Assembly (NCBI RefSeq): GCF_000695095.2
Contig: NZ_CP011454.1
Coordinates: forward strand, 1,240,001 to 1,304,000
DNA: 64,000 nucleotides
Source of the DNA: Gemmatimonas phototrophica
GTDB lineage: Bacteria > Gemmatimonadota > Gemmatimonadetes > Gemmatimonadales > Gemmatimonadaceae
Direction: 5' to 3'
The notes below the pieces were generated by a model. That model had not been told where the DNA came from. It did no database searches and saw only the letters and a program-made list of their open reading frames with translations. Both the position numbers and the translations under genes were made by a program. Positions 1-64,000 of this stretch are shown here, one piece after another (the first letter of the stretch is position 1; every line of letters starts with the position of its first letter).

Positions 1-851
1 CCAGCAGCGCCTGCGCCGGGGCCATGGCGGCCACGTGGCGCTCCATCCCCGTGGGGCATGTGGAAGCCGGCCTGCGCTCCTTCAATTTTCAGGAGCCGTT
101 CCCGGAAGAGTTCCACCGTCGCGTGGTGGGTGTGGCAGCGCAGTGGCATTTTGCCCCCACGCCGGAGAGCCGCGACAACCTGCTGCGCGAAGGCGTCCCC
201 ATGCACCGCATCTTCATGACCGGCAATACCATTGTGGATGCCGTGAAGCAGATGGATGTGTCGCGCCCGTTCGAAAATCGCCTGCTGGATGCGGTGCCCG
301 AGGGGCGCCTGGCGCTCGTTACGGCGCATCGGCGGGAGAACCAGGGCGAGTCCATGCGGGATATCGCCCGTGCCGTCAAGCGGCTGGTGGCGGCCGTGGC
401 GGACTTGCAGGTGGTGCTGCCGCTGCACCCCAATCCCAATGTGCGCGGGCTTTTTCAGCAGGAGCTGGGGGATACGCCGCGGGTGCACCTGCTGGAGCCG
501 CTCAGCTATCCCGACCTGCTGAAGGTCCTGCACAAGAGCACGATCATCCTGTCCGACTCGGGCGGATTGCAGGAGGAGGCCCCCAGTGTGGGGCGTCCCA
601 TTCTCATTTTGCGGGAACGCACCGAGCGCCCGGAAGTGGTGCAGGTGGGGGCAGGCATTCTGGTGGGTACCGATCCCGATCTCATCGTAAAGGAAGCGCT
701 GTCCATTTTGTGCGACCCGGTGGTGTACGAGCGCATGGTCACGGTGCCCAACCCGTTTGGTGACGGCAAGGCGTCGGCCCGCATCACGGAAATCCTGGAG
801 TCCTCGCTGTGCGAGGAAGCGGATTTGCCGGTGATGTCGATGGTGCTGTAA
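1..851 (+). CDS. wecB: UDP-N-acetylglucosamine 2-epimerase (non-hydrolysing), 5' end cut by window
   Basis: Interconverts UDP-GlcNAc and UDP-ManNAc in the cytosol, feeding exopolysaccharide or surface glycan synthesis. The reading frame is open from position 3, ahead of the first Met at 24, so the N-terminal Rossmann half (about 90 residues) lies outside the window. Visible family motifs in order: GHVEAGLRS, a GNTIVDA turn, TAHRREN, LHPNPNV and SDSGGLQEEAP, which form the UDP-GlcNAc site. The TAA stop is at 849-851. The next gene encodes a PEP-CTERM protein. Such epimerases often sit in the polysaccharide loci that accompany exosortase systems, so this may be the end of one; that link is inference because the rest of the locus is not visible. 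Confidence 0.95.
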   Translation, partial: SSACAGAMAATWRSIPVGHVEAGLRSFNFQEPFPEEFHRRVVGVAAQWHFAPTPESRDNLLREGVPMHRIFMTGNTIVDAVKQMDVSRPFENRLLDAVPEGRLALVTAHRRENQGESMRDIARAVKRLVAAVADLQVVLPLHPNPNVRGLFQQELGDTPRVHLLEPLSYPDLLKVLHKSTIILSDSGGLQEEAPSVGRPILILRERTERPEVVQVGAGILVGTDPDLIVKEALSILCDPVVYERMVTVPNPFGDGKASARITEILESSLCEEADLPVMSMVL

Positions 852-1025
852 CCTTCACGTTATGGTTGGGTCTGCTGGCATGAAACCGCAGACTGTGGGA
901 AGTTCGCAGCAACCTGTCGCACGGTGTGGGCGCCAAGCCACACGCGATGTGGAGATGTGGGGGTGAAAGGGCAAGAAAGCCCTCTCAAAAGGTGGATAAG
1001 TCGTTTTATGGTAGAGCTCGGCATG

Positions 1026-1041
1026 TGGCACGGCTTATGCT
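1026..1041 (+). promoter_or_regulatory. sigma-54 (RpoN) type -24/-12 promoter of the PEP-CTERM gene
   Basis: TGGCACGGCTTATGCT matches the RpoN consensus TGGCACG-N4-TTGCW at every fixed position except one T (A at 1037), and the GG-to-GC spacing is exact. It lies 62 bp upstream of the PEP-CTERM start, so transcription would begin near 1052 and give a short leader. PEP-CTERM genes in several proteobacteria are known to use RpoN with the PrsK/PrsR two-component pair. No activator site was identified. Confidence 0.72.
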
Positions 1042-1103
1042 TCAGTTAGGTAGCAGGTGGTCCGAACGCTCGGCGCCACAATAAACTCAGCAAGGGTTTT
1101 CCA

Positions 1104-1958
1104 ATGCTTCGCACGTCGTCCCGTATCGCCACAACCGTTCGCCTTGCCATTGGTGTGAGCAGCGTTCTGCTTGCGTCCACCGAGGCCGCTGCGCAGACCT
1201 ATAGCGATTTCGGCTCGGTGACTACCGCTCCTACGAGTGGTGTCTGTAAGAACTGGGGCAATGAGGGGTTCGGCCCGAAATCTGGTGGCCTCACCTGGTA
1301 CAACGCGTACCTGCTCAACGTGCCCGAATACTTCAATTGCTGGACAAAGGCGCCAGCGGTCACCGGGTATCCGTCCAATTCAAAGCTGGCGATCCTGACG
1401 TCGACCCCCCTGCAGGTCCAGATGGATACGTTTAATCCGTTCTTCCTGCACAGCCTCAAGGTGGGATCGGGGTGGACGAACGACGCGATCCTGACGCTGA
1501 ACGGCTACATGGGTGACGTCAACAACAAGACGCTGCAGTTCAGCCAGACCCTGACCAATCTTGACGCGAACGCCCCGATGGCGGATTCGTGGAAGATCGA
1601 CAATCAGGGGAAGGCCATTACCTACTTTACCCTCAGCGTCAACTACAATCTTGCCGGCGCTCCAGCGTGGAATCCGGTGGATGCGAACTGTCTGTACGCG
1701 ACCGCCCCAGCTGACGTGGCGAATTGCGCGGTGCCGGCGTGGGGCCAGGACCCGTACAACTCCCGCCTCTATCAGTGGCAGGTTGATCGCTCCATCGGCA
1801 TGGGGGCCAATGCCCGTACGACGCTTCCCTACCAGACCATTTGGGTCGCTGGGGTTGAGACGTCTTCGGTCGTCCCCGAGCCGAGCACCTATGCCCTGAT
1901 GGGCGCGGGTCTGCTGGCGCTGGGTGTGGCCTCGCGCCGCCGCCGGAAGCAGGGCTGA
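1104..1958 (+). CDS. secreted PEP-CTERM sorting-domain protein
   Basis: A 284-residue exported protein. Residues 1-31 form a signal peptide (basic start, hydrophobic core, AAAQ cleavage region). The central 220 residues are rich in Asn, Trp and Tyr with no recognised enzyme motif. Residues 257-284 form a textbook PEP-CTERM tail: VPEPS, a hydrophobic stretch, then RRRRK. Exosortase is expected to recognise and remove this tail, releasing or anchoring the protein in the extracellular matrix. The start follows an AAGGG ribosome site at 1092-1096. A sigma-54 type promoter is 62 bp upstream and strong hairpins follow the stop, so it looks monocistronic. Structural role in matrix or flocs is inferred from the family. 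Confidence 0.9.
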   Translation: MLRTSSRIATTVRLAIGVSSVLLASTEAAAQTYSDFGSVTTAPTSGVCKNWGNEGFGPKSGGLTWYNAYLLNVPEYFNCWTKAPAVTGYPSNSKLAILTSTPLQVQMDTFNPFFLHSLKVGSGWTNDAILTLNGYMGDVNNKTLQFSQTLTNLDANAPMADSWKIDNQGKAITYFTLSVNYNLAGAPAWNPVDANCLYATAPADVANCAVPAWGQDPYNSRLYQWQVDRSIGMGANARTTLPYQTIWVAGVETSSVVPEPSTYALMGAGLLALGVASRRRRKQG

Positions 1959-1972
1959 ACATATTTTGGAAA

Positions 1973-2040
1973 GGGGCTGGCCAGACTGGTCGGCCCCCTG
2001 GGTAAGAACCGCGCCGTCCGGAGCTGGTCCGGACGGCGCG
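1973..2040 (+). terminator. tandem hairpins after the PEP-CTERM gene
   Basis: Two stem-loops in series. The first (1973-1997) pairs GGGGCTGGCC with GGTCGGCCCC through two G-U pairs. The second (2010-2040) is a perfect 12-bp stem, CGCGCCGTCCGG, with a 7-base loop. Neither is followed by a T-run, so termination or 3'-end protection is inferred from position and strength. Confidence 0.55.
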
Positions 2041-2527
2041 AAATGTTTGGAGGGGAAGCAGTTGGACGCCGAGTGGCGTATATCGGCGGTTCCCGCGGGT
2101 TGACTTCCGGCCCAGGCTCCCTCATGTTAGGTGTCTGCCCGTAAACGCCTCAAAAGGGCGTGGTCTGGCAACCCCAACGTAGTCTCGCAACACAGTCGGC
2201 GGATCTGCAGCCGACCCCTTATGGGCCACCGCGGTTTCAGGGTGGGGCGCCACGCCCGGCAGTCTTTGGGTAGGCACGCTGTTCCGGCACGGCATCGTGA
2301 TGATGACGCGCTCCCGACAAGCAACGCAGCCAATTCAACGTCGCATCTGGAGTCCGCAGTTCTCTGGAAGTGGCGCGCTTGGGTCCCCACTCGTGCAGCA
2401 GCGGCGAGCGTACCCGGCGACAGCGGATGGATACCGCTCCCAATCCGGGAGGCCAGGTCCAGCCGTTTTTTTGCTGGTTCACTTTTGTTCTCTTACTGCG
2501 CTGCCCTGGCGGCGCATACCGAAAACT
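2041..2527. other. intergenic region / long leader before fusA
   Basis: About 490 bases without a convincing gene precede fusA. A weak promoter-like pair (TTGACT at 2100-2105, CATGTT at 2123-2128) is present, and an AT-richer stretch with a T7 run is at 2465-2500. The fusA frame stays open back to 2297, but the residues before 2528 do not resemble EF-G. No tRNA, riboswitch or rpsL/rpsG sequence was seen. It most likely holds the operon promoter and a regulatory leader. Confidence 0.4.
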
Positions 2528-4648
<2,121 letters not shown>

Positions 4649-4690
4649 GCCTCACCCACTCATTCACTACCCAAATACCAGAACAAAACC

Positions 4691-5893
<1,203 letters not shown>

Positions 5894-5906
5894 TCACGAC
5901 TGTCGG

Positions 5907-5938
5907 CGGGTGGTGAGGCTTTCGGGTCTCACCACCCG
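5907..5938 (+). promoter_or_regulatory. hairpin between tuf and rpsJ
   Basis: A perfect 11-bp stem, CGGGTGGTGAG paired with CTCACCACCCG, around a 10-base loop. No T-run follows, so it is more likely an attenuator, processing site or 3' stabiliser that lets tuf be expressed differently from the S10 genes than a complete terminator. Confidence 0.5.
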
Positions 5939-5962
5939 CTCAACAGGCTCCCAGGAATAGAG

Positions 5963-6270
<308 letters not shown>

Positions 6271-6271
<1 letters not shown>

Positions 6272-6341
6272 GACGTAGTACGCAGGACGTAGTACGCAGC
6301 ACGTAACACGTAGTACAGAGGGCGTCGCACAGGGCGTCGTC
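6271..6341 (+). repeat. short tandem repeats between rpsJ and rplC
   Basis: The 14-mer GGACGTAGTACGCA occurs twice head to tail (6271-6284, 6285-6298), followed by a degenerate third copy containing ACGTAACACGTAGTAC (to 6316). A second unit, AGGGCGTCG, is then repeated (6318-6341). Such repeats are odd inside a ribosomal protein operon, where spacers are usually only a few bases. Confidence 0.8.
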
Positions 6342-6403
6342 CTCCACAGTCCAACGGATCATCCTTTGCGGATGGCCGCGACTCGTACGGAGTGAGTCCA
6401 TTC

Positions 6404-7084
6404 ATGATCGGTATCATCGGTAAAAAGCTGGGCATGACCCAGCTGTTCAACGAGCAGGGGCAGCAAGTGCCCTGCACCGTGGTGGAGGCCACGCCCAATC
6501 CCGTCGTGAAGGTGATGACGAAGGATCAGGCGGGTTTTGCCTCGGTGGAGCTCGGATATGGTGCGCAGCGCACGGCGCGCGCCAACAAGAAGGGTGAGCG
6601 CACGCCCAAGGGCAATCGCGCCACCAAGGCGGAGCTGGGACACGCGCAGAAGGCCGGCCTTGAGGCGGCGCCTGCGGTGCTGAAGAGCTTCCGTCTCGAC
6701 GACGCGCCCGGCAAGGCCGAGGTGCCGTCGTACAACATCGGCGACACGATTTCCGTGGAAATCTTCACCCCCGGCGAGAAGGTCAAGGTCACCGGTACCA
6801 GCAAGGGCCGTGGCTTCCAGGGTGTGGTGAAGCGCCACGGCTTCCATGGCGGTCCGAACACGCACGGTAACACCAAGCACCGCAAGCCTGGCTCCATCGG
6901 CGCGGGCACGGATCCGTCGCGCGTGATCAAGGGCAAGAAGATGCCCGGCCAGTATGGCAACGTGCAGCACACGTCTCTCAGCATCCGCGTCGAAAAGGTG
7001 GATGCCGAGCGTAACCTCATTTATCTGCGCGGCAGCGTGGCGGGGCCGACGAACGGCATCGTCTTCGTGCGGAAGCAGGGCTGA
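6404..7084 (+). CDS. rplC: 50S ribosomal protein L3
   Basis: Early-assembly large-subunit protein near the peptidyl transferase centre; 226 residues from the ATG at 6404. The start MIGIIGKKLGMTQLF is the canonical L3 N terminus. An in-frame GTG at 6392 would add four residues (MSPF) and is less likely. The conserved central loop GRGFQGVVKRHGFHGG, with the methylatable Gln region, is present. It lies two bases from rplD. Confidence 0.97.
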   Translation: MIGIIGKKLGMTQLFNEQGQQVPCTVVEATPNPVVKVMTKDQAGFASVELGYGAQRTARANKKGERTPKGNRATKAELGHAQKAGLEAAPAVLKSFRLDDAPGKAEVPSYNIGDTISVEIFTPGEKVKVTGTSKGRGFQGVVKRHGFHGGPNTHGNTKHRKPGSIGAGTDPSRVIKGKKMPGQYGNVQHTSLSIRVEKVDAERNLIYLRGSVAGPTNGIVFVRKQG

Positions 7085-7086
7085 TC

Positions 7087-7725
7087 ATGATGGCGGAAAC
7101 GAAGACTTTTGAGGCGCCTGTGTTCACGGCGCAGGGCAAGCAGGGCGGTACGCGCCAGCTCCCCGAGATGTTCGACGGCATCGTCAACGTGCCGGTCATG
7201 CACCAGGCGGTAAAGGCGTTCCTCGCCAACCGTCGTCAGGGCACGGCCAAGACGAAGACGCGTGGCGAAGTCACCGGCGGTAACCAGAAGCCGTGGAAGC
7301 AGAAGGGTACCGGTCGCGCCCGTCAGGGCTCGACGCGTGCGCCCAACTGGCCGGGCGGTGGTACGGTGTTCGGCCCGCAGCCGCGCAGCTACACGCAGAT
7401 CGTGCCGCGTCAGGTGCGTCAGTTGGCGCGCAAGAGTGCGCTGAACGCCCGGGCTCGTGAAGGCGCGGTGATCCTGGTCGATGCGCTGAACTTCAGCGCG
7501 CCGAAGACCAAGACGATGACGGCGTTGATTGCGTCCATTGGCGCCGCGGGCAAGAAGGTGCTCGTGCTGACCGAAGGCGTGAAGCCGAATGTGTACCTGA
7601 GCGCGCGCAACATCGAGCGCGCCCATGTGATGCCGTTCAGCGATGCGAGCACCTACCACATCCTCTGGTCGGATGTCGTGGTGATCGAGTCGGCGGCGCT
7701 CACCCAGAACTCCGCGGAGGGCTAA
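7087..7725 (+). CDS. rplD: 50S ribosomal protein L4
   Basis: Large-subunit protein whose extended loop lines the exit tunnel. The 212 residues include the loop motif KPWKQKGTGRARQGSTRAP and the GGGTVFGPQPRSY segment. The start has two consecutive ATG codons (7087, 7090). In many bacteria L4 represses its own operon through the leader; no leader equivalent was identified here. The downstream rplW ribosome site GGAGG lies inside the end of this gene. Confidence 0.97.
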   Translation: MMAETKTFEAPVFTAQGKQGGTRQLPEMFDGIVNVPVMHQAVKAFLANRRQGTAKTKTRGEVTGGNQKPWKQKGTGRARQGSTRAPNWPGGGTVFGPQPRSYTQIVPRQVRQLARKSALNARAREGAVILVDALNFSAPKTKTMTALIASIGAAGKKVLVLTEGVKPNVYLSARNIERAHVMPFSDASTYHILWSDVVVIESAALTQNSAEG

Positions 7726-7728
7726 GCG

Positions 7729-8013
7729 ATGAGTCTTTATCGCACCATCGTGCGCCCGATCATCACGGAGCGTACCTCAGCCGCGTATCAGGATCGCGGC
7801 GAATACACGTTCGAGGTGGCGCCTACCGCTACCAAGTACGCCATCAAGGCCGCCGTCGAGCAGCTGTTCGGCGTAAAGGTTACCGGCGTCTGGACGTCCA
7901 TCGCGCGCGGAAAGGCGCGCCGCGTGGGCCAGTCCATCGGTCGCCGTCCACATACCAAGAAGGCGATTGTGAAGCTGCGTGACGGCGACACCATCGCGAT
8001 CTTCGAGGGCTGA
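7729..8013 (+). CDS. rplW: 50S ribosomal protein L23
   Basis: Exit-tunnel rim protein and docking site for trigger factor and SRP. It has 94 residues, beginning [16 protein letters not shown], with the usual [20 protein letters not shown] core and a [14 protein letters not shown] loop. A GGAGG site lies 8 bases before the ATG, within the rplD 3' end, so translation is probably coupled. Confidence 0.97.
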
Positions 8014-8018
8014 GTCGC

Positions 8019-8849
8019 ATGGGCATTCGTCAGTTCAAGCCGGTCACCAAGGGCACGCGTTTCCGCTCGGTCTCAGACTTCGCCGAGATCACGCGCAGCA
8101 CCCCTGAGAAGTCGCTGCTCGAGCCGCTCAAGAAGTCGGGCGGGCGCGACAACCATGGCCACATCTCGATGCGTCGCATCGGTGGCGGCCACAAGCGCAT
8201 GTACCGCATCATCGATTTCAAGCGCAACAAGCCTGGCGTGCCGGCGACGGTGGCGCACATCGAGTACGATCCGAACCGTTCGGCGCGCATCGCGCTGGTG
8301 GAGTATGCGGACGGCGAGAAGCGGTACATCCTGCATCCGAAGGGCCTCAAGCAGGGCGATACGGTGGTGTCGGGTCCGGGCAGCGATGTCCGCACCGGCA
8401 ACGCGATGCCGCTCCGCGAAGTGCCGCTCGGCACGTCGGTGCACAACATCGAGCTGAAGATCGGCAAGGGCGGCCAGATGGCGCGCTCGGCCGGTGCCTT
8501 CGCCCAGGTGGTGGCGAAGGAAGGCGAGTACGTCACCCTTCGGCTTGGCTCCACCGAAATGCGCCTGGTGCACGGCAACTGCATGGCGACGATCGGAGAA
8601 GTGGGTAACTCCGAGCACGAGTTGCAGTCGCACGGCAAGGCGGGCAAGAGCCGTTGGCTCGGCAAGCGCCCCAAGGTGCGTGGTGAAGTCATGAACCCGG
8701 TGGATCACCCGCACGGTGGCCGCACGCGCGGCGGTCGTAACGTGGTGAGCCCGTGGGGTAAGAAGGAAGGCGTCAAGACGCGCAACAAGAAGAAGGCGTC
8801 AACGCGTCTCATCGTGCGCGGCCGCAAGCGCGGCCGAGCCACGCAGTAA
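8019..8849 (+). CDS. rplB: 50S ribosomal protein L2
   Basis: Primary 23S rRNA binder essential for subunit joining and the peptidyl transferase centre. The 276 residues show full family length, an N-terminal [14 protein letters not shown], the [15 protein letters not shown] segment and the universally conserved C-terminal [15 protein letters not shown] with the functional His. Five bases separate it from rplW. Confidence 0.98.
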
Positions 8850-8873
8850 CCGCCAGGCGAGACGAGAACCGAT

Positions 8874-9173
8874 ATGTCGAGAAGCATTAAGAAGGGTCCG
8901 TTCGTCGCTGAACGCCTGGAGGCGAAGGTGGTCGCGATGAACGCCAAGAGCGAGAAGAAGGTCGTGAAGACCTGGTCGCGCGCTAGCACGATTCTGCCCG
9001 AGTTCGTCGGGCACACGTTTGCGGTGCACAACGGGAACAAGTTCATCCCGGTGTACGTGACGGAAAACATGGTTGGCCACAAGCTGGGCGAGTTTTCGCC
9101 GACGCGTCTGTTCCGCGGTCACGCGGGACAGAAGACGGACGCGAAGAAGTCTGGCGGCAAGGGAGGCAAGTAA
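8874..9173 (+). CDS. rpsS: 30S ribosomal protein S19
   Basis: 30S head protein that pairs with S13 and contacts A-site tRNA and the intersubunit bridge. The 99 residues open [15 protein letters not shown] and contain [22 protein letters not shown] and LGEFSPTR, all hallmark blocks. The C terminus has a Lys/Gly-rich tail (KSGGKGGK). Confidence 0.97.
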
Positions 9174-9176
9174 CCC

Positions 9177-9557
9177 ATGGCCAAAGCAGCGGTGAAGACG
9201 GGGATTGAGGCGCGCGCGATTCAGCGCACCACGCGTCAGTCGCCCTACAAGATGCGGCTGGTCATTGACCAGATCCGCGGCCAGCGTGTCAACGACGCGC
9301 TCGCGCTCCTGAAGTTCTCCAAGAAGCACGCGGCCGAGCAGATTGCGAAGACGCTCAACAGTGCCGTGGCGAACGCAGAACAGTCGGCCCGTGCGGCCAA
9401 CACGTCCCTCGATGTGGACATGCTGGTGATCACGAAGGCCATCGTGAACGAAGGTCCGAAACTCAAGCGTTGGACGCCGGCGGCCATGGGCCGTGCGACG
9501 CCGATGCTGAAGCGGACCAGCCATGTCGAGATCGTCGTGACGGAGGCGGTGCGCTAA
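9177..9557 (+). CDS. rplV: 50S ribosomal protein L22
   Basis: Tunnel-wall protein whose beta-hairpin reaches the exit-tunnel constriction (macrolide site). It has 126 residues. [18 protein letters not shown] and the C-terminal hairpin [21 protein letters not shown] match the family. A GGGAGG site precedes it inside rpsS, and its stop overlaps the rpsC start by one base (TAATG). Confidence 0.97.
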
Positions 9558-10216
9558 TGGGACAAAAGACCAATCCGATCGGCTTCCGCCTCGGCGTCAC
9601 GAAGAACTGGCGCTCGACGTGGTATGCCAAGAAGGAGATGCCGGCGCTGTTGAAGGAAGACGCGCTGCTGCGGAAGTACCTGAAGGCGCGTTTGGACAAC
9701 GCCGCCATTTCCGATGTCACGATTGAGCGGAAGCCGGGGAAGGTCGTGGTGACCATCCACACGGGCCGGCCGGGCGTGGTGATCGGCAAGAAGGGTGCGG
9801 AAGTGGACAAGTTGCGTGATGAGCTCACGCAGCTGACCGGCAAGGAAGTCGGCATCAACGTGGAAGAGATCAAGCGCCCGGAAGTGGAGGCGCAGCTCGT
9901 GGCCGACAACATTGCGGCGCAGCTCTCGCAGCGTATTTCGTTCCGTCGGGCGCTGAAGCGCGCGGTGCAGAGCGCGATGCGGATGGGAGCGCTGGGCATC
10001 AAGGTGAAGGCTGGCGGCCGCCTCGGCGGTGCCGAAATCGCGCGCGTGGAAGGGTACATGGAAGGCCGGGTGCCCCTTCATACGCTGCGCGCCGACATCG
10101 ATTACGCGACGAGCACGGCGAGGACCACGTACGGCGCCATTGGCGTCAAGGTGTGGATCTTCAAGGGTGAAATCGTGGAAGATCGTCGCGGCAAGACCTA
10201 CTCGACCGGCAACTGA
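9557..10216 (+). CDS. rpsC: 30S ribosomal protein S3
   Basis: 30S head protein at the mRNA entry channel, with a KH domain. The 219 residues start [18 protein letters not shown], the standard N terminus, so the ATG at 9557 is chosen although the frame is open further upstream. The KH motif region [14 protein letters not shown] and C-terminal [10 protein letters not shown] are intact. The GGAGG ribosome site lies in the end of rplV, indicating coupling. Confidence 0.97.
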
Positions 10217-10227
10217 GGAACTGAGAG

Positions 10228-10656
10228 ATGCTGAGTCCGAAGCGGGTCAAATTCCGCAAGATGTTCAAGGGCCGGATGACCGGTCTGGCGCACCGTGGCG
10301 CCGAGCTGTCGTTTGGCACGTTTGGTCTCCAGGCACTGGAGCCGGCGTGGGTGACGAGCCGGCAGATCGAAGCGTGCCGTGTTGCGATGACGCGTCACAT
10401 CAAGCGTGGCGGCAAAGTATGGATCCGGATTTTCCCGGACAAGCCGATCACGAAGAAGCCGGCCGAAACCCGAATGGGTAAGGGTAAGGGTTCGCCGGAG
10501 ATGTGGGTGGCGGTAGTGAAGCCGGGCCGAGTGATGTTTGAGATCGAGGGTGTGTCCCGGGAACTCGCCGAAACGGCGATGGGCCTGGCCGCCGCGAAGC
10601 TCGGCGTAAAGACCAAGTTTGTGGCGCGCGAGGAGGCGGTGACCCATGAAGTCTGA
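10228..10656 (+). CDS. rplP: 50S ribosomal protein L16
   Basis: Large-subunit protein at the A-site tRNA elbow. It has 142 residues, starting [17 protein letters not shown], with the conserved [15 protein letters not shown] and [14 protein letters not shown] blocks. Its last 11 bases overlap rpmC, whose strong GAGGAGG ribosome site lies within rplP. Confidence 0.97.
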
Positions 10657-10849
10657 AGAGATCCGCGGACTCGCTGATGACGAGCTCGTGTCGCGTATTG
10701 CTGAACTGGAAGAGGAGCGTTTTCGTCTCCGGTTCCGCAGCGGTACCGAAGCGCTGGAAGAGCCGCTGCGGCTGCGCAGCATCCGCAGGGACATTGCGCG
10801 CCTCAAGACGGTCCAGCGCGAGCGTCAGCTCGCCGGCCGCGGCCGCTAA
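10646..10849 (+). CDS. rpmC: 50S ribosomal protein L29
   Basis: Small helical hairpin protein near the tunnel exit, next to L23. The 67 residues match family length: [23 protein letters not shown] then the basic helix [14 protein letters not shown]. It overlaps rplP by 11 bases, so expression is translationally coupled. Confidence 0.95.
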
Positions 10850-10863
10850 CCGAGATACGACAG

Positions 10864-11160
10864 ATGGCTGAAACGAATAACGCGAGCGCCGCGCAGAACG
10901 GCGCCATGGATCGGACCGCGCGCAAGGTGCGTATCGGGCTGGTCGTGAGCGACAAGATGGAAAAGACGGTGGTCGTTCGCATCGACCGTCGCATGCCGCA
11001 CCCGCAGTACGGCAAGATGGTGACGCGTACGCGTAAGCTGAAGGCTCACGACGAGGAGAACTCGGCGAAGGTCGGCGATACGGTGCGCATCATGGAGACC
11101 CGGCCCTTGTCGAAGGACAAGCGGTGGCGCGTGGTCGAAATCGTCGAACGCGCGCGGTAA
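10864..11160 (+). CDS. rpsQ: 30S ribosomal protein S17
   Basis: Early 16S rRNA-binding OB-fold protein. It has 98 residues; the core starts about residue 20 ([19 protein letters not shown]) and includes [39 protein letters not shown]. The first 19 residues form a slightly longer, Asn/Ala-rich N terminus than usual. Confidence 0.96.
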
Positions 11161-11173
11161 GGGGAAATAATCC

Positions 11174-11542
11174 ATGATCCAGCAAGAATCAGTCGTGAAG
11201 GTTGCGGACAACAGCGGCGCCAAGCGCGCCCTGGTGATCCGTGTCCTGGGCGGCACGCGCCGTCGGTACGCCGGCCTTGGTGACAAGGTCATCGTGGCGG
11301 TCAAGGACGCGCTGCCGAACGGCACCGTGAAGAAGTCCGACGTGGCGAAGGCCGTGGTGGTTCGCACGGTGAAGGAAACGCGCCGCAAGGATGGTTCGTA
11401 CATCCGCTTCGACGAGAACGCCGTCGTGATCATCAACGACAACGGTGAGCCGAAGGCGACGCGTATCTTCGGACCCGTGGCGCGTGAGCTTCGTGAGAAG
11501 CGCTACATGAAGATCGTGTCGCTGGCGCCCGAGGTGATCTGA
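11174..11542 (+). CDS. rplN: 50S ribosomal protein L14
   Basis: Subunit-interface protein that also binds the silencing factor RsfS. It has 122 residues, the exact family length, starting [19 protein letters not shown], with [19 protein letters not shown] and the C-terminal [25 protein letters not shown] ending typical of L14. AAGGGGA provides a good ribosome site. Confidence 0.98.
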
Positions 11543-11543
11543 G

Positions 11544-11948
11544 ATGCGGAAGAACGTTTACTACAAGACGGATCGCGGCCAGCGCCTCGGCGCTGCGCGT
11601 CACGCCCTCAAGGCGTCTCGCGAAGTGATCCACGTCACGAAGGGTGATACCGTTCGCGTGATGCGCGGCGACGACAAGGGGAAGGAAGGGAAGGTCCTTC
11701 AGGTGTACCCCAAGACGGGCCGCATCAAGGTGGAAGGCATCAACATCGTGAAGAAGCACCGCAAGGCGCGCACGGCGGAAGAGACGAGCGGCATCATCGA
11801 GATGGCCGCGCCCTTCCACGCGTCAAACGTCATGTTGCTCGATTCGAAGACCGGCAAGCCGACGCGAGTTCGCAATCGCGTGGACAAGGACGGCACGAAG
11901 GAGCGCATCGGCGTGAAGAGCGGTGAAGTCATTTCCCGCGCCCGCTGA
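11544..11948 (+). CDS. rplX: 50S ribosomal protein L24
   Basis: Assembly-initiator protein with a KOW motif. The 134 residues include the KOW block VTKGDTVRVMRGDDKGKEGKV near residue 31 and the VKKHRKAR segment. About 28 residues precede the usual start (most L24 begin just before KGDTV), so this protein carries an N-terminal extension or initiates downstream; the ATG one base after the rplN stop is the only good candidate. Confidence 0.94.
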   Translation: MRKNVYYKTDRGQRLGAARHALKASREVIHVTKGDTVRVMRGDDKGKEGKVLQVYPKTGRIKVEGINIVKKHRKARTAEETSGIIEMAAPFHASNVMLLDSKTGKPTRVRNRVDKDGTKERIGVKSGEVISRAR

Positions 11949-11963
11949 ACGGAGTAACTGACG

Positions 11964-12743
11964 ATGGCGACCAAGGAAAAGGGCGCCGCCAAGGGCGGCG
12001 CGAAGGGTGGAGCAAAGGGTGGAGCGAAGGCTGGTGCCGCCAAGGGTGGCGCTGGCTCGAAGGGTGGCAGCAAGGCCGACAAGAAGGCCGGCCAGCCGCG
12101 CCAGGCGATCGACTTCACGAAGCGTGAGCATGCAGGTGCCGGCTTGCCGGTGGCCGGTCCGCGCCTCAAGACGTTCTACGAGAATACGGTCCGTGCCAAG
12201 CTGGCGGCCCAGTTCGGGTTCACCAACCCGCACCAGATCCCGACGCTGACGAAGATCGTGATCAACTGCGGCGTGGGCGAAGCGGTGAAGCAGCCGAAGC
12301 TGCTCGACGTGGTGGTGGAAGAGCTCGCGCTGATCTCCGGCCAGAAGCCGGTGCGCCGCAAGGCGAAGAAGTCGGTCGCGAACTTCGGTCTCCGTGAGGG
12401 ACAGGAGATCGGCGCGTCGGTGACGATGCGTGGCGCCCGCATGTGGGAGTTCCTGGATCGGTTCGTGACGGTGGCGTGCCCGCGTATCCGCGATTTCCGC
12501 GGCCTCGGCACGAAGTCGTTCGACGGTCGTGGGAACTACACGCTCGGCATCAAGGAACAGATGATCTTTCCGGAGATCAACTATGACATGGTCGAGCAGA
12601 TCCACGGCATGGACATCACGTTCGTGACGACGGCGGACAAGGATGCGCACGCGTTCGCGCTGCTGCATCAGCTGGGCATGCCGTTCCGTGGCGACGATAA
12701 GCCGGTGACGCCGAAAGTGGCGCAGCCGAGCGCCGCGGCCTAA
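11964..12743 (+). CDS. rplE: 50S ribosomal protein L5 with long Lys/Gly/Ala repeat N-terminal extension
   Basis: Central-protuberance protein that binds 5S rRNA. The family core starts about residue 67 (PRLKTFYENTVRAKL) and includes KIVINCGVGEA, GLREGQEIGASVTMRG, FRGLGTKSFDGRGNYTLG and the EINYDMVEQIHGMDITF block. In front of it are 66 extra residues, of which about 10-40 are repeats of KGGA or KAGA encoded by near-identical 9-12 base units. The C terminus also has a short Pro/Ala tail. A GGAG site precedes ATG 11964. The basic extension may contact 5S or 23S rRNA; that is inference. Confidence 0.95.
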   Translation: MATKEKGAAKGGAKGGAKGGAKAGAAKGGAGSKGGSKADKKAGQPRQAIDFTKREHAGAGLPVAGPRLKTFYENTVRAKLAAQFGFTNPHQIPTLTKIVINCGVGEAVKQPKLLDVVVEELALISGQKPVRRKAKKSVANFGLREGQEIGASVTMRGARMWEFLDRFVTVACPRIRDFRGLGTKSFDGRGNYTLGIKEQMIFPEINYDMVEQIHGMDITFVTTADKDAHAFALLHQLGMPFRGDDKPVTPKVAQPSAAA

Positions 12744-12758
12744 ACCAGGACTGAGACG

Positions 12759-13064
12759 ATGGCGAAGACGAGCAAGCTGGCCCGCAACGCCCAGCGCAAG
12801 GTGCTGGTGGAGCGGTATGCCACGAAGCGCGCGGCCCTGAAGGCCGCGATCAACAACCCGAAGAGCACGCCGGAAGAAGTGCAGGCCGCGGTGAACGCGC
12901 TGCACAAGCTGCCGCGCAACTCCTCGGCGACGCGGGTGCGGAACCGCTGCAACATGAGCGGCCGTCCTCGGGCCTATCTGCGTCAGTTCGGGCTGAGCCG
13001 CATCGCCTTGCGCGATATGGCGTTGAACGGCCTGATCCCGGGCGTGCGCAAGGCCAGCTGGTAA
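12759..13064 (+). CDS. rpsN: 30S ribosomal protein S14, zinc-free (C-minus) type
   Basis: 30S head protein. The 101 residues belong to the long type without a zinc ribbon: only one Cys (RNRCNMSG) remains where the short type has CxxC pairs. [14 protein letters not shown] and the C-terminal [21 protein letters not shown] are typical. It is followed by an unusually long 184-bp spacer before rpsH. Confidence 0.97.
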
Positions 13065-13248
13065 CACCCTTCGGGGCGTCCAGCAGGATGCAGGACCCAA
13101 AACGAGCTGTGGGCTTGGAGTTCGGGGCTGGCGGGGTGAGATTGTAAGGCTCCCCCCGCGGGGCTCGGGCTCCATACCCGGAGTTCGACTTTTCATTCAC
13201 TTCCTACCGGTCCGCCACGGGCGGATACCCTAGGAGAATTATCAGAGC
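13065..13248 (+). other. 184-bp spacer inside the ribosomal operon
   Basis: Most spacers in this operon are below 30 bases. This one contains GC-rich partly self-complementary segments (for example CTCGGG...CCCGGAG at about 13164-13183) and ends in a strong TAGGAGA ribosome site for rpsH. No promoter consensus, tRNA or small gene could be supported. It could hold an internal promoter, a regulatory RNA fold (the spc operon is regulated by S8 in E. coli), or a remnant insertion. Confidence 0.4.
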
Positions 13249-13650
13249 ATGAGCCTGAACGACCCTATTGCCGACATGCTGACGCGGATTCGCAATGCGT
13301 GTGCTTCCAAGCACCGCCGCGTCGACATGCCGGTCTCGAAGATCAAGATCGAGATCGCGCGCATCCTGAAGGAGAACTCCTTCATCCAGGACTACCGCAC
13401 GGTCGATCTCGAGGATGGCAAGGCCGTCCTGCGCGTGATTTTGAAGTACGCGCACGGTGGACAGTCGGTGATCCGCGAAGCGAAGCGCATCTCGACCCCC
13501 GGTCTGCGGAAGTACGTCGGCGTGACGGAAATCCCGCGCGTTCGCAATGGCCTCGGTATGGCCATCCTCAGCACGTCGAAGGGCATCATGTCTGATCGTG
13601 ATGCACGCACCGCCAACACTGGCGGCGAGCTCCTCGCCCTCGTCTGGTAA
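13249..13650 (+). CDS. rpsH: 30S ribosomal protein S8
   Basis: Primary 16S rRNA binder and, in E. coli, the translational repressor of the spc operon. It has 133 residues, starting MSLNDPIADMLTRIRNA, with LKYAHGGQSVIREAKRISTPG and the C-terminal VLSTSKGIMSDRDAR-like block (here ILSTSKGIMSDRDA) that contacts rRNA. The ribosome site is TAGGAGA. Confidence 0.97.
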   Translation: MSLNDPIADMLTRIRNACASKHRRVDMPVSKIKIEIARILKENSFIQDYRTVDLEDGKAVLRVILKYAHGGQSVIREAKRISTPGLRKYVGVTEIPRVRNGLGMAILSTSKGIMSDRDARTANTGGELLALVW

Positions 13651-13662
13651 GGAGACTACGAC

Positions 13663-14202
13663 ATGTCGCGTATCGGTAAGCGCCCGATCCCGGTTCCGGC
13701 CGGGGTGACGGTGGCGATGAATGGCAACACGGTATCGGTGAAGGGGCCGAAGGGTGAACTCACCCGCACGCTCCCGGCTGAGATCATGGTGTCGCAGGAA
13801 GGCAGTGAGCTGCTGGTGAAGCGTCCGTCGGATGAAGAGCGCCACAAGGCGCTGCATGGTCTGACGCGCACTCTGGTGGCGAACATGGTGGAAGGAGTGA
13901 CGACGGGCTTCAAGAAGGTGCTCGAGATCACGGGTGTCGGCTACAAGGCCGAGATCAAGCCGTACGGCGCGCTGCTGTCGCTCGGCTTCTCGCACCAGAT
14001 CGAATACAAGGCGCCGGCTGGCGTGTCGATCACGGCGCCGAATCCGACCACGGTCGTGATTGAAGGCGCGAGCAAGGAACACGTGGGCCAGGTCGCGGCT
14101 GAAATCCGCAGCTTCCGCAAGCCGGAGCCTTACAAGGGCAAGGGCGTCAAGTACCAGGGCGAAGTCATCCGGCGCAAGGCCGGTAAGGCGGGAGGCAAGT
14201 AA
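13663..14202 (+). CDS. rplF: 50S ribosomal protein L6
   Basis: Large-subunit protein near the GTPase centre. The 179 residues have full length: [23 protein letters not shown], two tandem L6 folds and C-terminal [27 protein letters not shown] is 9 bases upstream. Its stop overlaps rplR by one base. Confidence 0.97.
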
Positions 14203-14558
14203 TGGCCAAGATCGCGATCCCGCGCACGAACGCGGAGAAGCGCAAGCGTCGTCATCTGCGCGTGCGCAAGGCAGTGAACGGGACGGCGGAACGTCCGCGT
14301 CTCGTGGTATTCCGCTCGCTCAAGCATATCTATGCGCAGATCGTGGACGACGTGACGCATCGCACGTTGCTCACCGTTGGCGACGAGAAGATGAGCGGGA
14401 CGAAGTCGGAACGCGCGCTTGCCGTCGGCAAAGCCGCAGCAGAGAAGGCGAAGGCGGCGGGCATTTCGAAGGTGGTCTTCGATCGCGCCGGTTACCAGTA
14501 CCATGGCCGCGTGAAGGCCGTTGCCGAAGGCGCCCGAGAGGGCGGCCTGGAGTTCTGA
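14202..14558 (+). CDS. rplR: 50S ribosomal protein L18
   Basis: 5S rRNA-binding protein of the central protuberance, partner of L5. The 118 residues include [34 protein letters not shown] and the terminal [26 protein letters not shown]. It overlaps the rplF stop in a TAATG junction. Confidence 0.97.
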
Positions 14559-14560
14559 TC

Positions 14561-15367
14561 ATGGCAGACGCACAAAATTCGGGAGGCGCTCGCGCGCCGG
14601 GTGGTGCAGGCCGCGGTGGCCCAGGTGGTGGCCGTGGACGTGGTGGACCGGGAGGCGGCCGTGGCCGTGGCCCCGGCGGACCAGGTGGCGGCCCGGGTGG
14701 CCGTGGCCGCGGTCCCGGTGGTGAAGGCGGCCCGGGCGGCGGTGAGAACCGTGGCCGTGGTCGTGGTCCGGATCGTGGTGGCCCGCAGCAGGAGCGCGAG
14801 CAGAGCGATCTGGTCGAAAACGTGATTGCGATCAATCGCGTGGCGAAGGTGGTGAAGGGTGGTCGTCGCTTCTCGTTCAACGCGCTGGTCGCGGTGGGCG
14901 ACGGGCAGGGCAAGGTCGGGTTTGCCACGGGCAAGGCGAACGAAGTGTCGGAAGCGGTCCGCAAGGCCGTGGAAGCCGCTCGTCGCAGCATGGTGAACAT
15001 TCCGCTGACCGGCTCGACCATTCCGCACGAGATCGTTGGCAAGCATGGCGCCGGCAAGGTGCTCATGAAGCCGGCGGCGCCTGGTGCCGGTGTGATCGCG
15101 GGTGGTGCGGTGCGTGCCGTGCTTGAGTGCTGCGGTATTCACGACATTCTCACGAAGTCGTTGGGCTCCACGAACCCGCACAACATGGTGCGCGCGGCCA
15201 TTGACGGGTTGACGCACTTGGTGACCGTCGAGCAGGCGGCCCGTGAGCGTGGGCTCGAAGTGTCGCAGATCGGGTACAAGTCCCGTGCGAAGTCCAAGAC
15301 GGAATCGGTTGATACCCGCAAGGCGGCCGTGGTTGGCGCCTCGCCTAACGCAGCGGAGGTGGCATAA
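14561..15367 (+). CDS. rpsE: 30S ribosomal protein S5 with Gly/Arg-rich N-terminal extension
   Basis: 30S protein for mRNA helicase activity and decoding fidelity. The conserved core starts about residue 80 and contains [52 protein letters not shown] and [17 protein letters not shown]. Residues 8-75 are almost entirely Gly, Arg and Pro (GGRGRGPGG-type repeats), like eukaryotic RGG boxes and unlike typical S5 (about 165 residues in total). The ATG at 14561 is preceded by GGAG and two bases after the rplR stop. A role of the tail in RNA binding or phase behaviour is inference. Confidence 0.96.
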
Positions 15368-15621
15368 TGCCGCGGACGTTCGTGTGGCATCCGTCGAAGG
15401 GGCCGGCCAAGACGCCGAAGCTCCAGGCTCCGACGGACGGTAAGGTGAAGGTGACGCAGGTGCGGAGCGCGATCGGCCATTCGTGGCGGATGCGGGCAAC
15501 GCTGGCGGCTCTCGGCCTTCGTCATCATCAGGCCAGCGTTGTGCAGCAGGATTCCGCCTCGCTGCGCGGCCAGCTCAAGAAGGTGCGTCACCTGGTTCAG
15601 GTGACGCCGGTGGAGGAGTAA
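15367..15621 (+). CDS. rpmD: 50S ribosomal protein L30
   Basis: Small large-subunit protein. The L30 core begins about residue 28 (VKVTQVRSAIGHSWRMRATLAALGLR) and runs to residue 81. The first 26 residues are an extra basic N terminus, since L30 is usually about 60 residues. It starts at the stop of rpsE (TAATG) with GGAGG just upstream. Confidence 0.94.
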   Translation: MPRTFVWHPSKGPAKTPKLQAPTDGKVKVTQVRSAIGHSWRMRATLAALGLRHHQASVVQQDSASLRGQLKKVRHLVQVTPVEE

Positions 15622-15624
15622 GCG

Positions 15625-16101
15625 ATGGCAGACAACGCACAGTCGGCTGAGAAGATCGGCCTGCACAACCTGTCGCCGGCGCCGGGCTCGCATCGCTCGC
15701 GTCGTCGTCTGGGCCGCGGCCCGGGCTCCGGCCTGGGCAAGACGTCCGGTAAGGGTCACAAAGGCTCCATGGCCCGCTCGGGTCATGGTGGTCCTGGTGG
15801 TGGCAAGCCGCATTTCGAAGGCGGTCAGATGCCGATCACGCGTCGTATTCCCAAGCGTGGTTTCACCAACCCGTTCCGTGAAGAGGCGCAGATCGTGCGC
15901 CTCCCCGACCTCGCGCAGGTGGCCGGGGACGAAGTGACGACCGAGACGCTCATCGCGGCGGGACTGATTCGTGCGGGCCAGGGCCCGGCGAAGCTGCTCG
16001 CCAACGGGGAAGTGTCGCGGGCGTTCACGGTGAAGGGCGTGAAGGTTAGCGCCTCCGCCAAGGCGAAGATCGAAGCGGCCGGCGGCCGCGTCGAAGGCTG
16101 A
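15625..16101 (+). CDS. rplO: 50S ribosomal protein L15
   Basis: Late-assembly large-subunit protein. The 158 residues include the Gly-rich N-terminal RRRLGRGPGSGLGKTSGKGHKG, the RIPKRGFTN segment and C-terminal VKVSASAKAKIEAAGGRVE. A strong GGAGGAG site lies within rpmD. secY follows 17 bases later. Confidence 0.97.
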   Translation: MADNAQSAEKIGLHNLSPAPGSHRSRRRLGRGPGSGLGKTSGKGHKGSMARSGHGGPGGGKPHFEGGQMPITRRIPKRGFTNPFREEAQIVRLPDLAQVAGDEVTTETLIAAGLIRAGQGPAKLLANGEVSRAFTVKGVKVSASAKAKIEAAGGRVEG

Positions 16102-16118
16102 CGGAGAGCATTCAGCGC

Positions 16119-17468
16119 ATGGCAGAAGACAACAACGCGGCCGCCAACGCGGTCGCCAACATTTACCGGACGCCCGAGCTGTGGGCGAAGATCACCTTCA
16201 CGTTCCTGTGCATGGTGATCTATCGCGTCGGCTCGCATATCACGGCCCCCGGGATCGATGTCCAGGCGCTGACGGACTATTTCACCCGCCAGCAGGGCGG
16301 TGGCCTTCTGGGCCTCTACGACATGTTCGTGGGTGGTGGTCTCTCACGCGCCACAGTATTCGCGCTCGGCATCATGCCCTACATCTCGGCGAGCATCTTC
16401 GTCCAGATTGCCGGGGCCGTGCTGCCGAACGTGGACAAGATGCAGAAGGACGAAGAGGGGCGGAAAAAGCTCACGCAGTACACCCGCTACCTCACCGTCG
16501 TGCTCGCGCTGATTCAGGCGTACGGTTTTGCGCTCTTCACCGCGTCGCTTCCGGCGGCGGTGTCGCGCCCGGGACCGTGGTTCACGATCCAGATGATGCT
16601 CTTCCTCACCGCTGGCGCGATTTTCGTCATGTGGCTGGGTGAGCAGATCACCGAGCGCGGCCTGGGCAATGGCGCGTCGCTGATCATCTTCTTCTCGATC
16701 GTCGAGCGCATGTGGCCGTCCATTTTCCAGTCCTTCAACTTCGTCACGACGGGCGCGATCTCGCCGCTGACGCTGGTGGTGCTGGGCTTGGTCATGGTGG
16801 CGGTGGTTGCGGGTGTGGTGGCCATTACGGTGGCCGCTCGCCGGGTGCTCATTCAGATTCCGCAGCGCACCATGGCTCGCGGACGTCAGCGTGAGGCCGC
16901 GCGCAACTTCATCCCGCTGCGCATCAACACGGCCGGCGTCATGCCGATCATCTTCGCCCAGTCGGTGATCGTCATTCCCGGTGCGCTGGCGCAGTTCAGC
17001 GGCAACGCGAAGCTGCAGGAGATTGCGGAGTACTTCAATCCGCAGGGGCCCAACCCGTGGCTCTATTTCATCCTGTCGGCTGTGCTCATCATGCTGTTCA
17101 CGTACTTCTACACGTCCATCATCTTCAATCCGGTCGATTTGGCTGAGAACCTGAAGAAGCAGGGCGGGTTTGTGCCGGGCATCAAGCCGGGCGCGAAGAC
17201 GGCGGAGTACATCGAGCAGGTCGTCGAGCGCATCACGTTGCCGGGCGCGATTTTCCTCACCGTTATCGCCTTGATGCCGATCGTCATTGCGCGTCTCGTG
17301 AACGTCCCCTTCGCCTTTGGTGGCACCTCGCTGCTGATCGTCGTTGGTGTGGCGCTCGATACGATGGCGCAAATGCAGCAGCACCTGCTGCTCCGCAAGT
17401 ACGACGGTTTCATGAAGAAGGGTCGTGTGAAGTTCCGCGGCCGTCAGGCGACTCAGGGCGGCTTCTAA
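16119..17468 (+). CDS. secY: protein translocase subunit SecY
   Basis: Central channel of the Sec translocon in the inner membrane. The 449 residues contain about ten hydrophobic segments, with family motifs IYRVGSHITAPGID, FALGIMPYISASIFVQI, GEQITERGLGNG, RRVLIQIPQRTM, INTAGVMPIIFA and the C-terminal DTMAQMQQHLLLRKYDGFMKKG. Location at the end of the spc block followed by adk and map is conserved in many phyla. Confidence 0.98.
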   Translation: MAEDNNAAANAVANIYRTPELWAKITFTFLCMVIYRVGSHITAPGIDVQALTDYFTRQQGGGLLGLYDMFVGGGLSRATVFALGIMPYISASIFVQIAGAVLPNVDKMQKDEEGRKKLTQYTRYLTVVLALIQAYGFALFTASLPAAVSRPGPWFTIQMMLFLTAGAIFVMWLGEQITERGLGNGASLIIFFSIVERMWPSIFQSFNFVTTGAISPLTLVVLGLVMVAVVAGVVAITVAARRVLIQIPQRTMARGRQREAARNFIPLRINTAGVMPIIFAQSVIVIPGALAQFSGNAKLQEIAEYFNPQGPNPWLYFILSAVLIMLFTYFYTSIIFNPVDLAENLKKQGGFVPGIKPGAKTAEYIEQVVERITLPGAIFLTVIALMPIVIARLVNVPFAFGGTSLLIVVGVALDTMAQMQQHLLLRKYDGFMKKGRVKFRGRQATQGGF

Positions 17469-17477
17469 ACTCTTCCA

Positions 17478-18122
17478 ATGATCATCGTCCTGCTTGGTCC
17501 TCCAGGCGCGGGCAAGGGAACTCAAGGCGAGCGGCTAGCCGCTCGCCTTGACGTTCCCAAGGTCGCGACTGGCGATGTACTCCGCGCCGCGGTTCGAGAC
17601 GGCACGCCGTTGGGCCTCGAGGCCAAGGCTGCCATGGATCGCGGCGATCTCGTGCCTGATGCCGTCATTATGGGCATCATGCGCGAAGCGCTGGCGTCTC
17701 CTACGGCCGCCAATGGCGCCATCCTCGATGGCGTCGTGCGCACCACGCCACAGGCACAGGGGCTTACGGATGCCCTGGCCGCCCTGGGGCGCAAAGTGGA
17801 CGCTGTGCTGCTGTTCGAAATCGATGAAGACGAGCTGGTCCGTCGTCTCAGCGGACGGACGACCTGCGATGTGTGTCAGCGTCCGTTCTTTGGTCGTGAG
17901 CCCGGTGAGACGTGCTCAGAAGGCGGCCAGACCGGCACCCTGGTACGCCGCAAGGACGATGAGCCCGACGCGATCCGGAAACGCATGCAGGTGTATCGCG
18001 ATCAGACGGCGCCGGTCATTGACTGGTACGCGTCGCATGGCGCCAACATGGTGCGCGTGGACGCCCTTGGCTCGCTCGAGGACGTCGAACAGCGCGTGCT
18101 GACGGCGCTCGGGATCGCGTGA
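17478..18122 (+). CDS. adk: adenylate kinase
   Basis: Converts AMP plus ATP to two ADP. The 214 residues have P-loop GPPGAGKGT (7-15), an AMP site TGDVLR, and a long LID with TTCDVC and one further Cys (ETCSEGG), i.e. a zinc-ribbon-like LID missing an obvious fourth Cys. The usually near-invariant DGFPRT is DGVVRT here (84-89), keeping Arg88 but replacing Phe-Pro. The Arg pair in RRKDD is present. Its stop overlaps the map start (TGATG). Confidence 0.95.
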   Translation: MIIVLLGPPGAGKGTQGERLAARLDVPKVATGDVLRAAVRDGTPLGLEAKAAMDRGDLVPDAVIMGIMREALASPTAANGAILDGVVRTTPQAQGLTDALAALGRKVDAVLLFEIDEDELVRRLSGRTTCDVCQRPFFGREPGETCSEGGQTGTLVRRKDDEPDAIRKRMQVYRDQTAPVIDWYASHGANMVRVDALGSLEDVEQRVLTALGIA

Positions 18123-18904
18123 TGGCGATGGGCAATGCCGCACCGGCAACGCTCCTCAAGTCGCCGCGCGAAATTGAGATCATGGCGCGTGGCGGGGCTA
18201 TTCTGCACGCCACGCTCATGCATGCCAAGGCGCATGTGCGCCCCGGCATCTCCACGATGGAGCTCGATCAGCTCGTAGAGAGCTTCATTCGCTCACATGC
18301 TGGTGCCGAACCTGCCTTCAAGGGGTTGTACGGCTTTCCGGGCAGTGCCTGTATCTCCATCAACGAGGAGATCGTGCACGGGATTCCGTCTCGCAAACGC
18401 ATCTTGGTCGACGGTGATATCGTCACCGTGGATGTGGGCGTGAAGCTGGATGGCATGTTCACCGACGCGGCGATCACCGTGCCCGTTGGCACCATCGATG
18501 AGCTGACCCAGCGGTTGCTGGACGTCACCGAACGCTCCCTGGCCGCCGGGATTGCGGCGGCCGTGCCCGACAATCACGTTGGTGACATTGGCGCGGCGGT
18601 GCAGGCCGTGGTGGAGGCCGAAGGGTTTGGCGTCGTGCGCGAACTCGTGGGACACGGGGTGGGTTTCTCCCCGCACGAGGAGCTGCAGATCCCCAACTAC
18701 GGCAAGCCGAAGCGCGGAAAGAAGCTCAGCGTCGGGCTCACCATTGCCATTGAGCCCATGGTGAATGTGGGCACGCCGAAGACGAAAACGCTGAGCGACA
18801 AGTGGACCGTGGTCACCGCCGACGGAAAGCGTTCGGCGCATTTTGAACACACGGTAGCCATAACCGAAGACGGCCCGCGTATTCTGACACTTCCCCAGGG
18901 TTGA
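18122..18904 (+). CDS. map: methionine aminopeptidase type I
   Basis: Removes initiator Met from nascent proteins using two divalent metal ions. The 260 residues show the pita-bread fold ligands: DVGVKLDGMFTDA (two Asp), HGVGFSPHE (His) and AIEPMVNVG (Glu), plus a terminal HFEHTVAIT Glu. The start overlaps the adk stop, so translation is coupled. The operon block ends here: infA, rpmJ, rpsM, rpsK, rpsD, rpoA and rplQ, which commonly follow, are not present. Confidence 0.97.
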   Translation: MAMGNAAPATLLKSPREIEIMARGGAILHATLMHAKAHVRPGISTMELDQLVESFIRSHAGAEPAFKGLYGFPGSACISINEEIVHGIPSRKRILVDGDIVTVDVGVKLDGMFTDAAITVPVGTIDELTQRLLDVTERSLAAGIAAAVPDNHVGDIGAAVQAVVEAEGFGVVRELVGHGVGFSPHEELQIPNYGKPKRGKKLSVGLTIAIEPMVNVGTPKTKTLSDKWTVVTADGKRSAHFEHTVAITEDGPRILTLPQG

Positions 18905-18975
18905 CCGCTCGCCGGAGTGGTTCTGTTCTGCCGCGCGCGGTAGAATTAAAGAATCCCACTCCCAAGGAGCTCTCA

Positions 18976-19530
18976 ATGCGTCGTGCTGTCCTGCTCGCGG
19001 CCCTCATGTGTTCCGCCGCCCCCGCCGTTCGTCCGCTCACTGCGCAGGCCTCGCCCGTGGTGCTGGATCTGATCAAGGATGTGGAGGGCGTTGAGCAGAA
19101 ATTCATTGGCCTGGCCAAGGTGACGCCCGCTGAAAAGCTGTCGTGGCGCCCGGCCCCCGGGGTCCGCTCCATTGGCGAAGTGCTGCTGCACGTAGCGTCG
19201 GACAATTATTTCATTCCCAGCGGATTCGGACACGCCATCCCGGCGACCACCGGCATCAAGGCGGGGGATTTCAAGTCGCTGACGGCGTACGAAACGCGGG
19301 CGCTCACGCGTGAACAGATCGTGGCCGAGCTCGAACAGAGCTTCGCCTATCTCAAGACGCAGATGGCAAAGACTACCGCCGCAAACGTCGGCGAGTCCGT
19401 GAGCATGTTCGGCATGAAGACCACGGCTCAAAGCATGTGGATTCTTGCGGCGACCCACCTGCATGAGCATCTCGGCCAGTCCATTGCCTATGCGCGGACC
19501 AACGGGATTGTGCCGCCCTGGAGCAAGTAA
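18976..19530 (+). CDS. exported DinB-family protein
   Basis: A 184-residue protein with a signal peptide (MRRAVLLAALMCSAAPA...LTAQA) followed by a DinB/YfiT-like four-helix bundle: LLHVASDNYF and ATHLHEHLGQSIAYAR supply the characteristic metal-binding His residues. Members of the superfamily include thiol transferases and hydrolases, but the substrate here is unknown. The start was placed at 18976 because AAGGAG lies six bases upstream and the signal peptide begins there. A TAGAAT -10-like hexamer at about 18940 suggests its own promoter separate from the ribosomal operon. Confidence 0.8.
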   Translation: MRRAVLLAALMCSAAPAVRPLTAQASPVVLDLIKDVEGVEQKFIGLAKVTPAEKLSWRPAPGVRSIGEVLLHVASDNYFIPSGFGHAIPATTGIKAGDFKSLTAYETRALTREQIVAELEQSFAYLKTQMAKTTAANVGESVSMFGMKTTAQSMWILAATHLHEHLGQSIAYARTNGIVPPWSK

Positions 19531-19551
19531 CGCCGGCACGCCGGCGTGCTG

Positions 19552-19974
19552 TCAGCGCCGGTTTAGCGTCACCGCCACCGTGCTTTCCTTTCCGCATACC
19601 ACGGAGACCGACCGCTCCACCGCGCGGTAGCCACTCACGGTGATGCGCACTTGGTAGGTGCCTTCCGCGAGTTCAAGCACGGTGCCGGTGGCTACGTCCA
19701 CCAGCACCGTGCTTTTGTACGCTTCCCCTTCAATGCGCAGGGTGGCCTCGCCGCTGGAGGCTCCGGAAAAGGTCAGAGCCGCGCGACCGAGTCGGGCACC
19801 ATCTTTGACACTGGCTTCACAGCCAACCATCGCGCTGGTGCCGGACACGGTGCGACCGGCGTCGCGTGCACTCCTCGCGCTCGAGCAGGCGCTCAGGGCG
19901 CACGCCAGCAGCAGAGGGAGCACCCGCGTGGGGCGACGGGCGGCGGCCAAACAATGAGACATCGAAAGCAGCAT
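19552..19974 (-). CDS. PEGA-like lipoprotein
   Basis: A 140-residue protein with a lipoprotein signal (LLLACALSAC, lipidated Cys about residue 30) and a C-terminal beta-sandwich resembling PEGA domains (GTVLELAEGTYQVRITVSGYRAVERSVSV). PEGA domains are carbohydrate- or surface-protein-associated; the exact role is unknown. Two other Cys may form a disulfide. An alternative Met at residue 5 is possible. It lies downstream of ftcD on the same strand after a 21-base gap. Confidence 0.7.
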   Translation of the reverse strand: MLLSMSHCLAAARRPTRVLPLLLACALSACSSARSARDAGRTVSGTSAMVGCEASVKDGARLGRAALTFSGASSGEATLRIEGEAYKSTVLVDVATGTVLELAEGTYQVRITVSGYRAVERSVSVVCGKESTVAVTLNRR

Positions 19975-19995
19975 GCGTCGAGTGGGGGCAGGGGG

Positions 19996-21528
19996 TCAGG
20001 CGGGCATCATGGCGCGCTCTGCCGCGGCTTCGGCAATACGCGCGTGCATGGCGGCGGCATCCAGCATCTTGCGGGCTTCCGATGCCAGGGCCGCACCGCG
20101 GGCCGTGCCCTCCTCATCGAGTGAGACCACGTTGATGCGCACGTTGAGCACCGCACCTTTGCAGGCGGCTTCGGCCAGCAGTGCGGCCACGCACGCGTCA
20201 CTGACGGCGTTGCTGTTCCCCCGTTCGGCCAGAGCGGCGGCCAGCGCTGCGACTTCCACCGCCGTGCGTGCCGTTTCGAGGGGCACTTCGGCGGCGCCAA
20301 TGAGCGCTTCCCGAATGGCGGTGGCCCGTGCCTGTTGCTCTGGCTCGGAATCCTTTGGTAACTGATACGCGGCCCGCACCCCTTCGTAGGACTGAGCGTC
20401 CCGCTCCACCAGGGTGTTCAGCGTGCACCGCAAGGCACTGGCCTGCAGCGCGATCTGCTTCATCTCTATTTCTACACCCGCGTATTTCTTTCTTCCTACC
20501 GTCAGGCCGCTCACCATCTGGGCCAGCGCGGCCCCCAAGGCGCCGGCGTGGGCGGCCACACTGCCGCCTCCGGGTGTGGGGTCGGGGGAGGCCACGCGTG
20601 ACATGAAGCCATCGATGGATTCACCGCCCGACATGACGTCGCGCACCTTGGTCTCGAGCAGCATGGCCTTGGAAAAGCCTCGCAACTGGATATGGCGGGC
20701 GCCTGCCTCCAGCATCACCCGCTCCGGGACCAACCCCACAATTTCACTCCAGGTGGGGACGACCCCGTAGGCGGCGGCCTCGGTCTTCACGTACTCAAAC
20801 ACGCGATGCAGCGGCGTCTTTTCCGTGTCCACCAGATTCATGGATACCTGCGCCTGTCCGTCCACTTCCATGCCCAGCCCTTTCACATACCGCAGCCCCC
20901 CGGAGGAGCCGCGAATGGCTTTGGCCACGTCCTTGGCCACGGGGAGGTTTGCCTTGTCGCCCAGATAGACGTTGTAGGCCACCAAAAACGGCCGCGCGCC
21001 AATGGCGGTGGCGCCTGCGGTGGGATGCAACTCCGCCCCTCCGAAATCGGGGTGCCGAGCAGGGTTGGAGCGTACCTCCTCGCGGAGCCCCTCAAATTCT
21101 CCTCGACGGACATCGGCGAGATTTTCGCGGGCCGGCGTGGCGGCGGCCCGTTCGTACAGATAGACCGGGATGCCCAGTTCGCGGTGCGCGCGTTCACCCA
21201 GTTCACGGGCGAGCGCAATGCAATCGTCCATGGTGGCGCCATCGAGCGGAATGAACGGCACCACGTCGGTGGCGCCGATGCGGGGGTGCTCCCCCTGATG
21301 CGCCGTGAGATCGATTCGGTCGCGCGCCACCCGCATGGCCGCCAGCGCCGCCGGCACGGCCGCGACGAGCGAGGCGACGAAGGTGATCACGGTCCGGTGA
21401 TGCGACGGATCGCTGGACACGTCCAGCACATGGGCGCCGGCGGTGGTGGCGATGGCCTCGCGGATGGCCGCAATGACCACCGGATCTCGACCTTCAGAAA
21501 AATTGGGGACGCACTCGACGAGCGGCAC
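19996..21528 (-). CDS. ftcD: bifunctional glutamate formimidoyltransferase / formimidoyl-THF cyclodeaminase
   Basis: Transfers the formimino group from N-formiminoglutamate to tetrahydrofolate and then releases ammonia to give methenyl-THF. The 510 residues are a fusion: the transferase starts MPLVECVPNFSEG and includes SSDPSHHRTVITF and HPRIGATDVVPFIP; the cyclodeaminase starts near residue 310 with the signature DPTPGGGSVAAHAGALGAAL. This is normally the last step of histidine degradation, but no hutU or hutI is nearby, and the ammonia-lyase at 26008-27636 is TAL-like rather than HutH, so a local hut cluster is not supported. Confidence 0.93.
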   Translation of the reverse strand: MPLVECVPNFSEGRDPVVIAAIREAIATTAGAHVLDVSSDPSHHRTVITFVASLVAAVPAALAAMRVARDRIDLTAHQGEHPRIGATDVVPFIPLDGATMDDCIALARELGERAHRELGIPVYLYERAAATPARENLADVRRGEFEGLREEVRSNPARHPDFGGAELHPTAGATAIGARPFLVAYNVYLGDKANLPVAKDVAKAIRGSSGGLRYVKGLGMEVDGQAQVSMNLVDTEKTPLHRVFEYVKTEAAAYGVVPTWSEIVGLVPERVMLEAGARHIQLRGFSKAMLLETKVRDVMSGGESIDGFMSRVASPDPTPGGGSVAAHAGALGAALAQMVSGLTVGRKKYAGVEIEMKQIALQASALRCTLNTLVERDAQSYEGVRAAYQLPKDSEPEQQARATAIREALIGAAEVPLETARTAVEVAALAAALAERGNSNAVSDACVAALLAEAACKGAVLNVRINVVSLDEEGTARGAALASEARKMLDAAAMHARIAEAAAERAMMPA

Positions 21529-21570
21529 GATAGGCGGGGTGGGAGTGTCGGTCAGCGCTGCGCCGGAAAG

Positions 21571-22392
21571 TTAGCGCGTCCGGTCGTTGAGGACATCAAG
21601 AAACCAGTCGTGCAGGACGCCATTTGACGCCACGATGGTCCCCCCAATGAGGCGGGCGTCGTTGCCGTCGAGATCCGTGACCCGGCCACCCGCTTCGCGC
21701 ACCAGGAGCACACCGGCAGCAAGGTCCCAGGGGTTGAGCCAGAGCTCCCAGAAGGCGTCAAAGCGACCCCGGGCCACATCCGAGAGATCGAGCGCGGCCG
21801 AACCCGCGCGCCGCATACCGGAGACCACGGGCATGAGCCGCCGCATCATGCGCAGATATTCATCGGCCCGCGTGACGTCCTTGAAGGGAAATCCGGTGCC
21901 GATAAGGGCCCGGGCCGGGTCGGTGATGGTCGACACGTGGAGTGGCGAGTCGTCCACGAATGCGCCGCCCCCGAGGGTCGCATGACAACAGCCACCGCGG
22001 GCCACATCGTGCATCACGGCGGCCTGCGGTACGCCATCAAGGGCAATGCAGATGGACACCCCGTAGTTGGGGAAACCATGCAGGAAGTTGGTGGTCCCAT
22101 CGAGCGGATCCACAATCGCGACCAGCCCGTCCTCCGGATTGGCGTCACTGCTGAGTTCTTCGCCCACGATGCGAATGCCGGGAATGCGGGCGAGCAACAT
22201 GTCGCGAATGCGCTCTTCGGCGCCGAGATCGACATGGCTCACGAAGTCGGTCGCACTCTTGGCTTCCCATGCGACAGCGCGATGTGTGTGCGCTTCGTGG
22301 GTAATGAAGTCGGCGGCGGTCTGCGCGGCGGCTCTGGCAGCGTCGCGCCAGGCGAGGCGGTCGGGGGTTGGCATGGTGTGAAATTTGGTCAC
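21571..22392 (-). CDS. suhB: inositol monophosphatase family protein
   Basis: A 273-residue Mg2+-dependent phosphatase. The family metal site is complete: GEEL (about 98-101), DPLDGTTNF and WDLAAGVLLVREAGG near the C terminus. The substrate may be inositol phosphate, histidinol phosphate or a nucleotide such as PAP; the sequence alone does not decide. An internal Met at residue 7 (22374) is an alternative start. It is divergent from trpS with a short intergenic region, and 42 bases upstream of ftcD. Confidence 0.88.
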   Translation of the reverse strand: MTKFHTMPTPDRLAWRDAARAAAQTAADFITHEAHTHRAVAWEAKSATDFVSHVDLGAEERIRDMLLARIPGIRIVGEELSSDANPEDGLVAIVDPLDGTTNFLHGFPNYGVSICIALDGVPQAAVMHDVARGGCCHATLGGGAFVDDSPLHVSTITDPARALIGTGFPFKDVTRADEYLRMMRRLMPVVSGMRRAGSAALDLSDVARGRFDAFWELWLNPWDLAAGVLLVREAGGRVTDLDGNDARLIGGTIVASNGVLHDWFLDVLNDRTR

Positions 22393-22468
22393 AGGGGTAT
22401 GTGAACTGCAGATGGCCGTCTGCGCTCTGCTGTTTGTGATGCCACCGCACGCCGCTTACGTTACGCAC

Positions 22469-23464
22469 ATGGCTCGCATCTTCAGTGGCATCCAGCCTTC
22501 GGGCGAACTGCATATCGGCAATTATCTGGGCGCAGTGAAAAACTGGGTCCAGCTCCAGGCAACCTACCCCGGTGCCATCTACTGTGTCGTGGACTACCAC
22601 GCCATTACCGGCAGCTATGACCCGGCCGTGCTGCGGGCGCGGCGGTGGGGGATGGCCAAGTCGCTGCTGGCGGCGGGTATTGATCCGGCGCAGGCTGTGC
22701 TGTTCATGCAGAGCGATGTGCCGGAGCACACCGAACTGTCGTGGATCTTCACGACCATCACGCCGCTCGGCGACCTGGAGCGGCAGACGCAGTTCAAGGA
22801 CAAGTCGTCGAAGATGGAAAGCATTCCCGCCGGGCTGCTCATGTATCCGGTCTTGCAGAGCGCCGACATTCTGCTCTACCGTGCCGACAGCATTCCGGTG
22901 GGTGAGGATCAGATTCAGCATCTGGAGCTGGCGCGGGATACGGCGCGGAAGTTCAACGCGAAGTTTGGCGTGGAGTATTTCCCGGAGCCCAAGCCGCTAC
23001 TCACGCCGACGCGCCGCATCATGGGGTTGGATGGCAACGCCAAGATGTCCAAGTCGCTTGGCAACACCATTGGATTGCTGGAAACCGACGAGGAGATCTG
23101 GCAGAAACTCCGGCCGGCCATGACCGATCCGCAGCGGGTGCGCAAAAGCGATCCGGGGCGTCCGGAGGTGTGCAACATTTATCAGCTGCACAAGGCGTTC
23201 AATGATGAAGCGACCGTCAGCAACGTGGCGCAGCAGTGCAGCACCGCCGGGTGGGGGTGCATGGACTGCAAGAAGGTGCTGCTGGAAGGCATGGTGCAGG
23301 AGCTGACCCCGATTCGTCGTCGCAGCGCCGAATTGGACGCCGAGCCACAGCGGGTGCTGGATGCGCTGGCCGATGGGGGGCGTGCGGCGCGTGGTATTGC
23401 GCAGCAGACCATTGCTGAAGTTCGCGACATCATGGGGCTGGGCTCTACGGGGCTGGCGGGCTGA
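22469..23464 (+). CDS. trpS: tryptophanyl-tRNA synthetase
   Basis: Class I aminoacyl-tRNA synthetase charging tRNA-Trp. The 331 residues start MARIFSGIQPSGELHIGNYLGA, giving the HIGN form of the HIGH motif. The KMSKS loop is KMSKSLGN. VGEDQIQHLELARD is also conserved. Residues encoded before 22469 do not match the family, so that ATG is chosen. Confidence 0.97.
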   Translation: MARIFSGIQPSGELHIGNYLGAVKNWVQLQATYPGAIYCVVDYHAITGSYDPAVLRARRWGMAKSLLAAGIDPAQAVLFMQSDVPEHTELSWIFTTITPLGDLERQTQFKDKSSKMESIPAGLLMYPVLQSADILLYRADSIPVGEDQIQHLELARDTARKFNAKFGVEYFPEPKPLLTPTRRIMGLDGNAKMSKSLGNTIGLLETDEEIWQKLRPAMTDPQRVRKSDPGRPEVCNIYQLHKAFNDEATVSNVAQQCSTAGWGCMDCKKVLLEGMVQELTPIRRRSAELDAEPQRVLDALADGGRAARGIAQQTIAEVRDIMGLGSTGLAG

Positions 23465-23557
23465 CCGGGCGTGGCGGCGCGGAGCGCGGGTGATACCCGC
23501 AGTCTGCGTGCCGACGCGTTGCCGGGTTGGGGCCGAATCGTCTGTACGGGGGAGCGA

Positions 23558-24892
23558 GTGGCCGTTCCCTTCCACCAGACCGTGACTGTGGCAATCGAAC
23601 GTATCATCAAGGCAGCCGTCGAACGCGGAGCGTCCGACGTGCACATCAAGGCCGGCGACGTGGTCCGTGCACGTATCGACGGGCGCCTTGTGGTGCTGAC
23701 GAAGCAGACGTTGACGGCCGAACAGACGCGCGCGATTGCGTTGCATCTGATGAGCAACGATGTGGATCGCGCCACGATTGATACACTGAAGGATTTTGAT
23801 TGCTCGTGGGCCTCGGCGGGTGTGGGACGCTTTCGTGTGAACATTCTGCGACAGCGCGCTGCGCACTCCATTGTGATGCGCGTGATTCCCGAGCAGGTCC
23901 CAACCGTGCACACCTTGCGGTTGCCCCCGGTACTCACGCGCATTGCGCACACGGAGCGCGGCATGGTGCTGGTGACCGGCGTAACGGGCTCGGGCAAGTC
24001 GAGCACCATGGCGGCACTGGTGAATGAGATCAACGGGTCCTACGAAAAGCATATCCTGACGCTCGAAAACCCCATTGAATTCATTCACAACGACATCAAG
24101 AGCTCGGTCACGCAGCGTGAGGTCGGCATTGATACGGATACGTTCCGCATGGGGTTGCGGGCGGCGCTTCGTCAGGATCCCGATGTCATTCTGATTGGCG
24201 AAATGCGTGATGCGGAAACGATTGACACGGCCATGAAAGCGGCCGAGACGGGGCACTTGCTCATCTCCACGCTGCACACGCCGGATGCGGTGACCACGGT
24301 AATGCGTATCGTGGCCATGTTTCCGCCGGAAGAGCAGCTGGTGGTGCGCATGCGTCTCGCCGAGTCGCTGCATGCGGTGGTGTCGCAGCGTCTGTTGCCG
24401 CGCAAGAGCGGGCAGGGACGTGTGGTGGCGGCCGAGGTCATGGTGGTCACGAGTACGATTCGTGATCTCATTGCGGAAGGGCGCATTGCCGAAATCCGCG
24501 ACTACATCGCGGACGGCTCCCAGTACGGAATGCAGACCTTCGATCAGCATCTCACGGAGCTGGTGCAGTCCGGCGAGATCGAGTTTGAAGTGGCGAAGGG
24601 CGCCGCGACCAATCCGGCCGACTTCGAGTTGGCGTTCCGCATGGGGCGCAACCGCAAGACACCGGCGATCGGGCAGCTGGCCAAGCCGATAGCCCCTCCG
24701 CATCCGGCGGCAGCACGGCCAGTGGCGCCCGCCGCGCCGACGGCAGGCCTGGGGAGCAATCCGCTGGGCACGGGGCACACCCTGCCTCCACTGGCGACGA
24801 GTCCGAGTGGTCATGAATCGGTGACGAGTCCCAATCCGCTGAAGAACGACACGGTCTTCGGCAGCGGCTTCGAGAGTCTGTTCGGGTCGTAG
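23558..24892 (+). CDS. pilT: PilT-like type IV pilus retraction ATPase
   Basis: Hexameric ATPase that would depolymerise type IV pili for twitching motility. From a GTG start at 23558 (with GGGGGAG just upstream) the protein has 445 residues. It has the PilT N-terminal PAS-like domain (ASDVHIKAGD), Walker A GVTGSGKSS, the Asp box TLENPIEFIH, Walker B LRQDPDVILIGEMRD and the His box GHLLISTLHT. The last 80 residues are a Pro/Ala-rich low-complexity tail not usual for PilT. No other pil genes are adjacent; PilT paralogues such as PilU share these motifs. Confidence 0.88.
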   Translation: MAVPFHQTVTVAIERIIKAAVERGASDVHIKAGDVVRARIDGRLVVLTKQTLTAEQTRAIALHLMSNDVDRATIDTLKDFDCSWASAGVGRFRVNILRQRAAHSIVMRVIPEQVPTVHTLRLPPVLTRIAHTERGMVLVTGVTGSGKSSTMAALVNEINGSYEKHILTLENPIEFIHNDIKSSVTQREVGIDTDTFRMGLRAALRQDPDVILIGEMRDAETIDTAMKAAETGHLLISTLHTPDAVTTVMRIVAMFPPEEQLVVRMRLAESLHAVVSQRLLPRKSGQGRVVAAEVMVVTSTIRDLIAEGRIAEIRDYIADGSQYGMQTFDQHLTELVQSGEIEFEVAKGAATNPADFELAFRMGRNRKTPAIGQLAKPIAPPHPAAARPVAPAAPTAGLGSNPLGTGHTLPPLATSPSGHESVTSPNPLKNDTVFGSGFESLFGS

Positions 24893-24919
24893 CCGCCCTG
24901 CTGCGGCGTGGGTGTTTCG

Positions 24920-25837
24920 ATGTACATTCCGCAGATGTCCAACCTCTCCGTTGCCCAGCTGGGCGGGCTCATGGTGCCCGCCGTTTCCACGTTCACCGCG
25001 TCCGGTGAACTCGATGGCGCCGCGTTTCAGCGCAATCTCGATGCCCACCTCTCCTTCGGGATGGACGGTGTGCTGGTGGGGGGCAGCAGCGGGGAGTCCG
25101 CGCTGCTCGAGAACGATGATCGCCGGCAGTTGCTGGTCTGGGCGCGCGAGCGCATCCCGCAGGACAAGTGGCTGCTGGCGGGTATCGGCAGCGAGAGCAC
25201 GCGACTGACCATTCAGCGCGCGAGGGATGCGAGGGATGCGGGGGCGTCGGCGGTGCTGGTGATTTCGCCGCACTACTTCCTGAAGCGTATGACTGAGCCG
25301 GCGCTGCTGGCGCATTTCCGGGCGGTGGCCGATGCGAGCCCGCTGCCGGTGCTGCTGTACAACATGCCGGCGTACACGCACATCGTGCTGAGTCCCAATT
25401 TTGTGCACGAGATGGCGCGGCACGACAATGTGATTGGCATGAAGGACAGTGCCGGCAACATTCCGGTGCTGCAGCAGTATCTCGAGGCGCAGAGCGACAC
25501 GTTCAAGGTGTTGACCGGCAGTGGCGGCACGGTGGTGCCGGCGCTGGAGGCGGGAGTGTCGGGCGCCATTCTGGCAATTGGGCTGTACGCCGGCCCGGCG
25601 GTGCGGAAGATGGTGGATACGTACCGGGCGGGCGATCACGCCGCGGCGGCGGCGATGCAGGCGAGTCTCACGCCGTTGGCGACGGATATTGCGGGCGCGA
25701 TGGGTCCAGCCGGGATCAAGGCCGCGATGGATCTGGTGGGCCTGTCGGGCGGCGCGCCGCGCTCGCCGCTGTTGCCGGTGGTGGGCGACGAACTCGAGAC
25801 GGTACGTGCGCGACTGGGAGCGGCGGGACTGCTCTGA
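24920..25837 (+). CDS. DHDPS/NAL-family class I aldolase, not a typical DapA
   Basis: A TIM-barrel Schiff-base aldolase of the dihydrodipicolinate synthase family, about 305 residues. The Schiff-base Lys is in IGMKDSAGN, the catalytic Tyr in LLYNMPAYT, and the pyruvate-binding turn is GGSSGES in place of GTTGE. True DapA has an Arg in the YNxPGRT motif to bind the aspartate-semialdehyde carboxylate; here it is PAYT, so another pyruvate-type aldolase substrate is likely. Possible starts are GTG 24908, ATG 24920 or ATG 24935; none has a strong ribosome site. Confidence 0.85.
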   Translation: MYIPQMSNLSVAQLGGLMVPAVSTFTASGELDGAAFQRNLDAHLSFGMDGVLVGGSSGESALLENDDRRQLLVWARERIPQDKWLLAGIGSESTRLTIQRARDARDAGASAVLVISPHYFLKRMTEPALLAHFRAVADASPLPVLLYNMPAYTHIVLSPNFVHEMARHDNVIGMKDSAGNIPVLQQYLEAQSDTFKVLTGSGGTVVPALEAGVSGAILAIGLYAGPAVRKMVDTYRAGDHAAAAAMQASLTPLATDIAGAMGPAGIKAAMDLVGLSGGAPRSPLLPVVGDELETVRARLGAAGLL

Positions 25838-25850
25838 CCTGTCGTGCCGC

Positions 25851-25901
25851 GTCTCGTGTCTCGTGTCTCGTGTCGCGCCTCGCGGCCGTGAGATACGAGA
25901 C
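25851..25901 (+). repeat. TCTCGTG heptamer repeat with inverted copy
   Basis: TCTCGTG is repeated three times head to tail at 25851-25873, and an inverted relative (TGAGATACGAGAC) lies at 25889-25901, so the transcript can fold back. It occupies the 170-bp space between convergent genes (aldolase and ammonia-lyase). Terminator-like function is possible, though there is no T-run. Confidence 0.6.
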
Positions 25902-26007
25902 CGGCGATAGGCAGATACAGACTATGCGGGCGTTGCGATATCCATCGCACGTTCGATCGTCGCAATGCTCTCACTGTCTGCTTCTGGCCGTCTCCGGTCT
26001 CAGCGTT

Positions 26008-27636
26008 TCAGTGGGTGAGTGAGGCGTCCCAGTCTACGCGTTCGAGGTTCCCTGAGAGTTGCTGGATGTCTGGTGACAACGGGCGATCCTGATACAGATA
26101 CTCGTGCTGCTCGCGAATCCACCGTACGACGGCCCGACTACCGGGCGAAAAGCCGGCCAGTACGGTGCCGCCGCGTTGTTCCGCTGCCTGCGCAAGCGCC
26201 AGCGCATGAATGGCCAGGACATGAAATACCAGATCGAGCGAGTCGGCCGTCTTGCGCGCGGCAATGGTACCCATCGTCACGACATCCTGATTGTTGGCAT
26301 TCGTGGGCACCGACTGAATGGAGGCTGGTACCGCCCGCGTCCGTAGCTCAGCGACCAGTGCGCTGGCCGTCACCTGGGCCCCCATGAACCCCGAGTTCAC
26401 CCCGTCCGGTCCACCGTGCAGAAAGGCCGGCAGGCCGTGATTCTGGGTGCGGTCGGTGAGTCGCGCAATACAACGCTCGGCATGAATAGCCAGCTTCACG
26501 ACGGCCATCTGCAATGCGTCCGACGCGAAGGCCACGTGCTGCCCGTAAAAATTGCCACCGTGCAGAATCGCGTCATCGTCCGCAAACACCAGCGGGTTAT
26601 CGGTTGCACTATGCAGCTCCACCGTAACGGTCTCATCGTGGAAGCGCATGACGTCGAGCACCGCCCCAATGACCTGCGGTACACAGCGAATGGTGTACGG
26701 ATCCTGCGGACACTCCCCTTCGGGAAGCCACCCTTCCACGGCCTGTGATTCGTCGAGACGCGGCGGGGGCTGGACATGGGGAACGAGTCGGTCGCTGCCG
26801 GCAGTCCAACGCTGGAGCGCGGCATGGGCCGTCTTCTGCCCGGGATGAGGGCGTGCGTCGGCGAATCGTGCATCCCATGCTTCCAGGCGACCGCCCAGGC
26901 ATTCGGCGTACAGGACGCTGAGGCGCAGGGCAAGATGGGCGGCCCGTCGGGCCCGTTCGGCATTCACGGCGGCAATGCCGGTCATGCAGGAGGTGCCGTT
27001 GACCAAGGCAATGCCCTCTTTATGCCCGAGCGTTATGGGGGCCAGCCCTGCGGCCTGCAAGGCGGCGCTCGCCGGCAGTCGCGTTCCGTCGTACCACATT
27101 TCACCCTCACCCATCAGGGTGAGCGCCACGTGGGCCAATGGGGTGAGGTCACCGCTTGCACCCACCGTGCCCATCTCGGGGACTACGGGGACGAGCCCGA
27201 GATTGAGGCACTCGAGCAGACGATCGAAGAGCGGCGCGCTCACGCCCGAGTATCCACGTGCAAGGCTTGAGGCACGCGCAGCCATCATGGCGCGCGTGTG
27301 TACCGGCGACAGGGGTTTCCCCACCCCGCTGCACAGGTGATACACCAGATTGCGCTGCAGCAGGTGAGCATGCTCAGGCGTGACGGGATGCGACGCCAGC
27401 GGGCCGTACCCCGTGGTGACGCCATAAATGCGTCGGCGCTCTTCAACCATGCGGGTGAGCGTGGCGTGCGACGCGGCCATCCGCGCGCGTGCGTCCTCTC
27501 CAATGTGAACCGGGCATGCGCCCGTGGCTACGGCGTGGATGTCCCGGGTGGTGAGCGTGCCGCCGAGGTCCACAGACGACGCCAGGCAGGGCATTGTCGC
27601 GATAACCTCTTCCGGTAGGACTGCTGTTGCCATCAT
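26008..27636 (-). CDS. tal: tyrosine ammonia-lyase for PYP chromophore synthesis (easily misnamed HutH)
   Basis: MIO-dependent aromatic amino acid ammonia-lyase, 542 residues. The prosthetic group forms from Ala160-Ser161-Gly162 in GTVGASGDLTPLAH. Tyr71 (IYGVTTGYG) is the catalytic loop Tyr. The residues that set substrate choice, after NLV, are His100-Leu101 (NLVYHLCSGVG): His-Leu is the tyrosine-specific pair of Rhodobacter TAL, while HutH has Ser-His and plant PAL has Phe-Leu. Other blocks (LRPHPGQK-like ARPHPGQK, LHGGNFYGQHVA, NSGFMGAQVTA, TNANNQDVV) also follow the Rhodobacter enzyme. The product p-coumarate is the PYP chromophore, and a PYP gene lies 4 kb away. ATG 27636 follows AGGA; ATG 27633 is an alternative. 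Confidence 0.9.
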   Translation of the reverse strand: MMATAVLPEEVIATMPCLASSVDLGGTLTTRDIHAVATGACPVHIGEDARARMAASHATLTRMVEERRRIYGVTTGYGPLASHPVTPEHAHLLQRNLVYHLCSGVGKPLSPVHTRAMMAARASSLARGYSGVSAPLFDRLLECLNLGLVPVVPEMGTVGASGDLTPLAHVALTLMGEGEMWYDGTRLPASAALQAAGLAPITLGHKEGIALVNGTSCMTGIAAVNAERARRAAHLALRLSVLYAECLGGRLEAWDARFADARPHPGQKTAHAALQRWTAGSDRLVPHVQPPPRLDESQAVEGWLPEGECPQDPYTIRCVPQVIGAVLDVMRFHDETVTVELHSATDNPLVFADDDAILHGGNFYGQHVAFASDALQMAVVKLAIHAERCIARLTDRTQNHGLPAFLHGGPDGVNSGFMGAQVTASALVAELRTRAVPASIQSVPTNANNQDVVTMGTIAARKTADSLDLVFHVLAIHALALAQAAEQRGGTVLAGFSPGSRAVVRWIREQHEYLYQDRPLSPDIQQLSGNLERVDWDASLTH

Positions 27637-28468
27637 GATTCCTGTCGACATGTCCAACTCGCCTTCCCAAGAGCCAACGCACTCCGGCATCGGAATGGGG
27701 CCCGCGACCGCCCTGTGGCGCGATCGTTTGCATCGGTGTCTTGCCTCGAACGCCACACCGGTGGTGCTGTTCCCCGACGCGGTGCGCAGTGCGGCGTCTC
27801 TTTGGGCCGGGATGCGCACCTGGACGCACCACCTGCGAAACGCCGGTATTCTGGCTGGCGACGTGGTGGTGTGTGCGCTGCCGTCAGGGGACGGGCTGCT
27901 GCAGTTGTTGCTGGCCTGCTTGTGGGATGGAATTTCCGTGGAGATCCATTCGCCCGACTGCGAGCTCAGTGCTTTGCTCGGGCGCGTTGAACGGGTCGAC
28001 GGCACGGTGCTGGTGGTGTCGTTGCTTCCGGAGATGGCGCCGCCGTGGATGCATGCTCCGGCGAATGGCGGATGGCCCAACGAGTCCCGCAGCCTCACCA
28101 GCCGTTGCTCCCACCCTCGCCAGCCCGATCGCCTCGAGGAGCCGGTCGTGCGTCTGCGCGATAAGCGCGGGCTGACGCACGCGGAGTTGCTCCATGCTGT
28201 CATGGAGCAGTGTCGCGATGCATCGTTGCAGGGACGCTGTGTCCTGAGCCTCGTTGACTGGCACCATGAGTCGGGATTGGTTGGTGGTGTGTTGGCCCCC
28301 TTGCTTTGCGCCGAGGAACTGTTCGTGCTGAGCGCGCACGACATCACCGCCATCGAACGCGTGCTGGGCCACGAGCCAGTGAGCCATGTCCTCGTGGGAT
28401 CCGTGGACGAGCAGCGATTTCGCCAGGTTCTCACCCTCCCGTCCCACGTGACGCTGCGGCTCTGTTGA
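27635..28468 (+). CDS. pcl: shortened AMP-dependent ligase-like protein, candidate p-coumarate:CoA ligase
   Basis: A 277-residue relative of the N-terminal half of acyl-CoA synthetases. DVVVCALPSGDGLLQLLLACLWDG (77-100), THAELLHAV (181-189) and LSLVDWHHESGLVGGVLAPLL (205-224) match family blocks. The ATP-binding TSGTTGxPK loop, expected around residue 172-180, is replaced by VRLRDKRG, and nothing equivalent to the C-terminal A5-A10 motifs follows. No frameshifted remainder was found in other frames. PYP loci carry a pCL ligase that activates p-coumarate, and this gene is divergent from tal, so it is the positional candidate; activity is doubtful from sequence. Alternative starts are ATG 27650 and ATG 27695. 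The first two overlap or abut the tal start. Confidence 0.62.
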   Translation: MIPVDMSNSPSQEPTHSGIGMGPATALWRDRLHRCLASNATPVVLFPDAVRSAASLWAGMRTWTHHLRNAGILAGDVVVCALPSGDGLLQLLLACLWDGISVEIHSPDCELSALLGRVERVDGTVLVVSLLPEMAPPWMHAPANGGWPNESRSLTSRCSHPRQPDRLEEPVVRLRDKRGLTHAELLHAVMEQCRDASLQGRCVLSLVDWHHESGLVGGVLAPLLCAEELFVLSAHDITAIERVLGHEPVSHVLVGSVDEQRFRQVLTLPSHVTLRLC

Positions 28469-28509
28469 CGAGAAGTGGCTGGAGACGTTCCGGCGTGACG
28501 GTACGGATG

Positions 28510-29985
28510 TCATGCGGCCGCCAACATGAGCGTCCATCGCTGGGTGTCGGTATCCCGCTCCAACAGTCGGTCGAAATCAACGATCCCGACGATCCGCTGG
28601 TCGGCCTGAACAAATCCCCGCAGCGGGGCCTGTTCGAGCATGGCAGGCATCGATTTGAGACTGCCGCGGCAGACGCCTTCGACTCCGCGTACTCGCAGCG
28701 CAAGGGCGTCTCCTTCGTCCCCATCCGGACGGACATGGACATACGTGGCCTCATCCGCACTGATGGGCGCTTGGAACATGCTGTCGCCCAGATCGATGAG
28801 TTGCACTGTACCGCCATCCTGGCGGCTGATCAGACGACTGCCCTGTACGGCAACCGCAGACGCATCCCGGCGTTCAATGTGTCCCACCATGCGCATGGGG
28901 ATACCTACCACGGCGTCCCGGTCGGATGCGCCCACGCGCAACATGAGGTACTCCGTGACACTGGCCACATCGCACCGGAAGATCATTGTGCTGCCTGTGC
29001 CCGCATTCTGTGAGAGACTCAGCTTCAAGTCCCGAATGGGCCAGGCGCGCCACTGGGGATGGTAGTCCACGGTCCCGTCGGCATCATCACTGAGCATAAG
29101 TTCGACCCGGTCTCCCGTGCGTTTCAATGACACGCGCAACGTGACATGGGCGGGCAGCCCTGCTTCCATACGCTCCTGCGCGGTGCGATGGAGCGATGAT
29201 GCGGCAATCGCACTCATCCATTCGGCGCTGGCCTTGAGGAGGGCGTTCGCAACGGCACTGGGGATGGTGAGGTTGTAGTCCGGGCTTTCTTGCGACAACG
29301 CCACGCGAACGGGTGCCTGTCCCAGTTGCCGAATCAGCACGCCCTCGAACGCGTGGGCAAAGTCGACCACCGACACCCGTAGTGCGCCGCCGACTTTCTC
29401 GATGACGGCACTGATCGCCTTGCTCATTTCCTGACGAACCGGCTGCGAATCGGTGTGCCGGGCAATCTGATCCTGGGCCACCAGCAACGACTCCACGGCA
29501 TCACGGCCACCGGCACTGGCAGAAGCCATAAGCGAGAACAGACGGTCCGTCCGCTCAATGGCACCACGCGCCGCTCCTGCAGGATCGGCCGCGATCTTCT
29601 GCACGAGAAAGGCGGATTCGGCATCGAGGTGAAGTTCGACCGCTTCCAGCAGATACGACAGGGCAGCACCACGCGCCATCAAAGCCGGGTTCGCCGTTCC
29701 CAGCAGAATGGTCTGGTACTGCATCTGCAGGTTATAGCGCATCCATTCGAATCGCAGTTCGAGCCAGATCCACGGCAGCATGTTGTGCGCTTCCGAGGTA
29801 TCGTCGTCGAAGCACACGTCACGCAGCGACTCGGCAATGCCATGCAGGCGCGCGTCCGTATGCTCCACGATCGCTTCGGCGTCGGTATCACTGACGCCGC
29901 CCAGTTCCTCGATCATGAGCCGAATGCGATCACGTACATCGGCACTGTCAAGGAGTGCGAGCAATGCAGGGAGACGGTCTGTCAT
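28510..29985 (-). CDS. CheA-like signalling protein with degenerate ATPase and CheW-type domains
   Basis: A 491-residue soluble protein, last gene of the PYP operon. Residues 1-125 are helical and contain WLELRFEW (74-81), shared exactly with the protein at 31075-31530. Residues 200-345 look like a histidine-kinase ATPase: the G2-like end GTGSTMIFR is recognisable, but the N-box Asn is missing (ALLKASAEWM) and the G1 box is SDDADGTVD. Residues 343-478 resemble a CheW/CheA regulatory domain (GIPMRMVGHIERR ... VDFDRLL). No phosphorylatable Hpt His motif was recognised. It probably works as a scaffold or sensor protein rather than an active kinase. AAGGAG overlaps the HDOD gene end, 7 bases before ATG. 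Confidence 0.75.
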   Translation of the reverse strand: MTDRLPALLALLDSADVRDRIRLMIEELGGVSDTDAEAIVEHTDARLHGIAESLRDVCFDDDTSEAHNMLPWIWLELRFEWMRYNLQMQYQTILLGTANPALMARGAALSYLLEAVELHLDAESAFLVQKIAADPAGAARGAIERTDRLFSLMASASAGGRDAVESLLVAQDQIARHTDSQPVRQEMSKAISAVIEKVGGALRVSVVDFAHAFEGVLIRQLGQAPVRVALSQESPDYNLTIPSAVANALLKASAEWMSAIAASSLHRTAQERMEAGLPAHVTLRVSLKRTGDRVELMLSDDADGTVDYHPQWRAWPIRDLKLSLSQNAGTGSTMIFRCDVASVTEYLMLRVGASDRDAVVGIPMRMVGHIERRDASAVAVQGSRLISRQDGGTVQLIDLGDSMFQAPISADEATYVHVRPDGDEGDALALRVRGVEGVCRGSLKSMPAMLEQAPLRGFVQADQRIVGIVDFDRLLERDTDTQRWTLMLAAA

Positions 29986-29995
29986 ATAGGGCTCC

Positions 29996-31069
29996 TTACG
30001 CCGCGTGCTGGAACTGCTGCAACGCTGTGGCCACGCGGGCCGGTGAGCCGGTCAGCCGACCCAACTGCCAGAGGGCATCAAGATCCAATGGAGATGACCG
30101 GCGCATGGCGTGGTCAGCCCGTTCCGCCAGGAACAGCACCTCCGACAAGGAATCACGTTGCGTGGCGTGCATCATCCGATGGTGTGTCCCAATGGCATTC
30201 GCGGCGCGCTCACCCATCCCCCATCGTTCAGCGGCCAGCGCACCGATCGGCTCGTGCAACTCTTGCAGCAACAGATGTGCGAAGCTGGCATCGAGGGTAA
30301 TGGGGCGGCGCCGCGATGCCCGCAGTACAGAAATTCGATCGAAAATCACCAGTTTCCCGATGTCGTGGAGCAGGGCGATGGCGAAGGCTTCATCCGCCTC
30401 GGCGGCAAATGCCGGTGCCATGGCGCGGGCCAGCGGTGCGGTACGCACCATGTGCGCCCACACGTCAGCAGCCATGGCATTGAATTCGCCACCGGGATGA
30501 CTGAGCAGCCCGTCGACGCAGCTGGCGAGTACGACGGCGCGGGTGCCACTCACACCAATCCGGTCGAGGGCCTGATCAATCCCGAGTACCGCGGCGCGGC
30601 CGGCCGAAAAGGCGGCCGAATTTGCAGTGCGGAGGAGCCCCTGCACGAGGGCGGGATCGTTCCCCAGTTTTGCGCCCAATTGGGAGCGTGAAAGACTGGC
30701 GTCTTCACAAAAGGCCAGTGCCTGGCGGGCGGCCGTGGGCAGTTGACGGATGACCGCCTCTGGTCCATCGCGCAGCAATTGTACCAGTGCTGCCGCATCG
30801 GGTTGCTGTGCCGCCACCGGATGTGCCTTGAGCAGATCGTCCACCTGGTCGAGCCGATTCCCCCAGCGCTGCGTCCAGTCGATACGTTCGGCCGCTATCG
30901 CTGGTGTGGCCATCGCCGTGGCGGCCGCGACACGTGTGACCGTGACGTCTGAAGTCACTGGCGTGGGCGCGCTCTGGTCCTCGCCGACTTCAGCACCGCT
31001 GCGCGGACGTACGGGGGCCGACTGGGGTGCTGTCCGGCGGCGCAAGAGACGGCGAAACCAGGAGATCAT
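29996..31069 (-). CDS. HDOD-domain signalling protein
   Basis: A 357-residue protein. A basic N terminus (MISWFRRLLRRR) and an Ala/Pro/Thr-rich linker lead into an HDOD domain at about 108-300. Unlike many HDOD proteins it keeps HD-type residues: LLHDIGK (233-239) and THH (295-297), so metal binding or phosphohydrolase activity is conceivable. HDOD proteins take part in chemotaxis, cyclic-di-GMP and development signalling. Five bases separate it from the upstream helical protein and ten from the CheA-like gene, so the three are surely co-transcribed with PYP upstream. Confidence 0.85.
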   Translation of the reverse strand: MISWFRRLLRRRTAPQSAPVRPRSGAEVGEDQSAPTPVTSDVTVTRVAAATAMATPAIAAERIDWTQRWGNRLDQVDDLLKAHPVAAQQPDAAALVQLLRDGPEAVIRQLPTAARQALAFCEDASLSRSQLGAKLGNDPALVQGLLRTANSAAFSAGRAAVLGIDQALDRIGVSGTRAVVLASCVDGLLSHPGGEFNAMAADVWAHMVRTAPLARAMAPAFAAEADEAFAIALLHDIGKLVIFDRISVLRASRRRPITLDASFAHLLLQELHEPIGALAAERWGMGERAANAIGTHHRMMHATQRDSLSEVLFLAERADHAMRRSSPLDLDALWQLGRLTGSPARVATALQQFQHAA

Positions 31070-31074
31070 GGTGG

Positions 31075-31530
31075 CTAGTCCGCGGAAGAGACGCGAGCGT
31101 GCTCGACATCGGTGCGCAGGGCGTCGAGCATGTCGACTGCTGAGTCGCCGAGGCGCTCACGGTGTTCCTGGGCCAGCAGGGCCTCGATTCGATCGAGGAC
31201 GTAGGACGCCACAGAGGCGCGCACCATGATGAGCGGAGCGCAGGTACCCGTGCGCATGGTATCGTAGTTGGCCACGAGATTGTGGCGCTGCCATTCAAAG
31301 CGCAGCTCCAGCCACAGCGCGGCCAACGACCGATAGAGTTCCGGCTCATCCTCGTCTTCACCCATGGCTTCCGCGAGCGATGTGATATCGTTGCACAAAC
31401 GCATCGCGTCGTCCACGACCTGCGCGCGGACGTCAGCGGGTAACTCGAGGGACTCGGCTATCGCACGGGTGTCGGTGGCAATAACGGCAGCATCGGCAAT
31501 ATGAATCAGCTGTGCAGCAAGTGTTGGCAT
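31075..31530 (-). CDS. small all-helical protein with WLELRFEW domain, PYP operon
   Basis: A 151-residue protein of unknown function, predicted mostly helical. The centre (ALWLELRFEWQRHNL, 71-85) is nearly the same as residues 72-86 of the CheA-like protein encoded two genes downstream, and the flanking helices (IMVRASVASYVLDRIEALL against LMARGAALSYLLEAVELHL) align too. It is therefore a stand-alone copy of that protein's N-terminal domain, plausibly a dimerisation or PYP-binding module; this is inference. The start at 31530 was chosen because the residues encoded further upstream overlap pyp and look unrelated. Confidence 0.7.
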   Translation of the reverse strand: MPTLAAQLIHIADAAVIATDTRAIAESLELPADVRAQVVDDAMRLCNDITSLAEAMGEDEDEPELYRSLAALWLELRFEWQRHNLVANYDTMRTGTCAPLIMVRASVASYVLDRIEALLAQEHRERLGDSAVDMLDALRTDVEHARVSSAD

Positions 31531-31576
31531 GGTACTCACGCGCGAAAAACGATGAACCTGACCATCAGGTAAGGAG

Positions 31577-31608
31577 CCGTGTGCCACCCGACATGGAGTG
31601 ACACACGG
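31577..31608 (-). promoter_or_regulatory. hairpin downstream of pyp
   Basis: CCGTGTG pairs with CACACGG (7 bp) and the stem can be extended by CAC/GTG across one mismatch. It lies in the 91-bp gap between pyp and the helical protein gene. With no T-run, it may stabilise the pyp mRNA end or reduce read-through so PYP is made in excess of its partners. Confidence 0.4.
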
Positions 31609-31621
31609 AGGCAGCAAGTGT

Positions 31622-31996
31622 TCAGGCGGCGCGCAGGCCAACGAGCACCCAGTTCGTTGCCGAGGGCGCATGGCGGAACAGGCGGATCTGCACGTTCGTG
31701 GGCTTCATTTTGTAGGTGAAGGTGTAGTTGAACTCCGAATCGAGTTCACCTTTGGCCACCCCATCCTTGAACTTGCCGAACATGAGCCGGTTGTTGGTGC
31801 ACGGCGCAACCTGCGTGAAGAAGTTGCGCCCTTCGGCGGAGGCCACGGGGACGCCGGCCATTTCCGATTCCCAGCGATTGTAGAGCTTGATCACACCCGC
31901 ATCATCCACCTGCACAATGCCGAAGGGCTGGGCATCGGCGTTGGGGCGATCCACTGAGGGAATCTGGGCAATGAACTGTGAAGGTACGAAGGACAT
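31622..31996 (-). CDS. pyp: photoactive yellow protein (PYP), blue-light photoreceptor
   Basis: A 124-residue PAS-fold photoreceptor that binds p-coumarate by thioester to Cys66 (FFTQVAPCTNN). Compared with Halorhodospira halophila PYP, Tyr39 equals Tyr42, Asn40 equals Asn43, Glu43 equals Glu46, and Tyr91, Phe93, Tyr95 and Met97 equal Tyr94, Phe96, Tyr98 and Met100. So the hydrogen-bond pocket is intact. Thr50 is Ala47 and Arg52 is Val49 here, which may shift colour or photocycle rate. The FGKFKDGVAKGELD and YTFTYKMKPT segments are strongly PYP. GAGGAG lies 7 bases before ATG 31996. It is the second gene of a five-gene minus-strand operon, with tal nearby for the chromophore. Confidence 0.95.
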   Translation of the reverse strand: MSFVPSQFIAQIPSVDRPNADAQPFGIVQVDDAGVIKLYNRWESEMAGVPVASAEGRNFFTQVAPCTNNRLMFGKFKDGVAKGELDSEFNYTFTYKMKPTNVQIRLFRHAPSATNWVLVGLRAA

Positions 31997-32055
31997 GAGA
32001 ACACTCCTCGAATTGAACGACGGTTTGAGTGGAATCGAAGCCGGAGCGGCTGGAC

Positions 32056-32613
32056 TCAGGAGAAGGATTGATCGACGAGCGCGTTGACGAGTTCGCGGGC
32101 GCGACGTTTGGCAGAGCTTACGTCGTGGGCGGCACGGTCAAGCTGTTCTGCGAGGTCGTTCCGCTCTTCAAGGAGGGACGCCACCTGCGCTTCGAGGCTC
32201 TGGACCATCTCGATCGCTTCGAGATGTCCGTATGCGGCGGTTGCCCGCTCGTCATACAACGCGTGCAACTGCTCGGTGAGACTGCCCAGCGTTTCGGAGA
32301 GCGCGGCATGGTCTCCCGCCGGCGCGCTGCTTGCCTCGGGGTGGCCATGTTCACGCGCTTCGTAGAACTCGCCCAATTGGGCGGCGAGGCTTTCCACGCT
32401 GCTGCGGAGCTCCGCAATCGTGCGTGCACTCAGGCGCTGTTTGTCTTCATACAGCGCGGTAAGGGCTTCGTCGGGGGCAGCCTGTTGCCAGGACTGTTCC
32501 TTCTCCTCGTAGAGACTGACGAGTTGGGCTTCCAGATTCCCAAGCATCTCCCGGAGCGCTTCCAGCGACTCCGGAGCGCTCGCTGAGAGCGCGTGTCGAA
32601 TGTCCAGGGCCAA
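32056..32613 (-). CDS. coiled-coil repeat protein, first gene of PYP operon
   Basis: A 185-residue, acidic, Leu/Glu/Ala-rich protein predicted to be one long coiled coil. A motif of the form SLxxQLxxLYEE(K/R) recurs about four times: NLEAQLVSLYEEKE, SLAAQLGEFYEARE, SLTEQLHALYDERA and SLEAQVASLLEERN. No known domain was recognised. The start is TTG at 32613, supported by GAGGTG five bases upstream; no Met occurs before residue 23. A possible -10 (TATACG, about 32668-32673 on the minus strand) lies further up. It could be a PYP partner or scaffold; this is inferred only from operon position. Confidence 0.68.
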   Translation of the reverse strand: MALDIRHALSASAPESLEALREMLGNLEAQLVSLYEEKEQSWQQAAPDEALTALYEDKQRLSARTIAELRSSVESLAAQLGEFYEAREHGHPEASSAPAGDHAALSETLGSLTEQLHALYDERATAAYGHLEAIEMVQSLEAQVASLLEERNDLAEQLDRAAHDVSSAKRRARELVNALVDQSFS

Positions 32614-32905
32614 GTGGCACCTCGGGACGGGCGTTGGGGGCGAGTACCAGCCCGCGCTCCGTATATCTCAGGGCGCGACGCTGGACCATTGGGCCGCCGC
32701 GTCGCGATCCGTATGCAGTGTGGTCTCGTCTCGTTGATGTAGGACTAAAGGGCAGGTGGTGTCACGATATGAACAACGACGTTTTAGACTTCCGGTTCTA
32801 TGAAATCGGACGCTAAGGTGTTCAATCGCAATACTTTGTATGGCAACTATCGGTGGGGGCGAACGAGGGCTGAAACCGGACGCCACGGCGAGCGTAGGTT
32901 CTGTC

Positions 32906-33424
32906 ATGTTCGCGCTCTCGTTGCTCGCGCTCGCCTTGGTGACGGGGCTCTTGTTGGTCCCGCTGGGGCTGCCAGGGCTGTGGGTCATGCTGGGGGCCAC
33001 GCTGGTGTACTGGATGGCGGTCCCGGCAGGGAGCGTAGGGCTGGTCACGCTACTGGTGGTCTCGGCGTTGGTGATCGCGGCTGAAGTGGTGGAGTTCACG
33101 GTGGCCGGGAGCTACGCCCGCAAGTACGGGGGGTCCCGGCGGGCGTCGTGGGGCGCCATTGGCGGCGGGATTATCGGGGCCTTTGTGGGCGTCCCGGTGC
33201 CAGTGCTGGGCAGCATGGTCGGGGCCTTTGCCGGGGCCTTCGCCGGCGCCTTGCTGGCCGAACTCACGGTCCCCAGAGAACGGCGCGGCGAGCCGGTCAC
33301 GGTGGCCAAGGGGGCGCTGCTGGGGCGCGTGGCGGCGGCGGCCATGAAGGTGGGCTTCGGGTTGGCGATCGTCGTGTGGGTCGGAGCGGCGGCGCTGGTG
33401 GGGCGGCTGTCGGGGACGGGGTGA
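32906..33424 (+). CDS. DUF456 small membrane protein
   Basis: A 172-residue inner-membrane protein of the DUF456 family with about five hydrophobic segments rich in Gly, Ala and Val. The pattern LPGLWVMLGATLVYW, a charged YARKYGGSRRASWGAI loop and the Gly-rich IGAFVGVPVPVLGSMVGAFAGAF hairpin is typical. Function is unknown. ATG 32906, at the start of the first membrane segment, is preferred over ATG 32840, which adds a non-hydrophobic 22-residue stretch. A perfect terminator hairpin follows. It is divergent from the PYP operon. Confidence 0.8.
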   Translation: MFALSLLALALVTGLLLVPLGLPGLWVMLGATLVYWMAVPAGSVGLVTLLVVSALVIAAEVVEFTVAGSYARKYGGSRRASWGAIGGGIIGAFVGVPVPVLGSMVGAFAGAFAGALLAELTVPRERRGEPVTVAKGALLGRVAAAAMKVGFGLAIVVWVGAAALVGRLSGTG

Positions 33425-33485
33425 AATCCCGTTCGGATTGCGCTCACGTCATTGATTCAGGCCCTCTTCTGCCTAGATTTGCACA

Positions 33486-33517
33486 ACGCCCCGCGGATCG
33501 TCCGCGGGGCGTTTTTT
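33486..33517 (+). terminator. rho-independent terminator upstream of purA
   Basis: A perfect 12-bp stem, ACGCCCCGCGGA with TCCGCGGGGCGT, a TCG loop and a run of T (33512-33517). It ends transcription of the DUF456 gene 37 bases before the purA start. Confidence 0.9.
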
Positions 33518-33553
33518 GTGCGCGGCCGACCAGGTCGCCGGAGAGCTGATCGC

Positions 33554-34843
33554 ATGTTCGATTCGAAGACGCGCACCGTCGTGGTGGTAGGCGCGCAGTG
33601 GGGCGACGAGGGCAAGGGCAAGCTGGTGGACGTGCTGGCCGAACAGGCCGACTGGGTGGTGCGCTATCAGGGCGGCGCCAACGCCGGGCACACCGTCCAC
33701 ATCGGCGACAAGTCGTTCATCCTGCACCAGATCCCCAGTGGCATCCTGCACCCCGGGGTGCGCTGTGCCATTGGCAACGGCGTCGTGATGGACCCCGAGA
33801 CGTTGTTCACGGAAGTGGACGAGCTGGTGGAGGACGGCGTGGATGTGGAGGGGCGCTTGTATGTGAGCGAGCGCGCGCATCTCGTCATGCCGTACCACAA
33901 GCTGGTGGATAAGGCGAGCGCGGCCAGCAAGGCGATTGGCACCACCGGACGCGGCATTGGGCCGGCGTACGAGGACAAGGTGGCGCGCCGCGGCGTGCGG
34001 GTGCTGGATTTGCGCAACGTCGAGCGCCTGCGCGAACTGGTCACGTCGGGAGTTGAGCGCGCGAACGCGCAGCTCGAACGTTCCGGCAGCGACGTGCGGG
34101 CCAGTGTGGACGACACGATGGCGACGCTGGGCGCCTTGGCGCCGCGGTTGCTCGGGCTGGCGGACGATGTGGGGCTGTGCGTCCATCGCGCCATCAAGAG
34201 CGGGGCGGCGGTCTTGCTGGAAGGCGCCCAGGGATCGCTGCTCGATATCGATCACGGCACGTATCCGTTTGTGACGTCGAGCAACACCACGGTTGGTGGC
34301 GCGGCCACGGGCGTGGGCATTTCGCCCATGGCGCTCAACGCGGCGCTGGGCGTGGTGAAGGCGTATACCACGCGCGTCGGCAACGGCCCGCTGCCCACGG
34401 AACTCGAAGAGCCCCTGCACAGCCATGTGCGTCAGCTGGGGCATGAGTTCGGGGCCACGACGGGACGTCCGCGCCGCTGTGGGTGGTTTGACGGGGTGGT
34501 GGTGCGCTACGCCGCGCGCGTGAACGGCCTTACCGGGCTGGCCATCACCAAGCTTGACGTCCTGGATACGCTGGAGCAGCTGGCGGTGTGCACGGGCTAC
34601 AAGGTGGGAGACGAAGTGTTCACGGAGTTCCCGGCCGACCTCGCGGTGCTGGAGAAGGCGGAGCCCATCTACGAGTGGTTCCCGGGGTGGCAGCAGTCCA
34701 CGCAGGACGCGCGGACGCTGGCCGACCTGCCGGCGGCGGCGCGGGCCTATCTGGATCGTCTCGAGCAGCTGTGTGAAACGCCCATCGCCTACGTGAGCGT
34801 GGGGACGCGCCGGGATCAGATCATTCCTGTCGCGCAGGCGTAA
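33554..34843 (+). CDS. purA: adenylosuccinate synthetase
   Basis: Joins IMP and aspartate with GTP in the first committed step of AMP synthesis. The 429 residues start MFDSKTRTVVVVGAQWGDEGKGK, with the GDEGKGK P-loop, GGANAGHTV, GTTGRGIGPAYEDK and GNGPLPTE blocks all intact. A GGAGAG site lies 9 bases upstream. It stands seven bases before ypdA. Confidence 0.97.
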   Translation: MFDSKTRTVVVVGAQWGDEGKGKLVDVLAEQADWVVRYQGGANAGHTVHIGDKSFILHQIPSGILHPGVRCAIGNGVVMDPETLFTEVDELVEDGVDVEGRLYVSERAHLVMPYHKLVDKASAASKAIGTTGRGIGPAYEDKVARRGVRVLDLRNVERLRELVTSGVERANAQLERSGSDVRASVDDTMATLGALAPRLLGLADDVGLCVHRAIKSGAAVLLEGAQGSLLDIDHGTYPFVTSSNTTVGGAATGVGISPMALNAALGVVKAYTTRVGNGPLPTELEEPLHSHVRQLGHEFGATTGRPRRCGWFDGVVVRYAARVNGLTGLAITKLDVLDTLEQLAVCTGYKVGDEVFTEFPADLAVLEKAEPIYEWFPGWQQSTQDARTLADLPAAARAYLDRLEQLCETPIAYVSVGTRRDQIIPVAQA

Positions 34844-34850
34844 GGCATTC

Positions 34851-35939
34851 GTGTCGGACGTGACCGGGTCAGCGACGGAAGGACGCGCGCCGTCGGCGCA
34901 CCCGGTGGTGGATGAGGTCGTTGATGTCGCGGTGGTGGGGGCTGGCCCGTGTGGGCTGGCGGCCGCCATCGCGGCGCAACGGGCCGGGTTGCGGGCGGTG
35001 GTGCTCGACCGGGGCTGCCTGGTGAATGGCATCGCCAGCTACCCCACCTACATGTCGTTCTTTTCCACCGCCGAACGGATCAGCATTGGCGGGGTGCCGT
35101 TCATTGTCGCCACCGACAAGCCCACGCGTCGGGATGCCCTCGCGTACTACCGCGGAGTGGCCGACGTGTACGATCTCGACGTGCGGCAGTACGAGCGTGT
35201 GGAGACGCTCCAGTCGCTTCCCGCCGGGGTTGAGGCACCGTCCGCCCCCGGGGGGGCGTCGCATCGCGCCCCCCGCTGGCTGCTGCGTTCGGTGCAGCGC
35301 ACCGGCGGTGTGCGTCAGGTGGCCACCCACGCGGTGGTCATTGCCACGGGGTACTTCGGTCGTCCCAACCGGCTCGGCGTTCCCGGGGAGTCATTGCCCC
35401 ACGTGCAGCACGGGTACGTGGAAGGGCACTCGGCGTGGCGCGAGCCCGTGGTCATCGTGGGCGGAGCCAATTCGGCCGTGGATGCGGCGCTCGACATGTA
35501 CCGCGCCGGGGCTCGGGTCACCATGGTGCATTTTGGCGACACGCTGGACAGCAACGTGAAGCCCTGGGTACGCCCCGACATTGAGGCGCGGCTGCGCGAA
35601 GGCACGATTGGGGCGCGTTTCGGTGCGCGCGTCGTGGCCATCGAGCCGGACGCCGTCGTGGTGCGGGGACCGCAGGGGGACGAGCGGCTTCCGGCGACGC
35701 AGGTGTACACCATGACCGGCTATCTTCCGGAGACCGGGCTGCTGGAGCAGATCGGGGTGCCCATCGACCCCGACTCGGGTATTCCCGCCCACGATCCGCT
35801 CACCATGGCCACGCCATTCCCCGGCGTCTACCTTGCGGGAGTCATAGCCTCGGGCAACCAGGCGAATCGTATTTTCATCGAGAATGGCCGCGATCACGGC
35901 GATGCGATCGTGGCTCACCTGCAGTCTTCGTGGCGCTGA
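34851..35939 (+). CDS. ypdA: YpdA-family FAD/NADPH oxidoreductase (putative bacillithiol disulfide reductase)
   Basis: Flavoprotein proposed to reduce oxidised bacillithiol. From the GTG at 34851 it has 362 residues. [18 protein letters not shown] is the FAD dinucleotide fold. [30 protein letters not shown] is the diagnostic YpdA region. [16 protein letters not shown] is the NADPH fold, and [23 protein letters not shown] ends the protein. There is no CxxC pair as in thioredoxin reductase. It implies bacillithiol-type redox chemistry here; the biosynthesis genes bshA-C are not in the window. Confidence 0.87.
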
Positions 35940-35971
35940 CGCGTTACGGTCCACCTGTTCCCCTCTTTCGT

Positions 35972-37312
35972 ATGAGCTATCCCGATGTGATGGACAAGCT
36001 GGTGTCGCTGTGCAAGCGTCGCGGCTTCATCTTCCAGTCGTCCGAAATTTATGGCGGCACGGGATCGGTGTGGGACTACGGTCCATTGGGTGTGGAACTC
36101 AAGAAGAACATCAAGGATCGCTGGTGGAACGCGATGGTGCGTTCGCGCGACGACATTGAAGGGTTGGATGCGGCCATTCTGATGCACCCGCGCACCTGGG
36201 AAGCCTCGGGGCACGTGGCCGGGTTCGTGGACCCGCTGGTGGACTGCAAGACCTGCAAGGGGCGGTTCCGCGCCGACAAGCTGGAAGACGCGAAGTGTCC
36301 GCAGAAGCCCAGCAAGCAGCCCGGGCAGCATGACGCCTGCGCGCTGACGGAGGCGCGGCAGTTCAATCTGATGTTCAAGACGCACATGGGCGCGCTGGAG
36401 GAAAGCGCGAGCATTGTGTATCTGCGTCCCGAAACGGCGCAGGGCATCTTCGTGAACTTCCTCAATGTGCAGCAGTCGATGCGCCAGAAAGTGCCGTTCG
36501 GCATTGCGCAGATCGGCAAGGCGTTCCGCAACGAAATCACGCCCGGCAACTTCATTTTCCGCACGCGCGAGTTCGAGCAGATGGAGATGCAGTTCTTCGT
36601 CGAACCGGGCACGGATATGGAGTGGTTCGAGCAGTGGAAGGCGCTGCGCATGCAGTGGCACCTTGATCTCGGGCTGTCGCCTGAGCGCCTCGAGTTCCAC
36701 CAGCACAGCGCTGGTGAACTGGCGCACTATGCGCGTGCGGCGTTCGACGTGACGTTCGATTTTGGCGGGACGCTGGGCTTTCAGGAAATCGAAGGCGTGC
36801 ACAATCGTGGCGACTTCGACCTCACGCAGCACCAGACGTTCTCGAGCAAGAAGCTCGAGTACTTCGATCAGGTGGGGAACAAGCGCTACGTGCCCTACGT
36901 GATTGAGACGTCGGTGGGCGCCGACCGCGTGACGTTGGCGGCGCTGGTGAACGCGTATCGCGAAGAAGCGGTGGAAGGGGAAGCGGAAGGTCGCGTGGTG
37001 CTTGGGCTGAACCCCGCCATCGCGCCCATCAAGGCGGCCATCTTCCCGCTCACCAAGAAGGACGGCCAGCCCGAGATGGCGCAGGCCATCATGAAGGAGC
37101 TGCGTGGATCGTTCACGGTGGACTACGACGAGTCGGGTTCCATTGGCAAGCGTTATCGTCGGCAGGATGAAGTGGGTACACCGTTCTGCATCACGGTCGA
37201 CGGGCAGAGCACGGGCGACCAGACGGTGACCGTGCGGAACCGCGACACGCTGGCGCAGGACCGGGTGGACGCATCGCAGCTGAAGGCGTACCTGCAGGCG
37301 AAGCTGGGCTGA
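35972..37312 (+). CDS. glyQS: glycyl-tRNA synthetase, dimeric (eukaryote/archaeal-like) type
   Basis: Class II synthetase charging tRNA-Gly, 446 residues. It starts [19 protein letters not shown] and has the substrate block [17 protein letters not shown], motif 2 [19 protein letters not shown] and motif 3 region [13 protein letters not shown], with a C-terminal anticodon-binding domain. A four-Cys-like insert (DCKTCKG, KCPQ) follows motif 1. A GTG at 35930 would overlap ypdA and adds unrelated residues. Confidence 0.96.
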
Positions 37313-37361
37313 TTCGGGCGGCCTGCCGGCGGCAGGGCACGAACGACTGGAAGAACGGAAT

Positions 37362-37398
37362 GGTCCCGCGTGCCGAACGGCGCGCGGGACCGTTTCTT
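37362..37398 (+). terminator. rho-independent terminator after glycyl-tRNA synthetase
   Basis: A 13-bp stem, GGTCCCGCGTGCC with GGCGCGCGGGACC (one G-U pair) and a GAAC loop, is followed by GTTTCTT. It separates the housekeeping genes from the large exported protein gene. Confidence 0.85.
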
Positions 37399-37513
37399 GT
37401 GCGGACGTCGTGCGGCTGCCTTCCGAAGGCGCCGTTTCCGTCCAGCGAGTTGCGCCTCCCGGCCGTAGCCTGCATCGTAGGCCTTCTCCACCTTTCTCTA
37501 ACCTCCGTTGCCC

Positions 37514-40500
37514 ATGATGTCCCTGCGATCATTGGTCCTGCTGGCCCTGCCGGCTGTTGCGCTGGTACAGCCCCCGGCGCGATCAGCGGCCCGTCCGGCC
37601 GCTGCGCCGGCACTGGCGCCGGTCACGCTCGATTCGGGCTTCCTCAAGAACTTCCGCTGGCGCAACATCGGCCCGGACCGTGGCGGCCGCTCGATTGCGG
37701 CCAGTGGAGTGAAAGGGCGAAAGAATGAGGCCTACTTTGGCGCCACCGGTGGCGGGCTCTGGAAGACCACCGACGGCGGCGAAACCTGGACGCCGGTAAC
37801 GGACGGCCAGATCACCAGCGCCTCGGTTGGCGCGGTGGCGGTCAGTGAGTCCAACCCCGACGTGGTCTACATCGGCACCGGGGAGAGCGCGATTCGCGGC
37901 AACATCATGCCGGGTGATGGCATCTACAAAAGCATTGATGCCGGCAAGACCTGGAAGCACGTCGGCTTCCGCACCGTGGATGCGATCTCCAAGATCCGTG
38001 TACACCCCACCAATCCGGACATCGTCTTTGCGGCGGTCTTCGGCAAGTATAGCGTGCCGAGCGACGAGCGCGGCGTGTACAAGAGCATCGACGGTGGCGC
38101 GACCTGGAAGCGGGTGCTGTTCCGCGACGCGAAGAGCGGCGCGGTGGACATTGCGCTCGATCGCACCAATCCGCAGGTGATGTACGCGGCCATCTGGGAA
38201 GCGTACCGCAAGGAATATCAGATGTCGTCGGGCGGTCCCGGCTCGGGGCTCTTCAAGAGCACGGACGGCGGCGACACGTGGACGGAAATCACACGCGCCA
38301 CCGGCTTGCCCTCTGGGCTCGTGGGCAAGATCGGCGTGGCCGTGACGGCGGCGAAGCCGGGTCGGGTGTATGCACTCATTGAAAACGAAAACGGCGGGCT
38401 CTTCATGAGCGACGACGCCGGCGCGACGTGGAAGCTGATGAATAGCGACCGCAACATCCGTCAGCGCGCGTTCTACTACACGCACCTCTTTGCCGATCAC
38501 CAGAACGCTGATCTCGTGTACATCGAGAACGTGTCCTTCTTCCGTTCGGCCGATGCCGGCAAGACGCTGGTGAGCATCGGCAACGGCAGCCACGGTGACT
38601 GGCACGACTTGTGGATTGATCCGGAAGATCCGTCGCACCTGGTGGCCGGTAACGACGGTGGTGGTACCGTCACGTTCGATACGGGGAAGAAGTACTCGGC
38701 GCAGGATTTCCCCACGTCGCAGTGGTATCACGCGATTACCACCAAGCACGTGCCGTTCCATGTGTGCGGATCACAGCAGGACAACAGCACGCTGTGCACA
38801 CCGATGAACTGGAACCTGGGCCGGCAGAATGCGGCGCCGGGCCAGGAAGCGCAGGGTGGTACGGCGGTGTCGTACCAGGCGGGCGGCGGTGAGCCCGGCT
38901 ACATCGCGCCCGATCCGCTGGATGTGGACGTGTTCTATTCCGGCACGAACAACGGCGGCTACGTCGACAAGTTCAACAAGAAGACGGGCCTGTCGCGTGA
39001 AGTGAACCCGTACCCGTGGTTCTACTCGGGTGAGCCCTCCAAGGAGATCAAGGAACGCTGGCAGTGGACGTTCCCCATTCTCTTCTCGCCGATCGATCCC
39101 AAGCTGCTCTACGTTTCGTCGCAGCGCCTGTGGTCGTCGCGTGATGGCGGACGCACGTGGAAGAATCTGAGCCCCGATCTCACGCGCCACGCACCGGAAA
39201 CTCAGGAGAAGTCGGGCGGGCCCATTACGGGTGACATGAACGGCCCCGAAGTCTACGGCGTGATTTTCTCCGTGGGGCCGAGCAAGCGCGATGTGAACGT
39301 CATCTTCACCGGCTCCGACGACGGGTTGGTGCATGTGACGCGCAATGGCGGCACCACCTGGACCAACGTGACGCCCAAGGACATGCCGGACTTTGGCCGC
39401 GTGTCGCAGATCGACGCCTCGGCGTTTGATGCGGGTACCGCGTACATCTCCGTGCGTCGCCCGCTGCTCAACGACCGCGCGCCGTACATCTTCAAGACCG
39501 CGGACTACGGCAAGACGTGGACGAAGATCGTGACGGGACTTGGTGCGGAAGATTACGTGCACGCGGTGCGCGAAGACCCCACGCGTCGCGGCCTGCTGTA
39601 CGCCGCCACGCAGCACGGGGTGTACATCTCGTACAACGACGGCGCACAGTGGCAGAGCCTCAAGCTCAACATGCCCGATGTGCCGGTGGCCGACCTCATC
39701 GTCGAGCGCGACGAACTCGTGATCGCGACCCACGGTCGCAGCTTCTGGGTGCTCGACAACATTGCGCCGCTCCGTCAGGCCACGCCGATTACGGTGGCGG
39801 CCAAGTCGCATCTGTTCACGCCGGCCGTGGGGCTCCGCTCCTCGCCGGGCGTGACGCTCAGCTGGATGTTTGCCGAGAAGCCCAAGCGCGCCACGCTGGC
39901 CATTGTGGACTCACTGGGCGCCGTCCTGCGTGAGTTTACGGGTGATACGGCGGCACCGGCCGTGGCTGGCCCGGGTGGCGGTCGTCGTCGCGGGACGCTG
40001 ACCAGCTTCCCCGTTGCTGCAGGACTCACGCGTTTCATGTTTGACCTGCGTGCCACCGGTATCGAAAGCTTCCCCGGCATGATTCTCTGGGGTGCGGGAA
40101 CGGCCGGTCCGGCATTGCCGCCGGGCAATTATACCGTGCGTCTCACGGCGGACGGTCAGGAGCTCAAGGCGCCGCTACGCATTCAGCGCAGCCCGCTCAT
40201 TCCGGAAGTCACCGACGCGGACCTGCGGGCGCAGTACGCATTTGGCAAAAAGGTGCGTGACAAGACGAACGAAGCGCAGCGGGCCGTGATCGAGATCCGC
40301 CGCGTGAAGTCGCAGCTGGATGATCGCTACACCCGCGCCAAGGACGATGCGCAGCTCAAGAGCAAGGGGGAAACGCTGCGCAGCAACGCCTTTGCGGTGG
40401 AGCAGAGCGTGTACCAGGTGAAGAACCAGAGCGGCCAGGATCCGCTCAACTTCCCCATCCGCGTGAACAACCGATTGGCCAACTTGCTCTCGATGGCCGA

Positions 40501-40699
40501 ACGCGGTGACGGCCCGCCGGGCACCTACATGCCGGAGATCCTGGGCATTCTGTCCAAGGAACTCTCGGGGTATCAGGCGTCGCTGGAGAAGGTGTGGAAG
40601 ACGGATCTCACGGCGGTGAACGCGGAACTGGCACGCCTCAAGCTGCCGCCGCTCGACCCCAAGTGCACGGTGGTGGCGGGATGTTCGGCGACTCCGTGA
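37514..40699 (+). CDS. large exported Asp-box (BNR/sortilin-like) beta-propeller protein
   Basis: A protein of about 1061 residues with a signal peptide (MMSLRSLVLLALPAVALVQ) and, over residues 40-760, many Asp-box repeats of the form KSxDGGxTWxxV (KTTDGGETW, KSIDAGKTW, KSTDGGDTW, MSDDAGATW, SSRDGGRTW, VTRNGGTTW). These form one or two beta-propellers like the VPS10/sortilin and BNR glycosidase folds. The last 150 residues are helical and charged. No sialidase catalytic triad was identified, so binding or export quality-control roles are as plausible as hydrolysis. The start is ATG 37514 or ATG 37517. Confidence 0.82.
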   Translation: MMSLRSLVLLALPAVALVQPPARSAARPAAAPALAPVTLDSGFLKNFRWRNIGPDRGGRSIAASGVKGRKNEAYFGATGGGLWKTTDGGETWTPVTDGQITSASVGAVAVSESNPDVVYIGTGESAIRGNIMPGDGIYKSIDAGKTWKHVGFRTVDAISKIRVHPTNPDIVFAAVFGKYSVPSDERGVYKSIDGGATWKRVLFRDAKSGAVDIALDRTNPQVMYAAIWEAYRKEYQMSSGGPGSGLFKSTDGGDTWTEITRATGLPSGLVGKIGVAVTAAKPGRVYALIENENGGLFMSDDAGATWKLMNSDRNIRQRAFYYTHLFADHQNADLVYIENVSFFRSADAGKTLVSIGNGSHGDWHDLWIDPEDPSHLVAGNDGGGTVTFDTGKKYSAQDFPTSQWYHAITTKHVPFHVCGSQQDNSTLCTPMNWNLGRQNAAPGQEAQGGTAVSYQAGGGEPGYIAPDPLDVDVFYSGTNNGGYVDKFNKKTGLSREVNPYPWFYSGEPSKEIKERWQWTFPILFSPIDPKLLYVSSQRLWSSRDGGRTWKNLSPDLTRHAPETQEKSGGPITGDMNGPEVYGVIFSVGPSKRDVNVIFTGSDDGLVHVTRNGGTTWTNVTPKDMPDFGRVSQIDASAFDAGTAYISVRRPLLNDRAPYIFKTADYGKTWTKIVTGLGAEDYVHAVREDPTRRGLLYAATQHGVYISYNDGAQWQSLKLNMPDVPVADLIVERDELVIATHGRSFWVLDNIAPLRQATPITVAAKSHLFTPAVGLRSSPGVTLSWMFAEKPKRATLAIVDSLGAVLREFTGDTAAPAVAGPGGGRRRGTLTSFPVAAGLTRFMFDLRATGIESFPGMILWGAGTAGPALPPGNYTVRLTADGQELKAPLRIQRSPLIPEVTDADLRAQYAFGKKVRDKTNEAQRAVIEIRRVKSQLDDRYTRAKDDAQLKSKGETLRSNAFAVEQSVYQVKNQSGQDPLNFPIRVNNRLANLLSMAERGDGPPGTYMPEILGILSKELSGYQASLEKVWKTDLTAVNAELARLKLPPLDPKCTVVAGCSATP

Positions 40700-41103
40700 C
40701 GGTAACGCGTCGTGTGGTGGTACTCAGCGCTATCGCGCTGGGTACCGCCTTCCAGACGGCCTGCGGGCCAGGCGTGGCGGACAAGGTGGTGTCGGCCATG
40801 CAGGGGTGTGTGGCCCTCCGGAACCCGCTCTTCAAGGCGGGCCAGGCGGAGCAGGCGCTGGCGTTGCCGCTGCCCCCGGCGGTGGACTCCCTTGCCACGC
40901 AGACCGCCTATGCCTTCGGCTTCAATGCGTATCAGCAATTGGCCGACATGGCGGAGACACAGGCCGAGCTGACGTGCGCACTGGAACTCGGCGCGCGCTA
41001 TGAGGATGCCGATGTGCGAGTCTGGCTCAAGAAGTACTTGCGTAGCCCCGACGCGCCGGTGGCGGCTCATGCCCAGCGGCTGCTTGATAAGCAAACACGT
41101 TGA
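40681..41103 (+). CDS. small exported protein of unknown function
   Basis: A 140-residue protein with a signal sequence (RRVVVLSAIALGTAFQTAC), imperfect as a lipobox, and an alpha-helical body with two more Cys residues (QGCVALRNP, ELTCALEL) that may pair. No family recognised. It overlaps the end of the large Asp-box gene; a GTG at 40696 forming a GTGA junction with that stop is an equally good start. The overlap implies co-expression with its neighbour. Confidence 0.65.
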   Translation: MFGDSVTVTRRVVVLSAIALGTAFQTACGPGVADKVVSAMQGCVALRNPLFKAGQAEQALALPLPPAVDSLATQTAYAFGFNAYQQLADMAETQAELTCALELGARYEDADVRVWLKKYLRSPDAPVAAHAQRLLDKQTR

Positions 41104-41142
41104 TTGGTGGCCCTGTGAGATGAACAGATTGCTCAAGAACTC

Positions 41143-41239
41143 TCACAGAGGACACAGAGGAAACAGAGGTCACGGAGGTGTCTCGGCCGCTTGGCAGAGG
41201 TCACTCCGTGACCTCTATGTTTCTTGGCTGCCTCTGTGA
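41143..41239. repeat. imperfect inverted repeat built from CACAGAGGA words
   Basis: The left arm (41143-41177) reads as successive CACAGAGGA/AACAGAGGT/CACGGAG units. The right arm (41204-41239) is its imperfect reverse complement (CTCCGTGACCTCTATG... CCTCTGTGA). About 27 of 35 positions can pair around a 26-base loop. It lies just beyond the 3' end of the GxxExxY gene. Similar CACAGAGGA-type repeats are scattered in other bacteria, often near such genes (recollection, not verified here). Confidence 0.8.
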
Positions 41240-41246
41240 TTGGAGT

Positions 41247-41645
41247 TCAGGGTCCTTTCGGACGGCAGTCAAAGTTCGTAACGCGATCGAGGCCAGCAGT
41301 TAGAGTGTCCATTCCAAAATTGATCAGAAGCCCAAGTGGAAGGTTCATCAGCCGGAGATACGTCAGCAGCTGGCGTTGATGAATCGGCGATGGGCGTTCA
41401 ACACTCTTGATTTCGACTACCAATTCTTTCTCGACGAGCAAGTCGATTCGGAAACCGAGGGAGAGACGTTCACCCTCATAGTCGAATGGGATGACCAGCT
41501 GACGCTCGACATGTACGCCACGTCGGCCTAATCGTCGAAAGAGGATCTCCTCGTAGGCCGACTCGAAGAGGCCAGGGCAGAGCGACCGATGTATCTGGAT
41601 GGCCTCGCCGATCACGAGTCGGGTGAGTTCTGTGTCGCGTCGCAT
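41247..41645 (-). CDS. GxxExxY protein (PD-(D/E)XK nuclease-like)
   Basis: A 132-residue protein. Residues 25-31 carry the family signature GLFESAY (G-xx-E-xx-Y). Residues 68 to 80 give the nuclease-type core: Asp68 in FRIDLLV, then Glu78-x-Lys80 in VVEIKSVE, followed by HQRQLLTYLRL (89-99). All expected PD-(D/E)XK residues are thus present, so nuclease activity is possible; none is established for the family to my knowledge. No ribosome site is obvious. The gene sits alone between an inverted repeat and an unrelated gene, like a small selfish or domesticated module. Confidence 0.85.
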   Translation of the reverse strand: MRRDTELTRLVIGEAIQIHRSLCPGLFESAYEEILFRRLGRRGVHVERQLVIPFDYEGERLSLGFRIDLLVEKELVVEIKSVERPSPIHQRQLLTYLRLMNLPLGLLINFGMDTLTAGLDRVTNFDCRPKGP

Positions 41646-41820
41646 GTGTGATGGCTACCGTGTCCCCGTCACCGGGCTGTCACGCCGGGGGAAGGAATCG
41701 GTACGGGGGGCGTCGGATTAACACCCGGTGTGGGCCGGCGTCTAATTCCCTGAAGACCGAGGGGACGGCGACGCACACGGCGGCGCGTACCGAGGTCCTA
41801 GTGATTCGGAGGGTAGCCCC
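41646..41820. promoter_or_regulatory. intergenic region between GxxExxY gene and small charged protein
   Basis: Divergent space of 175 bases. A GGAGGG ribosome site lies at 41808-41813 for the downstream gene. No confident -35/-10 pair could be assigned. Confidence 0.3.
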
Positions 41821-42087
41821 ATGCGTCGTTTCATTATTGCTGCCATTATCGCTGCCGCTGTTCCTGTGGCCTCGGCGTCCGCGCAGGCCGTCAAGCAGGA
41901 AGTGCGCGAGTTGCGCGATGCCAAGCGCGAAGTGAACCATGATCAGCGCGATCGCCGTCAGGCTGGTCGTGCCGGCGACTCGGCGGCCGTGAAGAACGAG
42001 ACGCGTGAGATTCGCGAAGGGAAGCGTGACGTGAAGCAGGAACGTCGCGATGTGAAGCGGGCCGTGCGGCAGAAGAAAAACGGCTGA
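41821..42087 (+). CDS. small, highly charged exported protein with internal duplication
   Basis: An 88-residue protein. Residues 1-22 are a clean signal peptide (IIAAIIAAAVPVASASAQA). The mature part is nearly all charged and contains a tandem duplication: VKQEVRELRDAKREV and VKNETREIREGKRDV, each followed by an Arg/Asp/Gln stretch. It is predicted to be an amphipathic or disordered helix in the periplasm. No family was recognised. GGAGGG lies 8 bases upstream and a strong hairpin follows the stop, so it is a stand-alone gene. Confidence 0.75.
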   Translation: MRRFIIAAIIAAAVPVASASAQAVKQEVRELRDAKREVNHDQRDRRQAGRAGDSAAVKNETREIREGKRDVKQERRDVKRAVRQKKNG

Positions 42088-42126
42088 CCGAGCACGACAT
42101 CGATTGCGCCGTCGGGCAACGCATTA

Positions 42127-42158
42127 CGGGGGCGCTGGTTTGTGAACCGGCGCCCCCG
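42127..42158. terminator. hairpin terminator between convergent genes
   Basis: A 14-bp stem (CGGGGGCGCTGGTT with AACCGGCGCCCCCG, one G-U pair) and a TGTG loop, placed between the convergent small charged protein and phytase genes. It could serve both strands. Confidence 0.75.
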
Positions 42159-42193
42159 CTTGGTCTTCGTCACTAATTACATCATTGCGATGG

Positions 42194-43306
42194 TTATTGC
42201 GGTAAGCGCTTGCGCACCTCGCGCCAATCGAAGATGTGGAAGGTGCGATCGGTGGACATCATGACCAGTGCGCCTTCCGGGAACGACGGGGAGAGCGCCT
42301 TGGCCGTGACTTCCAGACCATCCGTTTCCTTCGCCGATACCGGAATCGTGGCGATAGACACGTGGTCGTGGGGCTTGCCGGCACTGCCTTCGCGGCGGAA
42401 CAGCTGAATGCGTTGCCCCTGCTGGTCCGATGCGATCAGGAAGCCGGTGCTATCGCTCGTCGGATAGATCGCAAGTCCTTCGTGATCCTGCACGAAACCG
42501 GTGGTGGCGAAAAGAGCCAATTCACGTGCGGCGTCCGGGTGGACCGGATCTGCGTGGTACTTGCGAATGCCGACGGTCTCGTCGCTGTAGAACACGTAGC
42601 CCAGCGACTGGTCCACGGTGATGGCCTCGATTTCCTTGGTGCCACTGAAGGCACCAAACGCACGCACCTTGGTGCCGCGTACGGAGCCGTTACCGGCATC
42701 TTCCAGCCGGTACTGCCACAAATACCCATCCGTGGGTCCGCTCTTGCCGCCAACAATGGCGAACACCGCGCCATCACTGGCACGCTTGTAGAGGGCGACC
42801 CCCATGGGGGCGCGGGTCGTATCCCCATCGAACACCGGGATGCCGCCGTTGTCGATCGGGGTCATCTCCGGCAGTTGGAACACACGGAGTGCCATGCGCC
42901 CTCGTTCGGCCGCAACGGCAATGTCGATCATCTTGCCGCCAACCGTCAGGCCGGTAATGGCATCCACGTTGTTCGGCCGGAGCATCGGACGACGGGTCCG
43001 TGTCGTATCGATGCGGCCATCAAGCCCGAAGACGTACACGCCACCGGTGCTGTCTCCCTTGTCCGTGCCCAGAATGAGAGAGTTGGCCGGATTGACGGTA
43101 TCGATCCAGATGGCCGGGTCATCGGAGTCGTTGGCCACCGTGTCGGTGATCACGGCAGCGCGCAGCGTGTCGTCTGTCGCGGTGCTGGCCACAGAGTCGG
43201 TGGTGCCGGAGCGTCCTTCCGAGCTACACGCCAATGCGACAACTGCCACGAGTGCTGTAAGCACTCGTGGCAGTCCGCACATGAATGATGTGCTGTGGCG
43301 TGTCAT
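42194..43306 (-). CDS. beta-propeller phytase-like lipoprotein
   Basis: A 370-residue exported protein with a lipoprotein signal (LVAVVALACSS, Cys27). The start of the propeller, NDSDDPAIWID, matches the calcium- and phosphate-binding DADDPAIW motif of alkaline beta-propeller phytases. Further blocks (LGTDKGDSTGGVYVFGLDG, RPNNVDAI, GFVQDHEGLAIY, ASDQQGQRIQLF) also fit. It would release phosphate from phytate at the cell surface. Its ATG overlaps the stop of the TonB receptor gene (TGATG), so the two are translationally coupled. A downstream Met at residue 9 is an alternative. Confidence 0.88.
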   Translation of the reverse strand: MTRHSTSFMCGLPRVLTALVAVVALACSSEGRSGTTDSVASTATDDTLRAAVITDTVANDSDDPAIWIDTVNPANSLILGTDKGDSTGGVYVFGLDGRIDTTRTRRPMLRPNNVDAITGLTVGGKMIDIAVAAERGRMALRVFQLPEMTPIDNGGIPVFDGDTTRAPMGVALYKRASDGAVFAIVGGKSGPTDGYLWQYRLEDAGNGSVRGTKVRAFGAFSGTKEIEAITVDQSLGYVFYSDETVGIRKYHADPVHPDAARELALFATTGFVQDHEGLAIYPTSDSTGFLIASDQQGQRIQLFRREGSAGKPHDHVSIATIPVSAKETDGLEVTAKALSPSFPEGALVMMSTDRTFHIFDWREVRKRLPQ

Positions 43307-46095
43307 CAGAAGTCGAACTTGAAGCCGGTCTGAATGCGACGTCCGTAGAACTCATCCTGCATGAGACGACCGCGATTTCCCTGGAAGTAGCGGAGCGGAC
43401 GGTTGTTCAGATTGTTGGCGTCAAGGAAGAAGCGGCTCTTGCTGGTGATCTGGAACGTCGCGTTCGCGTCGATGTCGGTACGACGGTCAGCCCAGCGATC
43501 GAAGAACGCATCTTCGTTGTAGCCACCCTCGCCAGCGTCCAGCGACTCGCTCTGGTAGTTCATGGCCACGCGTGCCGTGAACCGCTTCGAGTCGAACGAG
43601 AGCGAGAGGTTTCCGCTGTGCTTCGCCGTGCCGAGCAACGGCAGCTTTTCATTCTCGCGACCTTCGATATCGAGGCCGCTCACTTCCGACTCGTTGAACG
43701 TGTAGTTCGCATACACGCCAAGGTAGCGGAGAATTCCCGGAAGGAAATCGAGCTGGCGCTGCGCGGCCACTTCGATACCAGTCAACGTGGCTTCCGGACC
43801 GTTCCGCGGCGTGCTGATCTGCGAGAAGGTCTGGCCGGTCACGGCGTCACGCGCTTGGAACTGCGTGAAATTGAAGATGAAATCGGTAATGCGCTTGTGA
43901 AAGACACCAGCCGACAGCAAGCCGACGTTTTCGAAGTAGCGCTCGGCCATGAAATCAAAATTCATGGCACGCGTGGGCTTGAGGTTCGGATTGCCAGTGG
44001 CGAGCTCGTTGTCTTCGAGGCTGATCTCGCGATACGGCACCAGATCGAAGTAGTTCGGGCGCGCCAAGGTGTTGGTCCAGGCGGCACGGAATACCGTGTT
44101 GCGGGACTGCTCCCAGCGAACATTCACGCTGGGCAAGACATCGGTGTAGGTCTGGCTTCCGGTCGTCGGAGATACCGCGTCGTTGTCAACATTGTACTGA
44201 AAGCCACGGTAGTCGATGTTCGTGTTCTCAACGCGCACGCCGGCAATAAGGCTGAGGCCATTGCCAAACAGCTGTTCCAGCATGCCATACCCGCCCGTGA
44301 CGCGCTCTTCGGCGTCGAAGTTGCCGGCGGCGTACTCACCGGGCTGATCGGCCAGACGGAACTGGCTGCTGTTGAAGAGATCCAACTTCGACAGATACTC
44401 CGGCGTTGAGAACGTACCGTAGGCGTAATTGCCAGCCAGATTATTGTCGACCGTGTAGTCGCCCGAACCAGTCAACCCCAAGTTCGCAAATGCACTTCCC
44501 GTTACCGGTGTGGCGAAGTTGTAGCTGTTATCGCGCAGCTTTTCCTTGCCGCGGTACCGTGCTCCGAACTTGAGGCGCGAAGCCTTTTCCCCTTCACGCA
44601 ACGGGAGCAGCAGGTCGATACGGCCGTTCATGTCCCGGTCTTCCGTGAAGCTTTCCAGCTGCTCAATACGACGGAAGGTGAATGCGGTCGGCGCAACCTG
44701 CGCTGGATTCGTGGCGCTGAACTGCGGGTTCTGCTGGTCGGTGTAGTTGGGCTGGATGCTCACATTGCGCGAGCGCCAGTCAATGTAGCGCTCGTCCGGC
44801 CGCGTTTCCGAGGCTGCCGCCATGCTGCCGGACCACGTCAACGTTGCCTTGTTGGCAATCAGGTGCTCACCCGACAGTTGGCTGCTCCACATGCGCTGGT
44901 CTTCGAGTCGCGTTGCTTTGACGCGAGGGTCTGGTCCACCGCCCTTGGTCTGCCGGCGGATTTCCGTGTTCTGAATGCCGCTCGCATTCGGTGCGCCCAG
45001 GATGTAGCGCGCGCGGAACCGATTCTCCCAGTCATCGCGGCTGTTGTACAGCGACCGCCACATGATGGTGTTCGCTTCGTTGAACTTGTAGTCGAGTCCC
45101 AAGGACGCGGACCGACGGGTACGCTGAACATCGTAGCGGCGAAGGTCAAACTGGTTCATGTAGGGGGAACCAGTGCTCGTTCTGTCCCACGTGCCTTCTT
45201 TATTGTCCGACCCGAACTGCTGGTCAAAATACGAGGCGCTACCAATCACGCCGAGGCGGTTGTCAAAGAAACGATTGCCCGCAACGACTCCACCAACCAC
45301 GACCGGCTTTTCACGGATGAAGTTGTAACCGGAGCCAACCGTGGTAGACAGGCGGAATCCGGCCGGCGCAGCACGGGTGACCACGTTTACGGCGCCGCCG
45401 ATAGCGTCGGCGTCCATATCGGGAGTGAGTGTCTTGCTCACCTCAACGGCCTGGACCATGTCCGCCGGTACCAGGTCGAGCTGCACTTCACGCACCTCGG
45501 CCTCCGCTGACGGAACACGCTCGCCATTGACCAGCACAGAGTTGAATCTTGGTTCGGTTCCGCGGATGGAGCCGAAGCGCGCTTCACCCTGGTCAAGGGC
45601 CACCGTAACGCCCGGGATGCGCTTCAACGCATCGCCAAGGTTGGCATCTGGAAAGCGTCCGATCTGATCCGCCGCGATCACATTGCCAACCGTTGTGGCT
45701 GCTTTCTGCTGGTTCAGCGCCGCCGCCTGGCCAGTACGGGTGGCCACTACCACCACTTCACCGAGTTGGGTTTTGGCCGCTGACAACTTGAAGTTCGCGG
45801 TCGCTGTCTTCCCGTTTTCCACACGGACGCGAAGGGTAGCAGCGGTGTAGCCCAGATACCGGGCCGTCAAGGCATACTCACCGGCCGCCACAGCGGGCAC
45901 GATGAAACGACCGGACCGATCGGTCTGCACGGTGCGGCTGATTGACGCAATAGAGATACTGGCGCCGGTGAGTGAGAGGCCGCTTGCGGAGTCAACCACG
46001 GTACCAGCAAGGGTACCTTGGGCCTGCGCCGTAGCCGCTGGTAGCAGCAGGAGAGCCGCGCCAAGCGCGACTGATGGCAAACAGAAACGTGACAT
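43306..46095 (-). CDS. TonB-dependent outer-membrane receptor, phytase-linked
   Basis: A 929-residue gated beta-barrel. The signal peptide (MSRFCLPSVALGAALLLLPA) is followed by a carboxypeptidase-regulatory-like domain (about 28-105, GTLAGTVVDSASGLSLTGAS), a plug domain (GRFPDANLGDALKRIPGV, RFNSVLVNGERVPS, DADAIGGAVNVV) and a barrel ending in Phe (GFKFDF). The plug subtype resembles the Xanthomonas/Caulobacter class that imports organic substrates. Coupling to a beta-propeller phytase suggests that inositol phosphates or their breakdown products are the cargo. A dyad-symmetric site lies upstream at 46158-46188. Confidence 0.93.
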   Translation of the reverse strand: MSRFCLPSVALGAALLLLPAATAQAQGTLAGTVVDSASGLSLTGASISIASISRTVQTDRSGRFIVPAVAAGEYALTARYLGYTAATLRVRVENGKTATANFKLSAAKTQLGEVVVVATRTGQAAALNQQKAATTVGNVIAADQIGRFPDANLGDALKRIPGVTVALDQGEARFGSIRGTEPRFNSVLVNGERVPSAEAEVREVQLDLVPADMVQAVEVSKTLTPDMDADAIGGAVNVVTRAAPAGFRLSTTVGSGYNFIREKPVVVGGVVAGNRFFDNRLGVIGSASYFDQQFGSDNKEGTWDRTSTGSPYMNQFDLRRYDVQRTRRSASLGLDYKFNEANTIMWRSLYNSRDDWENRFRARYILGAPNASGIQNTEIRRQTKGGGPDPRVKATRLEDQRMWSSQLSGEHLIANKATLTWSGSMAAASETRPDERYIDWRSRNVSIQPNYTDQQNPQFSATNPAQVAPTAFTFRRIEQLESFTEDRDMNGRIDLLLPLREGEKASRLKFGARYRGKEKLRDNSYNFATPVTGSAFANLGLTGSGDYTVDNNLAGNYAYGTFSTPEYLSKLDLFNSSQFRLADQPGEYAAGNFDAEERVTGGYGMLEQLFGNGLSLIAGVRVENTNIDYRGFQYNVDNDAVSPTTGSQTYTDVLPSVNVRWEQSRNTVFRAAWTNTLARPNYFDLVPYREISLEDNELATGNPNLKPTRAMNFDFMAERYFENVGLLSAGVFHKRITDFIFNFTQFQARDAVTGQTFSQISTPRNGPEATLTGIEVAAQRQLDFLPGILRYLGVYANYTFNESEVSGLDIEGRENEKLPLLGTAKHSGNLSLSFDSKRFTARVAMNYQSESLDAGEGGYNEDAFFDRWADRRTDIDANATFQITSKSRFFLDANNLNNRPLRYFQGNRGRLMQDEFYGRRIQTGFKFDF

Positions 46096-46157
46096 ATGTG
46101 TGGCAGGAGGGAGACAGACTCGGCACTGATGGTAACGGTGTGCAAGCTCAGTGGTTC

Positions 46158-46188
46158 CCGTGACCGCCTGCTCACAGTTCTGTCACGG
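46158..46188. promoter_or_regulatory. candidate operator (CCGTGAC-N17-GTCACGG dyad)
   Basis: Perfect 7-bp inverted half sites in the divergent region between the TonB-receptor operon and the SDR gene, 63-93 bases upstream of the receptor start. The same stretch also reads as 7-mers at an 11-base period (CCGTGAC, TGCTCAC, CTGTCAC), loosely like a Pho box, which would suit a phytase operon. Which reading is right cannot be told from sequence. Confidence 0.35.
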
Positions 46189-46252
46189 TCGTGTATCAGT
46201 CTGATGCCTTTCAAGGGTGAAAGTCGTCCGCCGGTGGTCTACATTGTTTGAT

Positions 46253-46966
46253 ATGAGCACAAAAGCTGACATCCGCACGGTGGCGCTGGTTACCGGGGCT
46301 TCGCGTGGCATTGGCCGCGCCATTTCGCTGCGTCTGGCCGAGTCCCATGATCTGGTGATTGTAGGGCGCGACGAAGCCAAGCTGTCCGATACGGCGGACT
46401 CGTGCACGGCGGCCGGTGCCTCGGTGCAGACCATTCCGGTGGACGTGCAGGATGGGCTGGCCACGGCCAAGGCGCTGACCGGCATGCATGTGGACGTGCT
46501 GGTGAACAACGCCGGGGTGGCCGTGCTCAAGCCCTTCCTTGACATGACCGCCGAAGAATGGAACCGGCAGGTAAACGTGAACGTCAACGCCCTTTACCAT
46601 GTAACAAGAGCGGTGCTCCCCGGCATGGTACAGCGCGGACGCGGGCATGTGTGCATCATCGGCAGCACCGCCGGCCGCAACACCTTTGTGGGTGGTTCGT
46701 GCTACTCGGGCACCAAGCACTTCGTCATGGGTTTTGCCGAATCGCTGATGCTGGAAGTGCGCGACGCCGGGGTGGGTGTCTCGGTCATCACGCCGGGATC
46801 GGTGGCCACCGAACTGTTCCCGGAAGGGACCAACACCGCCTGGATGCTCGAGCCGGAGAATATTGCGGACGCGGTGGCCTTTGCCGTCACGGCACCGCCG
46901 CACATGCTGGTGCATCGGCTGGAAGTCCGGCCGCTGTCGCCCAAGCGTCCGCGCGACAGTTTCTGA
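46253..46966 (+). CDS. short-chain dehydrogenase/reductase
   Basis: NAD(P)-dependent oxidoreductase of 237 residues. The cofactor motif is TGASRGIG, then VDVLVNNAGVAV; the catalytic set is Ser in IIGSTAG with Tyr and Lys in CYSGTKHF. The substrate is unknown; the sequence is of the broad FabG/YdfG-like group. ATG 46253 is just before the Rossmann fold. A GAF-domain gene follows after 9 bases. Confidence 0.9.
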   Translation: MSTKADIRTVALVTGASRGIGRAISLRLAESHDLVIVGRDEAKLSDTADSCTAAGASVQTIPVDVQDGLATAKALTGMHVDVLVNNAGVAVLKPFLDMTAEEWNRQVNVNVNALYHVTRAVLPGMVQRGRGHVCIIGSTAGRNTFVGGSCYSGTKHFVMGFAESLMLEVRDAGVGVSVITPGSVATELFPEGTNTAWMLEPENIADAVAFAVTAPPHMLVHRLEVRPLSPKRPRDSF

Positions 46967-46975
46967 GCGGCTGGT

Positions 46976-48244
46976 ATGAGTGACGCGCGCGAACTGGTCG
47001 CCATCCGCGAGATTGCCCATGCTTTTTTGCTGGCCGAGCATCCGGGCGATGTGCAGCAGTTTGCGCTCGATCGGGTCACGCCGTTGCTGGGCGCGTCGTT
47101 TTCGCTGGTCATGCAACTGGGCGCCGATGGCGAGTTGTTGCGCCCCGTGGCCCAACATGAATGGCCGGCACCGTACCGCTCCTGGATAGGCGCGCTGCGG
47201 GTGCGGGTGGGCGATGGCCCGAGCGGGGTGGCGGTGGCCGAACGCCGTCTGGTGGAAGTGGTGGATCTGTTCGAAGATCCCTCGCTCGACGGATGGCACG
47301 AAGTGGCCCGAGAGTTGGGGTTCCGCTCCATCATGGCGGCGCCGCTGGAAACCGCCGATGGCCCTATTGGTGCTGTGGCGTTCTACTTCGCGGATGCCAC
47401 CACGGTTACCGATGAGCAGCGCGCGTTGGTGCGACTGGTGGCGGATCAGCTGGCGGCAGCGACCGACAAATCGCGGCGGACGGAGGCGCTCCGACGGGTG
47501 AATGCCGCTCTGGCCGAGGCGAACGCGGAACTGGAACAGCAGGCGCAATCGTGGGCGGCAGCCCAGCGTGCCCGGGATGCCTCGGACACGCTGGTGGTGG
47601 ATGCCTTGCTGGGGTTGACCGGTGCTGACGATTCACGTGTGCCCGAACAACGCTTGCAGGCGGTGCATGCCTTGGCTGTTGCCGCACATGAGTATGTCGA
47701 GGCCACCCAGCCGGCGTTCGTGCTCAAGCCCGCCGATGTGGATCCACGCGACGTATTGCAGCAGGCGATCCAGCGCTGGCGGACGCGAGCACCCATGGTC
47801 CCCGTGCAGGTGGATGAACCCACGGTGCTGCTCCCAACCATGCGCGCGGACCCGCACTGGTTGCTGCGTACGCTGGAGTTGGTTCTGGGACTCGGGGTGG
47901 CGGGCGCGGCGGTGGATGGGGGGACGGTGCGGGCCGGCATTCGCCTGGGGCGGGGGTTTCTGGCCGTTCAGGTGGCATGGGAGGGACGGGAGATGTTTGA
48001 CCAACTCCCGGACCAACTCCCGACCGCCGCGCCGCGTATACTTCGGGTAGTCCCTGAGGCTCTCCGCTGGGAAGCGCGCGATCCGTACGCGGAGGCCCGT
48101 CGATCGGTGACCGCCATGGATTTGCCGCTCGCCCGGGCGCTGGCCAGTCGGCTCGGCGGCGAACTGCGCGTTGAGCTGGTGGAGCCGGCGGTCTCCCCGC
48201 GCGAATTGTTGCTGGTTTTTCCGGTGGATGTGGATCACGCGTAA
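46976..48244 (+). CDS. GAF-domain sensor with degenerate kinase-like C terminus
   Basis: A 422-residue soluble protein. Residues 15-165 form a GAF domain (DGPSGVAVAERRLVEVVDLFEDPSL, SIMAAPLETADGPIGAVAFYF). A coiled coil follows (EALRRVNAALAEANAELEQQAQ). The C-terminal 200 residues resemble a histidine-kinase output: MDLPLARALASRLGGELRVE looks like the last helix and strand of a HATPase domain, but no phospho-acceptor His box, N-box Asn or DxG box is clear. It probably acts as a pseudo-kinase or ligand sensor. It may be co-transcribed with the SDR gene upstream. Confidence 0.72.
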   Translation: MSDARELVAIREIAHAFLLAEHPGDVQQFALDRVTPLLGASFSLVMQLGADGELLRPVAQHEWPAPYRSWIGALRVRVGDGPSGVAVAERRLVEVVDLFEDPSLDGWHEVARELGFRSIMAAPLETADGPIGAVAFYFADATTVTDEQRALVRLVADQLAAATDKSRRTEALRRVNAALAEANAELEQQAQSWAAAQRARDASDTLVVDALLGLTGADDSRVPEQRLQAVHALAVAAHEYVEATQPAFVLKPADVDPRDVLQQAIQRWRTRAPMVPVQVDEPTVLLPTMRADPHWLLRTLELVLGLGVAGAAVDGGTVRAGIRLGRGFLAVQVAWEGREMFDQLPDQLPTAAPRILRVVPEALRWEARDPYAEARRSVTAMDLPLARALASRLGGELRVELVEPAVSPRELLLVFPVDVDHA

Positions 48245-48310
48245 CGGACGCGACGTCCAGCATTCATGCGGTACAGGTACTGATCACGTTCACAGAACAG
48301 CAGAGACTTC

Positions 48311-48670
48311 ATGCAGGCTTCGCATCAGCAGTCCCGGCGTCAACTGCAGGACACCCTGACGGCCCTTTCGGTCGCCGAGGTGTTATCCGCGGCAGCGCAG
48401 TTCTTCACGCAACGCAGTGGCATTTATGCGGCGTTTGTGGAGAAGCAAAGTGCCACCCACGTCGCTCTGCGCGGTCAGGGTGGTGAGGAAATCGTGATTG
48501 GCGCGCGTGAAACACCGGCCGGTACTGCCGTGACCGGGTCGAGCTACCTCTTCGATCAGCAGGTGGCGCGGTTTCTCGAATCGCTGCCGCCGGCGCCGCC
48601 CGAGGTGGTCACTCCGGATGTGCCGGACGACGCTGCCGCCGGCGAAACGCCCTCGACGATCACGCCGTAA
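48311..48670 (+). CDS. hypothetical protein ahead of the MoxR operon
   Basis: A 119-residue protein, not recognised. The first 85 residues look like a compact alpha/beta fold (LTALSVAEVLSAAAQFFTQ, YAAFVEKQSATHVALRGQGGEEIVIGAR). The last 30 are a Pro/Asp/Ala-rich tail. It lies 8 bases before the next small gene, which itself overlaps the MoxR region, so it is likely a lineage-specific first member of that operon. Confidence 0.6.
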   Translation: MQASHQQSRRQLQDTLTALSVAEVLSAAAQFFTQRSGIYAAFVEKQSATHVALRGQGGEEIVIGARETPAGTAVTGSSYLFDQQVARFLESLPPAPPEVVTPDVPDDAAAGETPSTITP

Positions 48671-48678
48671 ACCGACTC

Positions 48679-49023
48679 ATGAGCCAGACCAACAGCGCCG
48701 GGCATTTTGTGAATTCCCTGCGGGTCCGCCCGGAAGTCCTCCGTGTGGCGCCCGCCAACGTGACCACGCCTTGGGTGGTGCGCGTGCAGGCGGCCGAAGC
48801 CTGGGATGCGGTGCGTGTGGAATGCACTGAAAACAGCACGATACGTGATGTGAAGCAGGTGGCCATGGCCAACCTGCTGCCGGACATTACTGAGCCTGAC
48901 GCGTGGATGGTGAAGTTGCATGGCGCCGAGGTTGCCAATGAAGGAGTGACGCTGAAAGTCGCGGGCGCTCTGGATGCCTCCACGCTCTTTCTCACCTCAC
49001 GGCGTCGTCGTCCACTCAAGTGA
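48679..49023 (+). CDS. small protein with ubiquitin-like (beta-grasp) layout
   Basis: A 114-residue protein. Residues 30-110 follow the ubiquitin order of elements: paired strands (VVRVQAAEAWDAVRVECTE), a TIRDVKQVA helix start like TIENVKAKI, WMVKLHGAEV like RLIFAGKQL, GVTLKVAGALDASTLFLTSRRR like RTLSDYNIQKESTLHLVLR. It has no di-Gly tail. The fold assignment is pattern-based and unproven. Its stop overlaps a possible GTG start of moxR (GTGA), implying coupling to that ATPase. Confidence 0.65.
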   Translation: MSQTNSAGHFVNSLRVRPEVLRVAPANVTTPWVVRVQAAEAWDAVRVECTENSTIRDVKQVAMANLLPDITEPDAWMVKLHGAEVANEGVTLKVAGALDASTLFLTSRRRRPLK

Positions 49024-49028
49024 CCCAT

Positions 49029-50048
49029 ATGTCGCCGGAAGCGGCGGGCGCCCCGGCCCGTAGTGTGGAGTCGCTGATTGAGGCGGTGCGCCGGCTGCGC
49101 ACCGAAATCGGCAAGCGGGTGGTGGGGCAGGATGCCGTGGTGGACGAAATTCTCATGGCACTCGTCGCCGGTGGGCACGCGCTCTTGGTGGGTGTGCCGG
49201 GGCTGGCCAAGACGCTCATGATCAAGTCGCTGGCTGATGCCATGCAACTGGAGTTTCGGCGCATTCAGTTCACGCCGGACCTGGTGCCCAGTGACATCAC
49301 GGGGACGGAAATTCTTGAGGAAAGCGGCGGTGGCCAACGGGCGTTTCGTTTTGTGCGCGGGCCGGTGTTTGCCAACATCGTGCTGGCCGACGAAATCAAC
49401 CGGGCACCGCCACGTACGCAGGCCGCCCTGCTGGAAGCCATGCAGGAACATTGCGTGACAGCCGCTGGCCAGACCATGCGTCTGCCCGAACCATTCTTTG
49501 TGCTGGCCACGCAAAATCCCATTGAACAGGAAGGCACGTATCCGCTGCCCGAAGCGCAGCTGGATCGCTTCCTGTTCGATATTCGCGTGGGGTATCCCAC
49601 CGAGGCCGACGAGGTGTCGATCCTTCGTGCCACCACCGGCGCGCGTGGGGCTCGCATTGAAGCGGTGTTTACCGCCGACGATGCGTTGGCGCTGCAGCAG
49701 GCGGTGCGGGCGTTGCCGTGCAGTGATTTGCTATTGCAGTACGCGGCCCGTCTGGTGCGCGCCACGCGGCCGCAGGAAGGAACAGGCCCCGGATTGGTGA
49801 AGCAGTACGTCCGCTGGGGGGCCGGTCCACGTGCGGGGCAGGCGCTCATTCTGGGCGCCAAGGCGTCGGCGTTGCTGGCCGGACGGGCCGCGGTCTCTCC
49901 GGCCGACATTCAGCGTGTGGCCATGCCCGTGCTGCGGCATCGCATCCTGCCCAACTTTGCGGCAGAAGCGGACGGCGTATCGGCCGAGCCCATTATTGAG
50001 GCGCTGCTCGCGCACGTGCCCGCTCCGTCGAGCGCGGCGTCCGCCTGA
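49029..50048 (+). CDS. moxR: MoxR-family AAA+ ATPase
   Basis: Chaperone-like AAA+ ATPase, 339 residues, which usually matures or regulates vWA and membrane partners. RVVGQDAVVDEILMAL starts the domain; Walker A is GVPGLAKT, Walker B VLADEINRAPP, sensor 1 ATQNPIEQEGTYPLPEAQLDRF. GTG 49020 would add three residues and overlap the previous stop. The genes downstream (DUF58, BatA-like, membrane protein, DUF4159) are its standard companions. Confidence 0.93.
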   Translation: MSPEAAGAPARSVESLIEAVRRLRTEIGKRVVGQDAVVDEILMALVAGGHALLVGVPGLAKTLMIKSLADAMQLEFRRIQFTPDLVPSDITGTEILEESGGGQRAFRFVRGPVFANIVLADEINRAPPRTQAALLEAMQEHCVTAAGQTMRLPEPFFVLATQNPIEQEGTYPLPEAQLDRFLFDIRVGYPTEADEVSILRATTGARGARIEAVFTADDALALQQAVRALPCSDLLLQYAARLVRATRPQEGTGPGLVKQYVRWGAGPRAGQALILGAKASALLAGRAAVSPADIQRVAMPVLRHRILPNFAAEADGVSAEPIIEALLAHVPAPSSAASA

Positions 50049-50082
50049 CGACGCGCGCGCAATTCGCCGAGGCGACGGACTG

Positions 50083-50979
50083 ATGTCGGCGTACGGACCG
50101 ATGCTGGATGCACTGCGTGGTGTGCGATGGCCGGCACGCCGCGCGGTTGGTGCGGCCCCTGCGGGGACGCATCGGTCGACGCAAAAAGGGACGGCGGGCG
50201 AATTCACCGAATACCGGTTATATCGCCAGGGCGACGATCCGCGCGCGCTGGACTGGAAGCTACTGGCGCGCAGCGATCGCGCCTTTGTGCGTTTGAGTGA
50301 TGACCGCGCCTTGCTGGCCACGTGGATTGTGGTGGACGCCAGCGCCAGCATGGCGTTTCCGGCGGAGGGGGCAGGGCGTGGGCGGAGCAAGTTCACGCAG
50401 GCCAAATACCTCGCCGTGGGTTTGGCGGCGGTGGCGCACGCGTCGGCCGACCCGGTGGGTATTGTGGTGGTGCACGCGGGTGGTGTGACACGGGTTCCTC
50501 CCCGGACGCGGCGCGGTACCGTGCAGGAGCTGGCGCGGGTCCTGGACGGCGTGACGTGTGGAGGGGCCGCGCCACTGGCATTGGCGTTGTCTCCGCTGCC
50601 TACCAACGCGCGCATTGTGCTACTCACCGATTGCCTGGGCGACGTGGATGCGTGCCTCAAAGTGGCTGCCGCGCACGGAGTGGCGGGGGCGCTGGTGGAG
50701 TGCGTGCACGTGGTGGCCGACGAAGAGCTCGCGCCCCCAGGGGGAACGCACCTGGCGCGCGATCCGGAGCGGGCGGACGATGCGCGCGTGCTGGCACCGG
50801 CAGGTCGGCTCAGCTATCGCGAGCAGTTCGATCTGTTCCGCTCTGAGATGGCTCAGCGGTGGCGCAGTGCCGGGGCGGGGTACACCGAAGTGTTGACCTC
50901 CACCGATGCACCGAAGGCCGTACGCGCCGTGGTGATCGGTGTGGCTGCACCAGTGTTACCATCGGCCCGCGGGAGCTGA
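50083..50979 (+). CDS. DUF58 domain protein
   Basis: A 298-residue protein of the DUF58 family with a vWA-like region. EFTEYRLYRQGDDPRALDWKLLARSDRAFVRL is the diagnostic block (arginine and tryptophan positions), followed by WIVVDASASMAFP, a DxSxS-type MIDAS-like motif, and VLLTDCLGDVD. The frame is open further upstream but MSAYGPMLDALRG is the natural start, 34 bases after moxR. It is an expected MoxR partner of unknown biochemical output. Confidence 0.9.
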   Translation: MSAYGPMLDALRGVRWPARRAVGAAPAGTHRSTQKGTAGEFTEYRLYRQGDDPRALDWKLLARSDRAFVRLSDDRALLATWIVVDASASMAFPAEGAGRGRSKFTQAKYLAVGLAAVAHASADPVGIVVVHAGGVTRVPPRTRRGTVQELARVLDGVTCGGAAPLALALSPLPTNARIVLLTDCLGDVDACLKVAAAHGVAGALVECVHVVADEELAPPGGTHLARDPERADDARVLAPAGRLSYREQFDLFRSEMAQRWRSAGAGYTEVLTSTDAPKAVRAVVIGVAAPVLPSARGS

Positions 50980-50980
50980 C

Positions 50981-52354
50981 GTGCTGTCGTTCGCGCTTCC
51001 CTGGTTGTTTGCGGTGAGTGTGGCCGCTGCCGCCGTGGTGGCGGGGCTGCACCTGTTGTCGGTGCGTACGCCACCTGAGCTGGTGCTACCCACCGCGCGC
51101 TTCGTACCCGGCGGCGACGCGCGTGCGGTGGCGCGGCAGCCGCGCCCCAATGATGTGCGCCTGCTGCTGTTGCGGGTCGCCGCGTTGCTCTGCGCGGGCG
51201 CGGCACTGGCGGGTGCACAATGGCATTCATCTCGGGCCTCCACCCTGCGTCTGGTGATCGCCGATGCGGCGACGCCGGATACGGTGGCATGGCGTGATTC
51301 CGTGGAGCAGGCATTACGCGCTGATGACGTCATGGTCCGCGTGGCCTATGCTGCCGGTGTATCGCGCGATCCCGGCGTGGCGTTGGTCGCGGCCACGCGT
51401 TGGGCGACACAGCTGGCGTCCCAGCACCGGGCACTGTCTCAGGTGGAGCTCACCGTGATCGTGCCACCCGGCGCCACGTCGCACGCAGGTTTTGACGCAT
51501 GGCGTACGCAGTGGCCCGGTGCCTTGCGAGTGACCACCGCGGCGGCGCGTAGTGGTGTGGATGCCATGGTGGACCGCAGCGTGCCCGTGGTGCAGGTGCG
51601 TGTGGGGCGTGTGAATGACGATGCGGTGGCGGCCGCGTTTGCTGACGCGACGGCAGGTAGAACAGCAGGAATGACCGCGACGAGCCCCGCTATCCCGACA
51701 CGGCGCGCGGTGCTGGTTGAGCGCGAGGAAAACGGAGTCGCTGGTGATGACAACGAAGACACATCGCGTGCGTGGACGTCGGTGACGACCGTGACGTGGC
51801 CGCGCGAGGGATCGCCGGCCGGATGGCGTGCGCTGAAGAAGCCGGACACGGTGGGCGCGCTGGTGAGTGGTGGCCTGGTGATGGTGGGGCCGTGGGAGCG
51901 GCGGGCGATGGTGAGTGATTCGCTGCGGACCGAACTAGATACCAGTGTGGACACGCGCACGCTGGCCTGGTGGAGCGACGGTGAGATTGCGGCGGTTGAG
52001 AAGCGCCGCGGCAGCACGTGTGTGCGGGAAGTGGCCATTGTCATACCGCCGGGGAGTGACTTGCTGCAGTCGGCCACTGCTCGCGGGCTGCGGGAGGCAC
52101 TGATTGCGCCGTGCGGCGGAAGTCGAGCGGATTCCATCAACGCCGCCGGAGCTACTGTTGCGTCTGGTCCTGTCAGCGGGAGTGACACGCCGCAGCCAGG
52201 CGCTGAGCGTCCCGCGTCCATGTCTGCCTTTCGAGTACAGACTGGCGGTGCGATAGGGAGTGACCCGTGGTGGCTCACACCGGCATTGCTGGGGGCCGCA
52301 TTGCTTCTGCTCGGCGCCGAATGGTGGTGGCGTCGCGGGGAGGTGGCACCGTGA
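50981..52354 (+). CDS. BatA-like membrane protein
   Basis: A 457-residue protein starting at GTG 50981, one base after the DUF58 stop, with GGGAG upstream. Its N terminus (MLSFALPWLFAVSVAAAAVV) plus a second helix (RLLLLRVAALLCAGAALAGA) is the BatA/aerotolerance N-terminal pattern. The periplasmic 340 residues show a degraded vWA-like fold without a MIDAS motif, and a C-terminal membrane segment (PALLGAALLLLGAEWWW) closes it. It ends in a GTGA overlap with the next gene. Confidence 0.78.
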   Translation: MLSFALPWLFAVSVAAAAVVAGLHLLSVRTPPELVLPTARFVPGGDARAVARQPRPNDVRLLLLRVAALLCAGAALAGAQWHSSRASTLRLVIADAATPDTVAWRDSVEQALRADDVMVRVAYAAGVSRDPGVALVAATRWATQLASQHRALSQVELTVIVPPGATSHAGFDAWRTQWPGALRVTTAAARSGVDAMVDRSVPVVQVRVGRVNDDAVAAAFADATAGRTAGMTATSPAIPTRRAVLVEREENGVAGDDNEDTSRAWTSVTTVTWPREGSPAGWRALKKPDTVGALVSGGLVMVGPWERRAMVSDSLRTELDTSVDTRTLAWWSDGEIAAVEKRRGSTCVREVAIVIPPGSDLLQSATARGLREALIAPCGGSRADSINAAGATVASGPVSGSDTPQPGAERPASMSAFRVQTGGAIGSDPWWLTPALLGAALLLLGAEWWWRRGEVAP

Positions 52355-54492
52355 GTGCCGCCATACGTCCACACGCTGGAGCGTCACAGCACGAGCTGCT
52401 GTCACGCATTGAACAGCTGCGTGGCGCCCTTCATGTGCTCCGTCGTGGGCGCTTGTTGCTGATCTGTTTGTGCGTTGCGCTGGTGGTGGTGGTGGTGGGG
52501 CGCGCGCTTACCGTGGTACTGCCCGCTGGTGCGTGGAGTAGTTGGCCCGCGCTGTGGCTGGTGGGCAGTGCGGCCGCCGTGGCCGTGTACTGGTGGCGTC
52601 GCGAAGCGGCGCCCGATCTGGTGCGATCGGCGCTGTGGGTTGAGGAGCAGCAAGGGACGCGCCCCGACTTTGCGCTCACCACCGCGGTGGAAATGCTGGC
52701 TGCACATCAGGAGGTGCCGGAGTCACTGTCGCGTGCGGCGACCGCCTCTCTCAACGCGGCGCCCATTACGGCGGCGGTGGCGGCGCAGCGCCGTGCCGCG
52801 TGGCGCGGGCCCGCGGCGTTTGCGCTGCTCACTGCGCTGGTGCTCGTCTCTGGGCTGTTTCTGCCGGTGCCGCGCACAGGAGCCGGTACGCAGGCCAGTG
52901 GCACTGCGGCCACCACCCTTGCCGGCGCGTCCTCCACGGTGCCCGCGCTGGGCGCGTGGCAGGTACGGGTGCAACCACCGGCGTACACGGGTTTGCCCAC
53001 ACTTGCGTTGGGCGACATCAACAGCGTGGCGGTATTGAGTGGCAGTCGCGTTCTCTTGCAGGGCCGTGGCGATGCGCCCACGGCCAACCTGCAGCAAGTG
53101 GGTACCGACAGCACCCAGGTGGCCGATACGGCGCCACCCGTGAAGTCATCGCAGGGCGGCTGGGAGACCAGTGTACAGGCCACCGACGCGCCACTCACCC
53201 TGCGCTTGTCGCGTGGCGGGCGTACGCGGTTGCTGGTGATTGAGGGACGTCCTGACTCCGTTCCGACGGTTACTCTGGATGCGCCAGCGCGCGACAGTGT
53301 CTTTCGGGAGCCCGTGGGAGTAATCCCACTTCAGGCCACGCTGCGCGACGACATCGGTCTGGCGCGGGCCAATTTTGAACTGATTGTGAGTTCCGGTGAG
53401 GGCGAGCGTTTCACGGTACGCACCGTCACGCTCGGCGCCATGCAGTGGAGCAAGTCACCGCTGATGCCGCGCGCCACTTTGCGCGGTTCGCTCAATCTGG
53501 CCTCGCTGTCGTTGCTGCCCGGTGATGTTGTGCACCTGCGCGCGATTGCCCGCGATGCGCATCCCGGTGCGCAGCGCGAGTATGGGAGCAGTGAAACGCG
53601 GGCGTTTCGCATTGCCCGCCCCACGGAATACGACTCCGTGGCGGTGGAACCGGCGCCACCACCGGAGGTGGACAAGTCACTGCTCAGTCAGCGCATGCTG
53701 CTGTTGCTTACTGAAAAACTGGACAAGGCCCAGCGACGGCTCGCGCGTCCCGAGGTCCTGCGCGAATCGCTCAAGCTGGCCCGTGATCAGGCCCGTTTGC
53801 GACTCGCTGTTGGCGATGTGGTGTTTCAGCGGTTGAGTGGTGAATCCAGCGCCGAGCACGCGCACTCGGCGGGGGATGGGCACGACCACGGGGTGGATCT
53901 GCAGGGTGGCAAATTGTCAATGAGTACCTCGTCTACCACCGGCATGCTCGAAGAAGGCAATGATTCGCCCGTTATTGCCATCAATCAGCCGCTGTTGGAG
54001 GCGTACAACGCCATGTGGGACGCCGGGCGCGCGTTGGAACAGGGTGATCCGCACGGTGCCATCCCGCCCATGAAGCGCGCGCTTGAGGCCATTGAGCGCT
54101 CACGCGTGGCGTCTCGGCTGTATTTGCGTGGCAAACCACCACAGGTGATTGTGGACATTGCCAAGGTGCGCCTTGCCGGCAAGGATACCGGGCAGGTCAC
54201 CCGCCGTTCGGTTCGCGAGCCGTTGCCATCACGGCTGGCCGCCCGCGATGCGCGGCTGGTGCGCGTGGCGCAGCTGGCCACCCGTGACGTGAACGCGGCG
54301 CGCGACTCACTGGCGCTGTTGCGGGCCGAGGCGCTGGCCGATGCCCCGGCGTTTGCGTCGGCGCTTTCGCGCGTGCTCGACGCGCTTACGGCAGGCGGCG
54401 ATGTCACGGCAGCCTTTGTGGAGGCTCGACGCGTGCTGGGGAACGTCGTGCGTACGCCGGGGAGTGTGTGGTCGCGAGGGACCGTGCCATGA
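52351..54492 (+). CDS. large membrane-anchored protein of the MoxR operon (DUF4175-like)
   Basis: A 713-residue protein starting at a GTG that overlaps the previous stop, preceded by GGGGAGG. Two membrane hairpins lie in the first 190 residues (LLLICLCVALVVVVVGRAL, ALWLVGSAAAVAVYWW, FALLTALVLVSGLFLPV). A periplasmic beta-rich region follows (PPAYTGLPTL, RDDIGLARANFELIVSSGEGE), then a helical Arg/Leu-rich region with a small His-rich stretch (EHAHSAGDGHDH, about residues 506-517). The order resembles DUF4175-type proteins. Cell-envelope function is inferred from the operon. Confidence 0.72.
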   Translation: MSAAIRPHAGASQHELLSRIEQLRGALHVLRRGRLLLICLCVALVVVVVGRALTVVLPAGAWSSWPALWLVGSAAAVAVYWWRREAAPDLVRSALWVEEQQGTRPDFALTTAVEMLAAHQEVPESLSRAATASLNAAPITAAVAAQRRAAWRGPAAFALLTALVLVSGLFLPVPRTGAGTQASGTAATTLAGASSTVPALGAWQVRVQPPAYTGLPTLALGDINSVAVLSGSRVLLQGRGDAPTANLQQVGTDSTQVADTAPPVKSSQGGWETSVQATDAPLTLRLSRGGRTRLLVIEGRPDSVPTVTLDAPARDSVFREPVGVIPLQATLRDDIGLARANFELIVSSGEGERFTVRTVTLGAMQWSKSPLMPRATLRGSLNLASLSLLPGDVVHLRAIARDAHPGAQREYGSSETRAFRIARPTEYDSVAVEPAPPPEVDKSLLSQRMLLLLTEKLDKAQRRLARPEVLRESLKLARDQARLRLAVGDVVFQRLSGESSAEHAHSAGDGHDHGVDLQGGKLSMSTSSTTGMLEEGNDSPVIAINQPLLEAYNAMWDAGRALEQGDPHGAIPPMKRALEAIERSRVASRLYLRGKPPQVIVDIAKVRLAGKDTGQVTRRSVREPLPSRLAARDARLVRVAQLATRDVNAARDSLALLRAEALADAPAFASALSRVLDALTAGGDVTAAFVEARRVLGNVVRTPGSVWSRGTVP

Positions 54493-55142
54493 GTGAGACA
54501 CGTTCTGCTGACGTATTGCCCGCGTTCTCCAAGGCACCGTTTGTCTTTGCAACCGCGCAGTACGATTCAGGAGACTGGGACTCGGCACCGTTGGTGCCGG
54601 CCAATATCATCGATTCGGTGGCGCGGTATACGTCGTTGGAGGTGCGCCCCCAGGGCGTCATGGTGCCGCTCTCGTCGGAGGCGGTGTTCGGGTATCCGCT
54701 GCTCTATCTCACCGGACACTTGCCGGTACGCTTCAGTACGCGCGAAACCGATGTGTTGCGGCGCTATCTCGATCGTGGCGGGCTGCTGTTTGTTGATGAC
54801 CACAACCACGATGTGGATGGCGCGTTCAACAAGACGGCGCGCGAAGAGATCAGGCGCGTGGCCGGCCCATTGGTGCCGTTGCCCAATAGCCACGAGTTGT
54901 ATCGCTGCTTTTTCGTTTTCGAGAACGGCCCCCCCACCACATCGCATGAGATGAACGGCTGGGGCGACAATCTCGTGCATGAACAGCTGGACGCGGTGGT
55001 GAAGAACGGACGTATTCGGGTGCTCTACTCCAACAAGGACTACAGCTCGGAGTGGAGCTTTCATCCGGACAACAAGCGCTTTCTGTCCGTGGACAATACG
55101 CGCTTCGGGGTGAATCTCGTGGTGTACGCGCTCACCCGATGA
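54489..55142 (+). CDS. DUF4159 domain protein
   Basis: A 217-residue protein with the DUF4159 pattern: FVFATAQYDSGDWDS, VPANIIDSVARYTSLEV, VFGYPLLYLTGHLPVRFS, LRRYLDRGGLLFVDDHNHD and NKDYSSEW near the end. The fold resembles class I glutamine amidotransferases without the catalytic Cys. It starts in an ATGA overlap with the previous stop and ends in an ATGA overlap with the next start. No signal peptide was seen. Confidence 0.87.
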   Translation: MSETRSADVLPAFSKAPFVFATAQYDSGDWDSAPLVPANIIDSVARYTSLEVRPQGVMVPLSSEAVFGYPLLYLTGHLPVRFSTRETDVLRRYLDRGGLLFVDDHNHDVDGAFNKTAREEIRRVAGPLVPLPNSHELYRCFFVFENGPPTTSHEMNGWGDNLVHEQLDAVVKNGRIRVLYSNKDYSSEWSFHPDNKRFLSVDNTRFGVNLVVYALTR

Positions 55143-56542
55143 ACCGTCAGCTCTTCGAGCGCGCCTGTCGCGCGGTGGCGGTGCTCTGTCTGCTCGCGGC
55201 GCTGGCAATTGCGGTGCGAGCAGGAGGACGCGCAGGTGCGTCAGCGCAGTCGTCCGTGCTGCAGATCTCTGATAGTGTGCTGAGCGACACCGGAGCGCGC
55301 GCGTTGCATGAGGTGCGTGAATGGCTGCTGCGCCGTAGCGCCATGGCCTCGCACAATCGCGAAGCAGACGGTCGTGGTGTGGCAACTGATACCCTGGTGC
55401 TGCCCTTGTCGTCGGTGCCCGGGCCGCCGCTGCGCGCCGGCTTGATGTCGCTGCGCCATGCTGGTGTGCCCGTTCGCTGGACGGATTCCACCAGAGCCCG
55501 AGGGCTCGCGCTGTCGGTGACCCGGGTAGCATCACCATCGGCGCCGTTGGATGTCCGCCTGTCCGCCCCGACTGGTGGCACGGTCGTGTTGCGTGATGCC
55601 GGAGGTGTGCTGGATTCGGTAGCGGCGGCCCCCACGTTGAGCTGGCGCCTGCAGTCAGCCTCGCCACCACTGGTGGCCACTGTGGGGCGCAGCGTTGTGC
55701 GTGCGACACTCCCCGAGTCGGGAGTGACGCGTCGCCTGTTGCTGTTGGCCGATCCGGGGTGGGAGAGCAAGTTCGTGGCGGCGGCACTGGAGGAGGCGGG
55801 GTGGCAGGTAGATGGCACGTTTCGCGTGTCGCCCAGTGGGGCCACTACGCTGGGTGCACCACAACGGCTCGACACGGCGCGCTATGCGGCGGTGCTGATT
55901 CTCGACAGTCTGCGTGTGGACGGCGCGGCCATTCGTGACTTTGTGGTGCGTGGTGGTGGCGTGGTGCTGGGAGGGGATGCGCTGCGCATCCCGGCACTCG
56001 CTGCCTGGCGTCCGGCGCGGGCCACGGCGGTGCGCGGTGCCATTGCCGGCGCCTTGCTCACCGATACGCCACGTCGTGGATTGGAGGCGTGGGAGCTTGA
56101 GCCTGTGGCGGATGCCGTGGTGCTGCAGGTGGACCGCGGTGATCACGCGCACGATGAGCCGGCGTTGGTGGCGCGTCGGGTGGGGGCTGGGCGCGTTGTG
56201 GCCATGCCCTATCGTGAGTCGTGGCGGTGGCGTATGCAGGGGACGGACGACGGGATGGGGGACCATCGGGCCTGGTGGACCGCGGCCGTAGCGGCGGCTG
56301 TGCCCTCACCCTCAACACCGATCGCCGCGTTTGATGGATACCCCGGCGCTGCGGCACCGTACGCCGATTTGGTGGCCCGGGTGGGAGCGGCGACGGCTGG
56401 TGATGCAGCGCGTCCAGCCACGGTGGTGGAGCGTCGTCCCGGCGATCTGCCGTTGCCGCTCCGTGCACCGGTGTTATTGCTGGTCACCCTGGTCGCCCTG
56501 CTGGTCGAGTGGGCGTCGCGGCGACTTCGCGGATTGCGCTGA
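55139..56542 (+). CDS. membrane-anchored protein with amidotransferase-like domain, last gene of MoxR operon
   Basis: A 467-residue protein with an N-terminal membrane segment (AVAVLCLLAALAIAV) and a C-terminal one (APVLLLVTLVALLVEW). The centre has Rossmann-like strands (LLLLADPGWESKFVAAALEEAGW, YAAVLILDSLRV, DFVVRGGGVVLGGDAL) typical of class I glutamine amidotransferase-like modules in vWA operons, with no catalytic Cys seen. It overlaps DUF4159 by four bases. The stop is immediately followed by a TTG repeat tract. Confidence 0.75.
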   Translation: MNRQLFERACRAVAVLCLLAALAIAVRAGGRAGASAQSSVLQISDSVLSDTGARALHEVREWLLRRSAMASHNREADGRGVATDTLVLPLSSVPGPPLRAGLMSLRHAGVPVRWTDSTRARGLALSVTRVASPSAPLDVRLSAPTGGTVVLRDAGGVLDSVAAAPTLSWRLQSASPPLVATVGRSVVRATLPESGVTRRLLLLADPGWESKFVAAALEEAGWQVDGTFRVSPSGATTLGAPQRLDTARYAAVLILDSLRVDGAAIRDFVVRGGGVVLGGDALRIPALAAWRPARATAVRGAIAGALLTDTPRRGLEAWELEPVADAVVLQVDRGDHAHDEPALVARRVGAGRVVAMPYRESWRWRMQGTDDGMGDHRAWWTAAVAAAVPSPSTPIAAFDGYPGAAAPYADLVARVGAATAGDAARPATVVERRPGDLPLPLRAPVLLLVTLVALLVEWASRRLRGLR

Positions 56543-56583
<41 letters not shown>

Positions 56584-56660
56584 AAGTCGTGGTCGATGCC
56601 GTTGCTGCTGGCCGTGTCTTCAACACAATCCATTCACCTTTCGCATTGCCGGTGTCCTGT

Positions 56661-57593
56661 ATGGCAACACGGGTCGCGCTCATTTCTCATCCTGATTGCG
56701 GGCGACATGACACCGGCTGGGATCACCCGGAACATGTGGGTCGGCTGGTGGCCATTCCGCGCGCCCTCAAGCACGATCTGGCGCTCTTTGAGGCGCTGGA
56801 GCATGTCGAGGGGCGACACGCCACGGAGGAGGAGCTCGCGCTGGCGCACGATCCGGCGTACATCACCCGAGTTCGTACGCTGGTGGAAGAAGGGGGTGGC
56901 CGTCTCGATCCCGACACCGTCGTGAGCGAGGGGTCGTGGGACGCGGTCACCGCAGGCGCGGGATGCGTGCTGGATGGTGTGGACATGGCCTTTGACGGGC
57001 GGGCGCTGCGCAGTTTCTCGGCCGTGCGCCCACCGGGACATCACGCACTGCGCGACCGGGCCATGGGTTTCTGTCTCTTTGGCAATGTGGGCATTGCCGC
57101 GCACTATGCCATTGCGAAGCATGGGTGCGAGCGAGTGCTGGTGGTGGATTGGGATGTGCACCACGGCAACGGAACGCAGGCACTGGTGGAGCACGAGCCA
57201 CGGATTCACTTCGTGAGCATGCATCAGTGGCCGTGGTACCCGGGCACCGGAGCGACCGACGATCGGGGGCCGCACGACACTGTGTGGAACGTTCCAATGC
57301 CGCCGTCGTTGCCCTCGGTCCAGTACGTGGAGGCGTTGCTGGCGGCGGTGGATGCCGCGGCCGAGGCCTTTACTCCAGATCTGGTGCTCATCAGTGCCGG
57401 CTTTGACTGTCTGGACGGGGACCCATTGGGGGCCTTTACCCTCACGCTCGATGATGTGCACACCCTGACCAGAGCCATGGTAGAGCGGGCCGAGCGCTGG
57501 TGCGGCGGGCGGTTGGTGAGTGCGCTGGAAGGCGGCTATGCTCCGGAATTAGTCGCCAAGGCCGTGTTGGTGCATCTGCGCGCGCTGGCGTAG
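56661..57593 (+). CDS. histone-deacetylase family (acetoin utilisation/HdaH-like) amidohydrolase
   Basis: A zinc amidohydrolase of 310 residues removing acyl groups from lysine, polyamines or similar. Motifs: VRPPGHHA (tandem His charge relay), WDVHHGNGTQ (zinc Asp and His), LISAGFDCLDGDPLG (second zinc Asp) and LEGGYAPE. A catalytic Tyr normally in GGY is present. The frame is open upstream through the TTG repeat, but MATRVALISHPDCGRHD at 56661 is the natural start. The natural substrate is unknown. Confidence 0.92.
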   Translation: MATRVALISHPDCGRHDTGWDHPEHVGRLVAIPRALKHDLALFEALEHVEGRHATEEELALAHDPAYITRVRTLVEEGGGRLDPDTVVSEGSWDAVTAGAGCVLDGVDMAFDGRALRSFSAVRPPGHHALRDRAMGFCLFGNVGIAAHYAIAKHGCERVLVVDWDVHHGNGTQALVEHEPRIHFVSMHQWPWYPGTGATDDRGPHDTVWNVPMPPSLPSVQYVEALLAAVDAAAEAFTPDLVLISAGFDCLDGDPLGAFTLTLDDVHTLTRAMVERAERWCGGRLVSALEGGYAPELVAKAVLVHLRALA

Positions 57594-57655
57594 CCGTGGC
57601 GAGTGGTCGCACATTGAGGGAGCATGCCACGCCATGAATACGCTCTGAACACGCC

Positions 57656-58675
57656 ATGACCCGTATTGTCCCATCGTCAGTCCCCGGACACCCCGATCCG
57701 GCCCCGCGAACCATCTATCGTTCGCCGGCCGGTGTGGATGTGCTGGACTGTCATCCACGCGATGTCCCCACGCTCATTGCCGAAGGTGGGCCGCTGTGGG
57801 TGGATATCGACAGTACAATACGGTCACAACACGCGCTGCTGGAAAAGGTGTTCGGCTTTCACCCGCTGGCCATTGAAGACACGCTCAATCCCCTGTCGCG
57901 GGTGAAGCTCGAGGAGTACCCGGGTTTTCTGTACATCGTGACGCGGGCGGTAACACTCGCTGGTGACACAGAGGATCCGTACGATCTCGAGACCAAGGAT
58001 CTGCACTGCTTTCTGGGGCCGAATTATCTGGTAACCGTGCACGCCGGTCCGCTGCCGGTCCTTGACCAGGTCTCGGACGGGTTGCGTCGCTCGCCGGAGC
58101 TCCTCACGCGCGGTGTGGAGCGGGTCCTGCACACGGTGCTGGACTCCACGATCGACGCGTATTTTCCCATTCTCGATCAGGTGGATGAGTTCATTGACGG
58201 GCTCGAAGAGCGCGTCTTTGTGGACTTCGATCAGGACGCGTTGCGTGATGTGTTCAAGGTGAAGCGATTGGTGCTGTCGTTGCGCCGCTACCTGCAGCCG
58301 TCACGTGAAGTGCTGAACGTGCTGACCAACCGGCCCACGACGCTCCTTACGCCGGAGGTGCAGATTTATTTTCGCGACATCTACGATCACGTGCTGCGCA
58401 TCAACGACGCACTGGATACGTACCGCGATCTGCTGAGCAGCACGATGGAGTCGTACCTGTCGCAAGTGTCCAACCGGCTGGGGGCGACCACCAAGGGGTT
58501 GAGTGTAGTGGCCACCATGTCGCTCCCCTTTGTGGTGGTGAGCGGCATGTGGGGGATGAACTTCAGTAACATTCCCATGTCGCAGTGGCCCCATGGGTTC
58601 TGGGTGTTATTGCTGGCCCAGTTGGGGCTTGGCGGGTTGCTGTTGTTCGTGCTGCGTCGTCAGAGGTTGTTGTAG
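57656..58675 (+). CDS. corA: CorA-family Mg2+/Co2+ transporter
   Basis: Pentameric inner-membrane divalent cation channel. The 339 residues have the long cytosolic N-terminal domain (FHPLAIEDTLNPLSRVKLEEY), the long stalk helix (YRDLLSSTMESYLSQVSNRLG) and two C-terminal membrane helices, with the GMN selectivity motif in GMWGMNFSNIP between them. Ends with a positively charged RRQRLL tail. Confidence 0.95.
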   Translation: MTRIVPSSVPGHPDPAPRTIYRSPAGVDVLDCHPRDVPTLIAEGGPLWVDIDSTIRSQHALLEKVFGFHPLAIEDTLNPLSRVKLEEYPGFLYIVTRAVTLAGDTEDPYDLETKDLHCFLGPNYLVTVHAGPLPVLDQVSDGLRRSPELLTRGVERVLHTVLDSTIDAYFPILDQVDEFIDGLEERVFVDFDQDALRDVFKVKRLVLSLRRYLQPSREVLNVLTNRPTTLLTPEVQIYFRDIYDHVLRINDALDTYRDLLSSTMESYLSQVSNRLGATTKGLSVVATMSLPFVVVSGMWGMNFSNIPMSQWPHGFWVLLLAQLGLGGLLLFVLRRQRLL

Positions 58676-58712
58676 CTGTGCTGCGGTTTCTTTCACTTTT
58701 CCCCACCGACTG

Positions 58713-59711
58713 ATGTTCTGCCCTGAATGCGGGACTTGGAACCGAGCCGCGGCGCCCCGGTGCACCCGGTGCAATGTGCCGCTCCCCGAGGTTTCGGCGC
58801 CGCCCATCGATATTCCCGATGAGGAACTGCGGGAGTTGCGGCAGGCCACCGGCAATCGCTACACGGTGGTGAAGCGGCTGGGCAGTGGTGGCATGGCGCA
58901 TGTGTATCTGGCGCGCCATGCGGTGCTGGGGCGCCCGCTGGTCATCAAGGTGCTGCACCGCACGCTGGCGCTGGAGCCGGAGATGCGCGAACGCTTCCGT
59001 CGCGAGGCCGAAGCGGCGTCGCGACTGGTGCACCCGTACATCTGTGCCATCGCCGACATGGGCACGGCGGGCGACCTCGAATATCTCGCGATGCCGTACT
59101 ACGCGGGGGGGTCGCTGGCCGATCTGTTGTCGCGTCGCAAGACCGTGTCAGCGGGTACGGCGGCCTCGGTGGCGGCGCAGGTGGCCACTGCGCTCGACTA
59201 CGCGCACCGGCACGGGGTGGTGCACCGCGACATCAAGCCGGACAACATTCTGTTCGACGAAGACGGTAACGTGGCGCTCACCGACTTCGGGATTGCCACG
59301 GCCCGTTTTCACGGACGCCTTACGGCCAGCGGCCGGGCCATGGGTACGCCGCACTACATGAGCCCCGAACAGGCCATGGGGCGCCTGGTAGACGGGCGCA
59401 GCGACCTCTATGCCGTGGGGCTGCTATTGTACGAAATGCTGCTGGGGCATCCGCCCTTTGACGGCGACGACTCGTACGCGGTGGGCTACAAGCATGTGCA
59501 CGAAGCACCGGTGGCCCCCGACCAGGTGGACACGCGGGTACCGGCGGCTCTCAGCACCATCGTGATGAAGTGTCTCGCCAAACAGGCCGCCGATCGCTAC
59601 GATCGGGGCTTCGAATTGGCCGACGCGCTGGTGCAGTTCCTGGCCAGCCTTGGCGGCGCCGAATTCCGTACTGCGCGCACGGCCCGTGCCTCAGGGCTCA
59701 CGCCTTTTTAG
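58713..59711 (+). CDS. serine/threonine protein kinase with N-terminal zinc ribbon
   Basis: Hanks-type kinase of 332 residues. A CxxC...CxxC ribbon (Cys3, Cys6, Cys17, Cys20) comes first. The kinase domain starts near residue 50: GSGGMAHVY glycine loop, VIKVL lysine, HRDIKPDN catalytic loop, DFGIA metal loop, GTPHYMSPEQ activation segment end. There is no membrane helix and no PASTA or other sensor domain, so it is a cytosolic kinase. Substrates are unknown. ATG 58713 was chosen because the zinc ribbon starts there. Confidence 0.93.
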   Translation: MFCPECGTWNRAAAPRCTRCNVPLPEVSAPPIDIPDEELRELRQATGNRYTVVKRLGSGGMAHVYLARHAVLGRPLVIKVLHRTLALEPEMRERFRREAEAASRLVHPYICAIADMGTAGDLEYLAMPYYAGGSLADLLSRRKTVSAGTAASVAAQVATALDYAHRHGVVHRDIKPDNILFDEDGNVALTDFGIATARFHGRLTASGRAMGTPHYMSPEQAMGRLVDGRSDLYAVGLLLYEMLLGHPPFDGDDSYAVGYKHVHEAPVAPDQVDTRVPAALSTIVMKCLAKQAADRYDRGFELADALVQFLASLGGAEFRTARTARASGLTPF

Positions 59712-59722
59712 TTCTCCGAGTT

Positions 59723-59750
59723 CCTGCCACCTGCTCCCTGCCACCTGCTC
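59723..59750 (+). repeat. 14-bp tandem repeat before the epimerase start
   Basis: CCTGCCACCTGCTC occurs twice in perfect tandem, ending 9 bases before the ATG at 59760, where the ribosome site would be. No Shine-Dalgarno sequence exists between it and the gene. Confidence 0.75.
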
Positions 59751-59759
59751 CCTGTCCCC

Positions 59760-60785
59760 ATGCGACTCCACGCTGAAATCGTCACGGTGCACACCAAGCA
59801 CCCGTTCATTATCGCTCGCGGCGGGCAGAGTGAGTACCGCGTGGTGTGGGTGCGTCTGGTCGACAGCGACGGTGCGGAGGGGTGGGGCGAAGCCTCGCCC
59901 AGCAAGTTCTACGGCGAAACGGCGGACACGGTCATGGTGGCGCTGCAGCGCTTTGCGCCGGTGCTGGAGCACGCTGATGCCTGGTCGATCGACGCCATTG
60001 AGCGTGAGTTGGAGAAGGCGATGCGCTGGAACGCGTCGGCGCGTTGTGCCGTGAGTGCGGCGCTGCACGACCTCATGGGCAAGCGGCTTGGAGTGCCTGT
60101 ATGGAAGCTGTGGGGGCTCGATGCCAAGGCGGCGCCGCTTTCCAGCTTCACCATTGGCATTGCCCCCGACGAAGCCACGTTGCGCTCCCGCGTGCAGGAA
60201 GCGGCGCACTATCCCATTCTCAAGATCAAGCTGGGCTCGCACTGGGACCGTGACGTGCTGCGCATTGTCCGTGAAGAAGCGCCCAAGGCCATCCTGCGTG
60301 TGGACGCCAATTGCGCCTGGACGGCCAAGCAGGCGCTCGGCATGCTGGATGCGCTCAACGCCGTGGGCGTGGACATGCTGGAGCAGCCGCTGCCGCCGGA
60401 AGATCTGGAAGGGATCAAGTTCGTGCGTGATCGCGCCAACATTCCGGTTATCGTGGATGAATCGTGCCTCGTGGCCGCCGACATCCCCAAGCTCGAAGGC
60501 TACGTGGACGGCATCAACATCAAGTTGGCCAAGTGTGGCTCCCTGCGCGAAGCGCTCCGCATGATTGCCGTAGCCCGGGCCCACGGCCTGCGCGTGATGT
60601 GCGGCTGCATGGTGGAAACCACCCTCGGCATTGCCGCCGCCGCGCACTTTTCACCGCTGCTCGACGACGCAGACCTGGACGGAGCGGCGTTGCTTTCCGA
60701 TGATCCGTTTGAAGGACCAGGCATCCCGGACGGGCGAGTGGTGCTGGGAGATACCGCAGGACTGGGCGTCACCTTACGGCAGTAA
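59760..60785 (+). CDS. dipeptide (L-Ala-D/L-Glu type) epimerase, enolase superfamily
   Basis: Epimerises the second residue of dipeptides, typically from peptidoglycan recycling. The 341 residues carry the muconate-lactonising-group active site: Lys in LKIKLG, Asp in RVDANCAW, Glu in LEQPLP, Asp-Glu in IVDES and Lys in NIKLAKCG. The barrel ends with MVETTLGIAAAAHF. The exact dipeptide preference cannot be read from sequence. The 14-bp repeat occupies the leader. Confidence 0.9.
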   Translation: MRLHAEIVTVHTKHPFIIARGGQSEYRVVWVRLVDSDGAEGWGEASPSKFYGETADTVMVALQRFAPVLEHADAWSIDAIERELEKAMRWNASARCAVSAALHDLMGKRLGVPVWKLWGLDAKAAPLSSFTIGIAPDEATLRSRVQEAAHYPILKIKLGSHWDRDVLRIVREEAPKAILRVDANCAWTAKQALGMLDALNAVGVDMLEQPLPPEDLEGIKFVRDRANIPVIVDESCLVAADIPKLEGYVDGINIKLAKCGSLREALRMIAVARAHGLRVMCGCMVETTLGIAAAAHFSPLLDDADLDGAALLSDDPFEGPGIPDGRVVLGDTAGLGVTLRQ

Positions 60786-60951
60786 CGGCGTTATGGGTTA
60801 CGGGTTATCAGGTCACCGAGTAACAGCGGAACTGCTGTAACGGCGTCATGGGTTATGAGTTATCGGGTTACCGAGTAACTGCGGGTACTGCGGTTACCGC
60901 GTTAACTCGGTAACCTGATAACCCATAACCCATAACGCTGTAACGCCGTTA
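60783..60951. repeat. GGGTTATGGGTTATC-type repeat: two direct and one inverted copy
   Basis: Unit 1 (60783-60824) and unit 2 (60838-60879) are about 42 bases each, sharing AACGGCGT, ATGGGTTA, GGGTTA and CCGAGTAAC. Unit 3 (60901-60951) is an inverted, slightly longer copy. Unit 1 starts on the stop codon of the epimerase gene. It fills the space before priA. The transcript could fold unit 1 or 2 onto unit 3. Confidence 0.85.
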
Positions 60952-60995
60952 AACTGCGGTGACGGTGCGCTGACGCGATCCCTTAGCTTTCCCAG

Positions 60996-63260
60996 ATGCG
61001 TTGTATCGAAGTATCTCTGCCTGTGCCCTTGTTCCGCACGTTTACCTACAGCGTGCCCGAGGGCGTGGCGTGGCCCATTGCGCCGGGGTCGCGGGTGCTG
61101 GTGCCGTTTCGCAACCGGGCGGACATCGGCATTTGTCTGGGAGAGGCGGAGCCACCCGAGGGGGTGATCCTCAAGCCCATCAAGGCGGTGGTAGATAGTG
61201 TGCCGTCGTTGCCGGAGGCGCTGTTGCATACGGCACGCTGGATCAGCGATTGGTACGCGGCGCCGTTGGGGCTCACGTTGCGCAGCATGCTGCCCACGCC
61301 GCTCACGCAGGCCAATACGCCGGCGCCAGCGGGGAAAACGCAGCGGGTCGTGCGCATCGTGACCGAGCTGCCCTCGCTGCTGCAGCGCGAACAAACCTTT
61401 GCGCGGGCCAAGCAGCAGCGGGCGGTATTTGAGCTGCTGGAAGCGCAGGGCGGGGTGGCGCCGCTGGAAGCGCTGCGGGTACAGGCCAACTGTTCGGCCG
61501 GTGTCTTCACGGCCATGGCCAAGCGTGGGCTGGTGGAGGTGCGCGACGAGGTCATGCAGCGCGATCCGTTCGCGGAGCGTGCGGGTGTAGCGCCGCCGCC
61601 AAATCCGTCGGCGGCGCAGCGCGACGTCATTGACGCCATTCTGCGTGGTGAGCCAGGGCAGGTGTTTCTGCTGCACGGCATTACCGGCAGCGGCAAGACA
61701 CTCGTGTACATCGAGGTGCTGCGCGAAGTACTGCGCACGCCCGGACGATCGGCCATTGTGCTGGTGCCCGAAATTGCGCTCACCTCGCAAACCGTCGATC
61801 GTTTTCGTGGCGCCTTTGGTGACGCGGTAGCGGTGTTGCATTCGGGTCTCAGTGACGGCGAGCGGCTGGATGCGTGGCAGTCGCTGCGGCGCGGCGAGCG
61901 TCGCATTGCCGTAGGCGCGCGGTCAGCGCTCTTTGCGCCGCTTGAGGGCGTGGGCGTGGTGATTGTAGACGAAGAGCACGAGAGCAGCTACAAGCAGTCG
62001 GAAACCCCGCGTTATCATGCGCGCGAGGCGGCCATTGTGCGGGCCCGCGCCGAAGGGGCGCTGGTGGTGCTGGGCAGCGCTACCCCAAGTCTCGAAAGCT
62101 GGGAGCGGGCCGATCGCGGCCAGGCCATTCGCTTGTCGCTCCCCGACCGCGCGGGGGGAGCGCAGCTGCCGCCAGTGCAGGTGGTGGACATGCGCGTGGT
62201 CACCAAAGAAGCGGTCGCTGCGCGCAATCCGCATGCACCGTTCGACCCCATGCTGAGTGTCTTCAGCCCCACGTTGCTGGCGGCCATTGAATCACGGTTG
62301 CATAGAGCCGAGCAGAGCCTGTTGCTGCTCAACCGGCGGGGTTTTGCGGCCTACGTACAGTGTCATGCCTGCGGGGATGTGCAGGTGTGTCCGCACTGCA
62401 GCATCTCGCTTACGTATCATCGCGTCCCCGAAGCGCTGGTGTGCCACTACTGCCAGTACCAGCACGACATGCCGTCGGTGTGCCCCAAGTGTGCGAGCGA
62501 CAAGCTGCAGCGGCGCGGGCTGGGCACGCAGCAGGTGGAGAAGCTGGTGGCCGAACGCTTCCCCGAGGCGCGCATAGCGCGCATGGACGTGGACACCACC
62601 AGCGGTAAGTGGGCGCACACGCAGATTCTCGACCGGGTAGGGCGCGGTGAGGTGGACATTCTGCTGGGCACGCAGATGATTGCCAAGGGGCTCGACTTTC
62701 CCAACGTCACGCTGGTGGGCGTCATCGATGCCGACACAGGGCTCAACCTGCCGGACTTTCGTGCGTCGGAGCGCACGTTTCAGCTGCTCAGTCAGGTGGC
62801 GGGGCGGGCCGGTCGCGGCCCCAAGGGCGGTGACGTGGTGGTGCAAACACGCATGCCGCACGCGCATGCGGTGCAGCACGCGCTCACGCACGACTTTCTG
62901 GGATTTGTGCGTGAGGAGTTGGGGGCGCGCCGGCATCCGGCGTATCCGCCCTTTGTGCACATTGCCAACGTAATTGTGAGCGGTGTGCATCAGCGGGCCA
63001 CGGCGGCGGCGGCTACGGAGGCCGCCGAGTGGGTCACGCAGCTCATGAAGCGTCAGGGGCTGCGCGATCTAGTGCTCGTGGGGCCGGCGCCGTGCCCCAT
63101 TGATCGCATCAAAGACCGGTGGCGCTGGCACTTTCTGCTCAAGAGCTCACAGCCCAAGCTCATGACGCGCGTGGCGCGCTATGTGGCGGAGCGCTGCCCG
63201 GTGCCCAAGGATTCCGAGCTCCGGCTCGTGGTGGACCGGGATCCGGTGAGTTTGTTGTAG
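60996..63260 (+). CDS. priA: primosomal protein N' (replication restart helicase)
   Basis: Superfamily 2 3'-to-5' DNA helicase that reloads the replisome at stalled forks. The 754 residues have the N-terminal 3'-DNA-end binding domain, Walker A GITGSGKT, DEEHESSYKQ (motif II), GSATPS (motif III), the zinc-binding insert (CHACGDVQVCPHC and CHYCQYQ...CPKC) and C-terminal motifs GTQMIAKGLDFPNV and AGRAGRG. Full-length. Confidence 0.97.
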   Translation: MRCIEVSLPVPLFRTFTYSVPEGVAWPIAPGSRVLVPFRNRADIGICLGEAEPPEGVILKPIKAVVDSVPSLPEALLHTARWISDWYAAPLGLTLRSMLPTPLTQANTPAPAGKTQRVVRIVTELPSLLQREQTFARAKQQRAVFELLEAQGGVAPLEALRVQANCSAGVFTAMAKRGLVEVRDEVMQRDPFAERAGVAPPPNPSAAQRDVIDAILRGEPGQVFLLHGITGSGKTLVYIEVLREVLRTPGRSAIVLVPEIALTSQTVDRFRGAFGDAVAVLHSGLSDGERLDAWQSLRRGERRIAVGARSALFAPLEGVGVVIVDEEHESSYKQSETPRYHAREAAIVRARAEGALVVLGSATPSLESWERADRGQAIRLSLPDRAGGAQLPPVQVVDMRVVTKEAVAARNPHAPFDPMLSVFSPTLLAAIESRLHRAEQSLLLLNRRGFAAYVQCHACGDVQVCPHCSISLTYHRVPEALVCHYCQYQHDMPSVCPKCASDKLQRRGLGTQQVEKLVAERFPEARIARMDVDTTSGKWAHTQILDRVGRGEVDILLGTQMIAKGLDFPNVTLVGVIDADTGLNLPDFRASERTFQLLSQVAGRAGRGPKGGDVVVQTRMPHAHAVQHALTHDFLGFVREELGARRHPAYPPFVHIANVIVSGVHQRATAAAATEAAEWVTQLMKRQGLRDLVLVGPAPCPIDRIKDRWRWHFLLKSSQPKLMTRVARYVAERCPVPKDSELRLVVDRDPVSLL

Positions 63261-63289
63261 GAGAAAGATGAACCAAGGCAGCCGTTCAT

Positions 63290-63835
63290 CTAGCGGTACT
63301 TGATGGGGAGTCTGTCCACTCGAAAGTGGCCGCCCGGCTCAAAGCTCTGACGCGTAGCCCAGTTTGGTCGAGCGTTGCGAAGGCGATTGATGAAAGAAAG
63401 TTCGTTGATTTCGAGCTCAAGGACCTGTGCGGTAAGGCGAGCACGACCTGAGAGTGCGGTTTGACACTCCATTATCGGAGTAGCGGGAGTGGCGCACAAA
63501 TAAAGTGTGCTGGTGCTGACGGCCCGTTGATGGTTGCTGGTGGACATCGCGCTGTCCGGCCGAAGCACAACCGTCAGGGTTTCTCCGTCAAAGCTGATCT
63601 TCCAGCCATAGTAGCCGACGATGGGTGGGACAGGCTTGTCGAGCAGGAAATGGGGAGGAGGAAACCGTACGATCGCGAACGTGCGATGGACCGAGGGGCC
63701 GGCGTCAGAAGCCGTTGTAACTGCGCCCGCTTTACCCTCTGTTCGCATGCTCGGCTGCGCCGATGTGCGCTTGCTGATGCCAACGTGCTGGAGGCTCAGA
63801 ATGATGATGGCAAACCACGCACTCTCAGATATCAC
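63290..63835 (-). CDS. hypothetical protein, possibly exported
   Basis: A 181-residue protein of no recognised family. The N terminus (ESAWFAIIILSLQHVG) is a short hydrophobic stretch that could be a signal anchor; the centre contains beta-like segments (YYGWKISFDGETLTVVLR). It starts with GTG at 63835, which overlaps the stop of the partial gene upstream (GTGA), supporting co-translation and that this frame is real. Codon usage looks less GC-biased than the neighbours. Confidence 0.55.
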   Translation of the reverse strand: MISESAWFAIIILSLQHVGISKRTSAQPSMRTEGKAGAVTTASDAGPSVHRTFAIVRFPPPHFLLDKPVPPIVGYYGWKISFDGETLTVVLRPDSAMSTSNHQRAVSTSTLYLCATPATPIMECQTALSGRARLTAQVLELEINELSFINRLRNARPNWATRQSFEPGGHFRVDRLPIKYR

Positions 63836-64000
63836 TTATGCGTATCCTTCGGAACAAGAGTGAAGCCAATGGCATTTGAAACTTCGCGTCCATTTTTCAG
63901 TCGCATGGCGATGGCGATAGCATATGGTCCAGGCGCGAGTGTACCTAGATTGAGTTGCAGAGTCCGCATCTGCACCGGCACTGGACCTAACAACGTACTC
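63832..64000 (-). CDS. C-terminal fragment of an unidentified gene, cut by window end
   Basis: An open frame of 55 codons runs from the right window edge to a TGA at 63832-63834. Its translation (LNLGTLAPGPYAIAIAMR, then GREVSNAIGFTLVP) resembles the last beta-strands of secreted proteins that describe an effect as 'LxPGxYxLxV', so a beta-sandwich exported protein is plausible. The stop overlaps the GTG start of the next gene. Confidence 0.45.
   Translation of the reverse strand, partial: STLLGPVPVQMRTLQLNLGTLAPGPYAIAIAMRLKNGREVSNAIGFTLVPKDTHK

Follow-up and report, generated by a model that had tools for sequence, protein, structure and literature searches.

The photoactive yellow protein (PYP) locus of Gemmatimonas phototrophica is, in our judgement, probably a conserved light-input module of clade-B PYPs, in which a domain of about 130 aa, here called HEL, serves as an adaptor that passes the signal of PYP on to chemosensory complexes of the CheA type. 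HEL is a strong candidate for the protein that reads the signal of clade-B PYPs, because it is almost confined to genomes with such a PYP and elsewhere is fused to chemotaxis-kinase modules. The evidence consists of observed genes, their homology, co-occurrence, adjacency and fusions, and of an observed loss of ATP-site motifs. Few photoreceptors have been studied as much as PYP, yet most single-domain PYPs lack a known downstream partner (PMC12826048; PMC9664959).

Gene organization and genome context

The window is the whole analyzed stretch of 64,000 nucleotides. The compact five-gene PYP operon of the initial annotation was confirmed, with all genes on the minus strand, separated by short gaps, in the order coiled repeat protein, PYP, HEL, HDOD and CheA-like protein. 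The gaps are 59 bp between the coiled repeat protein and PYP, 5 bp between HEL and HDOD, and 10 bp between HDOD and the CheA-like protein. The HEL start was taken as the ATG at 31530; the start at 31671 in the ORF list would overlap PYP. The features are:

32056..32613, minus strand: coiled repeat protein, 185 aa, operon gene 1, TTG start assumed
31622..31996, minus strand: PYP, clade B; Cys66/Tyr39/Glu43 correspond to Cys69/Tyr42/Glu46
31075..31530, minus strand: HEL protein (151 aa), an undescribed domain with six helices predicted; candidate receiver of the PYP signal
29996..31069, minus strand: HDOD protein, 357 aa, HD motif kept
28510..29985, minus strand: putative CheA-related pseudokinase; HEL (residues 6-134), P3-like, degenerate P4 (204-341), P5/CheW-like (342-476)
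29584..29970, minus strand: second HEL domain, inside the CheA-like protein, in place of CheA P1-P2
26008..27651, minus strand: predicted tyrosine ammonia-lyase (TAL), chromophore synthesis; outside the operon; start 27651 or 27636
27635 or 27650..28468, plus strand: short AMP-ligase-like ORF, 272-277 aa, C-terminal part missing

The host genome is a single contig of 4.72 Mb. It encodes the L/M subunits of a photosynthetic reaction centre and has, in addition to several CheA/CheW clusters, 14 genes for MCPs. The 64,000-nt window yielded neither a tRNA nor an Rfam RNA, and a search for an anti-phage link returned only trivial HD and coiled-coil matches.

PYP and chromophore supply

The window PYP matches solved PYPs with an E-value of 9e-25. 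Against TIGR02373 it reaches 106.3 bits (E 1e-30), under the cut-off of 143.05 bits; because this model is reported to match only about 20% of PYP homologues (PMC9664959), the residues and the tree were weighed above the cut-off. The chromophore Cys and the pocket Tyr and Glu, already recognized in the initial annotation, are retained as C66, Y39 and E43 (Cys69, Tyr42 and Glu46 in Halorhodospira halophila numbering), and the Cys is invariant across 20 aligned clade-B PYPs. Thr50 is replaced by Ala and Arg52 by Val, again in H. halophila numbering. In the PYP tree the protein branches with the PYP of Sphaerotilus natans (99% SH-aLRT), and it is a member of PYP clade B of Xing et al. This clade, with Leptospiraceae and Salinibacter-type PYPs, unites 60 rows at 89% SH-aLRT in a quick tree built on few columns; it excludes the PYP of H. 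halophila as well as 37 further PYPs from Gemmatimonadota.

The ammonia-lyase noted near PYP in the initial annotation is present with the aromatic-lyase fold (PF00221, E 3.5e-161) and the MIO Ala-Ser-Gly motif; it does not form part of the five-gene operon. Its closest PDB matches, 2o6y/2o78 (E 2e-138), are deposited as putative histidine ammonia-lyase and are known as the Rhodobacter sphaeroides TAL. A His-Leu pair occupies the selectivity position.

A divergent AMP-ligase-like ORF, absent from the initial annotation, lies between the lyase and the operon. It matches TIGR03089 (E 6.5e-8) and, under the cut-off, an AMP-binding model (E 0.023), and a relative of 460 aa aligns with it solely in the N-terminal portion of that relative. 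The ORF is related to the p-coumarate ligases encoded at other PYP loci and is probably not a complete ligase.

The HEL domain and the CheA-like protein

The window HEL protein, modeled by AlphaFold with a pLDDT of 97.3, is homologous to the N-terminus of the window CheA-like protein. The operon thus holds two HELs, since this N-terminus is itself a HEL. Among 38 members scanned, no Pfam family was found for HEL, with one spurious weak match, and a PDB profile search returned only a phage maturation protein at E 0.004, which was judged a chance match. In fold searches the best Foldseek E-value was 0.9 and the best VIA-align Z-score 8.4, a level that unrelated helical bundles also reach. HEL was therefore not assigned to a known family or fold. 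A relationship to CheA P1/Hpt was likewise rejected at the sequence level, the alignment offering neither sequence support nor a conserved His.

Some HEL proteins consist of the domain alone. In others HEL precedes the P3-P4*-P5 part of a CheA pseudokinase or forms the C-terminal end of a CheA kinase that appears intact, so that the HEL-CheA fusions have two different domain orders. HEL proteins of about 700 aa were considered as MCPs; this was ruled out by their Pfam content, Hpt and HATPase. A leptospiral operon has the order MCP-coil-PYP-HEL. No chemosensory gene was recognized beside HEL in Rhodothermales, and the output there may therefore differ.

These architectures bear on a role of HEL in PYP assembly or maturation, such as chromophore attachment or the holding of apo-PYP, in place of signal reception. 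Such a factor, too, would be expected to occur strictly together with PYP and to be encoded next to PYP, TAL or pCL genes. A chaperone, however, needs neither CheA fusions in two architectures nor an MCP neighbour, and PYP can be reconstituted without helpers, as was done for the H. halophila protein. Another PYP domain was photoactive when overexpressed in E. coli (PMC12826048). A maturation role is accordingly regarded as improbable.

The label "CheA/CheW-like" given to the last operon gene by the initial annotation was right as to the CheA P3-P4-P5 fold (3ja6_C, Z 20.7 over 312 residues; CheA profile match, E 2.6e-15); the kinase core, however, appears dead and the N-terminus is the second HEL. 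No match to Hpt, the P1 phosphoacceptor, was found in this protein, and HEL occupies that position. The N-box Asn, the G2 box and the ATP lid are absent from its P4; the same three elements are missing in 15/15 pseudokinases and present in 8/8 kinase-type relatives near clade-B PYPs. Judged by its ATP-site motifs, the window protein would be a pseudokinase.

Distribution of the partner genes

A total of 57 clade-B PYP loci from about ten phyla were compared with 38 control loci of other PYPs. The HEL domain was found at 37 of the clade-B loci and coil repeats, detected with a repeat profile, at 44; each was found at 0/38 control loci. In 731 genomes of four taxon sets, where genomes within one order are not independent, 41 carry HEL, 42 a clade-B PYP and 40 both. 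HEL and clade-B PYP occur in the same three of 395 Gemmatimonadota genomes and in the same five of 192 Bdellovibrionota genomes. The 30 Leptospirales genomes include 11 with HEL and 13 with clade-B PYP (11 with both; the two in which HEL was not found are fragmentary contigs), and the 114 Rhodothermales genomes include 22 and 21, respectively (21 with both). A lone HEL without PYP was seen in one genome of the 731 (G660). HEL was also present in 18 of 20 further clade-B PYP genomes and was not found in the other two (G403, G408); in 3 of the 18 it lies on a different contig, with no PYP beside it.

The initial annotation named partners without PYP, or PYPs without partners, as observations that would speak against its proposal. 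HEL is nearly free of such cases (40/41 and 40/42), whereas the five-gene set as a whole does not hold together, because most clade-B PYPs are without HDOD and Gemmatimonadota PYPs from other lineages have none of the partners within about 8 kb. Nor is the operon peculiar to Gemmatimonadota, since the same five-gene order occurs in Sphaerotilus natans and in another pseudomonadotal MAG.

Co-transfer of a cassette can yield co-occurrence without direct contact. The operon might thus be a travelling cassette of genes functionally unrelated to PYP signaling, and the PYP tree, with the window beside Sphaerotilus, does indicate transfer between phyla. Gene order, however, varies greatly among clade-B loci, both HEL and PYP are retained in some genomes in which they are unlinked, and HEL is rarely seen without PYP. 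We consider this explanation very improbable. A mobile or plasmid-borne cassette was also rejected: HEL had no plasmid match, and plasmid PYPs were all less than 60% identical.

The window coiled repeat protein contains about four copies of a repeat of approximately 33 aa with the core SLExQLxxLYxERE, and probably serves to scaffold or oligomerize PYP. HEL might chiefly partner this protein as a structural scaffold, PYP signaling via the coil and touching HEL only indirectly. The coil repeats are linked to PYP as tightly as HEL is, and in several loci they are fused to PYP or to Cys-less PYP-like domains. Four loci (L099, L116, L123, L124) nevertheless have PYP and HEL with no recognized multi-repeat coil gene, although a single diverged repeat may be missed, and we consider an indirect contact of this kind unlikely.

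The HDOD protein (PF08668, E 8.4e-28, 97.6 bits against a cut-off of 22.9) is confined, among clade-B loci, to the small subclade that contains the window PYP (window, L073, L074, L033/L075); a distant HDOD-like gene lies near L076. The output might run via HDOD, for example to motility or gene expression, with the CheA-like protein a mere scaffold for it. This would fit the position of HDOD, which in the window, L073 and L074 is flanked by HEL and the pseudokinase, and its good conservation (44% identity to the same-position HDOD of S. natans). Most HEL-containing loci lack HDOD, however, so that it can only be a local output; as the main route it has a low probability. HDOD is proposed to be a lineage-specific addition, either output or modulator. 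The initial annotation rightly saw a compact operon with specific partners, but its four candidates are not equivalent: HDOD is local, while coil and HEL recur, and their treatment as equals was rejected.

Proposed signaling route

The core of the module would be PYP, the coiled repeat protein and HEL. Blue light would isomerize the chromophore and PYP would partly unfold to its signaling state, in which its binding to HEL would be altered. HEL would then act on a CheA-type chemosensory complex, a step proposed on the ground that HEL either belongs to a CheA protein or has an MCP gene as its neighbour. From the gene associations we infer the physical contact between PYP and HEL, the direction of the signal and the chemosensory output. 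In the pseudokinases HEL replaces P1-P2, and the P3 dimerization and P5/CheW parts are kept. The window pseudokinase, presumably unable to phosphorylate, would be a light-controlled subunit in arrays of one of the ordinary host CheA/CheW systems.

A broader reading takes HEL as a new PYP-receiver domain that all clade-B PYPs, in about ten phyla, use to signal into CheA-family complexes. The connection would be made by active CheAs or CheA pseudokinases that carry a fused HEL, or by HEL together with a sensor-less MCP. Chemosensory arrays would then have a light-input system that is soluble and modular. We hold this to be possible, with the balance slightly against it.

Comparative genomics narrows the signal reader of one whole PYP branch to a 130-residue domain, with the coiled repeat protein as second candidate. 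If the adaptor reading is true, PYP and HEL are a light-switchable protein pair, the route of clade-B PYP to the chemotaxis machinery is explained, and a class of CheA pseudokinases is defined as light-regulated scaffolds.

Comparison with known systems

The initial annotation held the gene set to be new for PYP pathways, and it is indeed not described in the PYP surveys PMC12826048 and PMC9664959. Dohmen et al. 2025, covering pyp operons and PYP multidomain proteins, list histidine kinase, MCP, GGDEF/EAL, pCL and TAL as recurrent partners (PMC12826048); HEL, coil, CheW, HDOD and CheA are not mentioned as PYP partners in its main text. The main text of PMC9664959 does not mention the HEL domain, the coil repeats, the CheA pseudokinase or the HEL-CheA fusion.

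In the H. halophila pyp-pCL-TAL operon, too, PYP is accompanied by a TAL that serves the p-coumarate chromophore; the window differs in that its TAL lies outside the operon, its ligase-like ORF is truncated and partner genes are present. With the CheA histidine kinase (P1-P5) the window protein shares the P3, P4 and P5 folds and their order, but has HEL in place of P1-P2 and a P4 from which the N-box Asn, the G2 box and the ATP lid are missing. A precedent is Ppr of Rhodospirillum (Rhodocista) centenum, a sensor kinase with a fused PYP; it binds CheW and has an effect on chemotaxis (PMC2993699). Unlike the window system, it carries PYP in cis with a phytochrome and a HisKA-type kinase and has no HEL domain. 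The clade-B PYPs of Leptospira and Salinibacter belong to the same PYP branch as that of the window (PMC9664959). In that survey, Xing, Gumerov and Zhulin 2022 found sensor-less chemoreceptors adjoining Leptospira PYPs and proposed phototaxis; they propose direct PYP-MCP contact, in contrast to the HEL adaptor proposed here.

Gene content of the locus

As the initial annotation had it, five consecutive ORFs separated by short gaps lie on the minus strand in the order coil, PYP, HEL, HDOD and CheA-like, and a tyrosine ammonia-lyase (TAL) gene is found near PYP.

32056-32613, minus strand, coil, a coiled repeat protein, first ORF of the series
31622-31996, minus strand, photoactive yellow protein (PYP), matching solved PYPs and TIGR02373
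31075-31530, minus strand, helical protein (HEL), ORF between PYP and HDOD
29996-31069, minus strand, HDOD protein, with Pfam HDOD and HD matches
28510-29985, minus strand, CheA-like protein, last ORF of the series
about 27635-28468, plus strand, AMP-ligase-like ORF, divergent and truncated
26008-27651, minus strand, tyrosine ammonia-lyase

The identity of PYP was likewise borne out (E 9e-25 to solved PYPs, E 1e-30 to TIGR02373; Cys69, Tyr42 and Glu46 kept). Short AMP-ligase-like ORFs resembling that of the window also occur at loci L073, L077, L078 and L120, most other loci having full-length ones; the shortened version may serve a role of its own. The host genome consists of one contig of 4.72 Mb and carries reaction-centre L and M genes.

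PYP lineage and distribution

PYP-type matches were present in 51 of 395 Gemmatimonadota genomes, only two of which, G281 (82%) and G288 (62%, another family), hold close relatives of the window PYP. Searching about 85,000 species genomes with three sequences recovered 57 loci, including those two (as L075 and L079), from Pseudomonadota, Myxococcota, Planctomycetota, Bdellovibrionota, Spirochaetota, Bacteroidota/Rhodothermota, Ignavibacteriota, Armatimonadota and others. The loci were selected with PYP patterns derived from the window subfamily, and locus percentages describe that sample, not all PYPs; many of the genomes are MAGs, and genes at the loci were called with our own ORF heuristics.

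In a quick tree of few columns, the PYPs of the 57 loci clustered with Leptospiraceae and Salinibacter-type PYPs (89% SH-aLRT); outside this cluster fell the PYP of H. halophila and the remaining Gemmatimonadota PYPs, among them two more copies from the host. The window PYP and these relatives are assigned to clade B as defined by Xing et al. (PMC9664959). The tree places the window PYP, with 99% support, among those of Sphaerotilus natans (76%), a Pseudomonadota MAG and G281, which implies transfer between phyla.

Host PYP L035 (C1:3385550-3385885) is ordinary, with Cys69/Tyr42/Glu46 kept and no recognisable signalling neighbour. The third host PYP-type gene, L036 (C1:3781117-3781425), reads CPSAN in place of APCTN, with Ser at the chromophore Cys position and a Cys two residues earlier; its product may be chromophore-less or redox-tuned.

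The operon in other genomes

The five-gene operon is not unique to the window: gene order is identical in Sphaerotilus natans (L073) and a Pseudomonadota MAG (L074). All operon genes are present in G281, rearranged and with two HEL genes in tandem; G288 retains just coil, PYP and HEL, in that order, and there the HEL gene overlaps the stop codon of PYP. Loci L076 and L077 combine PYP with both a HEL pseudokinase and an Hpt-HATPase kinase. An apparently frame-broken second PYP copy (L162:9980-10474, Pseudobacteriovorax MAG) adjoins CheA, response regulator, ligase, HEL and TAL genes. A HEL gene in a Silvanigrellales MAG (L161:8385-9242) lies within a gas-vesicle cluster (GvpA, GvpL/F) whose contig also carries PYP; this HEL might govern buoyancy or simply sit nearby.

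HEL and coil as candidate partners of clade-B PYP

All four neighbours had been proposed as signalling partners. HEL and coil do follow clade-B PYP; HDOD does not, and is a local addition. The HDOD protein matches both Pfam HDOD and HD, and since the HD motif is kept it might, speculatively, be catalytically active.

The first 134 residues of the CheA-like protein are homologous to standalone HEL. An iterated profile collected 48 HEL-domain proteins, all at clade-B PYP loci (L075 and L079 duplicating G281 and G288), and none at 38 loci of other PYPs. The HEL profile was also compared with clade-B PYP across whole genomes of four taxon sets, the HEL search covering these and the PYP loci.

Table. 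Genomes with HEL and clade-B PYP; Fisher p values are approximate and ignore relatedness.
Taxon set; genomes; HEL; clade-B PYP; both; Fisher p
Gemmatimonadota; 395; 3; 3; 3; ~1e-7
Bdellovibrionota; 192; 5; 5; 5; 5e-10
Leptospirales; 30; 11; 13; 11; 1e-6
Rhodothermales; 114; 22; 21; 21; 5e-22
Pooled; 731; 41; 42; 40

The pooled counts uphold the expected association for HEL, and presence of the pair is sporadic within Gemmatimonadota and Bdellovibrionota. The sole HEL-positive genome of the four sets lacking a clade-B PYP match carries HEL at G660:C312:8941-9342. HEL was found in 18 of 20 clade-B PYP genomes picked from the loci, on another contig than PYP with no PYP adjoining in three (G398, G399, G413) and about 10-12 kb from PYP on the same contig in two (G401, G406). 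On leptospiral contig L087, HEL follows PYP and is cut by the contig end, the remainder lying on L165.

The window HEL model (pLDDT 97.3) has six helices. HEL matched no Pfam family, and its Foldseek and VIA-align matches did not exceed what generic helical bundles give. Its signature is ELkxxWxxxNxxxqYqt, with W80, N84 and E116 nearly invariant.

Coil is made up of arrayed repeats, each ~33 aa long, with the core SLExQLxxLYxERE. By repeat profile, at locus level only, repeats lie within 6 kb of PYP at 44 of 57 clade-B loci and at 0 of 38 control PYP loci. Most clade-B loci outside the 44 have a single repeat, at the PYP N-terminus (L100, L101, L103, L105, L111, L115) or in an adjoining short gene (L129). 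Rhodothermales have long arrays joined to a PYP-like domain that lacks the chromophore Cys (APSTNNN). Some lineages thus have coil repeats in physical linkage with PYP. Six such fusions (L109, L117, L121, L125, L127, L128; roughly 550-1200 aa, up to ~13 repeats) have the PYP-like domain, with Cys69 replaced, at the C-terminus and lie directly upstream of a normal PYP.

CheA-like protein and proposed signalling route

HEL occurs standalone, N-terminally in ~480-aa CheA-like proteins (n=15) and C-terminally in ~700-aa proteins (n=6), which have Hpt and HATPase domains in those scanned and keep the ATP-site motifs in all 6. The model of the window CheA-like protein (pLDDT 83.5) matches CheA P3-P4-P5 (Z 20.7), and its family profile matches CheA P4-P5 (E 2.6e-15). 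The N-box Asn, G2 box and ATP lid are absent in 15/15 family members and kept in 8/8 kinase-type relatives from the same loci; on these motifs the protein is a predicted pseudokinase. CheA/CheW genes occur at three or more sites in the host genome, alongside a total of 14 MCP genes; a pseudokinase subunit could plug into these systems.

PYP, with coil, would signal through HEL to a CheA-type complex; we infer direction, contact and output. A chemosensory output is suggested because HEL-CheA fusions occur in two orders, because a leptospiral MCP-coil-PYP-HEL operon exists, and because the PYP fusion kinase Ppr is reported to bind CheW (PMC2993699).

Comparison with known systems

The gene set had been thought undescribed for PYP, and HEL-like proteins, coil repeats, CheW and HDOD are indeed absent from the main texts of both surveys (PMC9664959, PMC12826048). 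PYP together with HDOD was not found in the openly accessible literature searched. In their main texts, Xing et al. describe chemoreceptors without a sensor adjoining Leptospira PYPs (PMC9664959), and Dohmen 2025 gives histidine kinases, MCP, GGDEF/EAL, pCL and TAL as PYP partners (PMC12826048). CheA itself has P1-P2 at the positions where the putative window-type pseudokinase has HEL.

Follow-up and report, generated by a model that had tools for sequence, protein, structure and literature searches.

A six-helix domain that follows one branch of the photoactive yellow proteins and is fused to CheA-like proteins is a candidate signalling adaptor

Two genes of a photoactive yellow protein (PYP) cluster in Gemmatimonas phototrophica encode copies of one helical domain, the first free and the second at the N-terminus of a CheA-like protein. 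Analysis of their relatives suggests that this is a distinct, previously unnamed six-helix domain that serves a single PYP branch as a transducer or adaptor and links the sensor with proteins of the CheA family and, in this cluster, also with an HDOD-domain protein; we put the probability of this reading, domain identity and role together, at about 0.6. PYP is a textbook photoreceptor, a bacterial blue-light sensor. Its signalling partner is stated to be unknown in PMC13250908, PMC9664959 and PMC12826048, and the second of these (Xing et al. 2022) describes the signalling route downstream of single-domain PYPs in the same way. By its sequence associations the new domain is a strong candidate for this long-missing partner that relays the PYP light signal. 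Coordinates below are those of the window, the whole stretch of 64,000 nucleotides that was analysed (contig NZ_CP011454.1, positions 1,240,001–1,304,000).

The cluster lies on the minus strand in the order coiled-coil protein, PYP, free domain copy (P0001), HDOD protein and CheA-like protein (P0002). The PYP (P0004, 124 aa, bp 31,622–31,996) has Tyr39, Glu43 and Cys66 spaced as Tyr42, Glu46 and Cys69, which places it in the PYP family, and it matches Ppr-PYP (1mzu) with an E-value of 9e-25. Two further PYP-like proteins, 40% and 34% identical, are encoded elsewhere in this genome (G000:C1:3385550-3385885, minus strand, and 3781117-3781425, plus strand). Upstream of PYP, the 185-aa coiled-coil protein (bp 32,056–32,613) has a repeated pattern around LxxQLxxLYEE; relatives of it precede PYP in loci L035, L036 and L037, and short stretches resembling it also lie close to PYP in Bdellovibrionota. 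The HDOD gene (bp 29,996–31,069; 357 aa, PF08668 with E 8e-28) lies between the free and fused domain copies with gaps of 5 and 10 bases. Such a gene adjoins a free domain copy in the window and three other genomes; it occupies the equivalent position in Sphaerotilus natans and a Pseudomonadota metagenome-assembled genome (MAG), and lies behind the free copies in L037. No literature joining PYP and HDOD was found. A hairpin (ACCTGA-TGG-TCAGGT, bp 31,556–31,570, minus strand) precedes a T-run between PYP and P0001; it is weak evidence for a possible attenuator that could lower downstream expression relative to PYP, as the region holds five sites of this type where 2.8 would be expected.

Two further genes lie beyond P0002. 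The aromatic amino acid (tyrosine) ammonia lyase gene, for chromophore synthesis (bp 26,008–27,555, minus strand), matches PF00221 at E 3.5e-161 over ORF residues 294–775, and divergent from it is a short p-coumarate-CoA-ligase-like ORF (bp 27,524–28,468, plus strand; 314 aa) whose only Pfam match is to PF00501 at E 0.023. The ligase-like ORF is short in four related clusters (241–346 aa), where the Pfam AMP-binding family matches barely or not at all; the counterparts are L035:8402-9124, L036:4852-5757 and L037:13977-15014. From these sequences we propose that it encodes either a reduced form of the ligase or a different activating enzyme.

P0001 (151 aa, bp 31,075–31,530, minus strand) and P0002 share the octamer WLELRFEW, as the first-pass annotation had noted, at residues 73–80 (bp 31,291–31,314) and 74–81 (bp 29,743–29,766), respectively. 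Different codons specify it in the two genes, and a degenerate DNA pattern for the octamer matches with zero mismatches only at these two sites in the 4.72 Mb genome. The similarity extends well past the octamer into the flanks, which had already been thought alignable: compared by BLASTP, the two sequences are 39% identical over 85 residues (E = 6e-16), which rules out a chance octamer, and a search of the genome with the domain aligns residues 8–143 with 33% identity (E = 7e-15). P0001 and P0002 are the sole two places found, and a repeat search with the 44-row family profile again returned just these copies. The fused copy was earlier put at 125 residues; this is close, and it now appears to span about residues 1–133 of P0002 (bp 29,587–29,985, minus strand), where the AlphaFold2 model places helices from 4 to 133. 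Thus, on sequence similarity, P0001 and P0002 residues 1–133 are homologous, far beyond what chance would give.

The AlphaFold2 model of P0001, made from a 44-row alignment, is all-helical with six helices (mean pLDDT 97). Searches of Pfam, NCBIfam and the sequences of the PDB with all 44 domain members gave no informative match; the few weak matches involve single members or coiled-coil and other helical proteins. With the domain model, Foldseek gave no hit below E 0.001, and the highest-scoring VIA match (Z 8.4, rmsd 4.1, 105 residues) is level with unrelated helical bundles. Trp80 is present in all 44 members and Asn84 in 43, followed in conservation by Glu116, an aromatic residue at 73, Asn/Gln88, Tyr89 and Lys/Arg77; the spacing of residues 73, 77, 80, 84 and 88 predicts that they share one side of the long fourth helix. 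No alignment column holds more than eight histidines, so the domain is not an Hpt domain, and none of the 44 members matches the Pfam Hpt family (PF01627), which does detect Hpt in the true CheA proteins of L062, L063, L068, L038 and L039. The shared module had not been recognised as a named domain at first sight, and that impression holds; the profile search suggested then as a check finds the similarity to be neither chance nor, in these databases, a match to a known domain.

P0002 (491 aa, bp 28,510–29,985, minus strand) consists, in the AlphaFold2 model (mean pLDDT 84), of the new domain followed by a P3-like hairpin (residues ∼135–201), a P4-like ATPase fold (∼202–341) and a P5/CheW-like part (∼342–475). 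Residues 152–475 match CheA P3-P4-P5 in Foldseek (E 7e-18) and 3ja6_C in VIA (Z 21.5, 5.1 Å over 312 residues), and no Hpt domain was detected in P0002 with Pfam. P0002 and its 14 homologues, 15 proteins in all, lack both the N-box asparagine and the SGRGVGMD segment with the ATP lid, motifs that ATP binding requires; eight true CheA sequences aligned alongside keep them. This loss within a P3-P4-P5 fold indicates that P0002 is, as judged from sequence and model, a pseudokinase derived from CheA, with the new domain standing in place of P1 and P2. No relatives of P0002 were found in 60 related genomes.

A scan of 84,980 species genomes for the window's PYP type gave 57 loci in at least nine phyla, from Betaproteobacteria to Leptospiraceae, most of them in MAGs. 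With a domain profile built from six sequences and one iteration, 37 of these loci prove to have the domain no more than 10 kb from PYP; all 42 domain ORFs near PYP score E < 1e-26 after one round, and the control with reversed ORFs gave a single hit, at 0.09. Searches of whole genomes found the domain in 43 of 47 PYP genomes (E < 1e-17), including 16 of the 20 whose PYP locus is without it; with ten positive loci outside that search the total comes to 53 of 57, and the four genomes from which it is apparently absent are MAGs. Carriers belong to the Gemmatimonadota, Pseudomonadota, Myxococcota, Planctomycetota, Bdellovibrionota, Bacteroidota/Rhodothermota, Ignavibacteria, Spirochaetota and Armatimonadota. 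An earlier scan of genome contigs, whose pattern came from an alignment of two rows, was too narrow and detected no domain; nothing was found in viral contigs, and a plasmid search returned no relative of P0001 or P0002.

At the ORF level the domain is usually on the same strand as PYP and near it, often 4–33 bases apart. The window's five-gene order is preserved in Sphaerotilus natans ATCC 13338 (L035) and the Pseudomonadota MAG (L036), and the PYPs of both cluster with that of the window in the tree (support 100/99), so from these sequences the five-gene cluster has probably moved between phyla. Two other Gemmatimonadota carry close relatives of the window's PYP and both loci encode the domain: G302 (Gemmatimonadaceae) has two tandem free copies and a CheA fusion, and G309 has one free copy directly after PYP. 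In three Bacteroidota/Rhodothermota loci, proteins of 900–1270 aa with a divergent C-terminal PYP domain (L083:6655-9537, L071:5769-9566 and L087:7119-9809) lie between the free domain gene and PYP; those tested are almost blank in Pfam elsewhere. In Ignavibacteria and Kapaibacteria (L146, L147, L150, L160 and L161) the domain is free and lies away from PYP in surroundings where no CheA was seen, which rejects the idea that CheA stands beside every domain copy. The genes flanking it there seem unrelated, yet recur between genomes.

The domain follows one PYP branch. Among 240 Bdellovibrionota genomes it occurs in six, and PYP occurs in the same six (five already in the PYP scan, G680 new; 1/C(240,6) = 4e-12, where relatives are non-independent samples and, with a profile trained on PYP-linked copies, the two counts share ascertainment). 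Among 395 Gemmatimonadota genomes it occurs only in the three whose PYP is 62–100% identical to that of the window. It is found in none of 57 genomes with other PYP branches: 48 Gemmatimonadota with PYP-like proteins (∼31–42% identity) and nine genomes of two proteobacterial classes lack it, so it is not a companion of PYP in general. PYP-family matches were seen in 51 of the 395 Gemmatimonadota genomes, and the PYP-like proteins inspected keep the cysteine. Carriers and non-carriers occupy different regions of an 82-row PYP tree, where the label needs three changes, compared with 23.5 in shuffles. Distances between PYPs and between domains correlate (Mantel r 0.60; maximum of 5000 permutations 0.16), a correlation that joint travel or linkage of the two genes alone could also give. 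The carrier PYPs include those of Leptospiraceae and Salinibacteraceae and are thus probably clade B of Xing et al. (2022; PMC9664959).

The 42 domain ORFs near PYP take three forms: 22 are free (∼150 aa), 14 are N-terminal to CheA-like proteins of ∼480–550 aa, and six, all in Bdellovibrionota, are C-terminal to apparently intact CheA proteins of ∼690–750 aa with Hpt and HATPase_c domains (by Pfam in two of the six, by homology in the other four). The PYP ORF starts 4–33 bases from the Bdellovibrionota fusions, and L038, L039 and L068 have separate CheA genes nearby. Its association with a single PYP branch, its frequent place as the gene next to PYP and its fusion to CheA-family proteins at either end are best explained if the domain connects PYP with CheA-type complexes. 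The abundance of the free form could also be expected of a PYP maturation, chaperone or chromophore-delivery factor that CheA fusion merely keeps near the sensor complex. Such a factor would share its genome, and often its operon, with the PYP, lyase and ligase genes, as the domain does, and in Leptospiraceae (PYP-pCL-domain-TAL) the domain gene even lies between those for the ligase and the lyase. Fusion to CheA proteins at both ends fits a maturation role poorly, however; other PYP branches manage without the domain; and holo-PYP formation in H. halophila is accounted for by lyase, ligase and apo-PYP, as is well established and also stated in the excerpts of PMC12826048. We therefore regard a role in maturation as unlikely.

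Free and fused copies occur in one cluster in the window, L035, L036, L037 and L053. This arrangement, together with the all-helical fold, would suit a module that serves CheA-like proteins for dimerisation or as a scaffold, with the free copy paired to the fused one and contact with PYP indirect; the first-pass annotation had spoken of an adaptor or dimerisation domain. Many genomes, however, encode one free copy alone, so pairing between the two forms cannot be a general role, and the presence of the domain tracks this PYP type in 635 genomes of two phyla; we think this reading quite improbable. The other half of that suggestion, an adaptor that receives the PYP signal, is strongly favoured by linkage, co-occurrence, CheA-family fusions and the spread over many phyla. 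It seems highly improbable that the domain is a known family under another name, such as the Rhodobacter capsulatus PYP-binding protein cited in the excerpts of PMC9664959, since no named family in Pfam or NCBIfam matches it and it is absent from nine proteobacterial genomes whose PYPs belong to other branches.

Some observations count against a transducer role: the Leptospiraceae gene order fits maturation as well, four PYP genomes apparently lack the domain, the Ignavibacteria and Kapaibacteria copies are not near PYP and no CheA was seen close to them, and the domain model matches no solved structure above the helical-bundle baseline. A transducer remains the reading that we prefer. It builds on the observed homology, distribution, linkage, architectures, predicted folds and motif loss, and from these we infer physical binding to PYP, its dependence on light, a direction of signalling and an output. 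Blue light would switch the p-coumaric acid chromophore, and PYP would then bind or release the domain, which, free or within a CheA-family protein, would thereby alter how a CheA-type signalling complex is set. At the C-terminus of CheA in Bdellovibrionota the domain could control an active kinase directly, and the P3 (dimerisation), P4 and P5/CheW-like parts of the pseudokinase, a form seen in many other lineages, could dock beside a true CheA or a CheW ring. In the window's operon the free copy may compete with the fused copy or bridge to it, and the HDOD protein encoded between them would be the likeliest output. For a bolder version the odds seem about even: that the domain is a general reader of the light state for the whole PYP branch in many phyla, and so represents an unrecognised class of adaptors through which a soluble PAS photoreceptor connects straight to CheA-type complexes, kinase-dead CheA scaffolds among them, with no chemoreceptor sensor domain. 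A domain that tracks one PYP branch and is fused to the CheA family names concrete, testable proteins, including those of the cultured strain Sphaerotilus natans ATCC 13338. The finding brings to light a family of CheA-derived pseudokinases and, if the proposed role is correct, would show how a cytosolic PAS sensor enters chemosensory pathways.

Comparison with known systems begins with the PYPs themselves. The excerpts of PMC9664959 report a chemoreceptor without a sensor domain adjoining clade B PYPs (Leptospira and Salinibacter), and that clade, like the domain-linked PYPs, includes Leptospiraceae and Salinibacteraceae. They give fewer than five PYP genomes for Gemmatimonadota, a figure that the 51 PYP-family genomes counted here exceed. 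The excerpts of the 2025 operon survey (PMC12826048) list GGDEF/EAL, HisKA/HATPase, ligase and lyase genes and discuss MCP fusions; neither set of excerpts reports the domain, the CheA fusions or the HDOD partners. The R. capsulatus PYP-binding protein (the title of Kim et al. 2021, doi 10.1039/d1cp02731j, as cited in the excerpts of PMC9664959) resembles the proposed domain in being a protein partner of a PYP, but it goes with a clade A PYP; clade A loci, when screened for gene neighbourhoods like that of R. capsulatus, gave nothing informative. An Hpt domain is, like the new domain, helical and N-terminal, at the place of CheA P1, and it differs from the new domain, which has six helices, no conserved histidine and no Pfam Hpt match. 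CheA (P1 to P5) is a further close system: residues 152–475 of P0002 have its P3-P4-P5 fold and domain order, whereas the place of its P1 (Hpt) and P2 is taken by the new domain.
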